From Candidatus Peregrinibacteria bacterium (GTDB lineage Bacteria; Patescibacteriota; Gracilibacteria; UBA1369; LOWO2-01-FULL-3): a stretch of DNA of 64,000 bases. Each line of letters starts with the position of its first letter. The stretch's first letter is position 1. The DNA lies in NCBI GenBank assembly GCA_030592015.1, contig JAUUZY010000003.1, positions 1 through 64,000 of the forward strand. Reading direction: 5' to 3'. This document shows, in pieces, positions 1 through 64,000 of this stretch. The notes beneath the pieces are model-generated. The model made no database searches, was not told where the DNA came from, and saw only the letters and a list, made by a program, of their open reading frames with translations. A program made the translations under genes and the position numbers.

Positions 1-1
1 C

Positions 2-367
2 GTTGCCGCCGGTTTTTTCGACGCCTTCGGGTTCATTTCCCATCTCACAATTCAAAATAACTACCAACAAATTCCTGAACAATTCCAAGAAATAATCAGT
101 AAAACAAAGCGACTCTACGGCTGTGACATCTGTCAGGAAGTTTGCCCACACAATTCAAGGAGCAAAGACATGGGAGAAATTTCAAAAATCGCCGGAGATG
201 AATTGGATCTCAAGCAGGTACTCAGCATAAAATCAGGCCAAGAGTTTCTGGAAACTTTCGCCGGCTCTCCACTAATGCGAGCAAAGAAAACAGGACTACA
301 AAGAAACGCAAAAGTCCTACTCGGACTTGCGGGCAAGAAGAAAGAGCAAGTCCGAAAGTCTGTTTAG
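2..367 (+). CDS. queG: Epoxyqueuosine reductase QueG, C-terminal part (5' truncated by window edge)
   Basis: Open frame from base 2 gives ...TKRLYGCDICQEVCPHNSRSK..., the CxxCxxxCP ferredoxin-type motif and C-terminal region typical of QueG; ends TAG at 367. Confidence 0.85.
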   Translation, partial: VAAGFFDAFGFISHLTIQNNYQQIPEQFQEIISKTKRLYGCDICQEVCPHNSRSKDMGEISKIAGDELDLKQVLSIKSGQEFLETFAGSPLMRAKKTGLQRNAKVLLGLAGKKKEQVRKSV

Positions 368-769
368 ATATTTCAAGCAATCACCTTCAAGCCCAGCCCC
401 CACAAAGGATCTTTCCGCTCTTCTACAAACACATCTCGCAATATCAAATTTAGACCCGGGCAGAACAAATTCTCTCAAATCTCCCTCAATCTTTTCAATT
501 TCCTCTTCCAAGAATTGAACATCTTTTTCGCTTAGCGCATCAATGTTTTTTGGAACCTTCATTTCAAAACCAACTATCGACATTATTCTATAAATATCTC
601 TCTGGATTTTTTCAATCAAGGGATTCTCCCCATTCCTAGCCCATCCCAAAAACGAATTCAGTTCATCCAAGTCTCCCAAGGCCGCAAAAATAGGGGCAGA
701 CTTGCGGAGGCGCTTCCCATCAAACAGTCCAGAATCACCCTTGTCCCCAGTTTTAGTAGAAATTTTCAT
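317..769 (-). CDS. ATP:cob(I)alamin adenosyltransferase, PduO/MMAB type
   Basis: MKISTKTGDKGDSGLFDGKRLRKS... and C-terminal CRRAERSFVGAGLEGDCLKYLNRLSDLLFLLAR are family hallmarks; internal Met at 769 preferred over 814. Confidence 0.88.
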   Translation of the reverse strand: MKISTKTGDKGDSGLFDGKRLRKSAPIFAALGDLDELNSFLGWARNGENPLIEKIQRDIYRIMSIVGFEMKVPKNIDALSEKDVQFLEEEIEKIEGDLREFVLPGSKFDIARCVCRRAERSFVGAGLEGDCLKYLNRLSDLLFLLARKSE

Positions 770-814
770 CTTAGAAATATATAATGCGCTGGAGACAGAA
801 TAACAAAACATCAA

Positions 815-1108
815 ATGCCAAGAAAGAAAACAAAAATAGATTTCGAGAGAGAGCTGGTAAAAGAGCTAAAAGTACTGACAAAGGAAGTACGAAATCTCCA
901 AAAAATGGAATTCATCAAAGTTTTCAAACACCCCTTCAAATATATGTGGTTCACTTTCCTAAAGGGACTGATGGTAGGTTTTGGTTCAGTTCTTGGAGCT
1001 ACCGTATTGGTAGCTATATTTATCTATCTCCTCGCACAAATAAGCCTAGTGCCAATCGTGGGAGATTTTGTGAACGACGTAATAACTCAGATAGGATCAG
1101 TAAAATAA
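815..1108 (+). CDS. Small membrane protein, DUF5665-like
   Basis: 97 aa, basic N-terminus, FLKGLMVGFGSVLGATVLVAIFIYLLAQI...PIVGDFV resembles DUF5665 by memory. Confidence 0.6.
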   Translation: MPRKKTKIDFERELVKELKVLTKEVRNLQKMEFIKVFKHPFKYMWFTFLKGLMVGFGSVLGATVLVAIFIYLLAQISLVPIVGDFVNDVITQIGSVK

Positions 1109-1127
1109 TTTAATTAATTTTCATACA

Positions 1128-1790
1128 ATGAAAAAATCAACAGGAACAATTTTATTTTGGGGAATATCACTTTTAGTAATAGTTGCCGCAGTTTTTGTGG
1201 TGGTTAAGTTCAGCGATGAGCCGGTAGTCGGACCTGGGGATGCAATCACAGGGGCAGCGGTAGAACTGGGAACTGACGACTGGACTAAGGGAGACGAGTC
1301 CGCATCGGTTGTATTGATAGAATATAGTGATTTTCAATGTCCGGCATGCAGCGTTTATTCTCCGATAATTAGAGATATCGTAAATGAATTTGGAGATAAG
1401 ATAGTTGTTGCATACAGACATTTTCCTTTAAAGAGCATTCACGCAAATGCGGAGGCTTCAGCTTTGGCAGCGGAGGCAGCAGGATTCCAGGGGAAATTCT
1501 GGGAAATGCATGACAAACTTTTTGACAGTCAGAAGGAATGGTCTTCACTGGGAGATCCAACAGAAACATTTGTGGGGTATGCAGAAGAAATCGGCCTTAA
1601 CCTAGATAGATTCAAGGGAGACATGGTTTCAGAGGATGCAAAGGAAGAGCTTGCAGCAGATATGGAGCTAGTGAGGTCAGCAGGCCTAAATTCAACACCT
1701 ACATTCGTTCTAAACGGAAAGAAAATCCAACCTGGAAGCTACGAGCAATTCAGGACTTTGGTGAGGGATGAGATAGAGGCGGCAAGCTAG
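1128..1790 (+). CDS. DsbA-like thiol-disulfide oxidoreductase (thioredoxin fold, membrane anchored)
   Basis: N-terminal TM; YSDFQCPACSVYSPII (CPAC active site), YRHFPL, STPTFVLNGKKI. Confidence 0.9.
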   Translation: MKKSTGTILFWGISLLVIVAAVFVVVKFSDEPVVGPGDAITGAAVELGTDDWTKGDESASVVLIEYSDFQCPACSVYSPIIRDIVNEFGDKIVVAYRHFPLKSIHANAEASALAAEAAGFQGKFWEMHDKLFDSQKEWSSLGDPTETFVGYAEEIGLNLDRFKGDMVSEDAKEELAADMELVRSAGLNSTPTFVLNGKKIQPGSYEQFRTLVRDEIEAAS

Positions 1791-2572
1791 CCTCTCTTCT
1801 TTTGTCTCGGATAGAAGAAAATAAAGTAAACCATAGCGATCAATACCGGTACAATGCTAAGCATCTGTCCCATAGATAGTGGAAAGTCTATAGGCATGAT
1901 ATGTCTGTCTTTCCAGAATTCCACAATGAATCTTGTGAGGAAATAAAGCAGCATCAAAAGGAACATCATGAACATAGGTGGAGTCTTTTTGTAGAATTTT
2001 TTGTAAACCCAAAGCATCACAAAGACCAAAACAAGGGCAATACCTGACTCATAAAGTTGCGAAGGGTAGCGTGGAAAAGCTTCTCCCAGACGCTCAAAAA
2101 TCACCCCTGACTCTTTCATAGTAGGCCTCCCCACGATCTCAGAATTGAAATAATTCCCAAGCCTCACAAAGGCAGCAACAATAGGAATCGAAAGAATCAA
2201 AACATCAGTATATTTGCTGAATTTTACCTTGTGAACAAGAGTCCACACCCAATAAGAAACTAGTAGACCAATAGCTGCACCATGACTGGCAAGTCCACCC
2301 TTCCAGATCATCAAAATTTCCGCAGGATTACTCAAAAAATATTCCGCATTATAGAAAAAGACATGCCCCAGTCTAGCCCCAACCACAAGTCCGACAAATA
2401 GGTAGAGCGCAACGCTCTCAAGGTCTTGCAAAGGATATTTCTCCCTCTTAAAAGCCCAGTTAACAACAAAGAAGCTAACAACAATTCCAAGAGCAAAAAA
2501 CAACCCATACCAGCGGATTGAAAGTGGGCCAAGAGTTAAGAAAATCGGATCAATATTATTCGTGAAAATCAT
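1787..2572 (-). CDS. lgt: Phosphatidylglycerol:prolipoprotein diacylglyceryl transferase
   Basis: Multi-TM; GARLGHVFFYN, GGLASHGAAIG, RLGNYFNSEIVGRPT, YPSQLYES motifs. Confidence 0.95.
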   Translation of the reverse strand: MIFTNNIDPIFLTLGPLSIRWYGLFFALGIVVSFFVVNWAFKREKYPLQDLESVALYLFVGLVVGARLGHVFFYNAEYFLSNPAEILMIWKGGLASHGAAIGLLVSYWVWTLVHKVKFSKYTDVLILSIPIVAAFVRLGNYFNSEIVGRPTMKESGVIFERLGEAFPRYPSQLYESGIALVLVFVMLWVYKKFYKKTPPMFMMFLLMLLYFLTRFIVEFWKDRHIMPIDFPLSMGQMLSIVPVLIAMVYFIFFYPRQKKRG

Positions 2573-2578
2573 AGAAAT

Positions 2579-2998
2579 TTATTTAAGAAAATCGGACATT
2601 TCAAAGAAACCTTTTTTTTGATTAAGCCACTCGGCAACCTTTACAGCCCCTTCTTCTGCAGAACTCCCAGCACGAGAAAAATCATCTGACCACAAAAAAC
2701 CAATATCATTTTCCTTCACAATACGTTTCGCTTCAGACAATTGCCCATCCCAACCGGTCGTTCCCATCACAAGATCAACTCCTGCACCTGCACAAATATC
2801 CAAGTGCTCCAAAGCACTTCCCCCACTCGAAAAATCTATCGCAATATCAATCCTCGACAAAGCCGCAACAGTAAGCTTCGTAAAACTAGCCTTCCTATTG
2901 TGCTTATCCACAATTATTTCCACCAAATGCCCCCTATGCAATGCAGCCTCATAGACTAACTTCCCCATCTCACCAAAGCCAATAATCGCGATTCTCAT
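2579..2998 (-). CDS. DapB-like (dihydrodipicolinate reductase) NAD-binding protein lacking the central substrate domain
   Basis: MRIAIIGFGEMGKLVYEAA, DFSSGGSALEHL, VMGTTGWDGQ; C-term GAVKVAEWLNQKKGFFEMSDFL resembles the extreme C-terminus of DapB; only 139 aa. Confidence 0.7.
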   Translation of the reverse strand: MRIAIIGFGEMGKLVYEAALHRGHLVEIIVDKHNRKASFTKLTVAALSRIDIAIDFSSGGSALEHLDICAGAGVDLVMGTTGWDGQLSEAKRIVKENDIGFLWSDDFSRAGSSAEEGAVKVAEWLNQKKGFFEMSDFLK

Positions 2999-3145
2999 AT
3001 ATGCCCAAAGTTAAGCTACCAACCCATTCTAACGAAAAATTCATAAATTACAAAAGAAGCGCAAATAAAAGTGCGCTCAGGAGCTCACAAAAAAATCTGG
3101 TACCGGTACCAGATGGTCGCCGGGTTTAGACTTGCATAGGCCAAT

Positions 3146-3841
3146 CTATCTCCCCATGTAAAAGTCCTTTTTCTTCTTATCAAATTTTTCAATCGCATAG
3201 CGAAGCATGGTCCGAGGCATTGTTTTGTAGTGCTTTTTCAGAAATGATTCTTCCACTTTCTGATTTTTATTGCCTATTTCCCTGAGCATCCACCCAACAG
3301 CCTTATGGATCAAATCATGATTATCATCTACAAGGACATCAGCAATTGCCAGACCATCATCAAAGTCCTCATTCCGTATAAACGCATAACAAGCCAGCAT
3401 CGCAATTCTTCTCTCCCATAAATTTTCAGACACAGCCAATTTATACAAAATCACCCTTTCCTTATCAAGCAAATAAGCCCCAACAATTTTAGGCGCCGAA
3501 CTATCTACCAAGTCCCAATTGTTCACATTCTTAGTATTCTTTATAAAAAAATCAAAAATTTCCTTCTTTTTTATGTCCTTACTTTTCTCGTATTGATCCA
3601 CCAGAATGAAGAGAGCCGTTAATCTATATTCATGAATTTTATCATTTAAAAGTATCTGCAAAGAACCAAGGTCCAGGTCCTTATATTTCTTAGCAACTTT
3701 CCTTTGGTCCGGCACACTAATCCCCAACATTTTATCACCTTCAGCATATTGCCCCTTCCCGGTTTTAAAAAATCCAGCCAAAAATTTCGCCTTCTCTCTG
3801 TCCCCCAATTTTTGTAAATCTGATTTGAATTCTTTCAGCAT
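3146..3841 (-). CDS. DNA alkylation repair protein (AlkD-like HEAT-repeat family)
   Basis: FFKTGKGQYAEGDKMLGISVPDQRKVAKKY, NNWDLVDSSAPKIVG, HKAVGWMLREIG, MPRTMLRYAIEKF. Confidence 0.9.
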   Translation of the reverse strand: MLKEFKSDLQKLGDREKAKFLAGFFKTGKGQYAEGDKMLGISVPDQRKVAKKYKDLDLGSLQILLNDKIHEYRLTALFILVDQYEKSKDIKKKEIFDFFIKNTKNVNNWDLVDSSAPKIVGAYLLDKERVILYKLAVSENLWERRIAMLACYAFIRNEDFDDGLAIADVLVDDNHDLIHKAVGWMLREIGNKNQKVEESFLKKHYKTMPRTMLRYAIEKFDKKKKDFYMGR

Positions 3842-3899
3842 ATTGGTGTATAAGCTTACACTATCCCCTCCTTCTACGCAAAACTGCCTAGTCAGCCGC

Positions 3900-3927
3900 T
3901 TGACAAAACCCTGTGGTCACATAAAAT
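3900..3927 (+). promoter_or_regulatory. Candidate sigma70-type promoter
   Basis: TTGACA (3900-3905), 16-nt spacer, TAAAAT (3922-3927), 25 nt upstream of ATG 3952. Confidence 0.6.
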
Positions 3928-3951
3928 AAGCTCTACGTAAAAACATCAATT

Positions 3952-5304
3952 ATGCGCACCCCCCCAGAAACAACAAAACTTCCAGCGTCCCCCACACAAC
4001 TAAGCAGGCGAGAATTTCTCACAGCAGCAATAGCAACCGCAACTGCAGCAGTTACAAGCAACGTTCTCGCGGCCTGCGAACAGGCACCACAGGGCGATGG
4101 AATCCCGGACTACCTAATGGAGGAAAAACTGGTAAGAGCTTATCCAAGAGTTTTCGACATCTTAATTCAGCAAAAAAGGGACAGCTACCGAGAGGATCTA
4201 TATAACGTCGTTGATCTAATGGAAAAAACGATAGAATTTTTTGATAAATATACAGCGGGAGAACCCGTGGAGCTTGCAGAGTACGAGCCGCTTATGGGGG
4301 CAGATTCACAAACAGGCCACGTAATGGGAGCAGAGGCTCAGGAGCGCTACGCAGCCAAAGTTGCACATCTCCTTTACGTAGACGATAGCGAGCTAGTGCC
4401 ATGGAGCATCGAAACACTTTCATATGAAGGCCTTGAGGCCATTCTAGATTTCAACGAAATGTTTATGAGGTCGGTAGAAGGCGAATATATTTCAATGGCA
4501 TCACGATATTACCCTTCTGCACCAGACAGAGTTTATGATTTTTTGTTAGATAAAGATCTAATAAAAGAGACTCCGGAGGCTACAGTATATGCGCTTACGG
4601 ATTGGGCGAGGTTAAAATTTCAACATGTAACTGGTGACACTCCAGAACAGCCGGGGAACAAAAAACTTCATGCAGATAGATGGGGAACACCTGAACTCAT
4701 GGAAATGCTTGAGCAGGTAAATGATGGAGGACGGCTTATAATTGACGGCTGTCATGGAACGGCGAGCCTTTATTGGCAGTTGCTCGGGGCGCTGGGAATT
4801 CCTGCAAAAAGAACAAGGGCAATGCGAGGTCATTCGGGTATAAGTTTCCCAACAGTCGGGGAATTTACAATCCACGCCGATCATATATATGACAAAAAAT
4901 TCTCTACAAGTGGCAGAAACCTGCCATCTAGCAAAATGCTGCCGAGGATTCCTGCGAATATCGATCTTGATTCCGAGGAAAATGGAGAGGATCTTGAATA
5001 TTTGGAGGAAAGTCATTATTTGAGAGCAGAAGCGGCAATGCCTTTTCCTTCCGATGATTTTGCAGCTTGGTACGGGCTTCTTAGGTACAACCCGATAAAG
5101 CGTGAAATGGAAGAGGCGGTAATTGAAGAAAACAGAAGAACCGGAGAAGGCCCACAAATGACACTACACGAGCGAATCTACGCACATTTACCTGTCAAAG
5201 CAGAGGAACTAATAGTCAAAATTAATGCGAGACTAGAAGAGGTCGGCGGCGGAAACAAACTGGACGGAGCTGCAATAATCTATAATGATTATTTGATCAG
5301 ATAG
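3952..5304 (+). CDS. Secreted protein with twin-arginine-like signal and transglutaminase-like core
   Basis: SRREFLTAAIATATAAVTSNVLAAC (Tat-like motif); later DGCHGTASLYWQLLGALGIPAKRTR...HADHIYD fits a Cys-His-Asp transglutaminase-like arrangement. Confidence 0.6.
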   Translation: MRTPPETTKLPASPTQLSRREFLTAAIATATAAVTSNVLAACEQAPQGDGIPDYLMEEKLVRAYPRVFDILIQQKRDSYREDLYNVVDLMEKTIEFFDKYTAGEPVELAEYEPLMGADSQTGHVMGAEAQERYAAKVAHLLYVDDSELVPWSIETLSYEGLEAILDFNEMFMRSVEGEYISMASRYYPSAPDRVYDFLLDKDLIKETPEATVYALTDWARLKFQHVTGDTPEQPGNKKLHADRWGTPELMEMLEQVNDGGRLIIDGCHGTASLYWQLLGALGIPAKRTRAMRGHSGISFPTVGEFTIHADHIYDKKFSTSGRNLPSSKMLPRIPANIDLDSEENGEDLEYLEESHYLRAEAAMPFPSDDFAAWYGLLRYNPIKREMEEAVIEENRRTGEGPQMTLHERIYAHLPVKAEELIVKINARLEEVGGGNKLDGAAIIYNDYLIR

Positions 5305-5375
5305 CTAAATTGACTTAAACCTCCCCATAAGAGTACTATTACACCTATAAATTTATTGTTTAATTATATAAACAC

Positions 5376-7520
5376 ATGAAGACAAAATTATTATTCGTGC
5401 TGGCTACGATCACAGCGCTTATTGCCGTTGGCATAGGTAGCGTGACAGCAAGCGCATTCCCTGATACGTCAGGACACAGTTATGACTCTGCGATCGATTA
5501 CGTAAAAACGCAGGGGATAGTAAACGGATACGACGATGGGACGTACAAGCCGGACAATCTTATAAACCGAGCTGAATTCACAAAAATTATAATCGAGTCA
5601 CTCTACGAAACTTCAGATTTCGAAAGCTATGGAAGCAAGTATTGTTTTTCAGACGTTCCAAGAGATGCTTGGTACACACAGTACGTATGCTTCGCTAAAG
5701 AAAAAGGAATAGTAGACGGGCATCCGGACGGAAGTTTCAAGCCGACTGACAGCATAAACTATGTAGAGTCATTGAAAATTGTCTTGGAAGCGTATGTAGC
5801 AAATGGATGGATTGAAGCAAGATCTATAGAGGGGAATGGATTCTGGTATACAGGATATACCGATTATGCAAACTCCTATGATCTCTCATTCGCACATTCA
5901 GTTGGAGTTGATGAGAATCTAACTCGTGCAGAAACAGCGGAAACAATTTATTGGACAGATATCACTACAGAAAGAACTTTTGCGCCGGAACTGGCAGAAG
6001 ATGACATTATCTATTCAGTAGTTTCAGACATCCCAACAGACGACGTGATTGGTGACTACAAAGACGAAATAGTTGCCGCACACTATGACGGAACAAGCTC
6101 TTGGGAAACACTGTCAGAGTTGTTTGAATGGTATCACGTAGGGGAAATCACAGTCGCGCCATATGACGGATGGAGTTTGATCCTGTTGGATTCTTCATGC
6201 GACGGAATGTGCTTTTATCCTTTCATTTACCGTTTTGCATGGAATGAAGACACAGGTGAATTAGTTCTCCTTACTCAACATTCTGAAGAATACATTCCAG
6301 AATTTGTAGAGCCATTCACAGGAAATACAGATGATTCCATATTCCTTGATGGACTGGAACTTCCGGAAACAATCACAATGCCGGACGGAGTAAGCGTTAT
6401 TACAAGAGCGAAAAAAGACGCAGAGTATTCAAACGAATTTGCAGATGGTTACACTGAAACCCTTGCATTCGTTAGTTCTGAAGTAGGAAATGTTTATGCT
6501 GCACCTGGAGACAAAAGTTGTTTCTTCGTGAAAGCAAAAGACGGCTCTATAACACGATACGATTATGATCCTGGATTCAAAATTTCCGTGGAAGGTGAAA
6601 AAATGATAAATTGGGAAGACGGAAGTCCGGATACAAATATTGCCACAGACTACACCTACACAACAGTAGGATGCGGAATAATGGGAAGCTGCACTTATAT
6701 CGAAGACGTGAATGAAGAAAATATGGAATTGGTTGGAACAACAGAATCAGGCGTAGCTCTATACATCCCCATAAGCGTAGATGCGGGGGCAGAGGATCTA
6801 CAGGCAACCTTCGAGAGGGCTTATGCCGCCTACTATGACGACTTTGATGTGCCAATGGACGATTTTGCAGACATGAACTTTGTTCTGTATTGGCAGGACC
6901 CACTTGGAAGGTGGGGGTCAGTGCATCACGTAGAAGTAATTCCACCAGCTGAATGTGGAAAACCTGTGATCTACCTTTACCCACCAACTGTAACTGACGT
7001 ACATGTGGAAGTAGACGTAGACGAGTTCACTGTGACAATTCCGGATTATGGAACTGATGGATGGTCAGTACGAGCTTATCCGGATGGAAGCATATACAAC
7101 TACGCAGACGGAGAAGATTATCCTTACCTTTTCTGGGAAGGACATGACAAAGACAAAGTGGAAGTAAGCAAAGGATTCATGGTTTCTCGTGAAGAATTGC
7201 CAAGCTTCCTTCCTGAAAGTTTAGAGAAAATGGGATTGAACGATCAAGAAATCGTAGACTTTATGGAGTTCTGGGAGCCTAGAATGCTGGACAACAGTGA
7301 ATCACACTTCTTTATCAGCTTCCTTGGAACACATGAGTTCAACAAAGTTGCGCCACTTACAATCACACCTGAACCGGATTCTCTACTAAGGGTATTCATG
7401 TATTACGAACCAACAAACGCACATTATTCAGTTCAAGAGCAAGAGCTAAGAGCTGGTCCTAGATATGGATTCTCAGTTGTAGAATGGGGAGGAACGTCAT
7501 CCATACCGTGGAAAAACTAA
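5376..7520 (+). CDS. S-layer-homology (SLH) domain secreted protein with C-terminal CGKPVIYLYPP domain
   Basis: Signal peptide; SLH repeats (INRAEFTKIIIESL, FSDVPRDAWYTQYVCFAKEKGIVDGHPDGSFKPTDSINYVESLKI). Confidence 0.85.
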   Translation: MKTKLLFVLATITALIAVGIGSVTASAFPDTSGHSYDSAIDYVKTQGIVNGYDDGTYKPDNLINRAEFTKIIIESLYETSDFESYGSKYCFSDVPRDAWYTQYVCFAKEKGIVDGHPDGSFKPTDSINYVESLKIVLEAYVANGWIEARSIEGNGFWYTGYTDYANSYDLSFAHSVGVDENLTRAETAETIYWTDITTERTFAPELAEDDIIYSVVSDIPTDDVIGDYKDEIVAAHYDGTSSWETLSELFEWYHVGEITVAPYDGWSLILLDSSCDGMCFYPFIYRFAWNEDTGELVLLTQHSEEYIPEFVEPFTGNTDDSIFLDGLELPETITMPDGVSVITRAKKDAEYSNEFADGYTETLAFVSSEVGNVYAAPGDKSCFFVKAKDGSITRYDYDPGFKISVEGEKMINWEDGSPDTNIATDYTYTTVGCGIMGSCTYIEDVNEENMELVGTTESGVALYIPISVDAGAEDLQATFERAYAAYYDDFDVPMDDFADMNFVLYWQDPLGRWGSVHHVEVIPPAECGKPVIYLYPPTVTDVHVEVDVDEFTVTIPDYGTDGWSVRAYPDGSIYNYADGEDYPYLFWEGHDKDKVEVSKGFMVSREELPSFLPESLEKMGLNDQEIVDFMEFWEPRMLDNSESHFFISFLGTHEFNKVAPLTITPEPDSLLRVFMYYEPTNAHYSVQEQELRAGPRYGFSVVEWGGTSSIPWKN

Positions 7521-8266
7521 ATTTATTAAAAACAGCTTTAGTCAGTGCACTCGTAGTGGTTGCGCTGACTTCTTGCACTTCAGAACTTCCGGCGAAGGGG
7601 GCAATAATTCCACATCACCTTTTAGTGGAAGAGCAGATGGAGGAGTTATACACAGAAATTGCCAGCGAGGACATCGAGAAAGTGATTTTGATAAGTCCAA
7701 ATCATTTCAATTATGGCTTCAACTATATCCAGACAACGGATGAAGATTTAGAGAATGCGGAAGTTGAGCCAAAGTATTTTGAAGAAGAACACGGAATCAG
7801 CGTTCATGAGGATTTCATCTCTCGCCATTTTCCAAATGCAAAAATAGTCCCAATAATTATAAAAAATGACACTCCACAAAATCGCATAGATGATCTTTTA
7901 GAAGAACTCACCGCGCAAAATCTGGACAAAACAGTAGTGATAGCTAGCATAGACTTCACTCATTACGAATTGGAAGAAATAGCAGTGGAAAACGATGAAC
8001 GCACAATGCAATGGCTTAGAGACTGGAGTCAACACGAATCGGAAGATTCCTTCAATGAAATAAAAAATCTGGCAATCAACGTAGGCGAAAGCAGCCCGGA
8101 CGCAGTCGCAATGGATTCTCCGGAAAGTTTTTACATGCTCACCAGGATCATGGAAGCACAGAACGCAAAAGACCTAACGATCGTACAACGAACATCATCT
8201 GCTTCAATCACAGGCATAAAAGACCCCAGTCAAAACACCAGCCACCTCTTCGTAAAATTCCGCTAA
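7484..8266 (+). CDS. MEMO1-family protein (AmmeMemoRadiSam system B) with lipoprotein signal
   Basis: LVVVALTSC lipobox; [49 protein letters not shown]. Confidence 0.8.
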
Positions 8267-10026
8267 ACGTTATCCATAACAGCCCCAGTATTCGCACTGG
8301 TAACATGTTGTGCATAACGACCTAGCCAACCTCTCTTCACCTTGAGTTCATGCTCAGGTAGCTCTTCCAGGCGCCGAGCAATTTCTTCATCAGTCAAGTC
8401 TACATTGATAGTTCGCCCAATTGCATCAATCTTGATCTTGTCTCCATCCTGCAGAATAGCAAACGGCCCTCCAGCCGCAGCTTCCGGCGAAATATGGCCT
8501 ATACAAAGCCCTCTGGTTCCTCCAGAAAATCTACCATCAGTAATCAATGCGGCCTTCACACCCCGCCCTTTTATAGCGGCCGTGGGAGCCAACATCTCCT
8601 GCATTCCCGGTCCCCCCTTTGGTCCTTCATATTTCAAAACAACCACGTCGCCATCCACAACCTTCCCTTCCAAAATTCCACTGAGCGCCTCTTCCTGCGA
8701 TCCAAAAACCTTCGCCACTCCTTCAAATTGCATCATATCTTCCTCCACACCAGCAGTCTTTACCACACTACCCATCGGCGCAATATTCCCATACAAAATC
8801 GCCAACCCCCCAACCTCAGAAAACGCATCATCTCCAACTCTCACCACGTCACCATCAGCATCGGGCGACGCCTCAACATATTCCTTCAAACTCCCAACAC
8901 AAGTCGGCAAATCGATATTTAACGGTGCCTCACTGTGCTCATACACAGCCTTCAAAATCGCACCAATTCCACCCACTCGATGCACATCCTCTATATGAAC
9001 ATCAGGCCTCGAAGGAGAAACTTTGCAAATATTCGGAGTTACGTCAGATAATTCATTCACTCTCTCTAGCGGATACTTTATCCCTGCCTCCTGCGCCAAA
9101 GCTAAAGTGTGCAAAACAGTATTCGTCGATCCTCCCATCGCCAAATCCAAAATAAAAGCATTATCAATCGATTCTTTTGTCACGATATCCCGCGGCAAAA
9201 TCTTTTTATCCATCATTCGTTCAATCACATCCGCAGCCTTTTCCACAAACTTCACACGATCCGGATTTATTTCCCATTCCATATTTTCCTCATCAGTCCA
9301 AACCGCCGCCGGAATAGTTCCATTCCCCGGCATCGCCAATCCCACAGCTTCCGCCAGACAGTTCATAGAGTTCGCGGTAAACATACCCGCACAGCTTCCA
9401 CAAGTCCCACAAGCAGTACCAGCCAAATCCTCCAAATCGCCATCACTCATGCCACCCGCCGCATTTTTCCCAACCCCCTCAAAAACCGTCACCAAATCTG
9501 TGCCTCCCTTCCCAGCAAGCATCGGCCCGCCACTCAAATAAAGAGAAGGGATATTCAGCCGAACCATCGCATTTAGCATGCCCGGCACAATCTTGTCACA
9601 ATTCCCAATCCCAATCCACGCATCGCAAGGATGCGCTCCAATCATAGTTTCAATCTGATCAGTAATCAGCTCACGCGACGGCAGAGAATATTTCATCCCA
9701 AAATGCCCCATCGCAATCCCATCATCCACAGCCCCACCAATATTCGCATACCAGACATTATATCCCTTTTTCTTCAGCACGCTCACAACCCTCTTTCCCA
9801 ATTTATCCAAATGAGCATGCCCAGGAATCTGAGTCGTAAAAGAATTCACAACCGTCACAAAAGGCTTGCTCCTATCAGAAATTTCGTCAATTACTCCAGC
9901 CGCCTTCATCAAAGAAGCCGCCGGCAACATATGCATCCCTTCAGCCACAATCCGACTACCCCTCTTCTGCACATTAGCTATACCTGGATTTATCGCTTCG
10001 TTATTTGTCATAGGGGCATCATACAA
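8263..10026 (-). CDS. ilvD: Dihydroxy-acid dehydratase
   Basis: [73 protein letters not shown]. Start may be internal Met at 10011. Confidence 0.97.
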
Positions 10027-10062
10027 AAAAACTCAAAGATCCACCAGCTTTCACGCTCAACG

Positions 10063-11892
10063 TTACTTTTTGACTGGAGTCAGGATATCCTGGCCTTCCA
10101 GCCCTTCAAGCAAGCCTGCATATGTTTTACTATCCACAGCCTGCCCCTCAAGAGAATCAGCTTTCTTCAGGTATTGCTCATAGGAAAAACCTGCATGTGC
10201 AGAGCGCAGAGCAAGTTCATATCCCTCGCCGTCAATCAAACGACCAAGCTTTCCAATAACTTCATTATTATCGTCCTCTTCTTCAACAGGAAAAAAGAGA
10301 TAGTCTTTATTTCCATGACTCAATTTCCCCTCAACCACCTTTCCCTCATCCGATTCTTCATCGTCCCCTTTTCCATCAAAAAGCTCAATCGGAAGTCCAT
10401 CCTTGTCATCGGCTCTAAAGATAGTCAATTGTGCAATTTTCCTGTCCCCTTTATATGATTCCAAAATCGCCTCCAATATTTCTGGATTCACAGTTTGGCC
10501 AGCAATCGTACTAAGGATAGTAACATCGCCGCCTTCCATTTCAAGTGTCCTTTTAAAGGCTTTTTTACAATTATTTTTTTGGGCAAGTATCGTTTGAATT
10601 TTATGTGCAATAGGGGGCTGGTTTTTCGCTTTCTCCACGAGCCCTGCCATTTTATCCACTTTTGCAGGAGGAAAGTTACAGATATTTTTAGCCGTCAAGC
10701 CTTCAAGTATAGCATTAGATTCAGGGAAATCTACTGGGGCTTCGTCCTTTTCTTCTTCATCATCGCTATCCGCCCCCGCAGTCGGAGTAGTCTTATCAAC
10801 TTCGACCTCAACCTCAGCAGGTTTCTTATCTGGATCATCCACAGCTGCCATCGCAACAGCAATAGGATCTTTCTTCGCGCCTTCAATTTGCAGTCCACGA
10901 TAAACGTATCCCGCCGCAGATGCACCAAAGAAAAGAATAAGTACAGATGCCACCTTGAGATATGTGGCTTTCTGTAAATCTCGAAGATTGACTTCAGAAG
11001 CTTTGGCACGTTCTATTCTTGTATCGGCATTTTTCATTTTTACTTCCGCCTCCTTCATCTTCTCCCAAAGACCGGTATTGTCAGTTTTTGCGGCTTCAAA
11101 TGCACGTTGCATTTGAGTAAAATCTTGCTTTTCATGGGCAAGACTTCGCATTTTTTCCATGATTTCATCCCTCAATACTTTAAGGTTTTCAATTTCTTCG
11201 TTAGAGCCCTTACTATCCCTCAAAAGATCAGCAACCTTTATCCGAGCGTTGCTAACAACTTCTTTATCAGCAAGCTCGTACTCCTTTCTTTTCAGCGCAG
11301 GCACAAGTTGCTTAATAAGTTCAACAAAAGATCCTAATTCATCAAGCTCAACACTAGATCCTTCAGGAAGAGTCAAAAACATTTCAAGAAAATCATTACA
11401 CTTTTTAAACAATAGCTCTAGAGGGTCAGATATCTCATCTGCTTTATCAAACATTTTATCATCTACGGTAAGAGGGCCTGGCAAAGAACGTACTCTCGCA
11501 GGGATATCTTTGGAGGCAGTAGTTTGCGGAACCTTTGGGGTTTTAGCTCCTGCCGACAAAGCTTTTCCTTTGGGCTTTGGGACCTTTTTTGTATCCGCAA
11601 AACCTATGGAAGAGTCAGCCTCGATAGGAACGCCATCCACAGCAGCTTGTGCCAAAGCTGCAATATTAACTGGCATCTCCCATTCTCTTTCAATAGTTGC
11701 TGGTCCTGGTTCTCTAGTTTGACCTGGCTTCAGCTCCGGCTCATCACGATTAATCCATCCACCAGCCCTGGTGACAGGAGTTGCCGGAGGAACAGGAGGC
11801 CTCACCATGTCTTCAGTAGGATCAGCAACATCATTATCAAAATCATCAAAATCACTTTGCGCTTTTCCTTCAAGTCTTTTTCTAGTAGCCAT
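10063..11892 (-). CDS. Uncharacterised coiled-coil protein with single TM and C-terminal conserved-looking domain
   Basis: 609 aa; low-complexity N-term, coiled coil, TM VASVLILFFGASAAGYVYRGL, C-terminal domain similar to that of the upstream gene (11930-14251). Confidence 0.75.
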   Translation of the reverse strand: MATRKRLEGKAQSDFDDFDNDVADPTEDMVRPPVPPATPVTRAGGWINRDEPELKPGQTREPGPATIEREWEMPVNIAALAQAAVDGVPIEADSSIGFADTKKVPKPKGKALSAGAKTPKVPQTTASKDIPARVRSLPGPLTVDDKMFDKADEISDPLELLFKKCNDFLEMFLTLPEGSSVELDELGSFVELIKQLVPALKRKEYELADKEVVSNARIKVADLLRDSKGSNEEIENLKVLRDEIMEKMRSLAHEKQDFTQMQRAFEAAKTDNTGLWEKMKEAEVKMKNADTRIERAKASEVNLRDLQKATYLKVASVLILFFGASAAGYVYRGLQIEGAKKDPIAVAMAAVDDPDKKPAEVEVEVDKTTPTAGADSDDEEEKDEAPVDFPESNAILEGLTAKNICNFPPAKVDKMAGLVEKAKNQPPIAHKIQTILAQKNNCKKAFKRTLEMEGGDVTILSTIAGQTVNPEILEAILESYKGDRKIAQLTIFRADDKDGLPIELFDGKGDDEESDEGKVVEGKLSHGNKDYLFFPVEEEDDNNEVIGKLGRLIDGEGYELALRSAHAGFSYEQYLKKADSLEGQAVDSKTYAGLLEGLEGQDILTPVKK

Positions 11893-11929
11893 TTTTTAAA
11901 GTTATATTAAGAAAATCTTATAAGTAAAT

Positions 11930-14251
11930 CTATTCTACTTTTGCTTCAACTGTTTCTACTTCTTCTTCAAACACTTCTTCTATCAAAAGATCCGGAGGAC
12001 CTTCTAAAATCCTAGAAAGCTCTTTATATGCAGACTCCGGAATAGTGCCAATCACCTCATCTTTAGATTCACTGCCCTTTACAATCGCAAGACATTTCTT
12101 GTAAGAGATTCCTCCCTCTAAAGCAATACGAGCAGCTCGCTCAATCGCCTTGGAACTGTCTAAACGTTGAGCCATAACACCTACAGTAGTCTGAAAATCT
12201 ATACTCAAATCTCCTGTAAGTCCTACCGTTCCATAAGTTGTAGCATCTTTTACCCCATTTAAATTCATTTGCATCAGGGGATCACCATCTTTCTCTTTTT
12301 TTACTTTCATTCGTTTAAAGTTGTCAGCACCATTCTCCATGTGGAAAATAAGTGTTATTCGCTTTATTTCCTTTTCAGATAAGCTATCAATAATTCCTGC
12401 CAAACCAGCAATTAATTTATCATCAATAGAAAAGTTTTTAGGGAAAGTATGTCCTACATAGCTTCCTTTCAGACCACGAACCTCTTTAAAATCCATAACA
12501 TTGCATAGATTTCCAAGCCTCCCAAGGGCTTGCCCCACCCCCTTATCAGCAAGGATTCCTTGAAGTTTTTCAAAGGCTTCCGGAGTAACCAATGGACAGG
12601 TTTTTTCTACCTCCATGCCATCAACGCTCCCCCTAAATTCTGAAAACTTAAAACCGGTGATAGGCTCAAGGTCAATTTTAGACTCGGGCTCAACCGGTGG
12701 CGTAGATGGAGATTCCTTATCAGCCACAGCAACAATTGCCTTATCCTTGTTCTTTAGTTGTTTAAATTTTGCAATTTCCCCCTCCAGAGCTTCAACTTCA
12801 GCCTCCAATGCTCCAATTTCCTCCGCTTTCTGCTTAAGCCAATAGCTGACCCCGGCAAATATAGCTCCAGACCCAAGTGTTAAAGCTGCTACAGCTGCAA
12901 CAGAAATCCAGACCAAGCGCCTATTTCGAGCAAGCTCATTATTTTCCCCAGTAATCCATTCTGAGAGTCTTCCTCTTTCAAGAAAAAGACTATGCTTTCT
13001 ATCTTTGAGCTCTTCCTGGCCTTCCTCAATTATTGTCTCTGCCTTTGTCTTAGCGGCTGCGGCCTCTGCAAACTGCTTTCGAATTTCCTCAAGTAGCTTA
13101 GATTCCTGAGTACCAATCCTCTCCTCTCTACCCTCTACCACATCTCTTCTAATCCCCACTCTTTCTTCGGCATTCTTAACAGTTTTTTCTCTATTTAAAA
13201 TGGCTTTTTGTCTCTTCAGAAGCTGATCCAGCAAAGCTTTAAGCTTGTCAGGTGCAGATTCAAGTTTTGCGCGCTCAGCAGCAAGTGCATCAATTTTTCT
13301 TTTCAAGTCGTCCATTATATGCCTTTTAGCTTCAATCACCGCCTTTAATTTATCAACTTCGGCCTTTTCTATCTCAGCGATTTCAGCCTCAAGCTTCTCT
13401 TTTAGCCTTGCAAACTCAGCAGCAGATGCTTTTTTAAGCCTTTTTTCTAATTCAAAAACTTTTTCACGCTCTACTTCAACTCCTGCTTCCATTTCTCTAA
13501 TTCCCTGCTGTTTTTCTAGAAGTTCCTGTTCAAATTGTTCAAGCATTCTTTTCAATTCATCTACGTCCTTCTGCTCCTGCTCCTTCTGCTTCTCAAATGC
13601 TTCGATGGTTTTATTTAGTTCAGCCTCAGCGTTATTAATATCTCTCCATGCTTTGTTTTTATCCTCCTCCTCTGCTTTTTCGCGCTCTCGCTCAGCACGA
13701 CCTTCTCTAATACCTCGGCTAAGGCTGCCAGCAGGTCTAGCAGTCGCAGCAGGACGCCTTGCTACGGGTTTTCTACTTTCGGTTAAAAGATGAGTGTCCG
13801 ATGCCAATAGAGGTGGAGCGACCATGCTTGGAGATCCATGCACGGTTCTGTTTGCAGCAGCAGGAACCTTAGCAGAGCCAGCCTTTAAGGCCGCAATTTT
13901 TGTCTTTTGCATTGCAGCAGCTAATTGGCCCTGGACAATTAGACTTGGACTACCATGTAGGGTCTGATTTGCCGCCTCAGGAATTTTAGTGGGAGCGGGG
14001 CTAGAATCATGTCGTTTTTCAGAAAGCGCAGGAATCCCTGTTTGAGTCGGGACATCAGAACCAGATGCAGAAAATGGGCTAATAGCACCGGGGAGTTCTT
14101 CCCAATCCCCGGAATCATCAGAAGACGCGGGCAGGTCAACAGTATCAAGCATAGCAGCTTCCCCTTCCGGAGGACCGTCCGCTTCTACTTTCTTTTTCCC
14201 AACAAGCTCTCTAAGCTTTTCAATCTGACTTGGCATATGTAAAAAATACAA
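11930..14251 (-). CDS. Uncharacterised long coiled-coil protein with single TM; paralogous C-terminal domain to 10063-11892
   Basis: 773 aa; Ala/Glu/Lys coiled coil, TM LVWISVAAVAALTLGSGAIFAGVSYWL, extracytoplasmic C-terminal domain; N-terminal duplicated KIPEAANQTLHGSPSLI / KVPAAANRTVHGSPSMV. Confidence 0.75.
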   Translation of the reverse strand: MYFLHMPSQIEKLRELVGKKKVEADGPPEGEAAMLDTVDLPASSDDSGDWEELPGAISPFSASGSDVPTQTGIPALSEKRHDSSPAPTKIPEAANQTLHGSPSLIVQGQLAAAMQKTKIAALKAGSAKVPAAANRTVHGSPSMVAPPLLASDTHLLTESRKPVARRPAATARPAGSLSRGIREGRAEREREKAEEEDKNKAWRDINNAEAELNKTIEAFEKQKEQEQKDVDELKRMLEQFEQELLEKQQGIREMEAGVEVEREKVFELEKRLKKASAAEFARLKEKLEAEIAEIEKAEVDKLKAVIEAKRHIMDDLKRKIDALAAERAKLESAPDKLKALLDQLLKRQKAILNREKTVKNAEERVGIRRDVVEGREERIGTQESKLLEEIRKQFAEAAAAKTKAETIIEEGQEELKDRKHSLFLERGRLSEWITGENNELARNRRLVWISVAAVAALTLGSGAIFAGVSYWLKQKAEEIGALEAEVEALEGEIAKFKQLKNKDKAIVAVADKESPSTPPVEPESKIDLEPITGFKFSEFRGSVDGMEVEKTCPLVTPEAFEKLQGILADKGVGQALGRLGNLCNVMDFKEVRGLKGSYVGHTFPKNFSIDDKLIAGLAGIIDSLSEKEIKRITLIFHMENGADNFKRMKVKKEKDGDPLMQMNLNGVKDATTYGTVGLTGDLSIDFQTTVGVMAQRLDSSKAIERAARIALEGGISYKKCLAIVKGSESKDEVIGTIPESAYKELSRILEGPPDLLIEEVFEEEVETVEAKVE

Positions 14252-14354
14252 AAACTAAGGTTTTCTTATACATTAAGTTGACCTGCTAGGTCAAGCAGCC
14301 ATTCCTTCTTGTAAAGGCAGATGGCTCAGAGGTCTTTGTAGACAAGCACGCAAA

Positions 14355-15602
14355 CTACAATCCAGTATAACCATAAGCCACAACATTCCACGGCTTCACA
14401 ACAAGCATGGTTTTTTGCTGTTCCGGAAGGTATGTTTTATCACCACTTTCATAATCATGAAGGGCCATATCTAGAACGCTTGAATGATAACGGAAGTTTT
14501 CACCAAAACGCGTTCCTGGATCATTAGTGATAAATTCCTTGGTTTTGCTGTCATATCCCTTGATAAGAATTGTGTGTTGAAGCGGCCCTATACCGCTAAA
14601 ATACGGGTTGGGCAAAAGCTTGCCATTTACAGGAACCACAACCGCATTCCCACTATAGAGTTCATTTTTGATGTCTTGAATTGTAATGTTTTCTACCAGT
14701 TTCACATTTGGATAATTGAAATATCCACTGACAATCCAATCCAAGGTGTCTTGAGCAGAGGTATCGTGTGCTGTCCAAAAATTTGCAATCTGGTATTCAT
14801 AAATTCTGATTATTTCCTCCTTTGCCTCTTCCAAAGTCAGCGACTGACCTTTAGCCCATCTAACTGCCATAAGAATTGCAGCCTCTTCGCAACCTTCTGA
14901 CTGCCTGATATCATTCCACTCTCCAAATGGTGCTTGCGCAGCAAATGGAATATCCAACAAAACATCCATCTCTCTGGAAATATTTTCAACAACAATTCCT
15001 CTCTCCTTAGCAATCGTACGGTAAACAACTTCACTTACATTCGCTCGTGTCATTGGGCTGGCCGGGTAGTAAAAATCCCCCACTTCCTCCAGAAAGTTAT
15101 TTGATTTTGCATAAAGAACATAAGAAGCATACCAAGAATCCATCGGAACATCTGAATACAGTCTAGTCTCCGAAGATTTTGCCTCCCATTCCTGAATTTC
15201 GCCTAGGATTTTTAGTGCTTCTGCCTTGTTGATACCCTTTTCAGGCTTGAACTTCCCGTCTGAGTAGCCATCGATCCACCCCTCTTTATATGCTTTCTTC
15301 AGTGCAGGAGCATACCAAGCATCATGATCAACATCAGGGAATGGTGTCTTTTCCATAACATCGAACTCAATATTTGCTCCAGTCAAAGCAATAGCAAGAA
15401 ATTCCGCCCTATTTACATAATTATCAGGCCTAAAAGTTCCATCCGGGTATCCATTAATTATATTTTCCTCTTGAAGAAAGTTGATAGCGATATAGTTTTG
15501 CTGAGAATATGATAAGTCTGAAAAAGCAGCATGGGACAGCTGAACTGGAATCGCCAGTGTGATCACTAAGGTTATCGCCAAATTTTTTACTAAATTTTTC
15601 AT
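14355..15602 (-). CDS. SLH-domain secreted protein with C39-like (papain-fold) peptidase domain
   Basis: Three SLH repeats; then LLDIPFAAQAPFGEWNDIRQSEGCEEAAILMAVRW ... LQHTILIKGYDSKTKEFITNDPGTRFGENFRY, typical of Peptidase_C39_2-like domains. Confidence 0.82.
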   Translation of the reverse strand: MKNLVKNLAITLVITLAIPVQLSHAAFSDLSYSQQNYIAINFLQEENIINGYPDGTFRPDNYVNRAEFLAIALTGANIEFDVMEKTPFPDVDHDAWYAPALKKAYKEGWIDGYSDGKFKPEKGINKAEALKILGEIQEWEAKSSETRLYSDVPMDSWYASYVLYAKSNNFLEEVGDFYYPASPMTRANVSEVVYRTIAKERGIVVENISREMDVLLDIPFAAQAPFGEWNDIRQSEGCEEAAILMAVRWAKGQSLTLEEAKEEIIRIYEYQIANFWTAHDTSAQDTLDWIVSGYFNYPNVKLVENITIQDIKNELYSGNAVVVPVNGKLLPNPYFSGIGPLQHTILIKGYDSKTKEFITNDPGTRFGENFRYHSSVLDMALHDYESGDKTYLPEQQKTMLVVKPWNVVAYGYTGL

Positions 15603-15730
15603 ATTTTCGTGGATTGTATAAGCAGCTGACTCTACCCTATTACAGAGTGTTTGTCAAGCGCCCTGCCACGGTCATTTCGTCGCATGGACAACTCATGCTA
15701 CAATCACACGAGTTGATTTAACAAAAAAAT

Positions 15731-16873
15731 ATGAACAAAATAGTGAAAATAGACCTGAAATCTTTAAAGGCACCTTTAATTTTTATGATTTTAGCAACAA
15801 TTTTGGTTTCTGCTGTTTCTTTTTATGTTTATATAAATAAAACTAACTCTGACTGGAACGCCGCTTTAGAAGAGGAGCAAGCCAGAGTTGAATCTGTTGA
15901 GGCATTTATGTACAAGGCCTTGCAGGTAGTTGAAAATGACCTAGAGGTGACGGCAAATAATGAGGAATTGAATGACTATTTGAGATACGGAGATAAAAAA
16001 TTTATAGAGGGGGCAGCTGAAGATTTTCTTGACTTGAGTAAGGCAAAAGGCATTTATGACCAGATTCGTTTTTTGGATGAGGAAGGAATGGAAATTGTAA
16101 GAGTAAAATATAATTCAGGAATTCCAGATATTGTCGCTGAAGCAGAATTGCAAGATAAAAGCGGTCGTTATTATTTTCAGGATGCTCTTGCACTTGAGAG
16201 AGGCGAAACATTTGTTTCTCCATTTGATCTAAACATTGAGAACGGAGAAATACAACAGCCTGAAACTCCTATCATAAGATTTGGAAAATCGATAATTACT
16301 AGCAGCGGGAATAAGCAAGGTGTGATTATCTTAAACTATCTCGGAGATGTTCTTTTACAGGGAATGGATGAAATTTATAGAAATAGTGATGGAACATTGC
16401 TCATGCTTAACCAAAATGGGAATTGGTTGAAGGCTGAGAACTCTAACGCTGAATGGAATTTTATGTACGATGACAAGGCAGAGGAGACATTGTACTCTAT
16501 CGATCCGGAAGCTTGGATTGCAAGCCAAGAAGCTCTTTCAGGTCAACGTGTAACTGATATGGGCGTTTATACATTTATTAAAATATTCCCGTTGTCTCTT
16601 GATCAGGTTTCCAGCAGTGGTTCAATAGAGCCTGCTTCTCCAAGCGACAAAGAGGTTCTTCTGAATGAATATAATTGGACTATTCTCTCCTATATTTCAG
16701 CTGAGACGTTAAAAGAAAAATCAACAGTCTTTAGGGAAAGAATGATTATTCTTGATCTGATAATAATTCTGATGTTTGGATTAGTTACATGGAGATATGC
16801 ATATGCTCTAGCTGCAAGAAAAGAAGCAGAGATAGAGTTGAAAGAAGTGGAGGAGAAACCGCTTGCCGAATAA
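15731..16873 (+). CDS. Membrane protein with Cache-like extracytoplasmic sensor domain and no recognisable output domain
   Basis: N-terminal TM, ~300-aa periplasmic domain (ISKAKGIYDQIRFLDEEGMEIVRVKYN-like, ...SGRYYFQDALALERGETFVSPFDLN), C-terminal TM then ~25 aa tail. Confidence 0.7.
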   Translation: MNKIVKIDLKSLKAPLIFMILATILVSAVSFYVYINKTNSDWNAALEEEQARVESVEAFMYKALQVVENDLEVTANNEELNDYLRYGDKKFIEGAAEDFLDLSKAKGIYDQIRFLDEEGMEIVRVKYNSGIPDIVAEAELQDKSGRYYFQDALALERGETFVSPFDLNIENGEIQQPETPIIRFGKSIITSSGNKQGVIILNYLGDVLLQGMDEIYRNSDGTLLMLNQNGNWLKAENSNAEWNFMYDDKAEETLYSIDPEAWIASQEALSGQRVTDMGVYTFIKIFPLSLDQVSSSGSIEPASPSDKEVLLNEYNWTILSYISAETLKEKSTVFRERMIILDLIIILMFGLVTWRYAYALAARKEAEIELKEVEEKPLAE

Positions 16874-16909
16874 GAAGGCTTCATTTTATTATCACTAATA
16901 AATAGCATT

Positions 16910-19111
16910 ATGCATACATCAAAAACATTTAGCGTTCCGGACATGAACTGTGGTTCTTGTGTTGTTAACATAGAAAAAGATATTGGAAAGCTGGAAGGCG
17001 TGCATGAGATTTTAGTGAACTTTGCAGCAGAAAAAGCACAGATTTCCTACGATACGGAAATCTTGTCAGCAGAGGATATTATCGAGCAGATAAAGAAAAC
17101 TGGCTATACAGCTTATTTAATTGGAGAAAATGGGGCAATGAAAATGGACCATGAAGGCATGGACCACGCACAGATGGAAAGCAAGAAAGAGATTCAGAGC
17201 AAGTTATACAAAGTGATCTTTGGTGCTGTATTGAGTGTGTTTCTACTCGTTCTTTCGTTCGGGATAGATATTCCAAGTGAAGGAATGATAATGCTACTTG
17301 TTACCGCTGCAATTCTCCTCTATACGGGGCGAGAGTTTTTTGTTCGCGGTATTCCGGCATTCATTTTGAAGGGACGACCAAATATGGATACCCTGGTATC
17401 TCTGGGTGTTACAGCTGCATTTCTTTATTCGAGTTATATCGTTCTTTTCACAACTCCTCCTCATGAGGAATATTTTATGGATGCTGCGATTATCGCAACC
17501 TTTATTATGTTCGGAAGATATCTGGAGGCAAAGGCAAAGGGAAGCGCTAGTGAAGCTATAAAGAAACTATTGGAACTATCGGCAAAAGTTGCTCACAAGG
17601 TAATTGCTAAAAATAAAACGAAAGACATACCGATCGATCAAGTAGTAAAGGGCGATGAATTGATGGTAAAGCCTGGAGAAAAAATCCCTGTTGATGGAGT
17701 TATTATAGAGGGCAATGCTGTACTGGACGAGTCCATGGTGACGGGAGAAAGTATTCCTGTTGATAAGAAAGAAAAAGACAAAGTTATTGCTGCGACTGTG
17801 AACGGAAATACTTCATTCACGATGAAAGCTGAGAAGGTTGGCAAAGAAACGATGTTGGCGCAAATTATAAAACTTGTAGAGCAGGCTCAAATGAGCAAGG
17901 CTCCGATTCAGAAGCTAGTAGACAAGGTGGCAAATTACTTTGTATGGGTTGTCATATTGATAGCTATCGCCACATTCCTCGCTTGGCACTATGGAATGGA
18001 GCTGGAGGCCTCTAAGGCACTGATTTATACGGTTGCAGTTCTTATTATAGCTTGTCCATGTGCGCTTGGTCTCGCCACACCTATCTCTATAGTTGTGGGA
18101 TCCGGAAAAGGTGCCAGTATGGGGATTCTGGTAAAAAAGGCTGATAGTTTGGAAAAAATTAAGAAGATTACAACAATATGTTTCGACAAGACGGGAACCA
18201 TTACAGAAGGTCACCCGCGTGTGACTGATTTTCTTGTACTTCCTTCAGAGAAGTCAGAGCAGTCCAAGCATCTTCAATATATTGCATCCATAGAGCACAA
18301 ATCCGAGCATCCATTGGCAAAGGCCGTGCTTGACTATGCAGACGAGAAAGGGCTGGAGTATCTGAATGTTAAGGGTGTTGAAGCTGTCACAGGAAAAGGG
18401 ATATTGGGAGAAATTGATGGCGAGGAAGTAATTGTGGGAAACAGAGAATTCTTAGAATCCAAAAAGGTCACGAGATCTGCGGAACTTGATGAAAAATCCG
18501 AAAAGCTTTCAGAGGACGGAAAGACCGTATTGTTCTTCGCAATTGGAGGAAAGCAGAAAGGTCTTTTGGCATTGCAGGACAAAGAGAAGGAAAGTTCCAG
18601 ACGCGCAATTGAATTACTACAAAAAAAGGGAATAAAAACGCTAATGATGACCGGTGACAACGAAAAGGTGGCAAAAGCTATTGCGAGAGAGGTTGGAATT
18701 GATGAGGTTTTGGCAAAAGCTACGCCACAAGATAAAACGGAGAAAATAAAAGAACTGAAAGAGAAAGGCGAATTTGTAGCTATGGTGGGAGACGGCATCA
18801 ACGATGCACCTGCCTTGGCAACAGCCGATATAGGAATTGCAATGGGAACAGGCACAGACGTGGCTATAGAGTCAGGAGACATCGTTCTAGTGAAAGGTGA
18901 CCTCATGAAAGCGGTAGAAGCAATTGAACTATCACGAGCAACTCTACGCAATATTAAACAAAACCTATTTTGGGCTTTTATCTACAATTCCGTGGGAATA
19001 CCGGTAGCGGCCCTTGGCCTTCTCAATCCTATATTTTCTGCCGGAGCAATGGCCTTTTCATCAATAAGCGTAGTCCTTAATGCGTTAAGACTGAAAAGGT
19101 TTAAGGCCTAA
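16910..19111 (+). CDS. copA: Copper-type P1B ATPase with N-terminal HMA domain
   Basis: MNCGSCVVNIEKDIG, ESMVTGES, CPCALGLATP, FDKTGTIT, EHPLAKAV, MVGDGINDAPALATADIGIAMGTGTD. Confidence 0.95.
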   Translation: MHTSKTFSVPDMNCGSCVVNIEKDIGKLEGVHEILVNFAAEKAQISYDTEILSAEDIIEQIKKTGYTAYLIGENGAMKMDHEGMDHAQMESKKEIQSKLYKVIFGAVLSVFLLVLSFGIDIPSEGMIMLLVTAAILLYTGREFFVRGIPAFILKGRPNMDTLVSLGVTAAFLYSSYIVLFTTPPHEEYFMDAAIIATFIMFGRYLEAKAKGSASEAIKKLLELSAKVAHKVIAKNKTKDIPIDQVVKGDELMVKPGEKIPVDGVIIEGNAVLDESMVTGESIPVDKKEKDKVIAATVNGNTSFTMKAEKVGKETMLAQIIKLVEQAQMSKAPIQKLVDKVANYFVWVVILIAIATFLAWHYGMELEASKALIYTVAVLIIACPCALGLATPISIVVGSGKGASMGILVKKADSLEKIKKITTICFDKTGTITEGHPRVTDFLVLPSEKSEQSKHLQYIASIEHKSEHPLAKAVLDYADEKGLEYLNVKGVEAVTGKGILGEIDGEEVIVGNREFLESKKVTRSAELDEKSEKLSEDGKTVLFFAIGGKQKGLLALQDKEKESSRRAIELLQKKGIKTLMMTGDNEKVAKAIAREVGIDEVLAKATPQDKTEKIKELKEKGEFVAMVGDGINDAPALATADIGIAMGTGTDVAIESGDIVLVKGDLMKAVEAIELSRATLRNIKQNLFWAFIYNSVGIPVAALGLLNPIFSAGAMAFSSISVVLNALRLKRFKA

Positions 19112-20694
19112 TCCTCACCACAGACCTCCAGCCATTCCTCCTCAGTCACTTCGACTAGATCAGAATAATATCCCGTATCAGGATCTTCCAAGAAATAGCC
19201 ATTGGCATCATAACCAGAGTCAATGTAATTGCAATCATCTCTGGTATATACAAAGGTCTCAGGATCAGCACCTTCTACCAGTTTTCCGTATAGATATACG
19301 CCCGTATCACTGGTCGCATAATAATTGGTGTTATCTACGTAAAAACTAAAGGTTTCAAGATTCCCCAGTCTCTCACCTTCAGAGCTATAAACATAATTTT
19401 TATCTTTATAATACCAGCTTGTACCAGCAGCTTCAGAAAAAGTCTCAGGATCAGAACCTTCAATCAATTCCCCTTTTGTATATACATTTTCTGAGTCATA
19501 GGAAAATCGTTGAAGCCATTTCATTCCATCTTCTTCCATATACACTCCAAAACTTTCAACATCTACTCCTTCCATTTCAGTATTCATATAATAAACCTTC
19601 TCCCCAACCTTGAAGTGATTCTTACCAACAAATTCAACCTCGTCATGCTCCGCATTTGGCACGGTCAAGAGAACTAAGACATCTGATAACCGGCTAGAAG
19701 CTAGATCTGCATCAGGATTGTCGAGTGCTGCACGCCATTGATTGCCCTTCCCATCAAAAAGATCACTACTCAGGAAAAGATAACTATTTTCCTCATCCAT
19801 TATATGGTCCACATATATCATCGGAAGTGGGTAATCATAATCATTGTCGATAATCTCGAGATAAATCCTTGTATCCTCAGGCACGGTCAAAGTATTCGGA
19901 TCCAGTGGAGGGATGACAACGCCCGCAAATCCAAGGTCAGAAAAGAAATACAAAACCTTGCCATCACTGGCAAATGCTTCATTGAAATACTCCAGCGGAA
20001 GCTTATCAAAATTCCCACTATACATTTCGCCATCACGTCTATTAAAGTAAGGGGAAATATATTCCCATGTACTAGGCCCTTCAGGATCCAAGATCTGCAC
20101 ATTAAAAAGATCAGTACTTCGAACTTTGACCTTCATTCTATGTAAAATTTCAGCAACCTCAGACCGTGTCATTTGATGATCCGGAGCAAGAACTGTTGGA
20201 GGAATAGCTTTTTGGATTTCCAGATCTCGAACCGCATCAAGATACCACGGGTCAGAAGGAGTCTTGGCCGGATAGTAGTACATATAATTCAGAATCTTAG
20301 CTGCCTCAACAAAATTCACCGAACGCTCAGGATGAAACAATCCGTCAGTACTATCCCCATGAACAAACTCTCCAATTTTCGCAGCACAAATAATCTCCTC
20401 AGCCCAATGTCCCTTGGTATCTTCAAAACAGTCAATATGTCCGTCCTCATAGTCACTCTCCAGATACAGCATCGCCATTTTCATAAACTCAGCCCTGCTA
20501 ACCGGCTTATCAGGCCTAAAACTACCATCTTCATAACCGATTATTATCTCCTCATTGGACAGCGCCCTTATAGAAGTCCAATAAGGATGCTCCTCCCCAA
20601 TGTCGCTGTAGCTTGGAGAATAAAGAGCCAGTGCTGTTTGCATCAACCCCAGAATCAGCAAAGCGGAAAGCAAAGATAAAAATAATTTTTTCAT
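19108..20694 (-). CDS. SLH-domain secreted protein with DKNYY-like repeats
   Basis: SLH repeats after signal peptide (start MKKLFLSL at 20694); C-term KDKNYVYSSEGERLGNLETFSFYVDNTNYYATSDTGVYLYGKLVEGADPETF. Confidence 0.82.
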   Translation of the reverse strand: MKKLFLSLLSALLILGLMQTALALYSPSYSDIGEEHPYWTSIRALSNEEIIIGYEDGSFRPDKPVSRAEFMKMAMLYLESDYEDGHIDCFEDTKGHWAEEIICAAKIGEFVHGDSTDGLFHPERSVNFVEAAKILNYMYYYPAKTPSDPWYLDAVRDLEIQKAIPPTVLAPDHQMTRSEVAEILHRMKVKVRSTDLFNVQILDPEGPSTWEYISPYFNRRDGEMYSGNFDKLPLEYFNEAFASDGKVLYFFSDLGFAGVVIPPLDPNTLTVPEDTRIYLEIIDNDYDYPLPMIYVDHIMDEENSYLFLSSDLFDGKGNQWRAALDNPDADLASSRLSDVLVLLTVPNAEHDEVEFVGKNHFKVGEKVYYMNTEMEGVDVESFGVYMEEDGMKWLQRFSYDSENVYTKGELIEGSDPETFSEAAGTSWYYKDKNYVYSSEGERLGNLETFSFYVDNTNYYATSDTGVYLYGKLVEGADPETFVYTRDDCNYIDSGYDANGYFLEDPDTGYYSDLVEVTEEEWLEVCGED

Positions 20695-20774
20695 AATATA
20701 GTTGTTATTTATCAGGAGAGAATTATAGAGCAGCACCATGAGTAAAACAAATTCTACTCAAAGAAATGGCCGTT

Positions 20775-22253
20775 TTATTTCAGGAAATCATCTGGCACAT
20801 CTTCCAGCTCAAGACTGAAATTTACCACTTGCCACATTTCATCTCTATATACAAATTTGATTGTTAATGGTTCTTCAAATCCTGCAGAATCTGTAATTGT
20901 CCCAGATACCACTCCCCAGATAGGGTCATATGAAGTTAATGCTGATCGATAGTCAAAAGAGTAACTAGTATAATCTGTTAATATTGGGAACTCTTCTAGA
21001 AATAGTATTAGCCTTTCTAAGTCTGCCACTCCTTTGAACTCATCTGATGTCATGCCATATGCTTCCTCAGTTTGATTATTTGCTAGCGCATTCATAAAAT
21101 CATCTGACACTTTTTTTGCTGCTGCTTCCCAGAGTTCAGAGAGGTCATCTCCAGGAAAAACTAAAACAGCGTAACAAAAAGGACCAGAGTCAGATATTTC
21201 GAGCTCACCATCCAGAGCACTTTCACAATTTGAAGTAGCCGCTTCCTCAGTTTCGACTACTGCATATAGTCCAAACTCTATTCCGGGAGCAGGTTGGTAT
21301 TTATAATAATATTCACCCAAACAAGTTACTTCATCTCCATAACTAATTTGGGAAGATATAGGGTCGCTAGGTATACCCTTAACATAGTAGCTACTCCCTT
21401 CAAAGTAGTCGTCCATATACGCTGCAAAGGAATTGTCGTTTATACAGCCGGAGTTTGTTAGGGAGGGAAGGCCACCATCTTCAGGGGCTAGCAGGCTGGC
21501 AACTACAATCTCCTTTTGAATTCTTATTATATCTGTGACTCTCTGCATGTCACGGTCTATTGCGTCTCTAAGGATTGTTCCAGGACCATATTGTGAACCA
21601 TAGCGCTCGATAGAATTATCTACGATGGTCTTCATTCTATAAAGCATTTCAGATGCTTCCTTTCTGCTCATATACCCTTCAGGATGAAAACGAAAATCAG
21701 TTTCATCATTTGCTGAAACTGTATGTTCAAGCCCAACTATGTTCCGAGTGATCGCTGTATAAGTAAAATTGAAATACCATTCCTCAGGGATAAGATCTAT
21801 CCAGTCCCCTTTAAAATCACTACTACGGATTTCAATGCCAAATTCGTTGATAGTCATTTTTATTGCCTCTGCCCTATTTACGCATTGCTCAGGTCTAAAC
21901 TTTCCATCCGCATACCCCACCACGGTGCCTTTTAAAGTAGCTTTTTTTACATACGGCTGATACCAGGCATCAATAGGCACGTCCGGATAATCTCCCCCCA
22001 TTGCCATGTCAGATAAGTCTTCACCGGTCACCTCAAACAGCATCTTCAGCATTTCGGCACGATTCACACAGTCATCCGGCCTGAAAGTCGTTTTTGGTGA
22101 TGCATCTCCCTGAATAACACCATTGTGATGCATCCACATTATAGAATCTTTGTAGTCCGTGCTGTGATACACGTCAGAAAAAACTTCAGCATGAACGGGA
22201 GTTGATAAAAGAATTACACCTAAAACAGTGATAATTATTGAGATTTTTTTCAT
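20775..22253 (-). CDS. SLH-domain secreted protein
   Basis: Signal peptide; VNRAEMLKMLFEVTG, YPDVPIDAWYQPYVKKATLKGTVVGYADGKFRPEQCVNRAEAIKM. Confidence 0.85.
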   Translation of the reverse strand: MKKISIIITVLGVILLSTPVHAEVFSDVYHSTDYKDSIMWMHHNGVIQGDASPKTTFRPDDCVNRAEMLKMLFEVTGEDLSDMAMGGDYPDVPIDAWYQPYVKKATLKGTVVGYADGKFRPEQCVNRAEAIKMTINEFGIEIRSSDFKGDWIDLIPEEWYFNFTYTAITRNIVGLEHTVSANDETDFRFHPEGYMSRKEASEMLYRMKTIVDNSIERYGSQYGPGTILRDAIDRDMQRVTDIIRIQKEIVVASLLAPEDGGLPSLTNSGCINDNSFAAYMDDYFEGSSYYVKGIPSDPISSQISYGDEVTCLGEYYYKYQPAPGIEFGLYAVVETEEAATSNCESALDGELEISDSGPFCYAVLVFPGDDLSELWEAAAKKVSDDFMNALANNQTEEAYGMTSDEFKGVADLERLILFLEEFPILTDYTSYSFDYRSALTSYDPIWGVVSGTITDSAGFEEPLTIKFVYRDEMWQVVNFSLELEDVPDDFLK

Positions 22254-22329
22254 TTTAAAGTTTGTGAAATTATTGAATTAGATTTTGGCTTGTTTTGGGG
22301 GGGGTGTCAAGTTTTCAAAAAAACCGGAC

Positions 22330-23202
22330 TTACTCATTAATTTGTACCAGCAATGCCCTATGGTCCGATCCTAAATTTCCGCTTCGTACAAAATCCACGT
22401 CCATATTTGTGATGACATGATCAATCGGTAAAGCAAATGGCGTATTTACCATCCAGCTATAAAGATTAGTGACTACATATTTCCCAAAGCGACTTCGGAA
22501 ATATGAGGAATAGCGAGTGGCATTAAAGTCCCCAACAATTATAAATTTCCTTCCCGCCTCTTCATAATCTTCAATGATAGCAACTAATTGGTCAAAAAAT
22601 TCCACATTTTCCTTAATATTCGCTTTCCCCAAAGGACGATGTGCATGCACGGTTATCAGATCATAATCATCATAGCTTACAATGCAAAGTGGCAAATGCG
22701 TCTGCCCTTCAACCATAGATGACAATTCGTTGCTAGTATAAACAGTACAAGAACTGGCATAAGATCTATGATTTACGCTCGGTTCAAGACCAATATCCGC
22801 CAGGCTTTCAACTATAAGAGGATTCGATTCAACAAGCGCAATTGTTTTTGGAGAATATTCTTCAATTGCTTCAATAATTGGCTGCATGTCTTCATTGCTG
22901 TAGTGAGAATTCATATAAAAGATATCAACTCTTTCAACTTCCCCAGCAAATAACTGAATCGGGTGTAGTAGAAGAATATAAAGTAAAAGCATAAAAATAC
23001 CTCCAGATGATGCAAGGTACCATTTTTTCATTGCTAACAATCCAAGTGTACAAACTAGTGCCACCACAAAATATTGAAGCTGAAAATGCACTAAAAGATG
23101 TGCAAGAACAAAAAGCTTCTCAAAAATAATCGAAAACAGCGACAGCAATATTGCTACAAGCAGACCAATAAAAAAGATCCAATAAAAGAATTTACGTTTC
23201 AT
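22330..23202 (-). CDS. Membrane-anchored endonuclease/exonuclease/phosphatase-family protein
   Basis: N-terminal TMs; FIIVGDFNATRYSSYFR, LPIDHVIT, GSDHRALLVQI. Confidence 0.82.
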   Translation of the reverse strand: MKRKFFYWIFFIGLLVAILLSLFSIIFEKLFVLAHLLVHFQLQYFVVALVCTLGLLAMKKWYLASSGGIFMLLLYILLLHPIQLFAGEVERVDIFYMNSHYSNEDMQPIIEAIEEYSPKTIALVESNPLIVESLADIGLEPSVNHRSYASSCTVYTSNELSSMVEGQTHLPLCIVSYDDYDLITVHAHRPLGKANIKENVEFFDQLVAIIEDYEEAGRKFIIVGDFNATRYSSYFRSRFGKYVVTNLYSWMVNTPFALPIDHVITNMDVDFVRSGNLGSDHRALLVQINE

Positions 23203-23328
23203 GTGGCAATATTAACACAGACTCCAAAACTCCAAATAAATCCCATCCCGGGACGGCGAGACCGATAAGTTACACTCATTGCATAATCACAAATTTTCAT
23301 TATACTATCACCTTCTGAAACAATATTC

Positions 23329-25152
23329 ATGAAATCTATTGAACGAAAATTAGATGCCCCCGAAGCAGCTCTCAACGAGCCCTCGCCAGAAAGCCATACT
23401 TCATCGGCTATCCAAAAAATTCGCGAATATTTCAGCGCACTTTTAAATAAAAGCCACAGCGAAGAAGCGGATCCAACAAAAGCCTTCCATCTCAATACGG
23501 CCTCTTCCTTCGCTAGCCTTTTCCGATCAAATCCTAGGCTGACAAGAGCACTAGCTCCACTCGCATTACTAGCCTTACTGGCTGGTTGCTCCAACGATTT
23601 TATAGGCAGAGACTTTTACGAAGACCAAGAAAATTGTCTAGACGAAGAATTCCGCGCCCAATTGCCGGAATTGACAGGTAAATCTGTAGCACTTACATAT
23701 CACAGAATCTCCAGTAGCGATGACTCAATAAATCCTGATGACATTTCATTGCGAAGCTTAACAAAAGGCCTTAATGAAGGATTCCAGGACTCAGGCACAA
23801 GGTTCCACATTGAAAAAGTCATAGATCTATCTGATGATTCTTTAGTACATACATTTAAAGAAGATGGCACGGAGTATAGCGATGCAGAACTTCTACAAAT
23901 AGAAGAAACATTTAGAGCCCACTTTAGGAGTACAGACGTACCAGACACTTTAGATATATATTTAATCCCAAGCAATCCAGCCCCTCTTGAATCTGGACGA
24001 TTAGCAGCCGGAGAATTCTTTTATGAATTTAATACCGAAGGAGCAGTAGCGCTTTATTATCATACATCAGCTGATAGTTCATATAGTAGTACTGTATCCT
24101 GGAAAACAATTTCTCATGAAGTACTGCACGCATTAGGTTTAAAACACACTTTTGCGGAAGGAGGAGACGGCATAGAATCAACACCATATGATCCCGGCCC
24201 AAATGTTTGTTCTGAAGTTGTAAGTATGGATAGCTGTGAAATAATGTGTTCGGATGGATCAACCCCGGATGGCAACGTGATGAGTTATTATACAGCCTGT
24301 GCTACATATATTCCATTACCAGAGCAGATAGACGTAGCCGAGTGCATGCTACAGAATCACCACCCAAACTATCTTAGAGATATTTCTGATCTTGAAAATG
24401 CGGAAGCACGACAAACAACAGTTGGCTGCGAGGGCGATGATGCAGCTCAGGAAGACAGAAATTTTGAGACTATCCAGACAGCGATTGATGATGCTTTAGA
24501 GCAGGATCAGCCTGCTGAAATCACAGTTTGCCAGGGGACATATAAAGAAAATGTAATGATAGATCCTTGGAATCAGGATTTAGTTAATCCAATTTCCATA
24601 GAAATTAAAGCAAAATTAGATGAGAATGGGACAGCTCATGATGTTGTGTTAGATGGTTTTGAAGAAGATAGTCCGGTTTTAGCTATGGGGACTGATAGAG
24701 ATGATAAGTTAACTATCACAGATATAGATATAACAGGAGGGTTTTGGGCTTGTGTGTATGGTTTTGACACAAGTATAGAATTGAACAATGTTTCGATGAC
24801 TAATTGTGGAGAAGAGGCGGTGTATTTTGACAGAGTTGGTGCAGCTTTCAATAATACCGATATCAAGGACAATCCATGGTTTTGGGAAACTGGAATGACT
24901 ATCGAAGATTCTGATTTAGTATGGAATGGAGGAAGCATTCAAAACAATCAAACCTACGTCGACGCTGACGAATTTGTAGGAGTAATTTCCATATCTAAAT
25001 GGTACGACACCGCTAAAAGCACAGTCACTTTGAAAGATATAAAATGGGAAAACAATCCTTCACCAGCCATAAGCATCGATGATGTTGGCACTTCGTACGA
25101 AGAAGGCCCAACAAGCACATTTTGCAGTACTGAGACAAATACATGTGAATAG
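23329..25152 (+). CDS. Metzincin-type zinc metalloprotease with lipobox and C-terminal parallel beta-helix
   Basis: LALLALLAGC lipobox; HEVLHALGLKH zinc motif with Met-turn-like GNVMSYY; Cys pairs and beta-helix-like repeats downstream. Confidence 0.75.
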   Translation: MKSIERKLDAPEAALNEPSPESHTSSAIQKIREYFSALLNKSHSEEADPTKAFHLNTASSFASLFRSNPRLTRALAPLALLALLAGCSNDFIGRDFYEDQENCLDEEFRAQLPELTGKSVALTYHRISSSDDSINPDDISLRSLTKGLNEGFQDSGTRFHIEKVIDLSDDSLVHTFKEDGTEYSDAELLQIEETFRAHFRSTDVPDTLDIYLIPSNPAPLESGRLAAGEFFYEFNTEGAVALYYHTSADSSYSSTVSWKTISHEVLHALGLKHTFAEGGDGIESTPYDPGPNVCSEVVSMDSCEIMCSDGSTPDGNVMSYYTACATYIPLPEQIDVAECMLQNHHPNYLRDISDLENAEARQTTVGCEGDDAAQEDRNFETIQTAIDDALEQDQPAEITVCQGTYKENVMIDPWNQDLVNPISIEIKAKLDENGTAHDVVLDGFEEDSPVLAMGTDRDDKLTITDIDITGGFWACVYGFDTSIELNNVSMTNCGEEAVYFDRVGAAFNNTDIKDNPWFWETGMTIEDSDLVWNGGSIQNNQTYVDADEFVGVISISKWYDTAKSTVTLKDIKWENNPSPAISIDDVGTSYEEGPTSTFCSTETNTCE

Positions 25153-25179
25153 CTTATCAATGTCAATTTCAAAAAACTA

Positions 25180-26343
25180 CTATCGGATTTCATGCAAATA
25201 TCTAACAGGACCTTGATAAATACAAGACCATCCTTCCATTTTCCCCCCAGTTTTAGGGTCTTCATATCTAACCTGAGCCCATTGTCCCAGTGCATTAGCC
25301 TCCTTAGCAACAACTTCCACAGTCGTTCCATTAGGGATTCTTGTGATCACCCTACCTCTTCTGCCTGGATTCTCTCTTAATTTCAATCCTTCTTCAGATG
25401 TAGTGGAAACCTTCATTTTGGAAATCACAACTTGTTCTATCTTTTCGTCTTTATTTTTATCAAATGAATCTTGAGCTGAACTAAGAAATTTCTCATAAAC
25501 TTTACCTGTTCGAATTTCTCCACCACGAACAAAATATACATCTACATATCCGGCTTTCTCAGAAGTTCCAAGTATTTGAAAGTAACTTCCTCGATCCACT
25601 TTTGCTAAAAGGTCTCCATCATTGTGTCTAAGGTTTAATCCATCATTTTGAATAATGTCAGGATGATTATTTTTTATGCCTCTATAAACTGGTTTAGCAT
25701 TAAGAAGATCTTCAAGCCCTGCTATTATCAGCTCCAAGTCACTATTGAGATTGCTAATATCCTGTTCACTTAATTTAATCGTGTCACCATTTTCAAGTTG
25801 CTTTTCTAATGGCCAAGAGTATCCCCATAATTCAGTTTTTCTAACTCCAACAGCTAATGAAAGGTCTTCACTCTCTCCACTATTATGGTTAATATGAATT
25901 TTTTTCCCCTTATATTGGAATTTAAAGTCTAAATCTCCAGCCCCGATAAATAATTGATTCTTTAAATTTATGAATTTATAAAATTTTTGCTCAAGTAGTT
26001 TTTCTGAATCAGAAATTGGTTGTGAATCTAAATCTCCTTCTAACCATGAGGGACGTTCACCTGCCTCAGCACGTGCTTTTTTGAGAAGTAATACCATTTC
26101 TTTATTTGTCCCAGAAATAGGATCTTTTTTCTCTAAATTGTCCTCAAATACTTGTTTATCTACAGTAGGTTCAGCAATTGTCCTTGTTGGAGGTAGCGCT
26201 GTTTTTAGTTTCGTAGCACTGTCTCCCTGTATTCGCTCAATTTGTTGCCCAGGTTTTTCTGTGTCGCAAGTGCAAGCTGGACTTGCAATAGCTGTTAGAG
26301 CGGACATTAGTGCTACAGTCCTCAGATTTAATTTGTTATTCAT
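25180..26343 (-). CDS. Putative lipoprotein with two bacterial SH3-like domains
   Basis: ALTAIASPAC lipobox; LNLRHNDGDLLAKVDRGSYFQILGTSEKAGYVDVYF and LKLRENPGRRGRVITRIPNGTTVEVVAKEANALGQWAQVRY. Confidence 0.72.
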   Translation of the reverse strand: MNNKLNLRTVALMSALTAIASPACTCDTEKPGQQIERIQGDSATKLKTALPPTRTIAEPTVDKQVFEDNLEKKDPISGTNKEMVLLLKKARAEAGERPSWLEGDLDSQPISDSEKLLEQKFYKFINLKNQLFIGAGDLDFKFQYKGKKIHINHNSGESEDLSLAVGVRKTELWGYSWPLEKQLENGDTIKLSEQDISNLNSDLELIIAGLEDLLNAKPVYRGIKNNHPDIIQNDGLNLRHNDGDLLAKVDRGSYFQILGTSEKAGYVDVYFVRGGEIRTGKVYEKFLSSAQDSFDKNKDEKIEQVVISKMKVSTTSEEGLKLRENPGRRGRVITRIPNGTTVEVVAKEANALGQWAQVRYEDPKTGGKMEGWSCIYQGPVRYLHEIR

Positions 26344-26373
26344 ATTTCAAATATTAGAAATTGACAGAAAGCT

Positions 26374-26402
26374 ATCATACCAACAAGGTCACGATATGTC
26401 AA
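26374..26402 (-). promoter_or_regulatory. Candidate sigma70-type promoter for the SH3 lipoprotein gene
   Basis: Minus strand TTGACA (26402-26397), 17-nt spacer, TATGAT (26379-26374). Confidence 0.6.
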
Positions 26403-26522
26403 GTAAACATTTCCACACTTACGCAAGACATTTACGCTCAAGAAAGGGCAAGTCTCTCTCCGGAGGTTGACAAGAGTGTCAAAAGGTGGTACTCTTGCAA
26501 GCTAATTTTTAAATCTATTATT

Positions 26523-26864
26523 ATGTCATTCAAATCAAAGCTTAACAAAGGGGTTTCAGCTCTCGCAATTACCGCTCTAGCAGCTACAGGGTGTGTTGAA
26601 GAAAACAGAGAAGTAGAAGATACCCCTGAACAGTCTGAAGCAATAGAAAGTATCTTGGAGGAAATCCATGACAGCTGTATGAGGTCACCTTCAGATGTGG
26701 ACGATCTTGTGTGCCAATTGACGGACAAAGGAGAACCAGCTGCAATTGTTTCCCTAGGGTGTTGGAGTGGAAAAGGTTGGGATTCTGAACCAGAAGAGCT
26801 CAAGTCACATTACGATCAATTTAACGTAGGAGAAGATTGCGAAATTGTAGGCGCACAATATTAA
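26523..26864 (+). CDS. Small putative lipoprotein
   Basis: MSFKSKLNKGVSALAITALAATGCVEEN signal/lipobox; promoter-like TTGACA-N17-TACTCT at 26467-26495 upstream. Confidence 0.55.
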   Translation: MSFKSKLNKGVSALAITALAATGCVEENREVEDTPEQSEAIESILEEIHDSCMRSPSDVDDLVCQLTDKGEPAAIVSLGCWSGKGWDSEPEELKSHYDQFNVGEDCEIVGAQY

Positions 26865-26881
26865 ATTAGAGTCACAAGCCA

Positions 26882-26899
26882 TTTTTAATGGCGGAACGG
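26882..26899 (-). repeat. Distal copy of tRNA-Asp 3'-end sequence (candidate att site)
   Basis: TTTTTAATGGCGGAACGG identical to 28579-28596, which spans the tRNA-Asp 3' end. Confidence 0.75.
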
Positions 26900-26938
26900 G
26901 GTAAACTCTTTCCTATACCTGGTTCATAGACCTCAAGG

Positions 26939-26966
26939 TTGACAATTTTGCAAAAAACTATAGTAT
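26939..26966 (+). promoter_or_regulatory. Candidate promoter of HTH/NTPase gene
   Basis: TTGACA (26939-26944), 16-nt spacer, TAGTAT (26961-26966). Confidence 0.55.
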
Positions 26967-26994
26967 TCGCCCTTAATCGAATTAAATCCCAATT

Positions 26995-28341
26995 ATGGCG
27001 TTAGAAAAACAAATGGACCCAGAATCTCCCACAAGAGATATTGAGAGAGGAAATCTCTGTACCGGCTCTGTGGTGCTTCCAGAAAATATCCGTAATTTAC
27101 TTTCGAACCTAAAGGGTAGGATTAACGTACATGCCAAATTAAATGCGGATATTTCTAGAAAGGATAGTACTTTTCCTGCGGGGGGAACGTACTTAACATA
27201 CGATTATTTGAAACATAGGACGCAACTTTCACATGGAACAATTTCAAACATAGTGAATGGTAAGCAGCCACATAATGTACACAATGTATTTGCATTATTA
27301 GACGTTCTTCTTGATGAAACCCAGCATTTGTTTGGCGAAGACGATCACGACGTCACAACATTGAAAAATGTAATTCTAGATGTGAAAAGGTTCGGCAGCA
27401 ATTCTCATGAAAAATATATAGTAATCCCTCCTGGTGCGTTGGTGCCATCTAGTAATGTTCTGTGGGGGGGGACAAACGAAACAAGAGACGCGATCAAAAA
27501 AACCGGACTAAATGTCCTTTCTGGTCCTCCGGGCTCAGGAAAGTCATCTTTATTGGCAGATAACGCAGATCCTTCTTGTAGAATAGAGTTTGATGGAAGT
27601 ACTAGGAGAAAAGGAAATCAAGAAACCCATGGAGCAGTTACTAAAGGACGTGACGGTCAAGTAGTTGGATATCATAATGTAGATTTGGGTACTCCATTAG
27701 CGTTTCACGAGCTGGTGCAAAGGGAAGATAAATCTTTCAGCGTCGACAATATTGATGCATTAGGAGACACCGAAACACATGCTCTAGTCGTAAGTGCTAT
27801 TGGACGGTTAACACGAGAATTTGGTAAACGTGTAGTCATTGCAACGGTATTACCTGAACCTTTAGCGAAAATAGTGTACAGAGATGGCTTGATGCTACCA
27901 AGTATTGCAACGGTGGATCCATTTACTGATTTTAAAGTTCAGGAGATTGCTCAGGGACATGACTTTGGTAATGAAATTTGGAGCGAGCTCAGAGGGCATC
28001 CCTACCTTACACATTTGGCTTTAGATTTGGCTCTTGAAAGAGGTAAGGCGGTATTTAACCAGGATGAGTTTTTATCTGCCTCAACAGTTTGGCAATTAGA
28101 GGTTGCAAAGGCCATTGAGTGGACAGTTAAGATGTTAAACGCAGTTTACGAAGGTGATTGTATTAGTGTAGAGTCGCTTATTGGTGATGATAACGCAAAC
28201 AATGACAATCCAGATGAAGAAGTGAATTCACTCAGAAAAGGATTATGGCTATCTCCGGGATGGACAGGAGAAAATGAGTCATCTGACACAATGGATAAGC
28301 TTTTTGAGGGAATAAAACAAAAAACTTTGCGAGCCATCTAA
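26995..28341 (+). CDS. HTH + P-loop NTPase (STAND/AAA-like) protein, function unknown
   Basis: HTH-like LKHRTQLSHGTISNIVNGKQPHNVHNVFALLDVLL; Walker A LSGPPGSGKSSLL; Walker B-like FSVDNIDAL; WSELRGHPYLTHLALDLA resembling the GHPYL motif of STAND-like ATPases. Confidence 0.7.
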   Translation: MALEKQMDPESPTRDIERGNLCTGSVVLPENIRNLLSNLKGRINVHAKLNADISRKDSTFPAGGTYLTYDYLKHRTQLSHGTISNIVNGKQPHNVHNVFALLDVLLDETQHLFGEDDHDVTTLKNVILDVKRFGSNSHEKYIVIPPGALVPSSNVLWGGTNETRDAIKKTGLNVLSGPPGSGKSSLLADNADPSCRIEFDGSTRRKGNQETHGAVTKGRDGQVVGYHNVDLGTPLAFHELVQREDKSFSVDNIDALGDTETHALVVSAIGRLTREFGKRVVIATVLPEPLAKIVYRDGLMLPSIATVDPFTDFKVQEIAQGHDFGNEIWSELRGHPYLTHLALDLALERGKAVFNQDEFLSASTVWQLEVAKAIEWTVKMLNAVYEGDCISVESLIGDDNANNDNPDEEVNSLRKGLWLSPGWTGENESSDTMDKLFEGIKQKTLRAI

Positions 28342-28397
28342 ATCTCGTACCAGTACGAAAATCCCGACAAGTCTTGGCTTCCACAAGCCATTTTAAG

Positions 28398-28415
28398 TGG
28401 CGGAACGGACGGGAC
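28398..28415 (-). repeat. Proximal copy of tRNA-Asp 3'-end sequence (candidate att site)
   Basis: TGGCGGAACGGACGGGAC identical to 28586-28603 (CCA end through T-arm of tRNA-Asp). Confidence 0.8.
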
Positions 28416-28585
28416 GTGTCTCCTCACCTTCAGCTCGTCGCCACGGCATTCATCGTTCGCTCGCAAATAGAAAAGCGAGCTTTTCTGCTTGTCTCACTCA
28501 CTCGAATACGCGAACCTTCGGTTCTCGTCCCAGCACTTTCACAATTTAAAAAACTGCCGACCACTATGTGGCCGCCACTTTTTAA

Positions 28586-28662
28586 TGGCGGAACGGACGG
28601 GACTCGAACCCGCGACCTCCTGCGTGACAGGCAGGCGTTCTAACCAGCTGAACTACCGCTCC
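28586..28662 (-). tRNA. tRNA-Asp (anticodon GTC), CCA encoded
   Basis: Reverse complement GGAGCGGTAGTTCAGCTGGTTAGAACGCCTGCCTGTCACGCAGGAGGTCGCGGGTTCGAGTCCCGTCCGTTCCGCCA folds as a cloverleaf; anticodon loop CTGTCAC. Confidence 0.97.
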
Positions 28663-28774
28663 ACTTTTCGTCTTATTGCAGGGAGGAAGATAATACATTT
28701 CCCCCTTCAATACAAGTGATTTTCAAAAAAAACTATTTCCTCTACACTGTGGATATTAGTACTTAGGAAAATTT

Positions 28775-29902
28775 ATGAAAATTGGAATCGACTGCAGAAT
28801 ATACAGTTCAAAATTTACAGGGATCGGGCGCTACACACACGAACTCGTAGCTAACCTTATAAAAATAAATAAAGAAAAATCTACACCGGACGAGCTCATA
28901 CTTTTCTTCAACAACCCGGAATATCACCAATTTAATTGCCCAGAAAACGTAAAAAAAGTTCTCGTAAACGCGAAGCACTATTCCCTATCCGAACAATTCA
29001 GGTTTCTCCTAAAACTGCGAAAAGAAAAACTTGATATAGTGCATTTTCCCCATTTCAACGTCCCCATCCTCTATAGAAAAACATATGTAGTGACGATCCA
29101 CGACCTCACTCTTTCCATTTTTCCAGGTCACAAAATGACAAAATGGTACCACCGAATGGGATACAAGATAACAATCAAAAACTCGGTCAGAACAGCAAGA
29201 AAAGTAATAGCAGTTTCCGAAAACACAAAAGCCGACATCATCGAATTCCTAAAAATACCTGAAGAAAAAATAAAAGTAATCTATAACGGAGTAGGTCCGG
29301 AATTCTTATTTTTAGATGACAGATCTAAACTCCAAAAAACTCTCAAAAAATACAATATTACAAAAACATTCCTACTATACACAGGAGTATGGCGCAGTCA
29401 CAAAAACCTCCCTCGCCTAATAAAGGCATTCAACATTTTGAAAAACGAAAAACGACTCGACCTCCAACTCGTATTCACAGGAAAGTCAGACCCACACTAT
29501 CCAGAGGTAGAGAAAACAATCAAAAAGCTAAAGCTCGAAGACGATATAATCCGCCCGGGACTGGTCGATGAAGAAGAACTTGTCCACCTATATAACGCCG
29601 CAGCTATTTACGTATTCCCATCTCTATACGAAGGATTCGGACTCCCCCCATTAGAAGCAATGAAGTGTGGAACTCCGGTAGCAGCATCCGATTCGTCATG
29701 CATCCCGGAAATATGCGGAGAGAAAAATGCAGTATTTTTCGACCCATACAAACCGGAGGACATAGCCAACAAAATTGAATCACTTTACAAGGACACAGGA
29801 CTACAGGCAGAATTAATTGCCAACGGGATCGCACATAGTGCAAAATTTTCCTGGGAAAAAACATCCATGGAAACCTACAAAATAATCACAGAAACAAAAT
29901 AA
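28775..29902 (+). CDS. Glycosyltransferase family 4 (GT1/GT4)
   Basis: GIGRYTHELV, HNLPRLIKAF-like HKNLPRLIKAF, VFPSLYEGFGLPPLEAMKCGTPVAASDSSCIPEICG. Confidence 0.93.
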   Translation: MKIGIDCRIYSSKFTGIGRYTHELVANLIKINKEKSTPDELILFFNNPEYHQFNCPENVKKVLVNAKHYSLSEQFRFLLKLRKEKLDIVHFPHFNVPILYRKTYVVTIHDLTLSIFPGHKMTKWYHRMGYKITIKNSVRTARKVIAVSENTKADIIEFLKIPEEKIKVIYNGVGPEFLFLDDRSKLQKTLKKYNITKTFLLYTGVWRSHKNLPRLIKAFNILKNEKRLDLQLVFTGKSDPHYPEVEKTIKKLKLEDDIIRPGLVDEEELVHLYNAAAIYVFPSLYEGFGLPPLEAMKCGTPVAASDSSCIPEICGEKNAVFFDPYKPEDIANKIESLYKDTGLQAELIANGIAHSAKFSWEKTSMETYKIITETK

Positions 29903-29903
29903 A

Positions 29904-30209
29904 ATGTTCCAACCATTCCAAAAATACATACAAAGAGCAGCCAATCGATACGGCGTAGGAAAAGAACTTGCAGCAGCAGAAATCTGCCATCACTTCCGCG
30001 AACTCGTACCCCAAATTTTCAGCGAAAAAGAAACCCCCGAGCAATTCATACAGGTAGCGTACTTCAAAGATTCCAGACTAGTCGTTAACGTAGAAAGCCC
30101 TGCCTGGGGGCAAGAAGTGATCATGCGAAAAGAAAGAATCATAGAAGAAATGAACAAAAAAGCCGGCAAAAATGTAATCAAAGCCCTTCACACAAAACTC
30201 AAAAACTAA
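29904..30209 (+). CDS. DUF721 (DciA-like) protein
   Basis: RLVVNVESPAWGQEVIMRKERIIEEMNKKAGKNVIKALHTKL matches the DUF721/DciA pattern. Confidence 0.72.
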   Translation: MFQPFQKYIQRAANRYGVGKELAAAEICHHFRELVPQIFSEKETPEQFIQVAYFKDSRLVVNVESPAWGQEVIMRKERIIEEMNKKAGKNVIKALHTKLKN

Positions 30210-31492
30210 TGGACAATTTCCGTATTCGGCAGCCCCTCTTTCAATACATTCAAAGATTCTTCGGAAAGCTCAACCCCTTCCAGCTTCAGTACTCTCAAAT
30301 ACTCCAGATTAAATATCGCCAGGTCTACATAGTCCAACGGATTATATGATAGGTCCAGATACTCTACTCCCTTCAAATAATCGATAGAACTATCAAGCGT
30401 ATCAATCCTATTATAACTCAGGTCCACATATTTCAATCCAGCCAAGTCGTCCTCCCTATTTCCACCAATCTTTCCATAAAGGTCAATCAAGCCGTGAATT
30501 TCATTTTGACTCAAGTCCAGATATTCCAAATTAACAAGATCGTTGATATCCCACCTAGCTAGCCTATTATTCGACAGGTCTACATATTCCAGGCTCAACA
30601 TTTTCTGAATACACGGGTCAAAATAGTCACTATAAACAGTCTTCAGTTCTAGCTTTTTCAAGCCATCAATCTCACAGATATGCCCGGAAGCACTCGGATC
30701 AAGTCGCACCTTCTCGTTATAAACAACCTCAATCTGACTATCCCTCCTCGCCAGGTATTCCAGAAAATCCTCCTCCACCCTATTACTGCTATAGAAAAGC
30801 GGAGCAAGAAAAATATAGATCATCCCAATGATACTCAGTATATGAAGCGGAGAAAATTTCTTCGCATGCCATTCCTCATAAATATAGACAACTCTGAACG
30901 GCACATAGAAAAGAAAATACAGAGTCGTAAACACAATAGTTATGAAAATAATTGAGAACCACGACCAAGACAAATCAATTGCCGGGATAGCAAAGAGAGG
31001 TTCCATGAACATATACGCAATCAGCATAACGAAAACCAAAACCAGATCCGCAACAGTTTCAAAATAAAAATTCGGAGCCTTAAGGTTCTTTTTCTTTGGT
31101 TTCGCATTCAGATAAAGATACACAACTCCTTCTCTCATCATTAGAAAGATAATCATCGCGTCAAAGTAAGCATTTGCAAAACTTTCCAATCCAAAGGAAT
31201 TGAAAATTACCTGAAACAAAACCCCAAAAATCGCAATTCGAATACCAAAAAAGAAAACAGAATAAAAAACCTTTGGCACCTTCTTAGCTCTCAAGGACAA
31301 CCTATACTGCACAGCCCGCGCCTTATAATAAAGCGCCCACCACTCAATAACCAAGGCCAGCAAAATGGCTATAGCTAGGTAAATAGGTAATTCTTCAGTA
31401 TATTTTGTGAATAAGCCATTAAGCAAAAAATACCCACCGATAAATACCCAGTTAAAAAAACTCCCTCTCGCAAATTCTAGTAAATTTCTCAT
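30206..31492 (-). CDS. Multi-TM membrane protein with C-terminal leucine-rich repeats
   Basis: Six or more hydrophobic segments, then repeated LEYVDLSNNRL / LEYLDLSQNEI / LKYVDLSYNRI / VEYLDLSYNPL. Confidence 0.85.
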   Translation of the reverse strand: MRNLLEFARGSFFNWVFIGGYFLLNGLFTKYTEELPIYLAIAILLALVIEWWALYYKARAVQYRLSLRAKKVPKVFYSVFFFGIRIAIFGVLFQVIFNSFGLESFANAYFDAMIIFLMMREGVVYLYLNAKPKKKNLKAPNFYFETVADLVLVFVMLIAYMFMEPLFAIPAIDLSWSWFSIIFITIVFTTLYFLFYVPFRVVYIYEEWHAKKFSPLHILSIIGMIYIFLAPLFYSSNRVEEDFLEYLARRDSQIEVVYNEKVRLDPSASGHICEIDGLKKLELKTVYSDYFDPCIQKMLSLEYVDLSNNRLARWDINDLVNLEYLDLSQNEIHGLIDLYGKIGGNREDDLAGLKYVDLSYNRIDTLDSSIDYLKGVEYLDLSYNPLDYVDLAIFNLEYLRVLKLEGVELSEESLNVLKEGLPNTEIVH

Positions 31493-31586
31493 ATATATAT
31501 CTTTAGCAAAAAACTCCTTGACTTTAAAGCTTTTCTCTCTAGAATAAACCCCGCTTAGACGCAGATTTATCCGTTAAGAATTTACC

Positions 31587-32246
31587 TTGTTAAAGATAAG
31601 ATTATCCCGTAGAGGAAAGAAAAACCAACCAAGTTTCCGTATAGTGGTTCAGGAACATGCAGCCGCTGTAAAAGGAGGAAAAGTAGTAGAAAATCTAGGG
31701 TATTATCACCCGGCGACTACCCCAAAAAAGATTGAGGTAGATCTTGATCGTGCAAAATACTGGATCTCAGTAGGTGCAAAACCATCTGATTCAGTTGCAG
31801 TATTATTGAAAAAAGAAGGACTTGATGGAATGGAAAAATATATAGAACCAAGAGATAAGAAGAAAAAGAAGAAGAAAGAGGAGGAGGCTCCTAAGGCAGC
31901 ACCGGCAGCCGCTCCAGAAGCACCAGCTGCAGAGCCAGCAAAGGAAGAAGCCGCTCCAGAAACACCAGCCGCTGAAGAACCTGCAAAAGAAGAAGCAGCA
32001 TCAGAAACACCAGCCGCTGAAGAACCTGCAAAAGAAGAGGCAGCACCAGAAACACCAGCCGCTGAAGAACCTGCAAAGGAAGAGGCAGCTCCAGAAACTC
32101 CAACCGAGGAAGCACCAGCCGAAGAGCCAGCAAAGGAAGAAGAAGCTGCTCCAGAAGCGCCAGCTGCTGAAGAACCAGCCAAGGAGGAAGAGGCTCCTGC
32201 TAAAGAAGCAGCCGAGGAAACTGAAAAAGAAGAAGAATCTAAATAG
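31587..32246 (+). CDS. rpsP: 30S ribosomal protein S16 with long Ala/Glu/Pro-rich C-terminal extension (TTG start)
   Basis: MLKIRLSRRGKKNQPSFRIVVQEHAAAVKGGKVVENLGYYHP...; extension of PAAEEPAKEEAAxET repeats. Confidence 0.95.
   Translation: MLKIRLSRRGKKNQPSFRIVVQEHAAAVKGGKVVENLGYYHPATTPKKIEVDLDRAKYWISVGAKPSDSVAVLLKKEGLDGMEKYIEPRDKKKKKKKEEEAPKAAPAAAPEAPAAEPAKEEAAPETPAAEEPAKEEAASETPAAEEPAKEEAAPETPAAEEPAKEEAAPETPTEEAPAEEPAKEEEAAPEAPAAEEPAKEEEAPAKEAAEETEKEEESK
31928..32205 (+). repeat. In-frame 45-bp-period minisatellite in rpsP
   Basis: Imperfect tandem units encoding PAAEEPAKEEAA(S/P)ET. Confidence 0.85.
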
Positions 32247-32276
32247 AATCACTTCTAACTTTTAACCCTCAAGACT

Positions 32277-32546
32277 ATGACAGACGAAGGACATCCATAC
32301 GCAGATCAAGAATTTGTTGAATTTGTTGTAAAACAAATAGTAGAAAAACCAGAGGAGGTAGTTGTAGAGAGAGAAATTGACGAAATGGGAGTACTGTTAA
32401 CTCTCAAAGTAGACAAAGAAGATATGGGAAAAATTATCGGGAAAAGCGGACAAACTGCAAAGGCTCTTCGAATCCTGCTTAGAATAATCGGGTCAAAAAA
32501 CAACGCACGTGTCAATTTAAAGATAGTTGAACCTGAAGAAGAGTAG
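32277..32546 (+). CDS. khpA: KH-domain RNA-binding protein
   Basis: ADQEFVEFVVKQIVEKPEEVVV...DMGKIIGKSGQTAKALRILLRIIGSKNNARVNLKI; located directly after rpsP. Confidence 0.9.
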   Translation: MTDEGHPYADQEFVEFVVKQIVEKPEEVVVEREIDEMGVLLTLKVDKEDMGKIIGKSGQTAKALRILLRIIGSKNNARVNLKIVEPEEE

Positions 32547-32583
32547 GAGTAAACTGCAAAAGACCTTAATAATCCAAATACCT

Positions 32584-32955
32584 ATGGCAAATATTGCTAC
32601 AAGTGGCAATCCATCAATTGTTGAAGCCGCTCAGAATTACCAAATCATGGAAATTATCAACCGAGGACTAGCATATGCAATCATAGTTGCAGGGTTCCTT
32701 TCAGTAGTTTTCATTTTTGTTGGTGGAATCTCATTTATCCTATCCGGTGGACAGGAAGATAAGATTAAATCAGCAGTTGGAACAATTCGATATGCAATTA
32801 TTGGCTTGATTATCACGATTTTAGCTACAGTAATTATTGGTACCGTAGGAAAAGCAATGGGACTGGACATCATCAGATACATCAACTTCGGTGATATTAT
32901 AGACACCATTACAAGCATCACCTCTCAAGGTGACGGTGCTCGAAGCTTGAACTAG
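32584..32955 (+). CDS. VirB2/TrbC-like (type IV secretion pilin-like) membrane protein
   Basis: Two TM segments: GLAYAIIVAGFLSVVFIFVGGISFILSGGQEDKIKSAVGTIRYAIIGLIITILATVII. Confidence 0.72.
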   Translation: MANIATSGNPSIVEAAQNYQIMEIINRGLAYAIIVAGFLSVVFIFVGGISFILSGGQEDKIKSAVGTIRYAIIGLIITILATVIIGTVGKAMGLDIIRYINFGDIIDTITSITSQGDGARSLN

Positions 32956-32975
32956 GCTTTCAATACACAGATCCT

Positions 32976-33314
32976 ATGATTGACATCATAAAGAATTATC
33001 AAATAATGGAAGTCGTAAACCGAGGGCTTGCTTATGCGATTATTATCGCAGGCTTCCTTTCAGTTGTTTTCGTCTTGGTGGGTGGAATCTCATTCATAAT
33101 ATCCGGTGGAGAGGAGGAAAAGATTAAATCGGCAGTTGGAACAATTCGTTATGCAATCATCGGTTTGATTATCACAATTTTAGCGACAGTAATAATAGGA
33201 ACCGTAGGACAAGCGATGGGTCTGGACATAATACAGTACATCAACTTCGGAGATATTCTAGATACCATTACAAAAATCACCTCTACAGGTGATGGTGCTC
33301 GAAGCTTAAACTAG
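32976..33314 (+). CDS. VirB2/TrbC-like pilin-like protein, tandem paralog of 32584-32955
   Basis: Near-identical core and C-terminal GDGARSLN. Confidence 0.72.
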   Translation: MIDIIKNYQIMEVVNRGLAYAIIIAGFLSVVFVLVGGISFIISGGEEEKIKSAVGTIRYAIIGLIITILATVIIGTVGQAMGLDIIQYINFGDILDTITKITSTGDGARSLN

Positions 33315-33886
33315 GAAACGGGTTGGTCTGATTGTACACTTTCGATCCCCTGACGGATTATGTGCTTCCAGTCATATGGAAATTTATACGTTTCCGCGGC
33401 CCTTACAAGTGCTGCAAAGATACTCCAGCTATCATCATTTTCATAAATGAAAGCATTTCCGGACTCTTTGTTTGGGTTGTAGTCAGAAATTTCAGACCTA
33501 GCCATGCTTATAGGAATGATTCCATGTATTAGCATTTCCTCCACATCACTAAATGGAAAAACCAATGACATATCAGCTGCATCAAGAAGAGCTTTTCGAT
33601 TTTTTCTAGTATATTCAAGAATTTTTATATGACCTGAAGATAGTGCTTCCAGATTACTATCTGCCAAAATCACGACTTGCATGCTAAGGGCTTTAGTGCC
33701 TTCAAGTATCTCTCGAAGCTTATTCTCAGCCATTTCTGAAAGGTCGTGGTCAATAAATATACCGAGCATCGGCTTGTCTGAGAGAAGGGACAGAGTTTTT
33801 GAGAGCATCTTTTTGCTCTCTTTCTTATCCTTTAAAAATTTGTTACCTGCGTCGTCGGACATATTTATATTTGTTTTTGTTTCCAA
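33311..33886 (-). CDS. Stand-alone domain resembling C-terminal Rossmann half of glycogen/starch synthase (GT5)
   Basis: ADMSLVFPFSDVEEMLIHGIIPISMARSEISDYNPNKESGNAFIYENDDSWSIFAALVRAAETYKFPYDWKHIIRQGI parallels the GT5 C-terminal region; donor-site residues look degenerate. Confidence 0.45.
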   Translation of the reverse strand: METKTNINMSDDAGNKFLKDKKESKKMLSKTLSLLSDKPMLGIFIDHDLSEMAENKLREILEGTKALSMQVVILADSNLEALSSGHIKILEYTRKNRKALLDAADMSLVFPFSDVEEMLIHGIIPISMARSEISDYNPNKESGNAFIYENDDSWSIFAALVRAAETYKFPYDWKHIIRQGIESVQSDQPVS

Positions 33887-33972
33887 TCATTTTACCTTAT
33901 AATAGAGCAAAAGTCGAGTCCCTCTCTGTTGACGCTCGATGAATGTATTTTATCCCTTAATACTCAAATACA

Positions 33973-34893
33973 TTGGAAAACTTAATACTCATAGACGGAA
34001 ATTCAATTTTTCACAGGGCATACCATTCAATGCCTCCATTCAAGACACAGTCAGGTGAATTGGTTAATGCGACATATGGTTTTGCTTCAATGCTTTTAGA
34101 TCTTATGAATATAGAAAAACCGGACTATATTGCAGTTACATTTGATATGAAGGGAAAGACTTTTCGGCATGTAGAATATGCAGAGTATAAGGCTACAAGG
34201 AAAAAGGCACCGGACGACCTATATGCACAACTTCCACGAATTAAGGAAGTGGTGACGGCTTTCGAAATTCCAATTTACGAAATGGAGGGCTATGAGGCGG
34301 ATGACCTTTTGGGAACATTGGCAACTCAGGCAGAAGAAAAGGACAAAATTATGACATATATAGTTACAAGTGATAGAGACGCACTGCAGTTGGTTAGTGA
34401 AAAGACAAATGTAATAGCTCCTGTAAGGGGCTTAAAGGAAACAATAGTCTTTGATACGTCAAAAGTCTTGGAAAAATACGGGCTCCACCCAAATCAAATA
34501 ATAGACATGAAGGGCTTGCAGGGTGATAGTTCGGACAATATAAAGGGAGTAGCGGGAGTTGGTGAAAAAACGGCGCGCACCCTGTTGCAAAAGTACGGAA
34601 CTCTAGAGAAGATATACGACAATTTGGATGAAATAACCGGAAGTCTTCATAATAAGTTGAAAAATGACAAGGAAAGCGCATTCTTTAGCAAAAAACTGGC
34701 AACAATTGTTCTCGATGTACCAAAAGAGTTGGACCTAAATGGATGCAAGGTTCATGAATACGACAGAACAATAGTGGAAAATTTATTTTTGGAATTAGAG
34801 TTCAAAACACTATTAAAGAAATTCAAAAATTTCGATAATCACTATTCTCAAAAAAGAATAGAAAAAAATCCACTCCAATCCAGTCTTTTCTAA
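33973..34893 (+). CDS. 5'-3' exonuclease (Pol I N-terminal/FEN-like), stand-alone (TTG start)
   Basis: LILIDGNSIFHRAYHSMPP, GYEADDLLGTLA, TSDRDALQLV, GLQGDSSDNIKGVAGVGEKTARTLLQKYGTLE. Confidence 0.92.
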   Translation: MENLILIDGNSIFHRAYHSMPPFKTQSGELVNATYGFASMLLDLMNIEKPDYIAVTFDMKGKTFRHVEYAEYKATRKKAPDDLYAQLPRIKEVVTAFEIPIYEMEGYEADDLLGTLATQAEEKDKIMTYIVTSDRDALQLVSEKTNVIAPVRGLKETIVFDTSKVLEKYGLHPNQIIDMKGLQGDSSDNIKGVAGVGEKTARTLLQKYGTLEKIYDNLDEITGSLHNKLKNDKESAFFSKKLATIVLDVPKELDLNGCKVHEYDRTIVENLFLELEFKTLLKKFKNFDNHYSQKRIEKNPLQSSLF

Positions 34894-35068
34894 AAAATTC
34901 CAGTCACTTGGCAAAATCAATCCTAAATACCGAATAAAAAATTTATACAACACCTCGAAAAAAGCCCTGTGCTGCTAAAAAACCCTGCAAAAAAAGATTT
35001 GTGTGATTAAATGTTTTCTTGTAGTATCCTCAGGTAAGCATAAGGCTTAAATCTTAAAAAAAGTACAT

Positions 35069-36310
35069 ATGGCTAGACCAGTAATCGTTGCAAGTCTTGA
35101 TATCGGAAGTTCAAAAATACGAACAGTAGTTGGAATTCAAGAGGAAGGAATTCCCGTACCAAATATTATTGGTGTTGGAATCGCTCCCTCTACTGGACTT
35201 CGTAAAGGAGCTGTAATTGATGTAGAAGAAACTATAAATAGTATTTCATCTTCACTTGAAGATGCAGAAAGAATGGCAGGAGAACCAATAAATCACGTTT
35301 TCTTGGGTATTGGCGGAAACAATATTGAATCAATCAATAGTAAAGGTGTTATCGCAGTTGCAAAAGGTGAAAACGAAATCTCTGAAGAAGATGTGGATCG
35401 TGTTTTGGAGGCTGCACAAGCTGTTACTATTCCAAGTAACCGCAGAATGCTAAGGATTATTCCAAAGACATTTACAGTAGATGAACAAAAAGGAATCAAA
35501 TATCCTGTGGGAATGACCGGAATTCGTCTAGAGGTGGAAACACACATCGTCACCGGATTTGAGCCTGTAATAAAAAACTTGGAAAAATGTGTGCTTCAGT
35601 CAGGAGTAGACATAGATGATATGATACCTACTTGCCTTGCTCCAGCGGAAGCAGTGCTTTCAAAGAGGCAGAAAGAGTTGGGTGTAGTGGTAGTGGATAT
35701 TGGATGTGGAGGAACTTCAGTTTGCGTATTTGAAGACGGAGCAACAATTCACACCGCAGTAATTCCTATAGGTGCTGAAAATGTAACAAATGACGTTGCT
35801 ATTGGTATAAGAACATCAATCGACACAGCAGAAAAGGTGAAAATAGAGTATGGAAGTACAATACCGGAAGACGTAAATGATCGTGAAACGATAGACCTTT
35901 CTCTACTAAGTAAAATTGACACGCATCAAGTATCAAAGAAACATGTTGTCGCAATAATTCAAGCTCGTTATCACGAGATTTTTGTTTTGGTAAAAGACGA
36001 ACTTGCAAAGATTCACAGGGACGGAATGCTTCCTGCTGGAATAGTGCTTACAGGTGCTGGGGCAAAGCTACCTGGGGTAATCGATCTTGCTAGAGAGACT
36101 TTAAATTTACCTGCACAAATAGGTTTCCCTCAAAATTACGACGGAGTTGTAGACAAGATGGAAGATCCTGCTTATGCAACAGCAATAGGGCTACTTATTT
36201 GGGGAACAAGGTTTGAATATCGCCACCACGGTGGGATTGGGCTAAAGGGGTTCAACATGAAAAAGAGCATGGGCAGCGTAAAAAATTGGTTTAAAAAGCT
36301 GATTCCTTAA
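35069..36310 (+). CDS. ftsA: Cell division protein FtsA
   Basis: [59 protein letters not shown]; upstream of ftsZ. Confidence 0.95.
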
Positions 36311-36363
36311 TGGAGTTGCTCGAATTATCTTTTATCTTGACACTATGTCAAGTGACCGTAATA

Positions 36364-37584
36364 ATGGCAACCCATATAAAAATTAATAATTATCTGACCA
36401 ACAGTGTCATGCATATAGATAACCAAGACCTTAAAAATTTATTCTCATCTAAAAGAGAATTAAAAAGAACTCCAGTTACTCAAAAAGCAAAGACGATGGA
36501 AATCACTCCGGAGATTACTCCAGTGGCAAACATCAAAGTTCTGGGTGTTGGTGGAGGTGGAGGAAATGCTGTTAACCGCATGATCAAGGCGGGTCTTAAA
36601 GGTATAGAGTTTATAACTGTGAACACTGATGCACAGGCCCTTTACCACTCAGAGGCGCCTACAAAGATCAATATCGGAAAAGCGACTACCCGAGGATTGG
36701 GAGCTGGAAGTAATCCGGATATTGGTAAACAGGCAGCTGAAGAAAGTATTGAAGAAATTAAAGAAGCTATTGAAGGAAGTGACATGGTTTTTGTTACTTG
36801 CGGACTTGGAGGAGGAACAGGAACAGGTGGTGCACCTGTCATTGCTAATGCAGCAAGAGAAATGGGAATCCTTACAGTTGGTGTGGTAACCAAGCCTTTT
36901 GCATTTGAAGGACAGAGAAGAAAGACTCAGGCCGACGAAGGACTTGAAAGTCTTAGAAATAAAGTAGACACACTTATTACTATTCCAAACGACAAAATAT
37001 TGTCACTGATTGATAAGAAGACACCTCTAAATGATGCATTCGCAGTAGTGGATGATGTTCTAAGACAAGGTGTACAAGGAATAGCCGATCTTATTACAGT
37101 TCATGGAATGATAAATGTGGATTTCGCGGACGTAAAAGCTGTTATGGAAAATGCAGGATCTGCTCTCATGGGTATCGGTTACGGTACAGGTGAAAACAGA
37201 GCAAGCGACGCTGCGAAAGCTGCTATTGAAAGTCCACTACTTGAAATGTCAATTGATGGAGCGAAGGGTGTTCTATTCAATATTACAGGTGGAAACGATC
37301 TAAGCATGTACGAAGTTGATGAGGCGGCAAGAGTTATTACAGAAGCAGCTGATCCGGAAGCAAATATTATATTCGGTGCAGTAATCAATGATTCATACAC
37401 TGGAGAAATCAAGATTACAGTAGTTGCAACAGGATTCGACTATAAGCAAAATGAAGGAACACTTCTTAGGCCAAGATCAGTATTCGGAACTCCTACAAAG
37501 ACAGAGTCAACTGATACAATGCCGATAAAACACTCAGAAAACGAATTGGATATACCGGCCTTCATAAGGCAAAAAATGAACTAA
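36364..37584 (+). CDS. ftsZ: Cell division protein FtsZ (ORF extends to 36310)
   Basis: [34 protein letters not shown]-terminal [11 protein letters not shown]; start at 36364 or a later Met. Confidence 0.95.
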
Positions 37585-37605
37585 TAGTGCTACTCAAAGT
37601 TTAAG

Positions 37606-37640
37606 GCCACCCGATCACAACAAAGGTGGCTTTTCTTTTG
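37606..37640 (+). terminator. Intrinsic terminator after ftsZ
   Basis: GCCACC-N12/13-GGTGGC followed by TTTTCTTTTG. Confidence 0.8.
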
Positions 37641-37666
37641 TAAATTGATTCTGTAAAATTCTTCTT

Positions 37667-38671
37667 ATGAAAGCCAAAATATTGGAACAGCAAGATTACA
37701 AGAAATGGGATGATTTTATAAAAGACCATCCATATTCGTCAATACATCAGAGCACTGCCTGGGGGAACTTTCAAAGCAAAGTCAAAAACAGGGGCAAATT
37801 CTGGATAATTGCACTAGAAAAAGATAACAAAATAGTGGCTGGAACCATGCTTGTTAGGCACAAATTGCCAAAGGGCTATTCGTGGCTATATGCGCCAAGA
37901 GGTCCACTCTTAGAGCAAAATGAAGGCATGACGGAAATCATGGATTCCATAGGGAAAATTGGAAAAAAGGAAAAATCAATATTCCTTAGAATAGACCCTC
38001 CCCTATCTAGGATCAAAAAGCACAAGGTGGCAGGCTTCCACACAGTCCATGGATTTCAACCCGAAGACACACTAATAATTGACTTAAAAAAGAGTGAAGA
38101 GGATATTCTGGCAGAAATGAAACCAAAAGGTCGCTACAACATCCGTCTAGCCAGGAAAAAAGGAGTGGAAGTATACAAAGCAGACCCAAAAAGTGAAAAA
38201 TTCGACAAAGAAATAAGCAGATTTTACGAAATTCTCCAAGAAACCACCCAAAGAGATGGATTTAGAGGTCACGACAAACAGTACTATAAGGACATGATAG
38301 AAAGTCTCGGTGAAAAAGCCGCCCTATATCTAGCTAAGTACGAGGGCAAAATCATCGCCGGAACCATTGTCACATTCTTCAAAGACACAGCAATTTACTA
38401 TTATGGAGCATCCAGCAACGACTACCGCAATGTAATGGCCCCATACCTGCTCCAATGGACCGCTATAAAGGAGGCCAAGGAGAAAAACGGGGATAGTTAC
38501 GATTTTCTGGGTATAGCTCCCTCAGGGGCAAAAAATCACCCATGGAAAGGTGTCACAGACTTCAAAAAGAAATTCGGAGGCAAAGAAGTCTCCTATCTCA
38601 AAGCTCAGGAAAAACCACTCAAAAAACTCCACTATTTGGCTTACAGGATATACAAATTCCTCCGCTCGTAG
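37667..38671 (+). CDS. FemAB-family peptidoglycan bridge aminoacyltransferase
   Basis: SSIHQSTAWGNFQSKV, YAPRGPLL, MKPKGRYNIRLARKKGVEV, YYYGASSNDYRNVMAPYLLQWTAIKEAKEKNGDSYDFLG. Confidence 0.92.
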   Translation: MKAKILEQQDYKKWDDFIKDHPYSSIHQSTAWGNFQSKVKNRGKFWIIALEKDNKIVAGTMLVRHKLPKGYSWLYAPRGPLLEQNEGMTEIMDSIGKIGKKEKSIFLRIDPPLSRIKKHKVAGFHTVHGFQPEDTLIIDLKKSEEDILAEMKPKGRYNIRLARKKGVEVYKADPKSEKFDKEISRFYEILQETTQRDGFRGHDKQYYKDMIESLGEKAALYLAKYEGKIIAGTIVTFFKDTAIYYYGASSNDYRNVMAPYLLQWTAIKEAKEKNGDSYDFLGIAPSGAKNHPWKGVTDFKKKFGGKEVSYLKAQEKPLKKLHYLAYRIYKFLRS

Positions 38672-38733
38672 CTTGAAAAAATGACGAAAATGTGCTAGAA
38701 TACTAGCGGTACAGAAAAATAAAAATAAATAAA

Positions 38734-40986
38734 ATGAAAAAATTCACAAACAAAGAGTCTAGATTAGTTCACTTGGAATTTAAGAGTCTAGGAGAAAAAG
38801 TTAAGGCTGGTTTTGCTGAATCACCAGATTCAAAGGCAGAAGCTGCAAAAAAAGCTGCAAAAACAGATGCTGTAGTTGCTAGAGGGGGGATTTCAGGAGC
38901 TATAAGTGGAGCCCTTTCGGGGAACAAAGGAAAGCCTGCTGCTGTAGCTACGGAAGAAGATCCAAAAAAACTAAGCCTAGGGGAGAGAGTTAAAAAAAGA
39001 TTAAGCCTGAGGGAAAGAGTTAAAAAAAGACTGAGAAGAGTTACAAAGTTTATGAGTACAATTATTGATTCTGAAGACGCCGAAAACTCTACGACATACA
39101 GAGAGAAACTAGCTAAAGACATGGAAAGACTTGTGCTTAAAGAATATTCTCTAAAACCAAAGGACGTAAAAGATTTTTTTAAAAAACTAAAAGGAAAAAA
39201 AGCAGAAGTAGCAAAAGAGGCAAAAGAGGATCAGGAAAAGGAAGTGGCAAAAGCAAAAGAAAAGCTAATGGTCAAGCAAGCTGCGATAGCGAGCAAAAAG
39301 GAGGAATTGAAGGTTGAAATTGAAGGAAAAAAGAATGAACTAGCACAGAGCTTTATGACTGAGGAGAATGTAGCTGCTTTGCTAGATGCTTCTCCTACTG
39401 ATTTGGATGTGACTACGGTCAAAATAGAAGCATCAGTCAATGAGCCAATGGGCAAGGTAATGGACGACATAACAGGGAAATACGATGCAATTGCTAGCCA
39501 AATTAATGATGGAACTAGCTTGATGACAGTTGCAGGGGTAAGCAAGGTTATTGAAGACGCAGATATCGCTATAATTGAATTGGAAAAAGAAAATGCTCCA
39601 GCAGTTGCAAATGCAGCAACTCAGGCAATAGCAAGCGCAGCTGAAATATTGAAAGAATTAAAACCAGAGCAGCCATCAGTTTATGAAGACGAAGAAGCTT
39701 TGGCCTCAATAGATCCAGAAGTGTTAACTTCAGAAGAGATTGAGGAGCCAGCCCCTGCAGAAGCTCCGGTAGAAGCGCCAACAGAGGAGGTTGCAGTTGC
39801 CACAGCCCCATCAAAAGAAGAGCCTGTAGTAGCCACTGCAGCAGAAGAGCCAGGGTTGAGCCAAGAAGAAAAAGATCGTCTAGCACTGTTAAGGAAGGAG
39901 TTTGAAAACCTTGATGACTCTACCTTTCCTATTAAGGCCGCACTAGCCCTAACCGAAGAATTTATTGAGCTATCTAAAAAAATGCCTAGTGATGGATATA
40001 ACGATAAATATTTACTAATAAGGGATATAGAAAAAGTAGATAGGTTAAAGGAATTAGCAGAAAGGAATATCGGGAAGAATGAAGATGAAAAAGAAGAGGT
40101 CATGAGAGCTAAAGCTATAAGACTAAATCTGGAAATAGAGCTATTAAAAATTGATCCAGAACAAAGCAAGGGAACCAGGATTCACGATCCGGAAAAATTG
40201 TTAGCTTCAGTAGACCAGTACGTATCAGGGAAAAAAGCAATTGATGCGGATTATAAAGCAGACGACGATAAAGGGATTACTGAAATGGCAGCAATTATTA
40301 GGACTTTATATCCAGAACCAACTAAAATTGCAGATAAAGATAGTAGGAAAGCAATTGCCAGTATCATGGCAAAAACAGGGGGACAGGACGATTTGCCTAA
40401 AGAAGTTGCTGACCCAAGCGCTAATTTTGCCAACGACACAGACAGGATTGTGTATAAAGCATTACAGGGAATCGACAAAAAATATGAGGACATGGATGAG
40501 CCTGAAAAAACTAATGCAGAAAAAATTCTAGATAGTGCCTCAAGTTTTGTAACAGGCAAGAGTATATTGATGGATACCCCTACAGAAGATGCAATCACAA
40601 CTTTAGCGGAAGAATACTTGAAGCTTGCACAGTCAACAAACAAGAAAGCTGGAAAATTAAAGTTACTCCAAAGGCTAACAAGAAATGATGGATTAAAGGA
40701 ATTGGCAAAAATAGAAATTCCAGCAACAGGAGATAGGCCCGAAGGTCATACAATAACTGGTGTAATGAAGGCAAAAGAATTAATGCTAAGAGCCAGGTTC
40801 GAGATGGCTAAACTTTATCCAGATAGCGTGTCTAAAAAGGTTCTGGAATATGCAAAAGCCAACTACATTGAAGGAAAAGATGCAGCAGAACCAGATTACA
40901 ACGCTGACAGCGACGAAGTCATTATGGCTTTGAACGAAGTAGGAGAAAAGGATGACGATCAAGGGACTGTAGTAGCATCCAGGTAA
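38734..40986 (+). CDS. Large uncharacterised charged protein with internal duplication
   Basis: 750 aa; duplicated ~110-aa segment (see findings); short LSLGERVKKR/LSLRERVKKR tandem repeat. Confidence 0.75.
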   Translation: MKKFTNKESRLVHLEFKSLGEKVKAGFAESPDSKAEAAKKAAKTDAVVARGGISGAISGALSGNKGKPAAVATEEDPKKLSLGERVKKRLSLRERVKKRLRRVTKFMSTIIDSEDAENSTTYREKLAKDMERLVLKEYSLKPKDVKDFFKKLKGKKAEVAKEAKEDQEKEVAKAKEKLMVKQAAIASKKEELKVEIEGKKNELAQSFMTEENVAALLDASPTDLDVTTVKIEASVNEPMGKVMDDITGKYDAIASQINDGTSLMTVAGVSKVIEDADIAIIELEKENAPAVANAATQAIASAAEILKELKPEQPSVYEDEEALASIDPEVLTSEEIEEPAPAEAPVEAPTEEVAVATAPSKEEPVVATAAEEPGLSQEEKDRLALLRKEFENLDDSTFPIKAALALTEEFIELSKKMPSDGYNDKYLLIRDIEKVDRLKELAERNIGKNEDEKEEVMRAKAIRLNLEIELLKIDPEQSKGTRIHDPEKLLASVDQYVSGKKAIDADYKADDDKGITEMAAIIRTLYPEPTKIADKDSRKAIASIMAKTGGQDDLPKEVADPSANFANDTDRIVYKALQGIDKKYEDMDEPEKTNAEKILDSASSFVTGKSILMDTPTEDAITTLAEEYLKLAQSTNKKAGKLKLLQRLTRNDGLKELAKIEIPATGDRPEGHTITGVMKAKELMLRARFEMAKLYPDSVSKKVLEYAKANYIEGKDAAEPDYNADSDEVIMALNEVGEKDDDQGTVVASR

Positions 40987-40988
40987 AC

Positions 40989-41450
40989 CTAGTCTTCAAC
41001 CCTATCAATAAACAACACACCATCCAGGTGATCTATTTCATGCTGGACTTCACGAGAATTCAATCCTTCAAGCTCCAATACATGCGTATTTCCCTCCAAG
41101 TCATCAAAGCGAAGAGTTACCGCCTTATTTCTCCACACCTTTGCATACACCCCGGGTAAGCTCAGGCATCCCTCTTCGTCCAGATCTATATCTTCACTCT
41201 TGTTAATAATCTCAGGATTCACAATCGGAATCACCATCTCACTGGTCGTATTGTAGTTCAAAGTGATTATACAAAGCCTAATGTTCTCCCCTACCTGCGG
41301 CGCAGCAAGCCCAAGACCGTTTGCCTCAGCCATGGTGGACTTCATCGCTTTCACAAGCTTCTTTAGACTTGTGTCGAATCGTTTAACCTCCACCGACTTA
41401 GTCCGCAAAATTTTGTTATCCTCTCCTGTGATTATCGCCAAGTTCTTCAT
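40989..41450 (-). CDS. def: Peptide deformylase
   Basis: GLGLAAPQVGENIRLCII, EEGCLSLPG, REVQHEIDHLDGVLFIDR (HEIDH). Confidence 0.97.
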   Translation of the reverse strand: MKNLAIITGEDNKILRTKSVEVKRFDTSLKKLVKAMKSTMAEANGLGLAAPQVGENIRLCIITLNYNTTSEMVIPIVNPEIINKSEDIDLDEEGCLSLPGVYAKVWRNKAVTLRFDDLEGNTHVLELEGLNSREVQHEIDHLDGVLFIDRVED

Positions 41451-41484
41451 CCTAAAACTTATTATTTGAAGTATATACTATAAC

Positions 41485-42579
41485 CTATTTCTTTAGTTTT
41501 TTCAACTCCGCTTCGATAAATCCATCCAGTTCCCCATCAAAAACCTTATCAGGGTCACTTTCCTCATAATCGGTCCTGTGATCCTTAACCATTTTATACG
41601 GATGCAAAACATAAGATCGAATTTGATTACCCCAGGACATCTCCACTTTTCCCCCTTTCAGGTCACTAATTTCCTTCGCCTGCTCTTTTTCCATCAAGTC
41701 AACTAGCCTGGAGTGCAGTACCTTCATCGCATGTTCTTTGTTCTGTAGCTGACTCCTCTCATTCTGACACTGAACCACGATTCCGGTAGGAATATGGGTG
41801 ATTCGAACCGCAGAATCAGTAGTATTCACACTCTGTCCACCATGTCCACCAGCCCTAAACACATCAGTTTTCAAGTCGTCTGCATTGATTTCAACCTCGG
41901 AAGTCTGCTCTATCTCAGGCAAAACCTCCAAGTACGCAAAAGATGTCTCACGCGTGTGTTTAGAATTGAACGGCGACAGTCGCACAAGCCTATGCACGCC
42001 TCCCTCCCCTTTCAAATATCCATATGCAAACTGTCCCTTAACAGAAAAAGTACAACTTTTTATCCCGGCTTCATCTCCAATAGACTTATCAAGGATTTCC
42101 ACGGAAAAATCCATTCTCTCAGCATACCTCAGGTACATTCGCAGAAGCATATCTGCAAAATCTTGTGCATCAGTCCCGCCGGTTCCAGCATGTATCATCA
42201 AAATCGCATTATTTCCGTCATATTCCCCACTCAAAAAAGTAGAAATCTCCAATTTTCGCCACGCAACTTTCAAACTTTCCACCATTTCCCTATATTCCTC
42301 AGCTGATTCAGGATCATTTTCCGGTGAAATTCCCGGCAAAAGTTCCAAAAGTTCATCACATTCGGAGTCAACTTTCTCCCAATTCTCTATCACCTTCCCC
42401 AGGTTACTCGCTTTCTGACTAACTTCCTGCGCATGTCCACTATCGTTCCAAAATCCCTCACTTTGCATTTCTGCATTAAAAACGGCAAGGTCTTTTTTCT
42501 TAGTTGGAAGGTCCACGGTCTCGAGTCCCTTCTTTATAAATCCCTGTATTTCCTCGAGCTGAGGCTTTATTTCATGCAT
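41485..42579 (-). CDS. prfB: Peptide chain release factor 2
   Basis: HRLVRLSPFNSKHTRETSFA (SPF) and GGHGGQSVNTTDSAVRITHIPTGI (GGQ). Confidence 0.96.
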   Translation of the reverse strand: MHEIKPQLEEIQGFIKKGLETVDLPTKKKDLAVFNAEMQSEGFWNDSGHAQEVSQKASNLGKVIENWEKVDSECDELLELLPGISPENDPESAEEYREMVESLKVAWRKLEISTFLSGEYDGNNAILMIHAGTGGTDAQDFADMLLRMYLRYAERMDFSVEILDKSIGDEAGIKSCTFSVKGQFAYGYLKGEGGVHRLVRLSPFNSKHTRETSFAYLEVLPEIEQTSEVEINADDLKTDVFRAGGHGGQSVNTTDSAVRITHIPTGIVVQCQNERSQLQNKEHAMKVLHSRLVDLMEKEQAKEISDLKGGKVEMSWGNQIRSYVLHPYKMVKDHRTDYEESDPDKVFDGELDGFIEAELKKLKK

Positions 42580-42647
42580 AAAAAAAGGTAAAGTATCGCA
42601 GGTAATTATCAGTTATAGACTCCCAATTATCAAGTAAGAAATTTTTA

Positions 42648-44165
42648 ATGTCAGTAGCGAGAAAAATTCTCTCAAATACAGCGGCCCAGATTATCGGAAA
42701 AGCTGCAGTTGCATTGCTGGGTCTGGCAGTTGTAAAAATATCTACGCAATATTTGTCTCCATCCGGTTATGGTGACTATATTTTGGTTTACGAGTTTTTG
42801 GCTTTCTTCGGAATAGCAGCTGATTTGGGCTTATTTACAATTGCCGTGAAGGAAATGTCCGAGGATGAGGACAGAATACCAAAGATAATCGGAAACATAC
42901 TTTCACTCCGAACAATTCTGGTAGTAGTGACAATGCTTATCGCCATCGTTGCAGCATTTTCCATACCAAAATACGATGGGAGTCCAATCCCGATAGCAGT
43001 TTCAATCGCTTCCATCACAGTTTTTCTGACAATTTTGAACGGAACGATAACCAGCGTACTGCAGACAAAACTAAAAATGCATCTCGCTTCAATTTCGGTG
43101 ATTATTGGGAAAATAATTTCCGTGAGCTTCATGGTTTACATAGTTTTCTGGGGCTTTCCGGATGATACGGAAATGGGATTCTATATGTTGATAGCTGCGG
43201 GAGTTGTGGGGAATCTGGTAATGCTCCTGACTACGAATTATTTCGTACGAAAAATTACACCACTCAAATATCGTTTCGATTTGGATTTGTGGAAAGAGGT
43301 TTTGGCAAAGTCACTTCCATACGGCTTAGCTCTAATTTTAAATACAATTTACTTCAGAATAGACACATTGCTTATTTCCTTACTTCGAGACAAGGAAGAG
43401 GTTGGTGTATATGGTGTGGCAATGAGAATGCTTGAGCATTTTGCCATTCTTCCGCTGTATTTTATGAATTCGGTACTACCTGTTCTTACAAAATCAATAA
43501 AGGAAAAATCCGATAAGTATAAGAAAATTATTGGATACTCCTTTGATTTTTTGGCAGCACTTTCTGTGCCAATGGTCGTAGGTGGAGTAATTCTGGCCTA
43601 CCCGGTAATTTTCATAGTCAGTACGCCGGAATTCTTGAGCCGCATCTCGGAAGGCTTTTATGGCTCGGACATAGCACTGCAAGTCCTCATATTCGCCCTG
43701 CTTTTCCAGTTTCTAAACGTTCTGTTCGCATTCATTCTTATAGCGGTTAATCAGCAAACAAAACTCCTCTACATAAACGGAATTTGTGTAGTATTTAATA
43801 TAGTTACAAACCTTATTTTCATTCCGATTTATGGATTTGTCGGCGCAGCAGTAACTAGTGTGCTCTGTGAATTGTTCATAATGGTTGCTACATATTTCAC
43901 AGCCCGCAAATATCTGGATTTCTCTATAAATCCCAAGGGCTTATTAAAGATTGTTATATCTGCACTAAGTATGGGGGCGGTTGTATACATCCTTCAGGGA
44001 TTTACTTATAATTATATCCAGAACTGGAACGTGCTGATCTTGATTCCTATTGGAGTGCTCGTATATACAGCGATGCTCTTCATTACAGGTGCAGTCGACA
44101 AGGAAATGCTTAAACTTATCAAGAAAGGTGAAAAGATCCCTCATGATGGAGAGCCAATGATATAA
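42648..44165 (+). CDS. Polysaccharide/lipid flippase (MOP superfamily, Wzx/RfbX-like)
   Basis: 12 or more TMs; NTAAQIIGKAAVALLGLAVVKISTQYLSPSGYGDY; C-terminal LIFIPIYGFVGAAVTSVLCEL. Confidence 0.9.
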   Translation: MSVARKILSNTAAQIIGKAAVALLGLAVVKISTQYLSPSGYGDYILVYEFLAFFGIAADLGLFTIAVKEMSEDEDRIPKIIGNILSLRTILVVVTMLIAIVAAFSIPKYDGSPIPIAVSIASITVFLTILNGTITSVLQTKLKMHLASISVIIGKIISVSFMVYIVFWGFPDDTEMGFYMLIAAGVVGNLVMLLTTNYFVRKITPLKYRFDLDLWKEVLAKSLPYGLALILNTIYFRIDTLLISLLRDKEEVGVYGVAMRMLEHFAILPLYFMNSVLPVLTKSIKEKSDKYKKIIGYSFDFLAALSVPMVVGGVILAYPVIFIVSTPEFLSRISEGFYGSDIALQVLIFALLFQFLNVLFAFILIAVNQQTKLLYINGICVVFNIVTNLIFIPIYGFVGAAVTSVLCELFIMVATYFTARKYLDFSINPKGLLKIVISALSMGAVVYILQGFTYNYIQNWNVLILIPIGVLVYTAMLFITGAVDKEMLKLIKKGEKIPHDGEPMI

Positions 44166-44172
44166 GAAAACT

Positions 44173-45540
44173 TTATCGAAGTTTTTTCACAAGATGCATG
44201 AAAGATTTCCCTCTCTCTTTATAGTTTTTGAACATATCAAAACTTGCAGAAGCAGGAGACATTACAACAACGTATCCTTCATCAGAGTCTGCATAAGCAC
44301 TAAGCACAGCTTCTTCAAGATCAGTTCTTCGTATGATTTTTGTAGGAGAACCTTCAGCTTCACCCAATTTTGATTCTCCATCAACTAAAGCCTTTTCCAT
44401 AGCATCAGCAGTTTCACCAATCAAAATAACAGTTTTTAAATTTACTTTTGTCAAAATCTTCACAGCCCATTTACCATAGTCCAGTCCCTTATCCGACCCC
44501 CCGGCAATAAGTATTGTAGGTTCTTCAAAAGAATCTACAGCAGCCATAGAGGTCTCAGGAGTAGTAGAAAAAGAATCATTATAGTATTTCACCCCCTTCA
44601 GTTCTTTCACGAATTCAAGCCTATTGGGAAGTCCTTCAAATTGTTCAATAACAGACTTTATACTTTTATCATCAACTCCCAATTCCTTGGCAATAACAAC
44701 GGCAGGCATAATATTCTCAAGATTGTGAACACCGATAAGCTTTACCTTATCGACAGTCGTGATCATAGTTTCCTTTCCATCTTTTGCATAATAAATCCCG
44801 CCATCGCTCACGAACGCCCCGTCCTTCACCTTCTCCTCTAAGCTAACAAAAGTTCCCCTCCCCTTAACTAGAGGCAAATAATGCTTAACGTATTCATAAT
44901 CATTGTTCAATACAGACACTGAGTCTTTATTCTGATGTGACAATACATGTTCTTTTGCTGCCAAGTATTCATCAGCATCAACATGATAGTCCAAATGGTC
45001 ACTAGTGGTATTAAGCAAAACAGCGTAGTGAGGACTTTTTTTCATATCCTGCAACTGAAAGCTGGAAAGTTCCAAAACCACAATGCTATCCTTATTTAAA
45101 TCATCAAGAAAATTAATTGCAGGCTCCCCGATATTTCCACCCAAGTGTGCATCAAGGCCGGCATTTTTAAGCATCAAATAAATCAGAGTAGAAGTAGTTC
45201 CCTTTCCCTTAGTACCGGTAACTCCTATAACAGGGCATGGACATTGATCCATAAAAAAAGCGGTACAACTTGTAGCTTCCACGCCTTTCTCTAGAGCAGT
45301 CTGAATATGCGGGTCAAGATATTTTACACCGGGACTTCTAAAGACCACATCAAAATCATCCAAGTCATTTAAATGATTTTCTCCAAGCCGAACAGAAACA
45401 CCATCAGGCATTTTGCTCTTTAAATCCACATTTTGATCACAAACGGTCAAGTCGCCAAAGCCATGCTCGTGCAGATATTTGAAAACGGCACTTCCTTCGA
45501 CTCCATAACCTAAAATAGCAATTTTACTTCTTTGATCCAT
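44173..45540 (-). CDS. murD: UDP-N-acetylmuramoylalanine--D-glutamate ligase
   Basis: VIGVTGTKGKGTTSTLIYLML, LELSSFQLQDM, LPNRLEFV, YNDSFSTTPETSMAAVDSF, AGGSDKGLDY. Confidence 0.95.
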   Translation of the reverse strand: MDQRSKIAILGYGVEGSAVFKYLHEHGFGDLTVCDQNVDLKSKMPDGVSVRLGENHLNDLDDFDVVFRSPGVKYLDPHIQTALEKGVEATSCTAFFMDQCPCPVIGVTGTKGKGTTSTLIYLMLKNAGLDAHLGGNIGEPAINFLDDLNKDSIVVLELSSFQLQDMKKSPHYAVLLNTTSDHLDYHVDADEYLAAKEHVLSHQNKDSVSVLNNDYEYVKHYLPLVKGRGTFVSLEEKVKDGAFVSDGGIYYAKDGKETMITTVDKVKLIGVHNLENIMPAVVIAKELGVDDKSIKSVIEQFEGLPNRLEFVKELKGVKYYNDSFSTTPETSMAAVDSFEEPTILIAGGSDKGLDYGKWAVKILTKVNLKTVILIGETADAMEKALVDGESKLGEAEGSPTKIIRRTDLEEAVLSAYADSDEGYVVVMSPASASFDMFKNYKERGKSFMHLVKKLR

Positions 45541-45669
45541 ATAAATAAATTACTTCAATATATTTATATCATGAATAAATATTCGCAACAACTGGCTATT
45601 TAAATGTTTTTATGCTAGAATATATTCAACAAGCGGCAAATCTTGAATAATAGTTAATAAATTGAAAAC

Positions 45670-47637
45670 ATGGACAAGATCGAAGAATGGATGAATAGAG
45701 CAATGAAAGTTGCTACCCCTCAGAAAACCAAAGAAACTTCCAATAAGAAGGACCAAGGGGAAAAAAAGAGCTTTTTTACTAAAAGGAAAAAGCACAAAAA
45801 ACCACAGCACGCACATAAAAAGGCTGATGCTGGAAAAAAACCACATGTGCACAAAAAGGCACATGCTGGCAAAAAACCACATGCTGGGCATATGGCAAAG
45901 CCAAAAGCAAAGAAAAAACTTACCCGTCCTACAAAAAAGGTGGGACCAAGCAAAATCCTAAAGGGGAAACTAAAGATAGTTCCACTGGGAGGGCTTGATG
46001 AAGTTGGTAAAAACATGACCGCCTTCGAATACGAGGACGACATTGTCATAATAGACATGGGATTTGAATTCCCTGGAGAAGATATGTTTGGAATCGATTA
46101 TGTGATTCCGGATGTTTCATATCTTGAGGAAAACAAAAAGCGTATTCGTGGAGTACTGCTGAGTCATGGACATTTAGACCATATTGGTGGAATACCATAT
46201 ATACTTCCAAAACTAGATTTTCCTCCTGTATATGGAGCAAAATTGACACTTGGAATCGTAGAGCAACGTACAAAAGAGTTTAAACAGGAAAAAGAGACAA
46301 AGTTAAGAGTTATAGACCCGGATCAGCCGCTGAAGTTGGGTAAATTCACTTGTCATTTTTTCCGTGTAGCTCATTCAATACCTGACGCTTTAGGAATAGT
46401 ATTGGAAACACCTATAGGAAAAATTGTTCACACGGGAGACTTCAAGTTTGATGAAACACCTCCAAGAAATATGAAAAAAGCCGACATTCACAAGATGGAA
46501 GCACTTGGAAAAGAAAATGTACTCGCATTATTCTGTGAATCTACAAATGCTACAAAACCGGGACACACAATGTCTGAAAAAGACGTAGGTGAGGCCCTAG
46601 ATGTGGTGATAGGAAAATGTCCTGGGCGAGCACTGGTAGCATCATTCTCTTCTCAAATAGGAAGAGTTCAACAAATAATTGATGGTGCTGTAAAACACAA
46701 TCGCAAAATTTTTGTGAGTGGAAGAAGTATGGAAAACAATATCGAAACAGCCTCAAAGCTGGGATATATAAATTTTCCAAAGGACCACATAAACAACATA
46801 AAAAAACTGAAGAACACAAACCTGCCTGATAACGAAATCCTGATCATAACGACAGGATCGCAGGGAGAGCCGCTTTCAGCACTTTCCAGAATTGCTCGTA
46901 ACGAACACTCACATATAAGGATAAAGAAGAAAGACACCATAATTCTTTCATCTTCTCCGATTCCGGGGAATGAAAAAGCTATTTATAAGGTGATAAATAA
47001 TCTTTGTATTCTTGGTGCGGAAGTCATTCATAATAAAATGGAAGACATTCATACGTCGGGACATGGTTACCAGGATGAGTTAAAACGCATGATCAAAACG
47101 ATAAATGCACAGTATCTTATTCCGATTCATGGTGAATATTATATGCGACATGCATTGGCAAAATTGGCAAAAGAAGAATGTGGAGTTCCGGAAAACAGAA
47201 TAATTATGATCGAAAATGGAGATGTGCTGCTTGCAGACAAAGAAGGAGTGCGGAAATCCAAGGAGACAATAGAAACAAAGTACATCCTGATAGATGGACG
47301 TGGTGAAGGATACATAGGATCCAATGTTCAATCGGAACGAGAAATACTTTCTCAAAACGGAACACTAATAGTCTTGCTACACACTTCCAAAAAATCAGGT
47401 AAATTACAAAAAAGACCGGATATAGTTTCACGCGGATTCATATATATGCATGAAACAAATGAAATTATGGAGGATATCAAAAAGGTTGCAGGAGATGCTT
47501 ATAGGAAAATTCGTGATAAGAATCCTAATGCTGGCAGAAAAGATATCAAAAAATACATACGACAGACAGTAGATAAGTACACTCATTCACAGTTGGAAAG
47601 ACGTCCATTGATCGTACCTCTAATAATAGAAAACTAA
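45670..47637 (+). CDS. rnj: Ribonuclease J with Lys/His-rich N-terminal extension
   Basis: VPLGGLDEVGKNMTAFEY, LSHGHLDHIGGIPYIL, HTGDFKFD, TTGSQGEPLSALSRIA, HTSGHGYQDELKRMI, PIHGEY; N-term HKKAHAGKKPH repeats. Confidence 0.95.
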   Translation: MDKIEEWMNRAMKVATPQKTKETSNKKDQGEKKSFFTKRKKHKKPQHAHKKADAGKKPHVHKKAHAGKKPHAGHMAKPKAKKKLTRPTKKVGPSKILKGKLKIVPLGGLDEVGKNMTAFEYEDDIVIIDMGFEFPGEDMFGIDYVIPDVSYLEENKKRIRGVLLSHGHLDHIGGIPYILPKLDFPPVYGAKLTLGIVEQRTKEFKQEKETKLRVIDPDQPLKLGKFTCHFFRVAHSIPDALGIVLETPIGKIVHTGDFKFDETPPRNMKKADIHKMEALGKENVLALFCESTNATKPGHTMSEKDVGEALDVVIGKCPGRALVASFSSQIGRVQQIIDGAVKHNRKIFVSGRSMENNIETASKLGYINFPKDHINNIKKLKNTNLPDNEILIITTGSQGEPLSALSRIARNEHSHIRIKKKDTIILSSSPIPGNEKAIYKVINNLCILGAEVIHNKMEDIHTSGHGYQDELKRMIKTINAQYLIPIHGEYYMRHALAKLAKEECGVPENRIIMIENGDVLLADKEGVRKSKETIETKYILIDGRGEGYIGSNVQSEREILSQNGTLIVLLHTSKKSGKLQKRPDIVSRGFIYMHETNEIMEDIKKVAGDAYRKIRDKNPNAGRKDIKKYIRQTVDKYTHSQLERRPLIVPLIIEN

Positions 47638-47646
47638 AGCAAAGGC

Positions 47647-48171
47647 ATGCTTACACTGATCATCGCATCACTCTATTTTATATTACCGACATATCTTGCA
47701 AACATGTGTCCGGTAATCGCTGGGAAACTAAACCTACCTCTAGGCAAGCCAATAAGTACAAAGAAATTTGGTAGTCACAAAACATGGAGGGGGTTTTACT
47801 CAGGGTATATCGGTGCATTCACAGTACTGGTAATACAGTACATGCTGCACCAGCAAGGAAATTTCCTAGAGTATTCATTGATAGAGTATTCAGAACTAAA
47901 TATATTTCTATACGCTCTACTCTTTAGTCTTGGTGCAGTAGCCGGAGATATAGTAAAATCATTTTTCAAAAGAAAAGTAAAAATAAAAGCGGGAGCACCG
48001 TGGATCCCATTCGATCAAATAGATCTAATAATCGGGTCATACATATTCCTGTTCCCAGTATTTATCATGCCATGGCAAACACTCCTGACACTATTGGTCA
48101 TAACTCCTTTTCTACACTTCTTGGCAAATTTATTGGCCTACGCATTCAGACTGAAGAAAGTTTGGTGGTAG
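47647..48171 (+). CDS. DUF46 / CDP-archaeol synthase (CarS)-like membrane protein
   Basis: YLANMCPVIAGKLNLPLGKPISTKKFGSHKTWRGFYSG, GDIVKSFFKRKVKIKAGAPWIPFDQIDLIIGS. Confidence 0.82.
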   Translation: MLTLIIASLYFILPTYLANMCPVIAGKLNLPLGKPISTKKFGSHKTWRGFYSGYIGAFTVLVIQYMLHQQGNFLEYSLIEYSELNIFLYALLFSLGAVAGDIVKSFFKRKVKIKAGAPWIPFDQIDLIIGSYIFLFPVFIMPWQTLLTLLVITPFLHFLANLLAYAFRLKKVWW

Positions 48172-48176
48172 ATTTT

Positions 48177-51100
48177 TTAGCCCCAGAACTTTAGCTTCTT
48201 AAAAGTCTTTTTTGCAAAATCCTTAGCTTTGCTCATCATAGATTTCTTAGGAGCTTCACTCGCAGGTCTTGCAGAAGCAGTTTCAACATTAGGGCTTGTG
48301 GCTCTTGTTGGAGTACTACTAGGCATTGGAGTCACCCCTCCTTCATGGTGACCATCCATATATTCAGTATGCTTAGGGGTAAACGGCTTTGCAGTATTAT
48401 ATGTCTTCATAAAGGTTTTCGTTTCACGCGCATTATCAATCATGGCCTTGGCAACCTTTTCAGAAGGAATCTGAAGGTTTGTTTTTCCGGTACGAAGAAC
48501 GTGATCAAGAGCCATATTATTAAACATTGCTATAGCCACCATTCCATCAGACCGTTTCATATTTGGAAGATGTTTTTTAGCAAGTTTATTGAATGAATCT
48601 CCACGTTCAACAGTAAGGCCTGTTATGTGTCCCGTGTCAGTGATTACAATATCACTTTCCGACTTGCTTTTCGCAACCTCAAAAACAGCTTCCGCATCAG
48701 CTCTTGCTTCAGTCATTGCATCTTCCATAGAGTCAATTGCAAAATTTATTTCAGCTTCATTTTCAACTTCATCATCAGCTTTGTTGACAGCATTCGCAAC
48801 TTCATTAGCGACAACTGTAACATTCGCAGTAGTGGAATCATTGGATTCTACCATGTTGTCAGAACTCATTTTTACAGCTACAGCAGATCCGGCCAAAACC
48901 GTAGCCGCCACACCTGCATAAACAGCCTTTCTGATATTTGCCACAGAAAACCTTTTAGCTTTTTCATAAGTTCTATTAGCTGCATCAGAAGCCTCATTTG
49001 CAGTATCCGCAACGAAGTCCCACGCTGATTCAGCGGTTTGGGCAGCAAAATTCGCAGCATTTCCAACAAGGTTTGTCTTTTTAATTTTACTTTCGATTCC
49101 ACTAATCCTAGTTTGTTTAACTCTTTCCTTTCTAGCTTCTGCTGCATTTGTTTCTTTAACAAAATTAAGTGCAAAATAAGAATTAACAGGACTTAGCATG
49201 TTTTTTAGCCAGTCAACATGTGTTCCATCGTCTTGTGCAATCCAGAATCTCAGAAATTTAGATAAGTATTTAAGTGAGTTAAGGAATTCTTCCTTGTTAT
49301 CAGTTTTACTTTCGTAATTTTCAATCAATTTCAGTACATCTTGATCACTTGATGAGTCCCAAAGTAGTTCTTTCAGCTCTAAATAAATCTTGGACTCCGG
49401 TTCAGCTCCGGGACTAGGTGCAAAATCAGCAGATGCTTCCTCGTCCATCACAGGCATAAGTCCAATCTCAGAAAGACTCAAGATTTCTATATCTTCGTCT
49501 TCAATAGGCTTAAGACCAATCTCAGCAGGATTCAAAGTTTCTACTTCATCATTAGGGCCAAGAGCAACAAGTCCAATGTCAGAATGTTCGAATACGGCAG
49601 AAGAAAGTTGACCACCACCACTGGTCGCTGCACGATTTGCATGCCTTACTTGCGCAAACTTAGCAGGATCAATTCCTTGTACACGTGGCTTCTTGTTGGG
49701 AGGTATTACATCAATATCAGTCAAGGTCCTAGCAGTTTCAATGTCGGACTGATTTTGAACCGGCATCTCAATTGTATCAGCAGTTCCGGATGGAATAGCC
49801 TTAACAGGAGGAACATTTTCACTAACTTGATTAAGCTCAGTTGTAAGTTCTTGATTCGGCGAGCTTGGAGAAACAAGTCCATTAACAACCTGTTCAACGG
49901 AAGTTCCATTACGTTCAGGTCTTGCGTCAGGGTTTGTATCACCCTTCTTCTTTGCCTTTAGCTGTCTCCAAAGAGCCTTGGTTTTAGCTCTAGACTCTGG
50001 TGTAGGAACAGGGCTGACAACGGCCCCTGCAAAAGATTCAGGTAGATCTACCTTTGTTTTAGCTTGCGCTGGAGATCTATCTGGAAGTTTAAATTTTTCA
50101 AGACGTTTCTGAAGATCCTCGTGTCCAGGGTTTGTAGTTTTCGGAACAGCACGTTTGGCAAGCTGAAGCTTCGCAAGAGCAGCTTTACGTGACTTAATTT
50201 TTGCAGCAATATCTTTTTTCCCATCACGAACAGCTGGCATTCTCTCAGTCTTTCCACGATCAGGGTCTGTAGTAGGCTTAGGTTCAAGCTTCTGTTTTAT
50301 TTCCGCAAGTAAACCATCAACATAACTATCATCGCCACGTGTAATTAGTCCATTTTCCGGATCATACAAAGCTTTTTCCAAAACCCCTAATGCTTGGTCA
50401 TAGTCTCCACTTTTCCATGCTCCAGCGACTTGGTCGATTTTATGAGACAAAGAAGACAATAATTCTTCGGCCTCATTTTCTTTTGCTGACCTAGGAAATA
50501 ATTCATTAAAAAGATCTCTATTATTTATCTTAAGAAGTCTTCCAAATACGTAGCTTTGTTCCTTCATGGATTTCAACAGTTCCAAATCTGCATCATTTGC
50601 ATCTTCCTCTGACAGAGAAAGTAATCTCTCAAAAAGGGTAGGGTCTTCTTTAAGAGCCATAGCCAATTTTTGAAACTGAGCTTTGTTTCTGACACTGTCT
50701 TCATACCATTCACGATATTCCTCGTCAGTTATAATACCTCTATTATACCACTCCAGCATTTTCTTTTCGTGTAGTGTGTCAATATGTGCCCACCTTCCGG
50801 CAGAAATTTCCTCAGCCAAATATTCGCACAATATTGCTTCATTTTCTTCATCAGTCAGAGCAGGAAGTGCTTTTTTACTATTCCCTGCCTCAGAAAAACG
50901 AACTCTTGAAAAGGCACTGTCCATATAAACAATACGTTTCAATTGAGAAATTTGCTCTGCAAGGTTTTGAAGACTTCCTTCATTAGAAGCTTCATTGTTT
51001 ACAGTATCAATTATACAGGTGGCGATTGCCTTTTTTCTGTCACTGAAGAAAGACTCACGATCAAGCAACACTTCAGTAAAATTAATATTTCCAATTGCTT

Positions 51101-52253
51101 TCGGCTTAGCACTCTCAGTCTCTGGAAGGGTATCCTCATTTTCAAATACTTCATTTCTTTTGGTTTTATCCAGAATATCTTGTCCAAATTCAAGAGAAAC
51201 CAAAGAAAAAGCAACTTTTCCATATTCAGTATTCCTCCTCATAATCCCAGTCAGAAGACGACGCAAAAGAGACTTTCGATGAGTCTCCGGTAGTTTACGA
51301 TGGTCTCGCAAAGTTCCCACAAGCACCACAGCTCTCTCAAAATCCTCCATTTCCAGTATTCTATCAATCAGTACCGCCAAGTCATCATGGCGAACACCCT
51401 TCATCATAAAATAAACTAGTTTATTAAAATCATCATTAGCCATTGTTCTAAGGTCCAACATAGATCTCTCATCATTTTCTGATAGGTCTTTCGGATCCTT
51501 CAACCATTTCAACATTTTTAAAATTTCAAAGATCTCAAGGCTTTGAAAATCCTCCCCTGCTTTAGTCGCTTTCTGCATATGTGGATAAGGACATCCTGCA
51601 AGGTCGGCACTCCTTTCGAAACCGTTTTGTTTTGCAAAATACTGCTTAGCCAAGTTAAGGACTTCATGTCGCCCCTTTCCAGTCTTAAATATTCTATGAA
51701 GCAAGTCTGATTGCGTATTAGCGTCAAGATTGGCACCAGACATACGTTTACGATTAGTTTCAACTTTAGTAGAAACAAAAGTACGACCAAAATTTTTCTT
51801 GAAAGTGTCAGCCATCTTACGTCTCAGCGCATCCTTTCTAGAGCTTCTCTCTTCAGTGTCAGCAGTGGCTACAGGATCATCCGCCAATATACGGTTACGT
51901 AGTTCTTTATTGGTCATATCAATATATTCGGCATATGTATCAGCCTCAGTTTTCTTCTTTCGAGCAGGAATAGCCCTACTGCTTTGTAGAGCTGCTTGCA
52001 CAGCATTACTAAAGCCACTTAACGATTTCCACTTTTCAGCTACTTCAGCAGCCCTTTTAGCTGCTCTAGCATCACTTTCAGCCACAGCATTTCCTAATTT
52101 AGTATACTCTCCTGACCGACTCAGTTGTTCTCTGTCAGGAATCTCTAGTGGATCTTTTTCTGCATCAACAGGCTCCAGAATTAGTTCAGGATCTACATAT
52201 GGAGCTACAGGAATATGCATGTCATCATCCTTATTGTCAGGTTTTTCCGTCAT
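48177..52253 (-). CDS. Giant uncharacterised protein with single TM and C-terminal LysM-like domain
   Basis: ~1358 aa from MTEKPDN (ORF to 52280); TM AVYAGVAATVLAGSAVAV; GLTVERGDSFNKLAKKHLPNMKRSDGMVAIAMFNNM...LQIPS is LysM-like. Confidence 0.75.
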   Translation of the reverse strand: MTEKPDNKDDDMHIPVAPYVDPELILEPVDAEKDPLEIPDREQLSRSGEYTKLGNAVAESDARAAKRAAEVAEKWKSLSGFSNAVQAALQSSRAIPARKKKTEADTYAEYIDMTNKELRNRILADDPVATADTEERSSRKDALRRKMADTFKKNFGRTFVSTKVETNRKRMSGANLDANTQSDLLHRIFKTGKGRHEVLNLAKQYFAKQNGFERSADLAGCPYPHMQKATKAGEDFQSLEIFEILKMLKWLKDPKDLSENDERSMLDLRTMANDDFNKLVYFMMKGVRHDDLAVLIDRILEMEDFERAVVLVGTLRDHRKLPETHRKSLLRRLLTGIMRRNTEYGKVAFSLVSLEFGQDILDKTKRNEVFENEDTLPETESAKPKAIGNINFTEVLLDRESFFSDRKKAIATCIIDTVNNEASNEGSLQNLAEQISQLKRIVYMDSAFSRVRFSEAGNSKKALPALTDEENEAILCEYLAEEISAGRWAHIDTLHEKKMLEWYNRGIITDEEYREWYEDSVRNKAQFQKLAMALKEDPTLFERLLSLSEEDANDADLELLKSMKEQSYVFGRLLKINNRDLFNELFPRSAKENEAEELLSSLSHKIDQVAGAWKSGDYDQALGVLEKALYDPENGLITRGDDSYVDGLLAEIKQKLEPKPTTDPDRGKTERMPAVRDGKKDIAAKIKSRKAALAKLQLAKRAVPKTTNPGHEDLQKRLEKFKLPDRSPAQAKTKVDLPESFAGAVVSPVPTPESRAKTKALWRQLKAKKKGDTNPDARPERNGTSVEQVVNGLVSPSSPNQELTTELNQVSENVPPVKAIPSGTADTIEMPVQNQSDIETARTLTDIDVIPPNKKPRVQGIDPAKFAQVRHANRAATSGGGQLSSAVFEHSDIGLVALGPNDEVETLNPAEIGLKPIEDEDIEILSLSEIGLMPVMDEEASADFAPSPGAEPESKIYLELKELLWDSSSDQDVLKLIENYESKTDNKEEFLNSLKYLSKFLRFWIAQDDGTHVDWLKNMLSPVNSYFALNFVKETNAAEARKERVKQTRISGIESKIKKTNLVGNAANFAAQTAESAWDFVADTANEASDAANRTYEKAKRFSVANIRKAVYAGVAATVLAGSAVAVKMSSDNMVESNDSTTANVTVVANEVANAVNKADDEVENEAEINFAIDSMEDAMTEARADAEAVFEVAKSKSESDIVITDTGHITGLTVERGDSFNKLAKKHLPNMKRSDGMVAIAMFNNMALDHVLRTGKTNLQIPSEKVAKAMIDNARETKTFMKTYNTAKPFTPKHTEYMDGHHEGGVTPMPSSTPTRATSPNVETASARPASEAPKKSMMSKAKDFAKKTFKKLKFWG

Positions 52254-52400
52254 ATATAGTTCAAAATTATAAATGCCCAATCATGGCAAGCTATAATGAC
52301 TCAATATGACAAAGATGTCAAGAGTTAATTACAGCAACCCTTAAAACGATAGATACACATTTTTATTACAACAAAACTTAAGAGAACATTCTGTACAAAA

Positions 52401-53474
52401 TCATCGTAGCCTCTCCTCGGCTGAGGTTTTCATCAGGGAATAAACAGATGCCTTCTTCACAATTTCTTCAACCTCATCTGCACTCTCAGCCTTCATAAAT
52501 TTCATCCTCAGTTCCTTGGCTCCATCAAAACCCTTGCAATACCAGCCCAAATGCTTACGAACACGCAAAAACTGCAATTCAGGGACATTATTCTCCATAT
52601 ATCTGCAATGCTCCACAGCGGCATTTAGCTTGTCTTCCATTCCAGCCTCTTTCCCTCCAAAAAACCATGGATTCCCGAAGCACCCCCGCCCAACCAAAAC
52701 ACCATCCATTCCATATTTCTCACTCTTTTCCGCTGCATCTTTCATGGATTTTACATCTCCATTCCCCAGAAACAGCACACCTGCCTCACGAGTCAACTGA
52801 GCAGCCTCCGCCAGCACTTCCCAATTCGCCTCACCAGTATACATTTGCTTTAGCGTCCTCCCGTGCATGCAAATAAGTGCAGGTTTCTCTTCCAGTAAAG
52901 TCTTTACCCACTCCTCCGCCACAACTTCATTATAGCCAATCCTTGTTTTCACTGACACAGGCAAAATCTTCCGCTGCGCCTCACCTCGTTTCATTTTTTC
53001 AACAGCTTCAATGGTGTCCGGATGTACGCCCGCTTGCTTCATTGTCACACCATCCGCCCAATCCGCAGCAGCCATCTTGCAAATACGAATAATCTCCTTT
53101 GCCAGCTCAGGACGCTTGATTAGTCCAGCCCCCGATCCTTGCTTAGCCACCTTATTCGCCGGACATCCCATATTTATATCAATTCCATCAAAGCCAAGTT
53201 CAGCCAGCATCACAGTCGCCTTATAATACGAATCAACTTCAATTCCATATATTTGAGCAACTATCGGACGCTCAGCCTCTTCATATATAAAAGCTTTCAG
53301 CATTTCCACAGCTCCCCGCGCAAGACCCTCCACATTCGTAAATTCGGTATAAATTACAGACGGATTGCTGTATTTGCAAACCATATGGCGGAATGCAGCG
53401 TCCGTCACACCATCCATAGGCGCCAGCCCCACAATCGGACCATCCAAATTGTCCCAAAATCCTCTATCGCTCAT
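52401..53474 (-). CDS. dus: tRNA-dihydrouridine synthase
   Basis: VGLAPMDGVTDAAFRHM, IDINMGCPANKVAKQGSGAGL, VSVKTRIGY, CMHGRTLKQMYTGEANW, GNGDVKSM, VGRGCFGNPW. Confidence 0.95.
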   Translation of the reverse strand: MSDRGFWDNLDGPIVGLAPMDGVTDAAFRHMVCKYSNPSVIYTEFTNVEGLARGAVEMLKAFIYEEAERPIVAQIYGIEVDSYYKATVMLAELGFDGIDINMGCPANKVAKQGSGAGLIKRPELAKEIIRICKMAAADWADGVTMKQAGVHPDTIEAVEKMKRGEAQRKILPVSVKTRIGYNEVVAEEWVKTLLEEKPALICMHGRTLKQMYTGEANWEVLAEAAQLTREAGVLFLGNGDVKSMKDAAEKSEKYGMDGVLVGRGCFGNPWFFGGKEAGMEDKLNAAVEHCRYMENNVPELQFLRVRKHLGWYCKGFDGAKELRMKFMKAESADEVEEIVKKASVYSLMKTSAEERLR

Positions 53475-53546
53475 AATAAATTTGATAATTTGATGATAAT
53501 CTAACTCTTTGCTAACATAAAAGACAACCCTTAACCCCTTTATACT

Positions 53547-53741
53547 ATGTTGGACAACCACTTATACAACCTGATGGAGCAAATAGTTCAGGAAAACAAG
53601 AGTCTCTGGCGCATCACAAAAAACTACCCTACAGATGCGGGTGATTGCGACAAATGCACATCTTTCTGGGACAAAATGAAAGCAGACAAGGAAGAGCACA
53701 TCAACGAAATGCTAGAGATGATCAAGGCTCATCTGTCCTAG
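53547..53741 (+). CDS. Small hypothetical protein with CxxC
   Basis: 64 aa, MLDNHLYNLMEQIVQENKSLWRITKNYPTDAGDCDKCTSFW... Confidence 0.55.
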   Translation: MLDNHLYNLMEQIVQENKSLWRITKNYPTDAGDCDKCTSFWDKMKADKEEHINEMLEMIKAHLS

Positions 53742-53791
53742 ACGATTCCTGAAATATAGGCTATAAATTAGGTCCACTTATTTCGAATTCT

Positions 53792-54712
53792 ATGTCAGCA
53801 ATAAAGATAGAAAATCTTCACAAAACCTATGCTTCAGGTGTTCATGCACTGAAGGGATTGAGTTTTGAAATTAAGAAGGGAGAATTTTTTGCGCTACTTG
53901 GGCCAAATGGTTCAGGGAAAACGACAATGATAAACATATTAGCAGGCCCAACAATAAAGACATCAGGAACTGTGAAAATTGGAGGCACCGACATAGAAAA
54001 AGATAGAGAAAAAACAAAAATGATTCTCGGAGTGGTTCCACAGGAAATTAGCTTCGATTCATTCTTCTCCGTGAATGAGGTTCTTATACTGCAGTCCGGA
54101 TATTACGGAATAAAAAACAATCAAAAATACATAGATGAAATTTTGGAAAAACTGAACCTTCAGGACAAAAAACATGCAAACACTCGAGCTCTATCGGGAG
54201 GAATGAAAAGAAGGTTACTTGTAGCAAAGGCACTTGTTCACAAACCGAAAGTCTTGGTATTGGATGAACCGACAGCCGGAGTGGACGTAGAACTTCGCCA
54301 CAATCTTTGGCACTACATGCGTAAATTAAACAAGGAGGGCCTGACAATTTTGCTCACAACTCACTACTTGGAAGAAGCAGAGAGTCTATGCACAAGAACG
54401 GCAATCATCGACAAAGGTGAGCTGGTAGCCTTACAAAAAACCAAGGACCTAATTCAATCAATGGGGAACGCAAAAAAACTCACTCTGACTTTTGGCAAAA
54501 AAGTATCAAAAATTCCTGAGGCATTATTGCCCTTCGATCCCAAAAAGCAAAACGATCACGAGATAATTCTTCATTTCGAAACACAAGACATCAACAAAAT
54601 TCTAAAAGCATTAGAGTCTATTAAGTATCCGATCGTAGATTTGGATCTACAAGGAAAAAAACTCGAGGACGTATTTATTGAGCTAACCTACAATAGGAAT
54701 GGCAAATTATAG
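53792..54712 (+). CDS. ABC transporter ATP-binding protein (ABC-2/drug-export type)
   Basis: LLGPNGSGKTTMINIL, LSGGMKRRLLVAKALVHKPKVLVLDEPTAGVD. Confidence 0.96.
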   Translation: MSAIKIENLHKTYASGVHALKGLSFEIKKGEFFALLGPNGSGKTTMINILAGPTIKTSGTVKIGGTDIEKDREKTKMILGVVPQEISFDSFFSVNEVLILQSGYYGIKNNQKYIDEILEKLNLQDKKHANTRALSGGMKRRLLVAKALVHKPKVLVLDEPTAGVDVELRHNLWHYMRKLNKEGLTILLTTHYLEEAESLCTRTAIIDKGELVALQKTKDLIQSMGNAKKLTLTFGKKVSKIPEALLPFDPKKQNDHEIILHFETQDINKILKALESIKYPIVDLDLQGKKLEDVFIELTYNRNGKL

Positions 54713-55463
54713 AGGTACAGTTACCCTATTCAAAAGAGAAACCAAACGATTTTTAAAAGTCTACACTCAGACGATTTTTTCTCCTGTAATCAGCAATTTG
54801 CTCTACCTGGCAATCTTCGGACTTTCAATGAAACGCGCAATTCCAATGGAAGGTGACGTAACTTATCTACAATTCCTAGTTCCGGGTCTCATAATGATGG
54901 GAATAATCAACAATGCTTTTCAAAATCCATCATCATCAATAGTAATAATGAGATATCAGGGGCTACTGGAAAGTCTCATGACGATTCCATTAAAGAGAAT
55001 AGAGATTTTAATCGCTTTCATGGGCTCCGCAGTACTCCGAGGACTAATAGTGGGGACAGCCACACTCATAACAGGACTTTTCTTTGTTAGCTTTACAACT
55101 ATTTCAATCCCAATAATATTATTTGCTTCAATAACAGTTGCACTATTCTTCGGATTCGCAGGACTTGTGGCGGGAATCTGGGCAACAGAATTCGACAAAA
55201 TAGCATTCCTCACAAACTTCGTACTCATGCCACTTATCTTTCTTGGCGGAGTATTTTACCCCATCTCTTCCCTTCCCCCCCTATTTGCTAATGTCTCAAG
55301 CTTCAACCCCATCGTATACATGATCGACCTCCTCCGATATGGGTTCACAGGAGTAAACGACTTCTCACTAATATTCAGCATGGGAATAATAAGCACAGCA
55401 ACAATAGCTATGGGAATAATCGCATACACATTGCTAGCTAGAGGCTACAAGTTGCAGAACTGA
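54699..55463 (+). CDS. ABC-2 type transporter permease (TGA stop)
   Basis: Overlaps ATPase gene; FLVPGLIMMGIINNAFQNPSSSIVIMRYQG, FLGGVFYPISSLPPLFANVSSFNPIVYMIDLLRYGFTG. Confidence 0.93.
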   Translation: MANYRGTVTLFKRETKRFLKVYTQTIFSPVISNLLYLAIFGLSMKRAIPMEGDVTYLQFLVPGLIMMGIINNAFQNPSSSIVIMRYQGLLESLMTIPLKRIEILIAFMGSAVLRGLIVGTATLITGLFFVSFTTISIPIILFASITVALFFGFAGLVAGIWATEFDKIAFLTNFVLMPLIFLGGVFYPISSLPPLFANVSSFNPIVYMIDLLRYGFTGVNDFSLIFSMGIISTATIAMGIIAYTLLARGYKLQN

Positions 55464-55832
55464 TTTTTTTAGATCATCAAGGGCCTTAAGTCTGACATCT
55501 TCACCTTCATGGTCCCATTGAATCCCTCTTCTTAAATCAGTCTCGCTAGCCGGGTCCGGCATTTTCATTAGGATGAATAACGCATTAGCACAGTGATAAC
55601 GATTGATCATGTTAGTTTCTCCGGGATGATCCTTTAGAAAATTCCACAGCACTTCCCAAGAGTTTTTCAGGCTCCCTTTTCTAGCAATCGCCCTCCAAAT
55701 ATTCATATAGAATCCAAGTTTCCCATTTTCGATTCGCTCAAGAAGCTCCTTTTGACTAAGCTTCAAAAAAACATCTAACTCCTTGCCAGATTCATGCTCC
55801 CAACGGTCTTTCCAGTGCATATTCTCCTTCAT
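55434..55832 (-). CDS. Hypothetical helical protein
   Basis: 132-aa ORF convergent with and overlapping the ABC permease by 30 bp. Confidence 0.55.
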   Translation of the reverse strand: MKENMHWKDRWEHESGKELDVFLKLSQKELLERIENGKLGFYMNIWRAIARKGSLKNSWEVLWNFLKDHPGETNMINRYHCANALFILMKMPDPASETDLRRGIQWDHEGEDVRLKALDDLKKSVLQLVASS

Positions 55833-55834
55833 AT

Positions 55835-56254
55835 CTACCGTCCCAAAGAACTAAGCAAGTCTCTTCGGTGTTCTTCTTCCTGAATCAGAATATCCTCAAG
55901 AGAACGACGAATTCCGTATTCTCCCAATTCTTCCGCTATACCGATCAATTCCTTGTATATATTGATAGCCAATTCCTCACCAGCTAGATCTTGTTCCAGC
56001 ATTTGTTCAGATTCCTCTGAGACAGTTCTTTCCTCAACATCAACTGATGGAGTACCACCAAGATCAGTAATGATATCGGAAACACTTACAGCATGTAGCA
56101 TCTCTTCATTTGAATGAATAATCAACTCTTTGCTGATTGAATCATATTTCGCTCCTGTTATCACGGCAGCATGTTGAACATACTGAATAGCCGCAGCGTA
56201 TTCCCATTCAAGAGCCTTGTTTAGTTTAGAAATAAAATCTTCTTTAGTAGCCAT
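55835..56254 (-). CDS. Ferritin-like (bacterioferritin/Dps-type four-helix) protein
   Basis: ALEWEYAAAIQYVQHAAVI, HSNEEMLHAVSVSDIITDLGGTPSV, EDILIQEEEHRRDLLSSLG; upstream part of ORF overlaps tRNA-Tyr so start set at MATKEDF. Confidence 0.85.
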   Translation of the reverse strand: MATKEDFISKLNKALEWEYAAAIQYVQHAAVITGAKYDSISKELIIHSNEEMLHAVSVSDIITDLGGTPSVDVEERTVSEESEQMLEQDLAGEELAINIYKELIGIAEELGEYGIRRSLEDILIQEEEHRRDLLSSLGR

Positions 56255-56293
56255 AGTTCTGGAAGTTAAAAAAATGGTGAACCTATAAAAAAA

Positions 56294-56378
56294 TGGTGGG
56301 CCGGGAAGGATTCGAACCTTCGAAGGCAGAGCCAATGGGTTTACAGCCCATCTCATTTGACCGCTTTGATACCGACCC
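56294..56378 (-). tRNA. tRNA-Tyr (anticodon GTA), CCA encoded
   Basis: Reverse complement GGGTCGGTATCAAAGCGGTCAAATGAGATGGGCTGTAAACCCATTGGCTCTGCCTTCGAAGGTTCGAATCCTTCCCGGCCCACCA; anticodon loop CTGTAAA; long variable arm. Confidence 0.96.
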
Positions 56379-56490
56379 CAATTTTCAAAATTGCAAAATG
56401 GATTATAGCGAAATAAGATTAGCATGCAAACCTTATTGCGCATGTCACACATATGACTATAATAAACAGGAATTTCTAATACTCATTGTT

Positions 56491-56886
56491 ATGAAAAAGA
56501 AACAACGTCCAATCGGCAGAGGAGTCGGAGTAATTGCCTCTACACTGCTTGTGCTTGGAAGCTTTTTGCCTTGGGCAAAGATAGATGTTCTCGGATTTTC
56601 AGAAACAATTATAGGAATGGACGGAAAGGGAGTTATCTATGTTGGAATGGGAATTACCTCACTCATCGTCTTCTTAATGAAAAAATCAAAAGTATGGGCA
56701 GCTATAATGTTTGGAGTATTGGGAGCAGCCCTGCTCTACACAGATTACGCAAAACTAGACTCTGTCATAACAAAAAACGGTGGACTCTCAGCAATAACTT
56801 ACGGCTTCTATATAGTCTGCAGCTCAGCAGCTGGATTAATCATAGGGGCAATAGTGACAATGGTTCAGGAAAGGAAGAAATCCTAA
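56491..56886 (+). CDS. Small multi-TM membrane protein
   Basis: MKKKQRPIGRGVGVIASTLLVLGSFLPWAKIDV...; start at 56491, because the longer ORF reads through antisense tRNA-Tyr. Confidence 0.65.
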   Translation: MKKKQRPIGRGVGVIASTLLVLGSFLPWAKIDVLGFSETIIGMDGKGVIYVGMGITSLIVFLMKKSKVWAAIMFGVLGAALLYTDYAKLDSVITKNGGLSAITYGFYIVCSSAAGLIIGAIVTMVQERKKS

Positions 56887-56970
56887 AAAACTTCAGGGAC
56901 GACGCTTGACAATGATTCAAAATAGTGATATAAATATACGCTAAAATGTATTCACCTTAGTCACTAAAAA

Positions 56971-57999
56971 ATGGATTTACGCGAACAAAAGAACCAAGAA
57001 GACCTCATAGCAGATCACAGTCTTGCACTGGAGGTCATTAGGGGTGCATGCTGTGGAACAGATCAAGAGGTTTTTGAGGCACTAGAAAGAATTCAAACAG
57101 ATACAGTACGCAACAAGGTAGTATCTACCTACGTGACAGATTACGCTAAAAGAGATAAGGAATTAAACATTGATAGCAAAACCCTAGCGGATATTATATC
57201 CCATTTTGAATCGCATGAAATCGAAAAAGCATATAGAGCGCTGGGCATCTTGGAAGAAAGATTTGCTGGAAATATGCATCTGCATGAAGGAATTAAATGG
57301 AGTAAAGTTAAGGCGGCAATATTAGAAAATCCTGATGCAATGCGGAGTCTTGTAAAAATGGAAGACGCTGGACATGAGCCGGATGTATATCACGATGACG
57401 ATGAACACTATTACTTTGGAACCTGTTCTGAGGAAGTGCCGGAGAGTAGTATGGGCTGTGTATATGACAATGCGGCCTTGCTTGATCTAATTGAAAACAA
57501 TCTATCTGATCGAAATCCTAGACCTGTAGATTATGAAAAAGACCATGTGGAAGTTCGTGACAAAGCCTATGAATCAGCTTATTACGATGAACATGAAAAA
57601 GCCTATGAAGAAGAATATGTACAAGAATATGTACAAGAATATGTACAAGACGGCAGTGAAGAAGAAGATGAAGGAGGGTATATAGACGATTATTGTAGTG
57701 ATGAAGACTTTGATGAAGGTTGTGAAGCTACTGGTGCAGCAGAGCTAATGGCACGGTCAATGAAGGCAGGGCTTATGTCGCCAGAGGATTATAGTATTTT
57801 GCAAAGCAAAGGTGTTTTTGATCAAAATACTGTGAGCTGGCTGTTCACAAGTTCAGACATTAGAGCAAATGGCCTCGCTTATACAGGTTCTAGAATCCAA
57901 AATGAAATGTATGAGAATTATATTTGTAATGATTCCACTCCTTCAGGTCATGACTTTTACATGGGTTTCCGTGGCACCCTAAAAGTCAAAAAATCCTAA
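56971..57999 (+). CDS. Hypothetical acidic protein
   Basis: 342 aa; candidate promoter TTGACA-N17-TATAAA upstream; EYVQ x3 repeat at 57613-57648. Confidence 0.6.
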   Translation: MDLREQKNQEDLIADHSLALEVIRGACCGTDQEVFEALERIQTDTVRNKVVSTYVTDYAKRDKELNIDSKTLADIISHFESHEIEKAYRALGILEERFAGNMHLHEGIKWSKVKAAILENPDAMRSLVKMEDAGHEPDVYHDDDEHYYFGTCSEEVPESSMGCVYDNAALLDLIENNLSDRNPRPVDYEKDHVEVRDKAYESAYYDEHEKAYEEEYVQEYVQEYVQDGSEEEDEGGYIDDYCSDEDFDEGCEATGAAELMARSMKAGLMSPEDYSILQSKGVFDQNTVSWLFTSSDIRANGLAYTGSRIQNEMYENYICNDSTPSGHDFYMGFRGTLKVKKS

Positions 58000-58003
58000 A
58001 TTC

Positions 58004-58032
58004 TTTACATTCCACCTCCCCTTCCATATAAT
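58004..58032 (+). promoter_or_regulatory. Promoter of thrC-like/ilvEBN operon
   Basis: TTTACA (58004-58009), 17-nt spacer, TATAAT (58027-58032). Confidence 0.8.
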
Positions 58033-58038
58033 CAACCC

Positions 58039-58089
58039 ATGCACAAGTTCGCCACAATAATTTCAATTGTAGTCATTATTATCTTCTAA
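58039..58089 (+). CDS. Candidate attenuator leader peptide MHKFATIISIVVIIIF*
   Basis: 16 codons, 6 Ile and 2 Val, ends in GTA GTC ATT ATT ATC TTC TAA immediately before hairpins; missed by the ORF track because of size. Confidence 0.75.
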   Translation: MHKFATIISIVVIIIF

Positions 58090-58093
58090 TTCT

Positions 58094-58122
58094 GGAGAGG
58101 AACTTGTATGTAAAATCCTCTC
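58094..58122 (+). promoter_or_regulatory. Candidate antiterminator hairpin
   Basis: GAGAGGA (58095-58101) pairs with TCCTCTC (58116-58122), overlapping the terminator 5' arm. Confidence 0.7.
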
Positions 58123-58144
58123 TGGCAACAGGAGGTTTTTTTTT
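58117..58144 (+). terminator. Candidate intrinsic terminator (attenuator)
   Basis: CCTC-T-CTG GCAA CAGGAGG stem with one bulged T and GCAA tetraloop followed by nine T. Confidence 0.82.
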
Positions 58145-58166
58145 AGCTCAATTCACACAAAAACAA

Positions 58167-60014
58167 ATGCTTACAACAAACGGAAAATTCTACATTCTCA
58201 AGTGTACAAAATGTAATACGGAATTCGATGAAAAGAAAACTTGTACTACATGCCTAAAATGTGGGCATCCGTTAGACGTGATTTATGATTACAAATACAT
58301 CAAGCAGCGCCTCAATCTATATGCACTGAAGAATTCGCCAATATCAGCATTGAAATATCTTCTCCTATACCCGATCATAAATTTGGAGAAAATAATCAGC
58401 CTAAACGAGGGTGGAACACCACTTCACCATTGCGGAAATTTATCAGAAGAATACAAAATCAAAAATCTATACGTAAAAAACGAGGGAGCAAACCCAACCG
58501 GGGTATTCAAAGATAGAGGAACATTGGTAGAAATAACAAAAGCACTGGAAATGGGAGCAAAAGCAGTCTGTGTAGCCTCCACCGGAAACATGGCAGCATC
58601 CGTTTCAGCATATTGTTCAATCGCAAAAATCCCATGCTATGTACTCGTACCTGAAGGAACACCTATCGGAAAACTCGCACAGACACTTTCATACGGAGCA
58701 AGAATAATCCAAGTACGTGGAACATATTCCGAATGCGCAAAGCTAGCAGTAGAAGTATCAAAAAAACACGGGTTCTACCTAGCGGGAGACTATGTATTCC
58801 GACTGGAAGGACAAAAATCTCAAGCCTACGAAATAGCCGAGCAATTGGGATGGAAAGCCCCTGACTACCTCCTCTGTCCAATAGGGTGCGGAACGAATCT
58901 CGCCGCAATATGGAAAGGATTCGTAGAATTGAAAAAACTCGAACTAATAGAAAAATTACCAAAACTAATAGGGGTACAACCTGAAGGATGTAACGTAATC
59001 ACAAAAGCTTTCAAAGAAAAGAAACACACTTTCAAACCAATAGAAAAACCAAACACAATCTGTAGCGCAGTAGCCGCAGGAAATCCATTAGACGGATCAA
59101 AAGTACTCAAAGCCCTCTACGAATCAAAGGGAACAGTTTGCGAACTGACAGATGAAGAAGTTCTCGAGGCGGAACAAACTCTGGCAAAACAAGAAGCAAT
59201 ATTTGTAGAACCATCAGGAGCACTACCAATAGCGGCAGTTGCCAAAATGTCACAAAAAGGATTCTTCAAAAAAGACGACATAGTGGTTTGCATCGCAACA
59301 GGTAATGGATTGAAAGACCCCAAGTCAGCGGTAAAAATCCTCCCTGACCCACCAACAATAGATCCGCAAATGTCCGAAGTAGACAATTACCTGAAATATA
59401 AACTCTACCAAATCCAGGCGGAAGGAATGAAAAATAAGACCAAAGTTTTATGGGAAAGAATTCCGACACTCGAAAAATTAAAGAAAATCATTCACAACGA
59501 ATTTGGAATCAAAATCAACAAAGTGATCCTAAAAAAAGCTCTCGAGAGCATCAAAGAATTCGAAAACAAAGGAAAAACTCTCACAAAACAGGATCTCCAA
59601 AACATCATCGAAGAACAAATCGATGAATACAACATAAAAGAAAAATACCTGGAAATAATCGACTTCGAAACAAAAACATCGAAGTACAAAGAAGCCGAAG
59701 CCAGTCTGAAAATAAAGTACGGAGACAAAATTCTCCTCGCACAGGCAAAAGGTGTAGGTACGGTAGATGCGATAATCAAAGCCCTAAAAAAGAGCATCAA
59801 GCCGCACGACAAACTTCACATCAAGCTGACAGACTACAACGTGGAAATATTTACAGGTGGAGTAGACGCATCAGTGAAAGTAACAATGAAGGCGAGAGAC
59901 AAGAAAGGAAACAAAATTATTTCCCACGCTACATCACCGGATGTGATCGTGGCCTCAGTGAACGCATTTGAGAAATGCTATAACTTCCTTTACCATAAGA
60001 ATCACTCTAACTAA
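58167..60014 (+). CDS. Threonine-synthase-like PLP enzyme with N-terminal Zn ribbon and C-terminal LeuA-type allosteric domain
   Basis: CTKCNTEF...CLKCGHPL; NEGGTPLHH, NEGANPTGVFKDRGT, ASTGNMAASVSAYC; C-term AEASLKIKYGDKILLAQAKGVGTVDAIIKALKKSI...LTDYNVEIFTGGVDASVKVTMKARDKKGNKIISHATSPDVIVASVNAFEKCYNFL. ORF start 58104 lies within the attenuator, so ATG 58167 preferred. Confidence 0.85.
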   Translation: MLTTNGKFYILKCTKCNTEFDEKKTCTTCLKCGHPLDVIYDYKYIKQRLNLYALKNSPISALKYLLLYPIINLEKIISLNEGGTPLHHCGNLSEEYKIKNLYVKNEGANPTGVFKDRGTLVEITKALEMGAKAVCVASTGNMAASVSAYCSIAKIPCYVLVPEGTPIGKLAQTLSYGARIIQVRGTYSECAKLAVEVSKKHGFYLAGDYVFRLEGQKSQAYEIAEQLGWKAPDYLLCPIGCGTNLAAIWKGFVELKKLELIEKLPKLIGVQPEGCNVITKAFKEKKHTFKPIEKPNTICSAVAAGNPLDGSKVLKALYESKGTVCELTDEEVLEAEQTLAKQEAIFVEPSGALPIAAVAKMSQKGFFKKDDIVVCIATGNGLKDPKSAVKILPDPPTIDPQMSEVDNYLKYKLYQIQAEGMKNKTKVLWERIPTLEKLKKIIHNEFGIKINKVILKKALESIKEFENKGKTLTKQDLQNIIEEQIDEYNIKEKYLEIIDFETKTSKYKEAEASLKIKYGDKILLAQAKGVGTVDAIIKALKKSIKPHDKLHIKLTDYNVEIFTGGVDASVKVTMKARDKKGNKIISHATSPDVIVASVNAFEKCYNFLYHKNHSN

Positions 60015-60020
60015 ACAAAA

Positions 60021-60944
60021 ATGGCAAAAACATTTCCCTACGCATACATTAGAAAAAAGACATGCAAAACTGAAAAAGCAGTAATACCGATTCAATCAAA
60101 AGTTGTTCAATACGGCCTGGGATTCTTCTCGGGGATACGTGGGTACTGGAATGGTGATAACAAAAATATATACCTATTCAGAATGGAGGATCATTTCAAT
60201 CGAATGCAGGAATCCGCAAAAATAATGCACATGAGATTCCCTCTCAGCTATCCAAAATTCAAAAAAATCGTAATCGACCTCATCAAAAAGAACAAAGCAA
60301 AGGGAGACATATACATCAGACCAACCGTCTATGCAGCCTCCACAGAATTAACTCCACGACTCAATAATCCGGACGACGATCTTGCAATATACATGATCTC
60401 TCTAAAAGATTATTTCAAATCAAACACAGGGGTGAAGGTTTGTATTTCCAGTTGGAGACGAGTGGAAGACGATGCAATTTCCATGAAAGCAAAAGTGACA
60501 GGCGCATACGCAAACTCCGCACTCGCAAAAACTGAAGCCCTGCTAAATGGTTATGATGAGCCAATATTCCTAAATCGCGACGGTTCAGTCTGCGAAGCAA
60601 GTGGTGCAAACATTTTCGGAATAAAAGATGGACAGGTATATACACCACCTCTATCCGCAAACAATTTAAACGGAATCACACGACGCAGCATCATCGAATT
60701 ATTCGAAAAAGAATTGAATATGAAAGTCCGCGAAGAAAATTTTGATCGCTCAACTCTATACACATTCGACGAATTGTTTTTCACAGGAACGGCAGCAAAA
60801 GTCGCATGGATCGCATCTGTCGACCAGAGGAAAATCGGAAAAGGAACAATGGGGAAATACACAAAAAAGGTAAAAAGAATTTTCGACGAGATCACAGAGA
60901 TGAAGCATGACAAATATTCACAATGGCTAACCCCAGTATATTGA
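60021..60944 (+). CDS. ilvE: Branched-chain amino acid aminotransferase (class IV)
   Basis: VQYGLGFFSGIRGYW, AKVTGAYANSALAKTEALLNGYDEPIFLNRDGSVCEASGANIFGIKDG, ITRRSIIELF, DELFFTGTAAKVAWIASVDQRKIG. Confidence 0.93.
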   Translation: MAKTFPYAYIRKKTCKTEKAVIPIQSKVVQYGLGFFSGIRGYWNGDNKNIYLFRMEDHFNRMQESAKIMHMRFPLSYPKFKKIVIDLIKKNKAKGDIYIRPTVYAASTELTPRLNNPDDDLAIYMISLKDYFKSNTGVKVCISSWRRVEDDAISMKAKVTGAYANSALAKTEALLNGYDEPIFLNRDGSVCEASGANIFGIKDGQVYTPPLSANNLNGITRRSIIELFEKELNMKVREENFDRSTLYTFDELFFTGTAAKVAWIASVDQRKIGKGTMGKYTKKVKRIFDEITEMKHDKYSQWLTPVY

Positions 60945-62680
60945 ACGAAGAAAATCTAAAACTCGGAGCAGAAATATTTTGTGACTCACTGGCAAGTGAG
61001 GGCGTAGACATAATATTCGGAATCCCTGGAGGAGTGCTCTTGCCGCTATACGACAAAATAAACACACACGGAAAGAAGATCCGCCATATACTTCCCAGGC
61101 ACGAACAGGGAGGAGGATTCGCAGCAGACGGCTATGCCCGAGTTACAGGGAATGTAGGAATCTCGATCGGAACATCAGGTCCGGGAGCTACAAACCTTCT
61201 CACAGCGATGGCAAATTCTATGATGGATTCAGTACCAACCATCTACGTTACAGGACAGGTCATGGAAGACATGATGGGAACAGATGCTTTTCAGGAAACA
61301 GATGTAGTGGGAATGAGCATGGCAATTGTAAAACACAGCTATTTCGTAACTCACGCAAAGGACATAGCGAGAGTAATGAAGGAGGCTTTCCACATAGCGA
61401 ACACAGGTCGGCCTGGACCAGTACATATAGATTTTTCAAAAGACGCATGGCTGACCAAGGCCACAGGAGAAATTCCGGAAGAAATAAATCTACCGGGCTA
61501 CACAGCAATTCCTGAAACTTCAGCAGATTCAGAAATTCAAAAACTGGAAGGCCTACTGGAAAAAGATGGAGTGAAACCACTAATAATCGCAGGACACGGT
61601 ATAGAAATTTCTAGAGCACAAAAGGAATTATTAGAGTTTGCAGAAAAACACAACATCCCAGTGGCAAACACGCTACTGGGGCTGGGAAACTTCCCTCAGG
61701 GACACCCGCTATGGGTGGGAATGATAGGAATGCATGGTGACGCAGTCGCAAACGTTACAGCGGACAGTGCAAACCTAATAATAGGTGCTGGAATGCGTTT
61801 CGATGACAGAATCACAGGTGAGCTAAACGACTTCATAGATGGAGTTACATTCGTTCACATAGAAATAGACAACTCAGAAATAAACAAAAACGTTCCAATA
61901 GAACTCCCTCTACTTGGGGATGCAAAGGACGTTCTCTCCCGAGCAAACAACTTACTTTCAGATCACAACTACACGGACTGGCTGGAGCAAATAAAAAAAT
62001 GGAAAGAAGAATACGGATTCCTGGATTTCAAATTCAATCCAATAAACGACGAGAAATTTTTGAGTCAGCCACGAATTATAAAAATGATTTCAGACATAAC
62101 AGAGGGGGAGGCGATAGTTGCAGGTGACGTAGGAAGAAATCAAATGTGGCTTGGAAGATTCTATAGATTCAAACATGCGAACTCTCATCTGTCATCAGGA
62201 GGCCTTGGCTCTATGGGCTATGGCTTGCCGGCAGCAATGGGCGCAAAGCTTGGAGCACCGGATCGTGAAGTATGGACTACAACAGGAGATGGAGGCTTCA
62301 TGATGAACGTTCAGGAATTGGGAACTCTGGCTGAACACAACATTCCTGTAAAAATTGCGATCATGGAAGACTCAAGTCTCGGAATGGTTCGACAATGGCA
62401 GAATTTACTTTTCAAAGGAAATCTCTCACACTCAGAGTTCAAAAATCCGGACTTCGTTGCACTCGCAAATTCATTCGGAATACCTGCATGGAGAGCGACT
62501 ACTTATGAAGAAGCGGAACACGCAATTCATGAAGCTCGTAAAGTAGACGGACCTACTCTGATCACATTCATGGTAGACCCGGATGAGCACATTTTTCCAA
62601 TGGTCCCACCAAACACACCGCTCAGGGATCAGGCACTTAGAAACGAAGACTTAACAGGAAAAGATCATGGAACAATATAA
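60923..62680 (+). CDS. ilvB: Acetolactate synthase, large (catalytic) subunit
   Basis: GIPGGVLLPLYDKI, RHEQGGGFAADGYARVTG, TSGPGATNLLTAMANSMMDSVPTIYVTGQV, GDGGFMMNVQELGTLAEHNIPVKIAIM. Confidence 0.96.
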   Translation: MANPSILNEENLKLGAEIFCDSLASEGVDIIFGIPGGVLLPLYDKINTHGKKIRHILPRHEQGGGFAADGYARVTGNVGISIGTSGPGATNLLTAMANSMMDSVPTIYVTGQVMEDMMGTDAFQETDVVGMSMAIVKHSYFVTHAKDIARVMKEAFHIANTGRPGPVHIDFSKDAWLTKATGEIPEEINLPGYTAIPETSADSEIQKLEGLLEKDGVKPLIIAGHGIEISRAQKELLEFAEKHNIPVANTLLGLGNFPQGHPLWVGMIGMHGDAVANVTADSANLIIGAGMRFDDRITGELNDFIDGVTFVHIEIDNSEINKNVPIELPLLGDAKDVLSRANNLLSDHNYTDWLEQIKKWKEEYGFLDFKFNPINDEKFLSQPRIIKMISDITEGEAIVAGDVGRNQMWLGRFYRFKHANSHLSSGGLGSMGYGLPAAMGAKLGAPDREVWTTTGDGGFMMNVQELGTLAEHNIPVKIAIMEDSSLGMVRQWQNLLFKGNLSHSEFKNPDFVALANSFGIPAWRATTYEEAEHAIHEARKVDGPTLITFMVDPDEHIFPMVPPNTPLRDQALRNEDLTGKDHGTI

Positions 62681-62918
62681 TTACGAACTCAAGACAACAG
62701 TAGAAAACCAACCGGGTGTGCTAGCACGCATGACAATCATGCTGCGCAAATTCAACATAAATATTAAGTCCATGGAGATCGTAGAACCGGAAGGCGACAA
62801 AAGCATCTACGAAATCCACATGGTAATAGAAAGTCCCAAAGAAGACGTCTCCGTCGTACTGAAAAAACTGGAACGACTTGTTCCAGTCATCTTAGTTGAA
62901 TACAAAAGAATCGATTAA
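62667..62918 (+). CDS. ilvN: Acetolactate synthase small subunit, short ACT-only form
   Basis: YELKTTVENQPGVLARMTIMLRKFNINIKSMEIVEPEGDKSIYEIHMVIE; 83 aa; overlaps ilvB. Confidence 0.88.
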   Translation: MEQYNYELKTTVENQPGVLARMTIMLRKFNINIKSMEIVEPEGDKSIYEIHMVIESPKEDVSVVLKKLERLVPVILVEYKRID

Positions 62919-62991
62919 AGAAATTTCCCCATACAGAGAATGACAAGATCATGCAATTCCGCTAATCTACTCACACATTAATGCAAGTCAC

Positions 62992-64000
62992 ATGAAAGAA
63001 AAGTGCTACAACAGATTTTTACTACTTATCTCCTTCACGTCAGGGCTATCAATAATGGCAATGGAGATTACAGCTTCACGCATACTTGCTCCATACTTTG
63101 GAACATCATTGTTTGTATGGACAAACATTATAGGGGTGGTGCTTATAGCACTTTCGCTAGGGTACTATCTGGGCGGAAAGTACGCCGATCGACATCCAAA
63201 ACTAAAATATCTGTTAGCTCCAATACTTTTATCAGGGCTGATTTTTCTTATAATTCCATGGATAGTAAAACCTCTGGCAGTTTTTGTCACAATCGCAACA
63301 GTAAAACTTCAGACAGCTTCATTGGTAATTTTTATAGGATCCTTCGCAGTAACACTGATATTATTCGCATTTCCACTTATGTTGTTGGGGATGGTAAGTC
63401 CGTTTGTTATCAGGCTTTTTGAAACGCAAAAAAGTCATCTTGGCTCTGTGGCAGGTTCTATATTTGCCTTTTCTACGGTGGGTAGCATATTGGGAACTTT
63501 CCTACCGTCACTATGGTTAATTCCTACAATCGGTACGCGCATGACCATGACAATTTTCGCAATCGCTTTGATACTTGTCTCCGGCTGGGGGCTGATGTCA
63601 AAAAAAAAAGTCCACTTAGCTTTACTGATAATTCTACTAGTCATTCCGGTCGCAACGATTAACGCAACTAGCATAAAGCTGGACGAGGATGTTATTTTTG
63701 AAGGAGAATCAGCATATCAATATATACAGGTAACAGAGAGCGATAACGGGACCAGATTTCTTGTTTTCAATGAGGGAGGGGGGCTTCAGTCCGTATATCA
63801 TCCGGATATTTATCTGAGTGGAAAATATTACGACTACTATCCACCGCTACTTTATCTCCTAGACGACGAGGGGCAGGAGCAAGTTGCGATTATAGGTCTG
63901 GCAGGGGGAACGTTGAGTAGGGAGCTTAACTATTTCTTTGGGGATGAAATTCACGTAGATGGAATAGAGATCGATAAAACTGTTATCGAAATTGCGACAG
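62992..64000 (+). CDS. Multi-TM protein with spermidine-synthase-like C-terminal domain (3' truncated by window edge)
   Basis: MKEKCYNRFLLLISFTSGLSIMAMEITASRILAPYFGTSLFVWTNIIGVVLIALSLGYYLGGKYADRHP..., ...AIIGLAGGTLSRELNYFFGDEIHVDGIEIDKTVIEIAT; no stop before window end, absent from ORF track. Confidence 0.88.
   Translation, partial: MKEKCYNRFLLLISFTSGLSIMAMEITASRILAPYFGTSLFVWTNIIGVVLIALSLGYYLGGKYADRHPKLKYLLAPILLSGLIFLIIPWIVKPLAVFVTIATVKLQTASLVIFIGSFAVTLILFAFPLMLLGMVSPFVIRLFETQKSHLGSVAGSIFAFSTVGSILGTFLPSLWLIPTIGTRMTMTIFAIALILVSGWGLMSKKKVHLALLIILLVIPVATINATSIKLDEDVIFEGESAYQYIQVTESDNGTRFLVFNEGGGLQSVYHPDIYLSGKYYDYYPPLLYLLDDEGQEQVAIIGLAGGTLSRELNYFFGDEIHVDGIEIDKTVIEIAT

Follow-up and report, generated by a model that had tools for sequence, protein, structure and literature searches.

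A candidate ribosome-mediated transcription attenuator with an Ile/Val leader peptide ahead of the thrC-ilvEBN operon of a Candidatus Peregrinibacteria genome

The segment at positions 58004–58144 of the window, a 64,000-nucleotide stretch of DNA from a Candidatus Peregrinibacteria genome (contig JAUUZY010000003.1), lies ahead of a thrC-ilvE-ilvB-ilvN operon and is, with a probability we put at about 90%, a ribosome-mediated transcription attenuator, a candidate function that would make the operon dependent on charged Ile-tRNA. Val-tRNA is probably sensed as well. This reading is carried by the sequence layout of the leader, its conservation, the complementarity of its strands and its thermodynamics in the presence of a ribosome footprint. 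A short ORF rich in Ile and Val lies close 5′ of a terminator and before an operon making those amino acids; antiterminator and terminator are mutually exclusive, sharing the terminator 5′ arm; and the layout is conserved in relatives while the sequence changes. An Ile/Val attenuator upstream of a thrC-like/ilvEBN operon had been proposed in an earlier, sequence-only reading of this DNA; all of its parts were found again when the sequence was re-read, and the layout recurs in related genomes.

The leader opens with a sigma-70-type promoter, TTTACA-N17-TATAAT (58004–58032, forward strand, like all parts of the leader and operon), in which TTTACA at 58004–58009 and TATAAT at 58027–58032 can be read directly, as proposed, with 11/12 matches. 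The −10 element ends 6 nt, not 7 as first counted, before the ATG of a 16-codon ORF (58039–58089) encoding MHKFATIISIVVIIIF, which contains six Ile and two Val residues and has Ile-rich counterparts in relatives. Its control codons are the Ile/Val codons 10–15. The ORF ends GTA GTC ATT ATT ATC TTC TAA, with one Phe codon between the Ile run and the stop codon that this run had been said to abut. About 2–3 nt past the stop begins segment 2, the 5′ strand of the antiterminator (CUGGAGAGGA / CTGGAGAGGA, 58092–58101), which pairs with segment 3, its 3′ strand (TCCTCTCTGG, 58116–58125), to form a 2:3 helix of 10 contiguous pairs, longer than originally described. Segment 3 overlaps the 5′ arm of an intrinsic terminator (58117–58144), made of the hairpin CCTCTCTGGCAACAGGAGG at 58117–58135 and T9 at 58136–58144; reading and folding the sequence bore out both the overlap and the exclusive pairing. 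The post-stop antiterminator folds with about −13.4 kcal/mol, compared with −9.0 kcal/mol for the terminator alone, and the 58004–58144 region has a more stable fold than its dinucleotide shuffles (z −2.68). An ATG-TAA after GGAGAGGA (58108–58113) was considered as a start-stop element and rejected, as it is not kept in relatives.

The first structural gene (58167–60014) encodes a threonine synthase (PALP) whose C terminus carries a fused LeuA allosteric domain (PF00291, E 2.3e-75; PF08502, E 1.6e-24; NF006050 over cut-off). It is followed by ilvE, a branched-chain aminotransferase (60021–60944; TIGR01122 and NF005146 over cut-off), ilvB, the acetolactate synthase large subunit (60923–62680; TIGR00118 over cut-off), and an ilvN-like ACT-domain small subunit of acetolactate synthase (62667–62918; PF22629 over cut-off). 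Fusion of threonine synthase to the LeuA allosteric/dimerisation domain (PF08502) is widespread in the class, and the domain may let a branched-chain amino acid feed back directly on the enzyme. A contig labelled Deltaproteobacteria (L016, MGRI01000100.1), possibly misassigned, has a thrC that shares 62% identity with the Peregrinibacteria-type fusion. The ilvD gene lies on the reverse strand of the same contig as the operon (8263–10026), about 48 kb away, and two ORFs upstream of it (10063–11892 and 11930–14251) have no Pfam match; in the related genomes G263, G264, G268 and G316, ilvD is found on the contig and strand of thrC, between or beside thrC and ilvB. The source assembly comprises 1.2 Mb in 75 contigs, in which no 16S rRNA was found.

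The sequence-only reading had staked its case on relatives keeping the mini-ORF and hairpins, and the orthologous thrC leaders do keep the promoter, the Ile-rich ORF, the antiterminator strand and the terminator. At least eight related genomes carry an orthologous thrC with the same leader layout in a differing sequence. Within the family, four further genera show it (MKKLALSLLIIVIIIL in G263 and G264, MKRLILIISVLIIIL in G268, MNKSFSIISFVIIDL in G269 and MKYFAQAIIAIIIIL in G278); outside it, the layout is found in G316, from another family of the same order, whose ORF MHMQRVIVIGLIIIPLNQER extends through segment 2, and in two other families of the class, represented by G339 (MASTRLVVGLLIIPL) and by G150 and G152, whose leaders from a scan of fetched loci, MKNTIIIIDL and MNKNIIIISP respectively, have 10 residues each. 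The thrC relatives have a promoter resembling TTTACA-N17-TATAAT ahead of their leaders. A covariance model built from the first seven thrC leaders and searched against 359 genomes of the class recovered its training leaders at E 7e-9 or better and gave a weak match (E 0.06) just 5′ of thrC in G316; the other weak matches (E 0.001–0.1) were re-scanned for attenuator parts, and none but G316 qualified. No leader is visible before thrC in G262 (L045), where thrC directly follows another gene, a situation that may reflect loss of the attenuator or an assembly join. Other families of the class show in-frame TGA throughout, in line with a source of the Peregrinibacteria/Gracilibacteria type.

Leaders are also found before other branched-chain operons, at ilvB in G242 (MEKNLHLIVSLVLI) and G150 (MNASFVILVNVVGIPLN) and at leuA in G320 (MNKLLLSPLLLLRLDRA), G321 (MKNLRLSSLLLLRLDRAV), G323 (MFSKIIPLLLILLEEIQVA) and G144 (MITPKFFLELLLLGF), the last without a good promoter; around hisG and ilvD in genomes of the order, no convincing leader was seen. 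The enriched residue tracks the operon, being Ile at thrC, Val (G150) or a mixture of Leu, Val and Ile (G242) at ilvB, and Leu at leuA, and G150 carries two leaders, one with Ile at thrC and one rich in Val at ilvB. This correspondence bears on the idea that the mini-ORF, with its own terminator, specifies a small hydrophobic peptide for the membrane, for instance a toxin-like one, whose Ile residues belong to a membrane helix. The leader peptide does have a charged start (MHK, MKK or MKR) and a hydrophobic character, but its enriched residue follows the operon, the G150 and G152 leaders are just 10 residues long, and the post-stop region is tuned to codon positions, all of which makes this the least credible of the alternatives.

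To gauge chance occurrence, we scanned 1.19 Mb of the source genome for strong terminators (T≥6, dG≤−7). Among the 369 found, 88 have a suitably placed ATG mini-ORF, 29 of these with an antiterminator score of at least 16, and the terminator at 58117–58144 is the sole one that combines an antiterminator score ≥16 and a promoter of ≥10/12 with an ATG mini-ORF whose final 11 residues include at least six Ile/Val/Leu. A looser scan of the genome returned matches that were mostly chance and inside genes, and stricter thresholds retained just 58004–58144. The simplest competing explanation is that the hairpin merely terminates the upstream DUF4256-like gene, the promoter and mini-ORF having arisen by chance and the thrC promoter lying elsewhere. 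The hairpin does sit 3′ of the stop of that gene, which ends at 57999, and 2.7 promoter-like sites are expected by chance per 800-base stretch at the scan threshold. However, relatives retain the promoter, the Ile-rich ORF and the antiterminator strand while their sequence 5′ of the leader differs; the pairing of an 11/12 promoter with a mini-ORF of at least six Ile/Val/Leu is unique among the 369 terminators; and a promoter scan found no consensus promoter between the terminator and thrC. We consider a plain terminator very improbable.

We modelled the attenuator by deleting all RNA as far as 12 nt beyond the A-site codon's first base, a footprint borrowed from E. coli, and calculating how probable the terminator pairs are at equilibrium in what remains. 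In this model, the terminator probability of the source thrC leader is 0.00–0.05 with the ribosome at codons 9–14 (0.02 at Ile14), 0.20 at Ile15, 0.95 at Phe16 and 0.99 at the stop. The simulated footprint thus agrees with the proposal that a ribosome at TAA would mask segment 2 and a stall on Ile would free it. The size of the switch, stop minus control codon, is 0.97 in the source leader, which had itself been chosen beforehand for exactly this layout, and all 300 dinucleotide shuffles of the sequence from stop to terminator fell short of this value. Across 16 members, the switch averages 0.71 versus 0.20 in shuffles (sd 0.06, maximum 0.41), the fold statistics of G150, G152, G242 and the leuA set being biased upward because these were selected partly for antiterminator strength. 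The thrC relatives G263/G264, G268, G269, G278 and G339 were picked by orthology alone; G263/G264 and G268 switch, as does G278 more weakly and not beyond its own shuffles. No switch at the chosen codon was seen in the equilibrium model in G269, G339 or the thrC leader of G150, though the parts are present.

A third helix, beyond the two described earlier, appears in the minimum free energy fold of the free leader. It joins the start of the leader (ACAAGUUC, 58043–58050) to GAACUUGU (58100–58107), at the edge of and within the antiterminator loop, through 8 contiguous pairs. Like complementarities of 8–10 bases, in other sequences, are found in G268 (AAACGUCUC), G339 (CGUCGGUCUC), G316 (CAUGCAAC) and G320 (AAAUUACUU). 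Covariation was tested by swapping partners instead of by columns, because automatic alignment of the DNA put segment 2 in the wrong place. Across 15 members, the protector arms match their own partners over 6.27 contiguous bases versus 4.84 for swapped partners (7 of 100,000 permutations; by duplex energy, 164 of 100,000 partner-swap permutations); in several members the helix is weak or absent. Such a protector helix would act as an anti-antiterminator, keeping the operon off when the leader is untranslated.

From these elements we infer a start site, translation of the leader, tRNA sensing and a direction of regulation in vivo that would combine as follows. RNA polymerase would start at, or a few nt from, the leader ATG, and a ribosome would load on the leaderless or nearly leaderless RNA and translate the peptide. 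When Ile and Val are plentiful, the ribosome at UAA would cover segment 2 (58092–58101), the terminator arms would pair and transcription would stop at T9. When they are scarce, a stall on codons 10–15 would leave segment 2 free, allowing the 2:3 helix to form, the terminator to be blocked and transcription to read through into thrC. With no ribosome on the leader, codons 2–4 would pair with 58100–58107, which would disfavour the 2:3 helix and conceal the start, so that the default state would be off.

The hairpins might instead form a non-translated switch that responds to a protein, a ligand or tRNA and not to ribosome position. The free source leader RNA already favours the terminated fold (terminator probability 0.97), and in G147, G352 and G350 the place of the leader seems to be taken by candidate T-boxes, so that tRNA may be sensed by a different route nearby. 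Against a non-translated switch, the thrC members conserve both a reading frame and its Ile codons immediately ahead of segment 2, and no Rfam family matches the source leader; we regard such a switch as very unlikely. In the Rfam search, no leader family (Phe_leader, ilvB-OMG and others) exceeded its gathering score, the best being Phe_leader with 17.3 bits versus 55, and T-box RF00230 gave no match in the source thrC leader. The candidate T-box before thrC in G147 (L048, 2565–2732, reverse strand) contains AGGTGGTACC and matches RF00230 at E 0.0015, below the gathering score. Those in G352 (L049, about 3340–3760, reverse strand) and G350 (L051, about 1060–1500, forward strand, where the copy reads AGGTGGTATC) were recognised solely by the AGGTGGTACC motif, no Rfam match being found for either.

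Returning to the translated leader, the ORF at 58039–58089 is probably read from a leaderless mRNA, as the sequence-only reading had suggested; its spacing of 6 nt matches a small, separate class of promoters in the source genome. Strong promoters before long ORFs of the source genome lie mostly 19–32 nt from the ATG, with none at 9–14 nt and a small class, five genes, at 6–8 nt. The distance from −10 to ATG is 6–10 nt in the source leader, G268, G269, G339, G316 (taking the first in-frame ATG), G150 thrC (with a weaker −10 match), G152, G320 and G321, and 20–24 nt in G263/G264, G278, G242 and G150 ilvB. No excess of Shine-Dalgarno motifs was detected upstream of 794 long ORFs of the source genome (41 versus 44 in shuffled upstream sequence), which suggests Shine-Dalgarno-independent initiation with some leaderless genes and makes a leader without such a motif ordinary in this genome. 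The added remark that a leaderless peptide is unusual for attenuators does not stand, since such peptides are documented in S. meliloti trpL (PMC7298713), S. lividans (PMC8079986) and C. glutamicum ilvBNC (PMC11857589). Leaderlessness would hence not be an exceptional feature.

The proteobacterial ilvL, leuL and thrL attenuators work through control codons, an antiterminator and a terminator. The thrC leader shares this logic, but differs in being short, in lacking a Shine-Dalgarno sequence, in its predicted start at or near the 5′ end and in matching no Rfam leader. By analogy, the closest known system appears to be the leaderless three-hairpin ilvBNC attenuator of Corynebacterium, the ilvB-II motif, in which a leaderless leader rich in branched-chain amino acids, usually of 15–17 residues, is combined with an anti-antiterminator that also hides the start, an antiterminator and a U-run terminator (PMC10272879, PMC11857589). 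Each of these elements has a counterpart, observed or predicted, in the thrC leader, which likewise precedes a branched-chain operon, and the protector helix fits the three-hairpin model of C. glutamicum (PMC11857589). The thrC leader differs from that system in its control codons, mostly Ile, and in preceding a first gene whose threonine synthase product carries a LeuA allosteric domain; no Rfam match links the two, and they belong to different phyla. In Sinorhizobium meliloti trpL, the RNA begins at the ATG of a 14-residue leader peptide (PMC7298713), as predicted here, but that leader senses tryptophan and its host is alphaproteobacterial. T-box leaders (RF00230) share tRNA-dependent control of transcription, with the sub-threshold match in G147 occupying the same place before thrC, but have no translated ORF.

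In Patescibacteria (CPR), whose genomes are small and whose ribosomes are reduced, little has to our knowledge been established about gene regulation. An open-access literature search turned up no previous description of attenuation in this group, and the recurrence of the same switch in relatives indicates that textbook attenuation appears to operate in a Patescibacteria-type lineage. What is new is the lineage, the order containing Candidatus Peregrinibacteria GWA2_33_10, and the spread over three types of branched-chain amino acid operon. We see an even chance that class members still making these amino acids use lineage-wide, Shine-Dalgarno-independent attenuation of most of the operons concerned, with leaderless leaders the usual form and T-box RNAs swapped in at thrC in some families. 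The conserved parts of the attenuator make a concrete reporter test possible. If the reading is true, at least one class of Patescibacteria would link translation and transcription closely enough for amino-acid supply to be sensed, would keep regulated synthesis of isoleucine and valine, and would initiate its leaders without a Shine-Dalgarno sequence.

Follow-up and report, generated by a model that had tools for sequence, protein, structure and literature searches.

A threonine synthase-lineage enzyme fused to a LeuA-type linker and regulatory domain is a probable threonine deaminase of Peregrinibacteria

Class I threonine synthases (ThrC), such as those of T. thermophilus (1uim/1v7c), A. 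aeolicus (2zsj) and M. tuberculosis (2d1f), are PALP-fold enzymes with an NPTG.FKDRG motif, and archaeal-type members of the class carry a Zn ribbon. The T. thermophilus and B. subtilis enzymes are reported to have a threonine deaminase side activity, and the ThrC of Microcystis to be bifunctional, with a deaminase activity that is inhibited by isoleucine (PMC12172450). The biosynthetic threonine deaminase IlvA (TIGR01124, TIGR01127) belongs to another sequence family and carries the sensing C-terminal domain Thr_dehydrat_C. RidA acts on the enamines from IlvA and threonine/serine dehydratases (PMC9127364). In LeuA/CimA proteins, the regulatory domain PF08502 sits on an HMGL-like TIM barrel, and the linker helices of isopropylmalate synthase (IPMS) carry the inhibitory signal (PMC10464499). 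Here we describe a gene in which a ThrC-lineage enzyme is fused to the LeuA linker and regulatory domain, a combination of which we found no earlier description in the literature (open-licence papers). The encoded protein is very probably a threonine deaminase that fills the role of IlvA, built from a class I threonine synthase and a LeuA/CimA-type linker and sensor, in an operon with a putative attenuator.

The gene lies in a stretch of 64,000 nucleotides that was analysed as a whole (the window), and its features are collected in Table 1. An earlier reading of the letters alone (the sequence-only reading) had proposed a threonine-synthase ancestry, an N-terminal Zn ribbon and a C-terminal LeuA/CimA-type domain, and the analysis agreed with all three. 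Searching Pfam with hmmscan placed PALP at residues 77-379 and LeuA_dimer at residues 472-608 (E 1.6e-24), with scores well outside the range of chance, and two NCBIfam threonine synthase models were exceeded, PRK08197 with 312.5 bits (cut-off 303) and TIGR00260 with 245.6 bits (cut-off 167.1). With its PLP lysine and its fold, the fusion belongs to the class I threonine synthase sequence family, and its Zn ribbon is that of the archaeal-type members. In contrast, it falls outside the IlvA family, scoring 103.5 bits against TIGR01127 (cut-off 378.75) and 59.1 bits against TIGR01124 (cut-off 411.3). Its Pfam matches include LeuA_dimer instead of the ACT-like Thr_dehydrat_C domain. Unlike in LeuA/CimA, the PF08502 domain is borne by a PLP enzyme of fold type II; the fusion has the PALP domain and no HMGL-like TIM barrel.

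Table 1. Features of the fusion gene, its leader and related genes. Coordinates refer to the window unless a locus is given.
Feature	Coordinates	Strand	Remarks
Leader peptide ORF, MHKFATIISIVVIIIF then stop	58039..58089	+	16 codons, 6 Ile and 2 Val; similar leaders in relatives
Putative antiterminator arm, CTGGAGAGGAACTTGTATG...	58092..58111	+	pairs with leader start or terminator 5' arm
Intrinsic terminator in leader, CCTCTCTGgcaaCAGGAGG + T9	58117..58144	+	directly before fusion gene
Fusion gene, ThrC-lineage PLP enzyme with LeuA linker/regulatory domain	58167..60014	+	615 aa; proposed Ile-regulated threonine deaminase
Zn ribbon, N-terminal (C13, C16, C29, C32)	58203..58262	+	cysteines near-invariant across 28 fusions
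PALP catalytic domain	58395..59303	+	PF00291, E 2.3e-75; threonine synthases as top solved structures (37-40% identity)
PLP lysine K115	58509-58511	+	within motif NPTGVFKDRG
Helical linker homologous to LeuA linker (subdomain II)	59454..59636	+	hhalign, fusion against LeuA alignments
LeuA_dimer (PF08502) region	59580..59990	+	86.7 bits, gathering cut-off 24.9
ilvE, branched-chain aminotransferase	60021..60944	+	exceeds cut-offs of TIGR01122 and PRK06606
ilvB, acetolactate synthase large subunit	60923..62680	+	TIGR00118, 649 bits
ilvN, acetolactate synthase small regulatory subunit	62667..62918	+	after ilvB; similar to the small gene that follows ilvB in operons of relatives
ilvD, dihydroxyacid dehydratase, away from operon	8263..10026	-	PF00920, E 9.6e-105 at 8893-9867
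P-loop kinase-like protein of relatives	L054:3026-3697; L055:8839-9507; L056:4376-5047	+; -; +	shikimate-kinase match E 0.002, weak, under cut-off

The LeuA-derived part extends beyond the sensor itself. When 28 fusions were compared with LeuA proteins from related genomes by hhalign, residues 430-611 of the fusion aligned with LeuA 326-497 (98.5% probability, E 2.5e-15), indicating that the regulatory domain was acquired together with the LeuA linker helices. The predicted structure, for which we used the prediction from 40 sequences after setting aside a poor one from 6 sequences (pLDDT 47), has three helices at residues 435-485, in the linker. Residues 411-610 also aligned with the NCBIfam 2-isopropylmalate synthase models, under their whole-protein cut-offs. 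No second LeuA_dimer protein was found in this genome besides the fusion.

The fusion of a ThrC-lineage enzyme with a LeuA domain is real. A survey for the same fusion in other genomes, as the sequence-only reading had suggested, covered 353 genomes class-wide and a 380-genome sample of the phylum and returned about 36 copies. They occur in many families of Peregrinibacteria/Gracilibacteria and in other Patescibacteria, with three of the genomes outside the class; the named relatives of the fusion's genome are Candidatus Peregrinibacteria/Peribacteria. In its own family, 8 of 30 genomes are carriers. Copies from related genomes are about 75% identical to it, those from distant genomes 45-63%. 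Chance or an assembly artefact was ruled out by this recurrence across genomes. The carrier set used below (n=40) consists of 36 fused and 4 unfused copies, the fusions of G010, G029 and G157 being among those cut by contig ends. In a quick tree, the fusions and their close unfused relatives formed one clade (SH-aLRT 98) separate from canonical ThrC. A peptide-pattern scan of GTDB, whose reach is limited, matched nothing beyond close relatives and archaeal ThrC without the fusion, and fusions may also exist in other phyla. The same lineage occurs without the LeuA domain in family f14 (G298-G301; L157-L160), where ridA adjoins the unfused copy in two cases and the copy of G299 is split over two frames.

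We aligned the fusions with reference threonine synthases, namely PDB 1uim, 2zsj and 2d1f, archaeal ThrC, a Lysinibacillus ThrC encoded beside thrB and an Acinetobacter ThrC encoded beside homoserine dehydrogenase. The canonical enzymes have NS[VI]NP.R, GNT, SFKDRGM and GN.GN. Where the site is covered, the fusions instead have AGDY..FR, with one residue fewer (CGDY in place of AGDY in G624), GNM, mostly VFKDRG[TS], and G.GT[NH], usually GCGTN. The split between the two groups is sharp. The NPTGxFKDRG motif that the sequence-only reading had taken as typical of threonine synthase is present around the PLP lysine, but its setting is VFKDRGT here and SFKDRGM in true threonine synthases. In T. 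thermophilus ThrC, T88, N154, S155, R160 and N188 are presumably the contacts of the substrate phosphate (substrate-analogue complex 1v7c). R160 (T. thermophilus numbering) is kept in the fusions. Genomes G168-G171 hold both kinds of protein, an unfused ThrC with NS[VI]NP and GNT and a fusion without them. As judged from the alignment, the fusions lack residues conserved around what we take to be the O-phosphohomoserine phosphate site of threonine synthases.

These replacements bear on what the protein does. Family-level models call it a threonine synthase, its best solved structures are threonine synthases, and the sequence-only reading accordingly proposed that threonine synthesis is under branched-chain feedback. 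Homoserine dehydrogenase is indeed encoded in about half of the carriers (19/40). However, it was not found in the fusion's own genome (G000, about 90% complete), which leaves no known source of O-phosphohomoserine, nor in 20 other carriers (21/40 in all, many given as 95-100% complete), although single gene absences are weak evidence in metagenome assemblies. Organisms that lack this enzyme would need imported threonine. Where a fusion genome encodes a second ThrC, that protein retains the residues replaced in the fusions, the g11 relatives have a separate E. coli-type (class II) ThrC in a thrA-kinase-thrC operon, and thrA or a thr-operon kinase adjoins the fusion-lineage gene in none of the 40 loci. 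A genuine threonine synthase under branched-chain feedback is highly improbable on this evidence. We set it aside for the missing homoserine dehydrogenase here and in the other carriers and for the replaced residues. Class II ThrC was likewise not found in G000. The idea of branched-chain end-product control in the sequence-only reading is retained, but most likely the control would act on the breakdown of threonine to 2-oxobutyrate, the first isoleucine step, rather than on threonine synthesis.

No canonical IlvA was found in G000. Among the 40 carriers, nothing scored above 116 bits with the IlvA model (cut-off 379), and the best matches were the fusion itself. The only other PALP protein of G000 is a divergent one of 346 aa (L053:5331-6368, -, contig C72) with an NPTGTHKDR motif and 74 bits to PF00291; G006 has a similar one (L032).

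The neighbourhood of the gene is that of isoleucine synthesis. As the sequence-only reading had noted, it stands in an ilv operon, with ilvE, ilvB and ilvN downstream, in a context of ilv and ridA instead of the hom and thrB of class I ThrC. IlvC and RidA are encoded elsewhere in G000. The ilvD gene lies about 48 kb from the operon and scores 349 bits, compared with about 450 for the operon-borne ilvD of the g11/g14 relatives; the lower score suggests that it may be of another lineage. In 30 of 40 loci, the fusion-lineage gene is accompanied by ilv genes and/or ridA, in many cases as immediate neighbours and in differing surroundings, counts that do not represent 40 independent events because related genomes share ancestry. 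Within the family, IlvD is present in 7/8 fusion genomes versus 0/22 others (p = 4e-6) and RidA in 8/8 versus 5/22 (p = 2e-4). Homoserine dehydrogenase and class II ThrC showed no significant link with the fusion (p = 0.06 and 0.28). Since RidA handles the enamines that dehydratases release, its company points to a dehydratase. Together with the operon and the lack of another detectable IlvA, this is the genomic place expected of an IlvA-like function. The same company would suit any enamine-producing lyase (PMC9127364), and promiscuity is common among PLP enzymes of fold type II; the substrate might be serine, homoserine or a homoserine derivative, feeding 2-oxobutyrate or pyruvate. The Ile/Val codons of the leader described below and the ilv operon indicate a supply of 2-oxobutyrate, and half of the carriers apparently make no homoserine, which makes such a lyase extremely improbable.

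A moonlighting ThrC has been reported in Microcystis (PMC12172450), and the fusion might likewise combine threonine synthase and threonine deaminase. The double function may hold in the 19 of 40 carriers with homoserine dehydrogenase, some of which, such as G015, show no other ThrC. We nevertheless regard it as very unlikely. The conserved residues are replaced, many carriers lack homoserine dehydrogenase, and G015 lost the thrC-adjacent kinase along with thrC; compared with its close relative G014, the thr operon of G015 has lost both genes while the fusion has been kept. The kinase in question is a P-loop kinase-like protein of 224 aa, whose gene three relatives have between thrA and the class II thrC, and which was lost with thrC in G015. 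From its sequence it is a candidate non-orthologous homoserine kinase.

We infer that the fusion is a threonine deaminase from the replaced residues, the missing homoserine dehydrogenase, the lack of a canonical IlvA, the ilv/ridA company and the Ile/Val-rich leader. The deaminase side activities of threonine synthases and the Microcystis enzyme are a good precedent for the change of reaction. Like the fusion in its proposed role, Microcystis ThrC is a threonine synthase relative that acts as an isoleucine-inhibited deaminase; unlike it, Microcystis ThrC keeps its threonine synthase activity, and the text consulted mentions no LeuA domain (PMC12172450). With IlvA the fusion would share the reaction, the place in the ilv operon, the RidA partner and a sensing C-terminal part, though one of LeuA type. 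In the proposed course of events, a class I threonine synthase ancestor acquired a LeuA/CimA-type linker and regulatory domain, and its PLP domain retained the Schiff-base lysine and lost residues conserved around the phosphate of O-phosphohomoserine. The enzyme would dehydrate threonine to 2-aminocrotonate, which would give 2-oxobutyrate with the help of RidA, and IlvBN, IlvC, IlvD and IlvE would then convert 2-oxobutyrate to isoleucine.

The LeuA domain would most likely bind isoleucine, valine or leucine being less likely ligands, and the linker helices would pass the inhibition on to the enzyme. Among solved structures, the sensor part came closest in sequence to 3f6g (E 0.0025), a weak hint. 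We take 3f6g to be the regulatory domain of citramalate synthase from Leptospira with isoleucine bound. Whatever the reaction, the domain could instead be a dimerisation module without a ligand, a separate question from those above, and the unfused f14 relatives do manage without it. That is unlikely, however, given the resemblance to 3f6g and the G.G..DA motif and SPD segment, which are invariant over 28 divergent fusions. Taken more broadly, it is fairly likely that Patescibacteria derived a dedicated lineage of threonine deaminases from threonine synthase, which replaces IlvA and borrowed the whole LeuA linker-plus-sensor module for feedback, the sensor now controlling an unrelated PLP fold. 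Databases that call the fusion "threonine synthase" probably misname it. If the threonine deaminase reading is true, a widespread gene named threonine synthase by family models is the entry step of isoleucine synthesis, and metabolic models of these reduced bacteria would wrongly assign threonine production to them. It would also be a clear natural case of an enzyme that switched from making to consuming threonine and gained a new allosteric sensor, and the LeuA regulatory module would be movable between unrelated enzyme folds, which would be useful in protein engineering.

The region upstream of the fusion points to a second level of control. The Ile/Val density of the leader peptide MHKFATIISIVVIIIF was reached by none of 200 dinucleotide shuffles, and the predicted folds were -13.0 kcal/mol for the antiterminator and -9.9 kcal/mol for the terminator. 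In sequence and predicted folding, the region thus has the arrangement of ribosome-mediated ilv attenuation: a residue-rich leader, a terminator and a mutually exclusive antiterminator. Ribosome stalling at the Ile/Val codons of the leader would block formation of the terminator. An Ile-rich leader and a terminator also precede the fusion in G014, G015, G019, G020, G292 and G312, as they do in G000. In G177 they stand before a solitary fusion with no ilv gene near, and in G293 and G294 before ilvE-first operons that contain the fusion. G029 has the leader peptide, with no hairpin flagged by the automatic terminator test, and G013 has no such Ile-rich leader. No known riboswitch or T-box was found before the fusion in the window, where the Rfam matches were tRNAs only, and the putative attenuator at 58039-58144 of the window matches no Rfam family. 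Elsewhere, in G174 (L113:2565-2732, -), the fusion is preceded by a T-box-like leader with a GGTGGTACCG core, which scored 30.3 bits, under the gathering score of 93.
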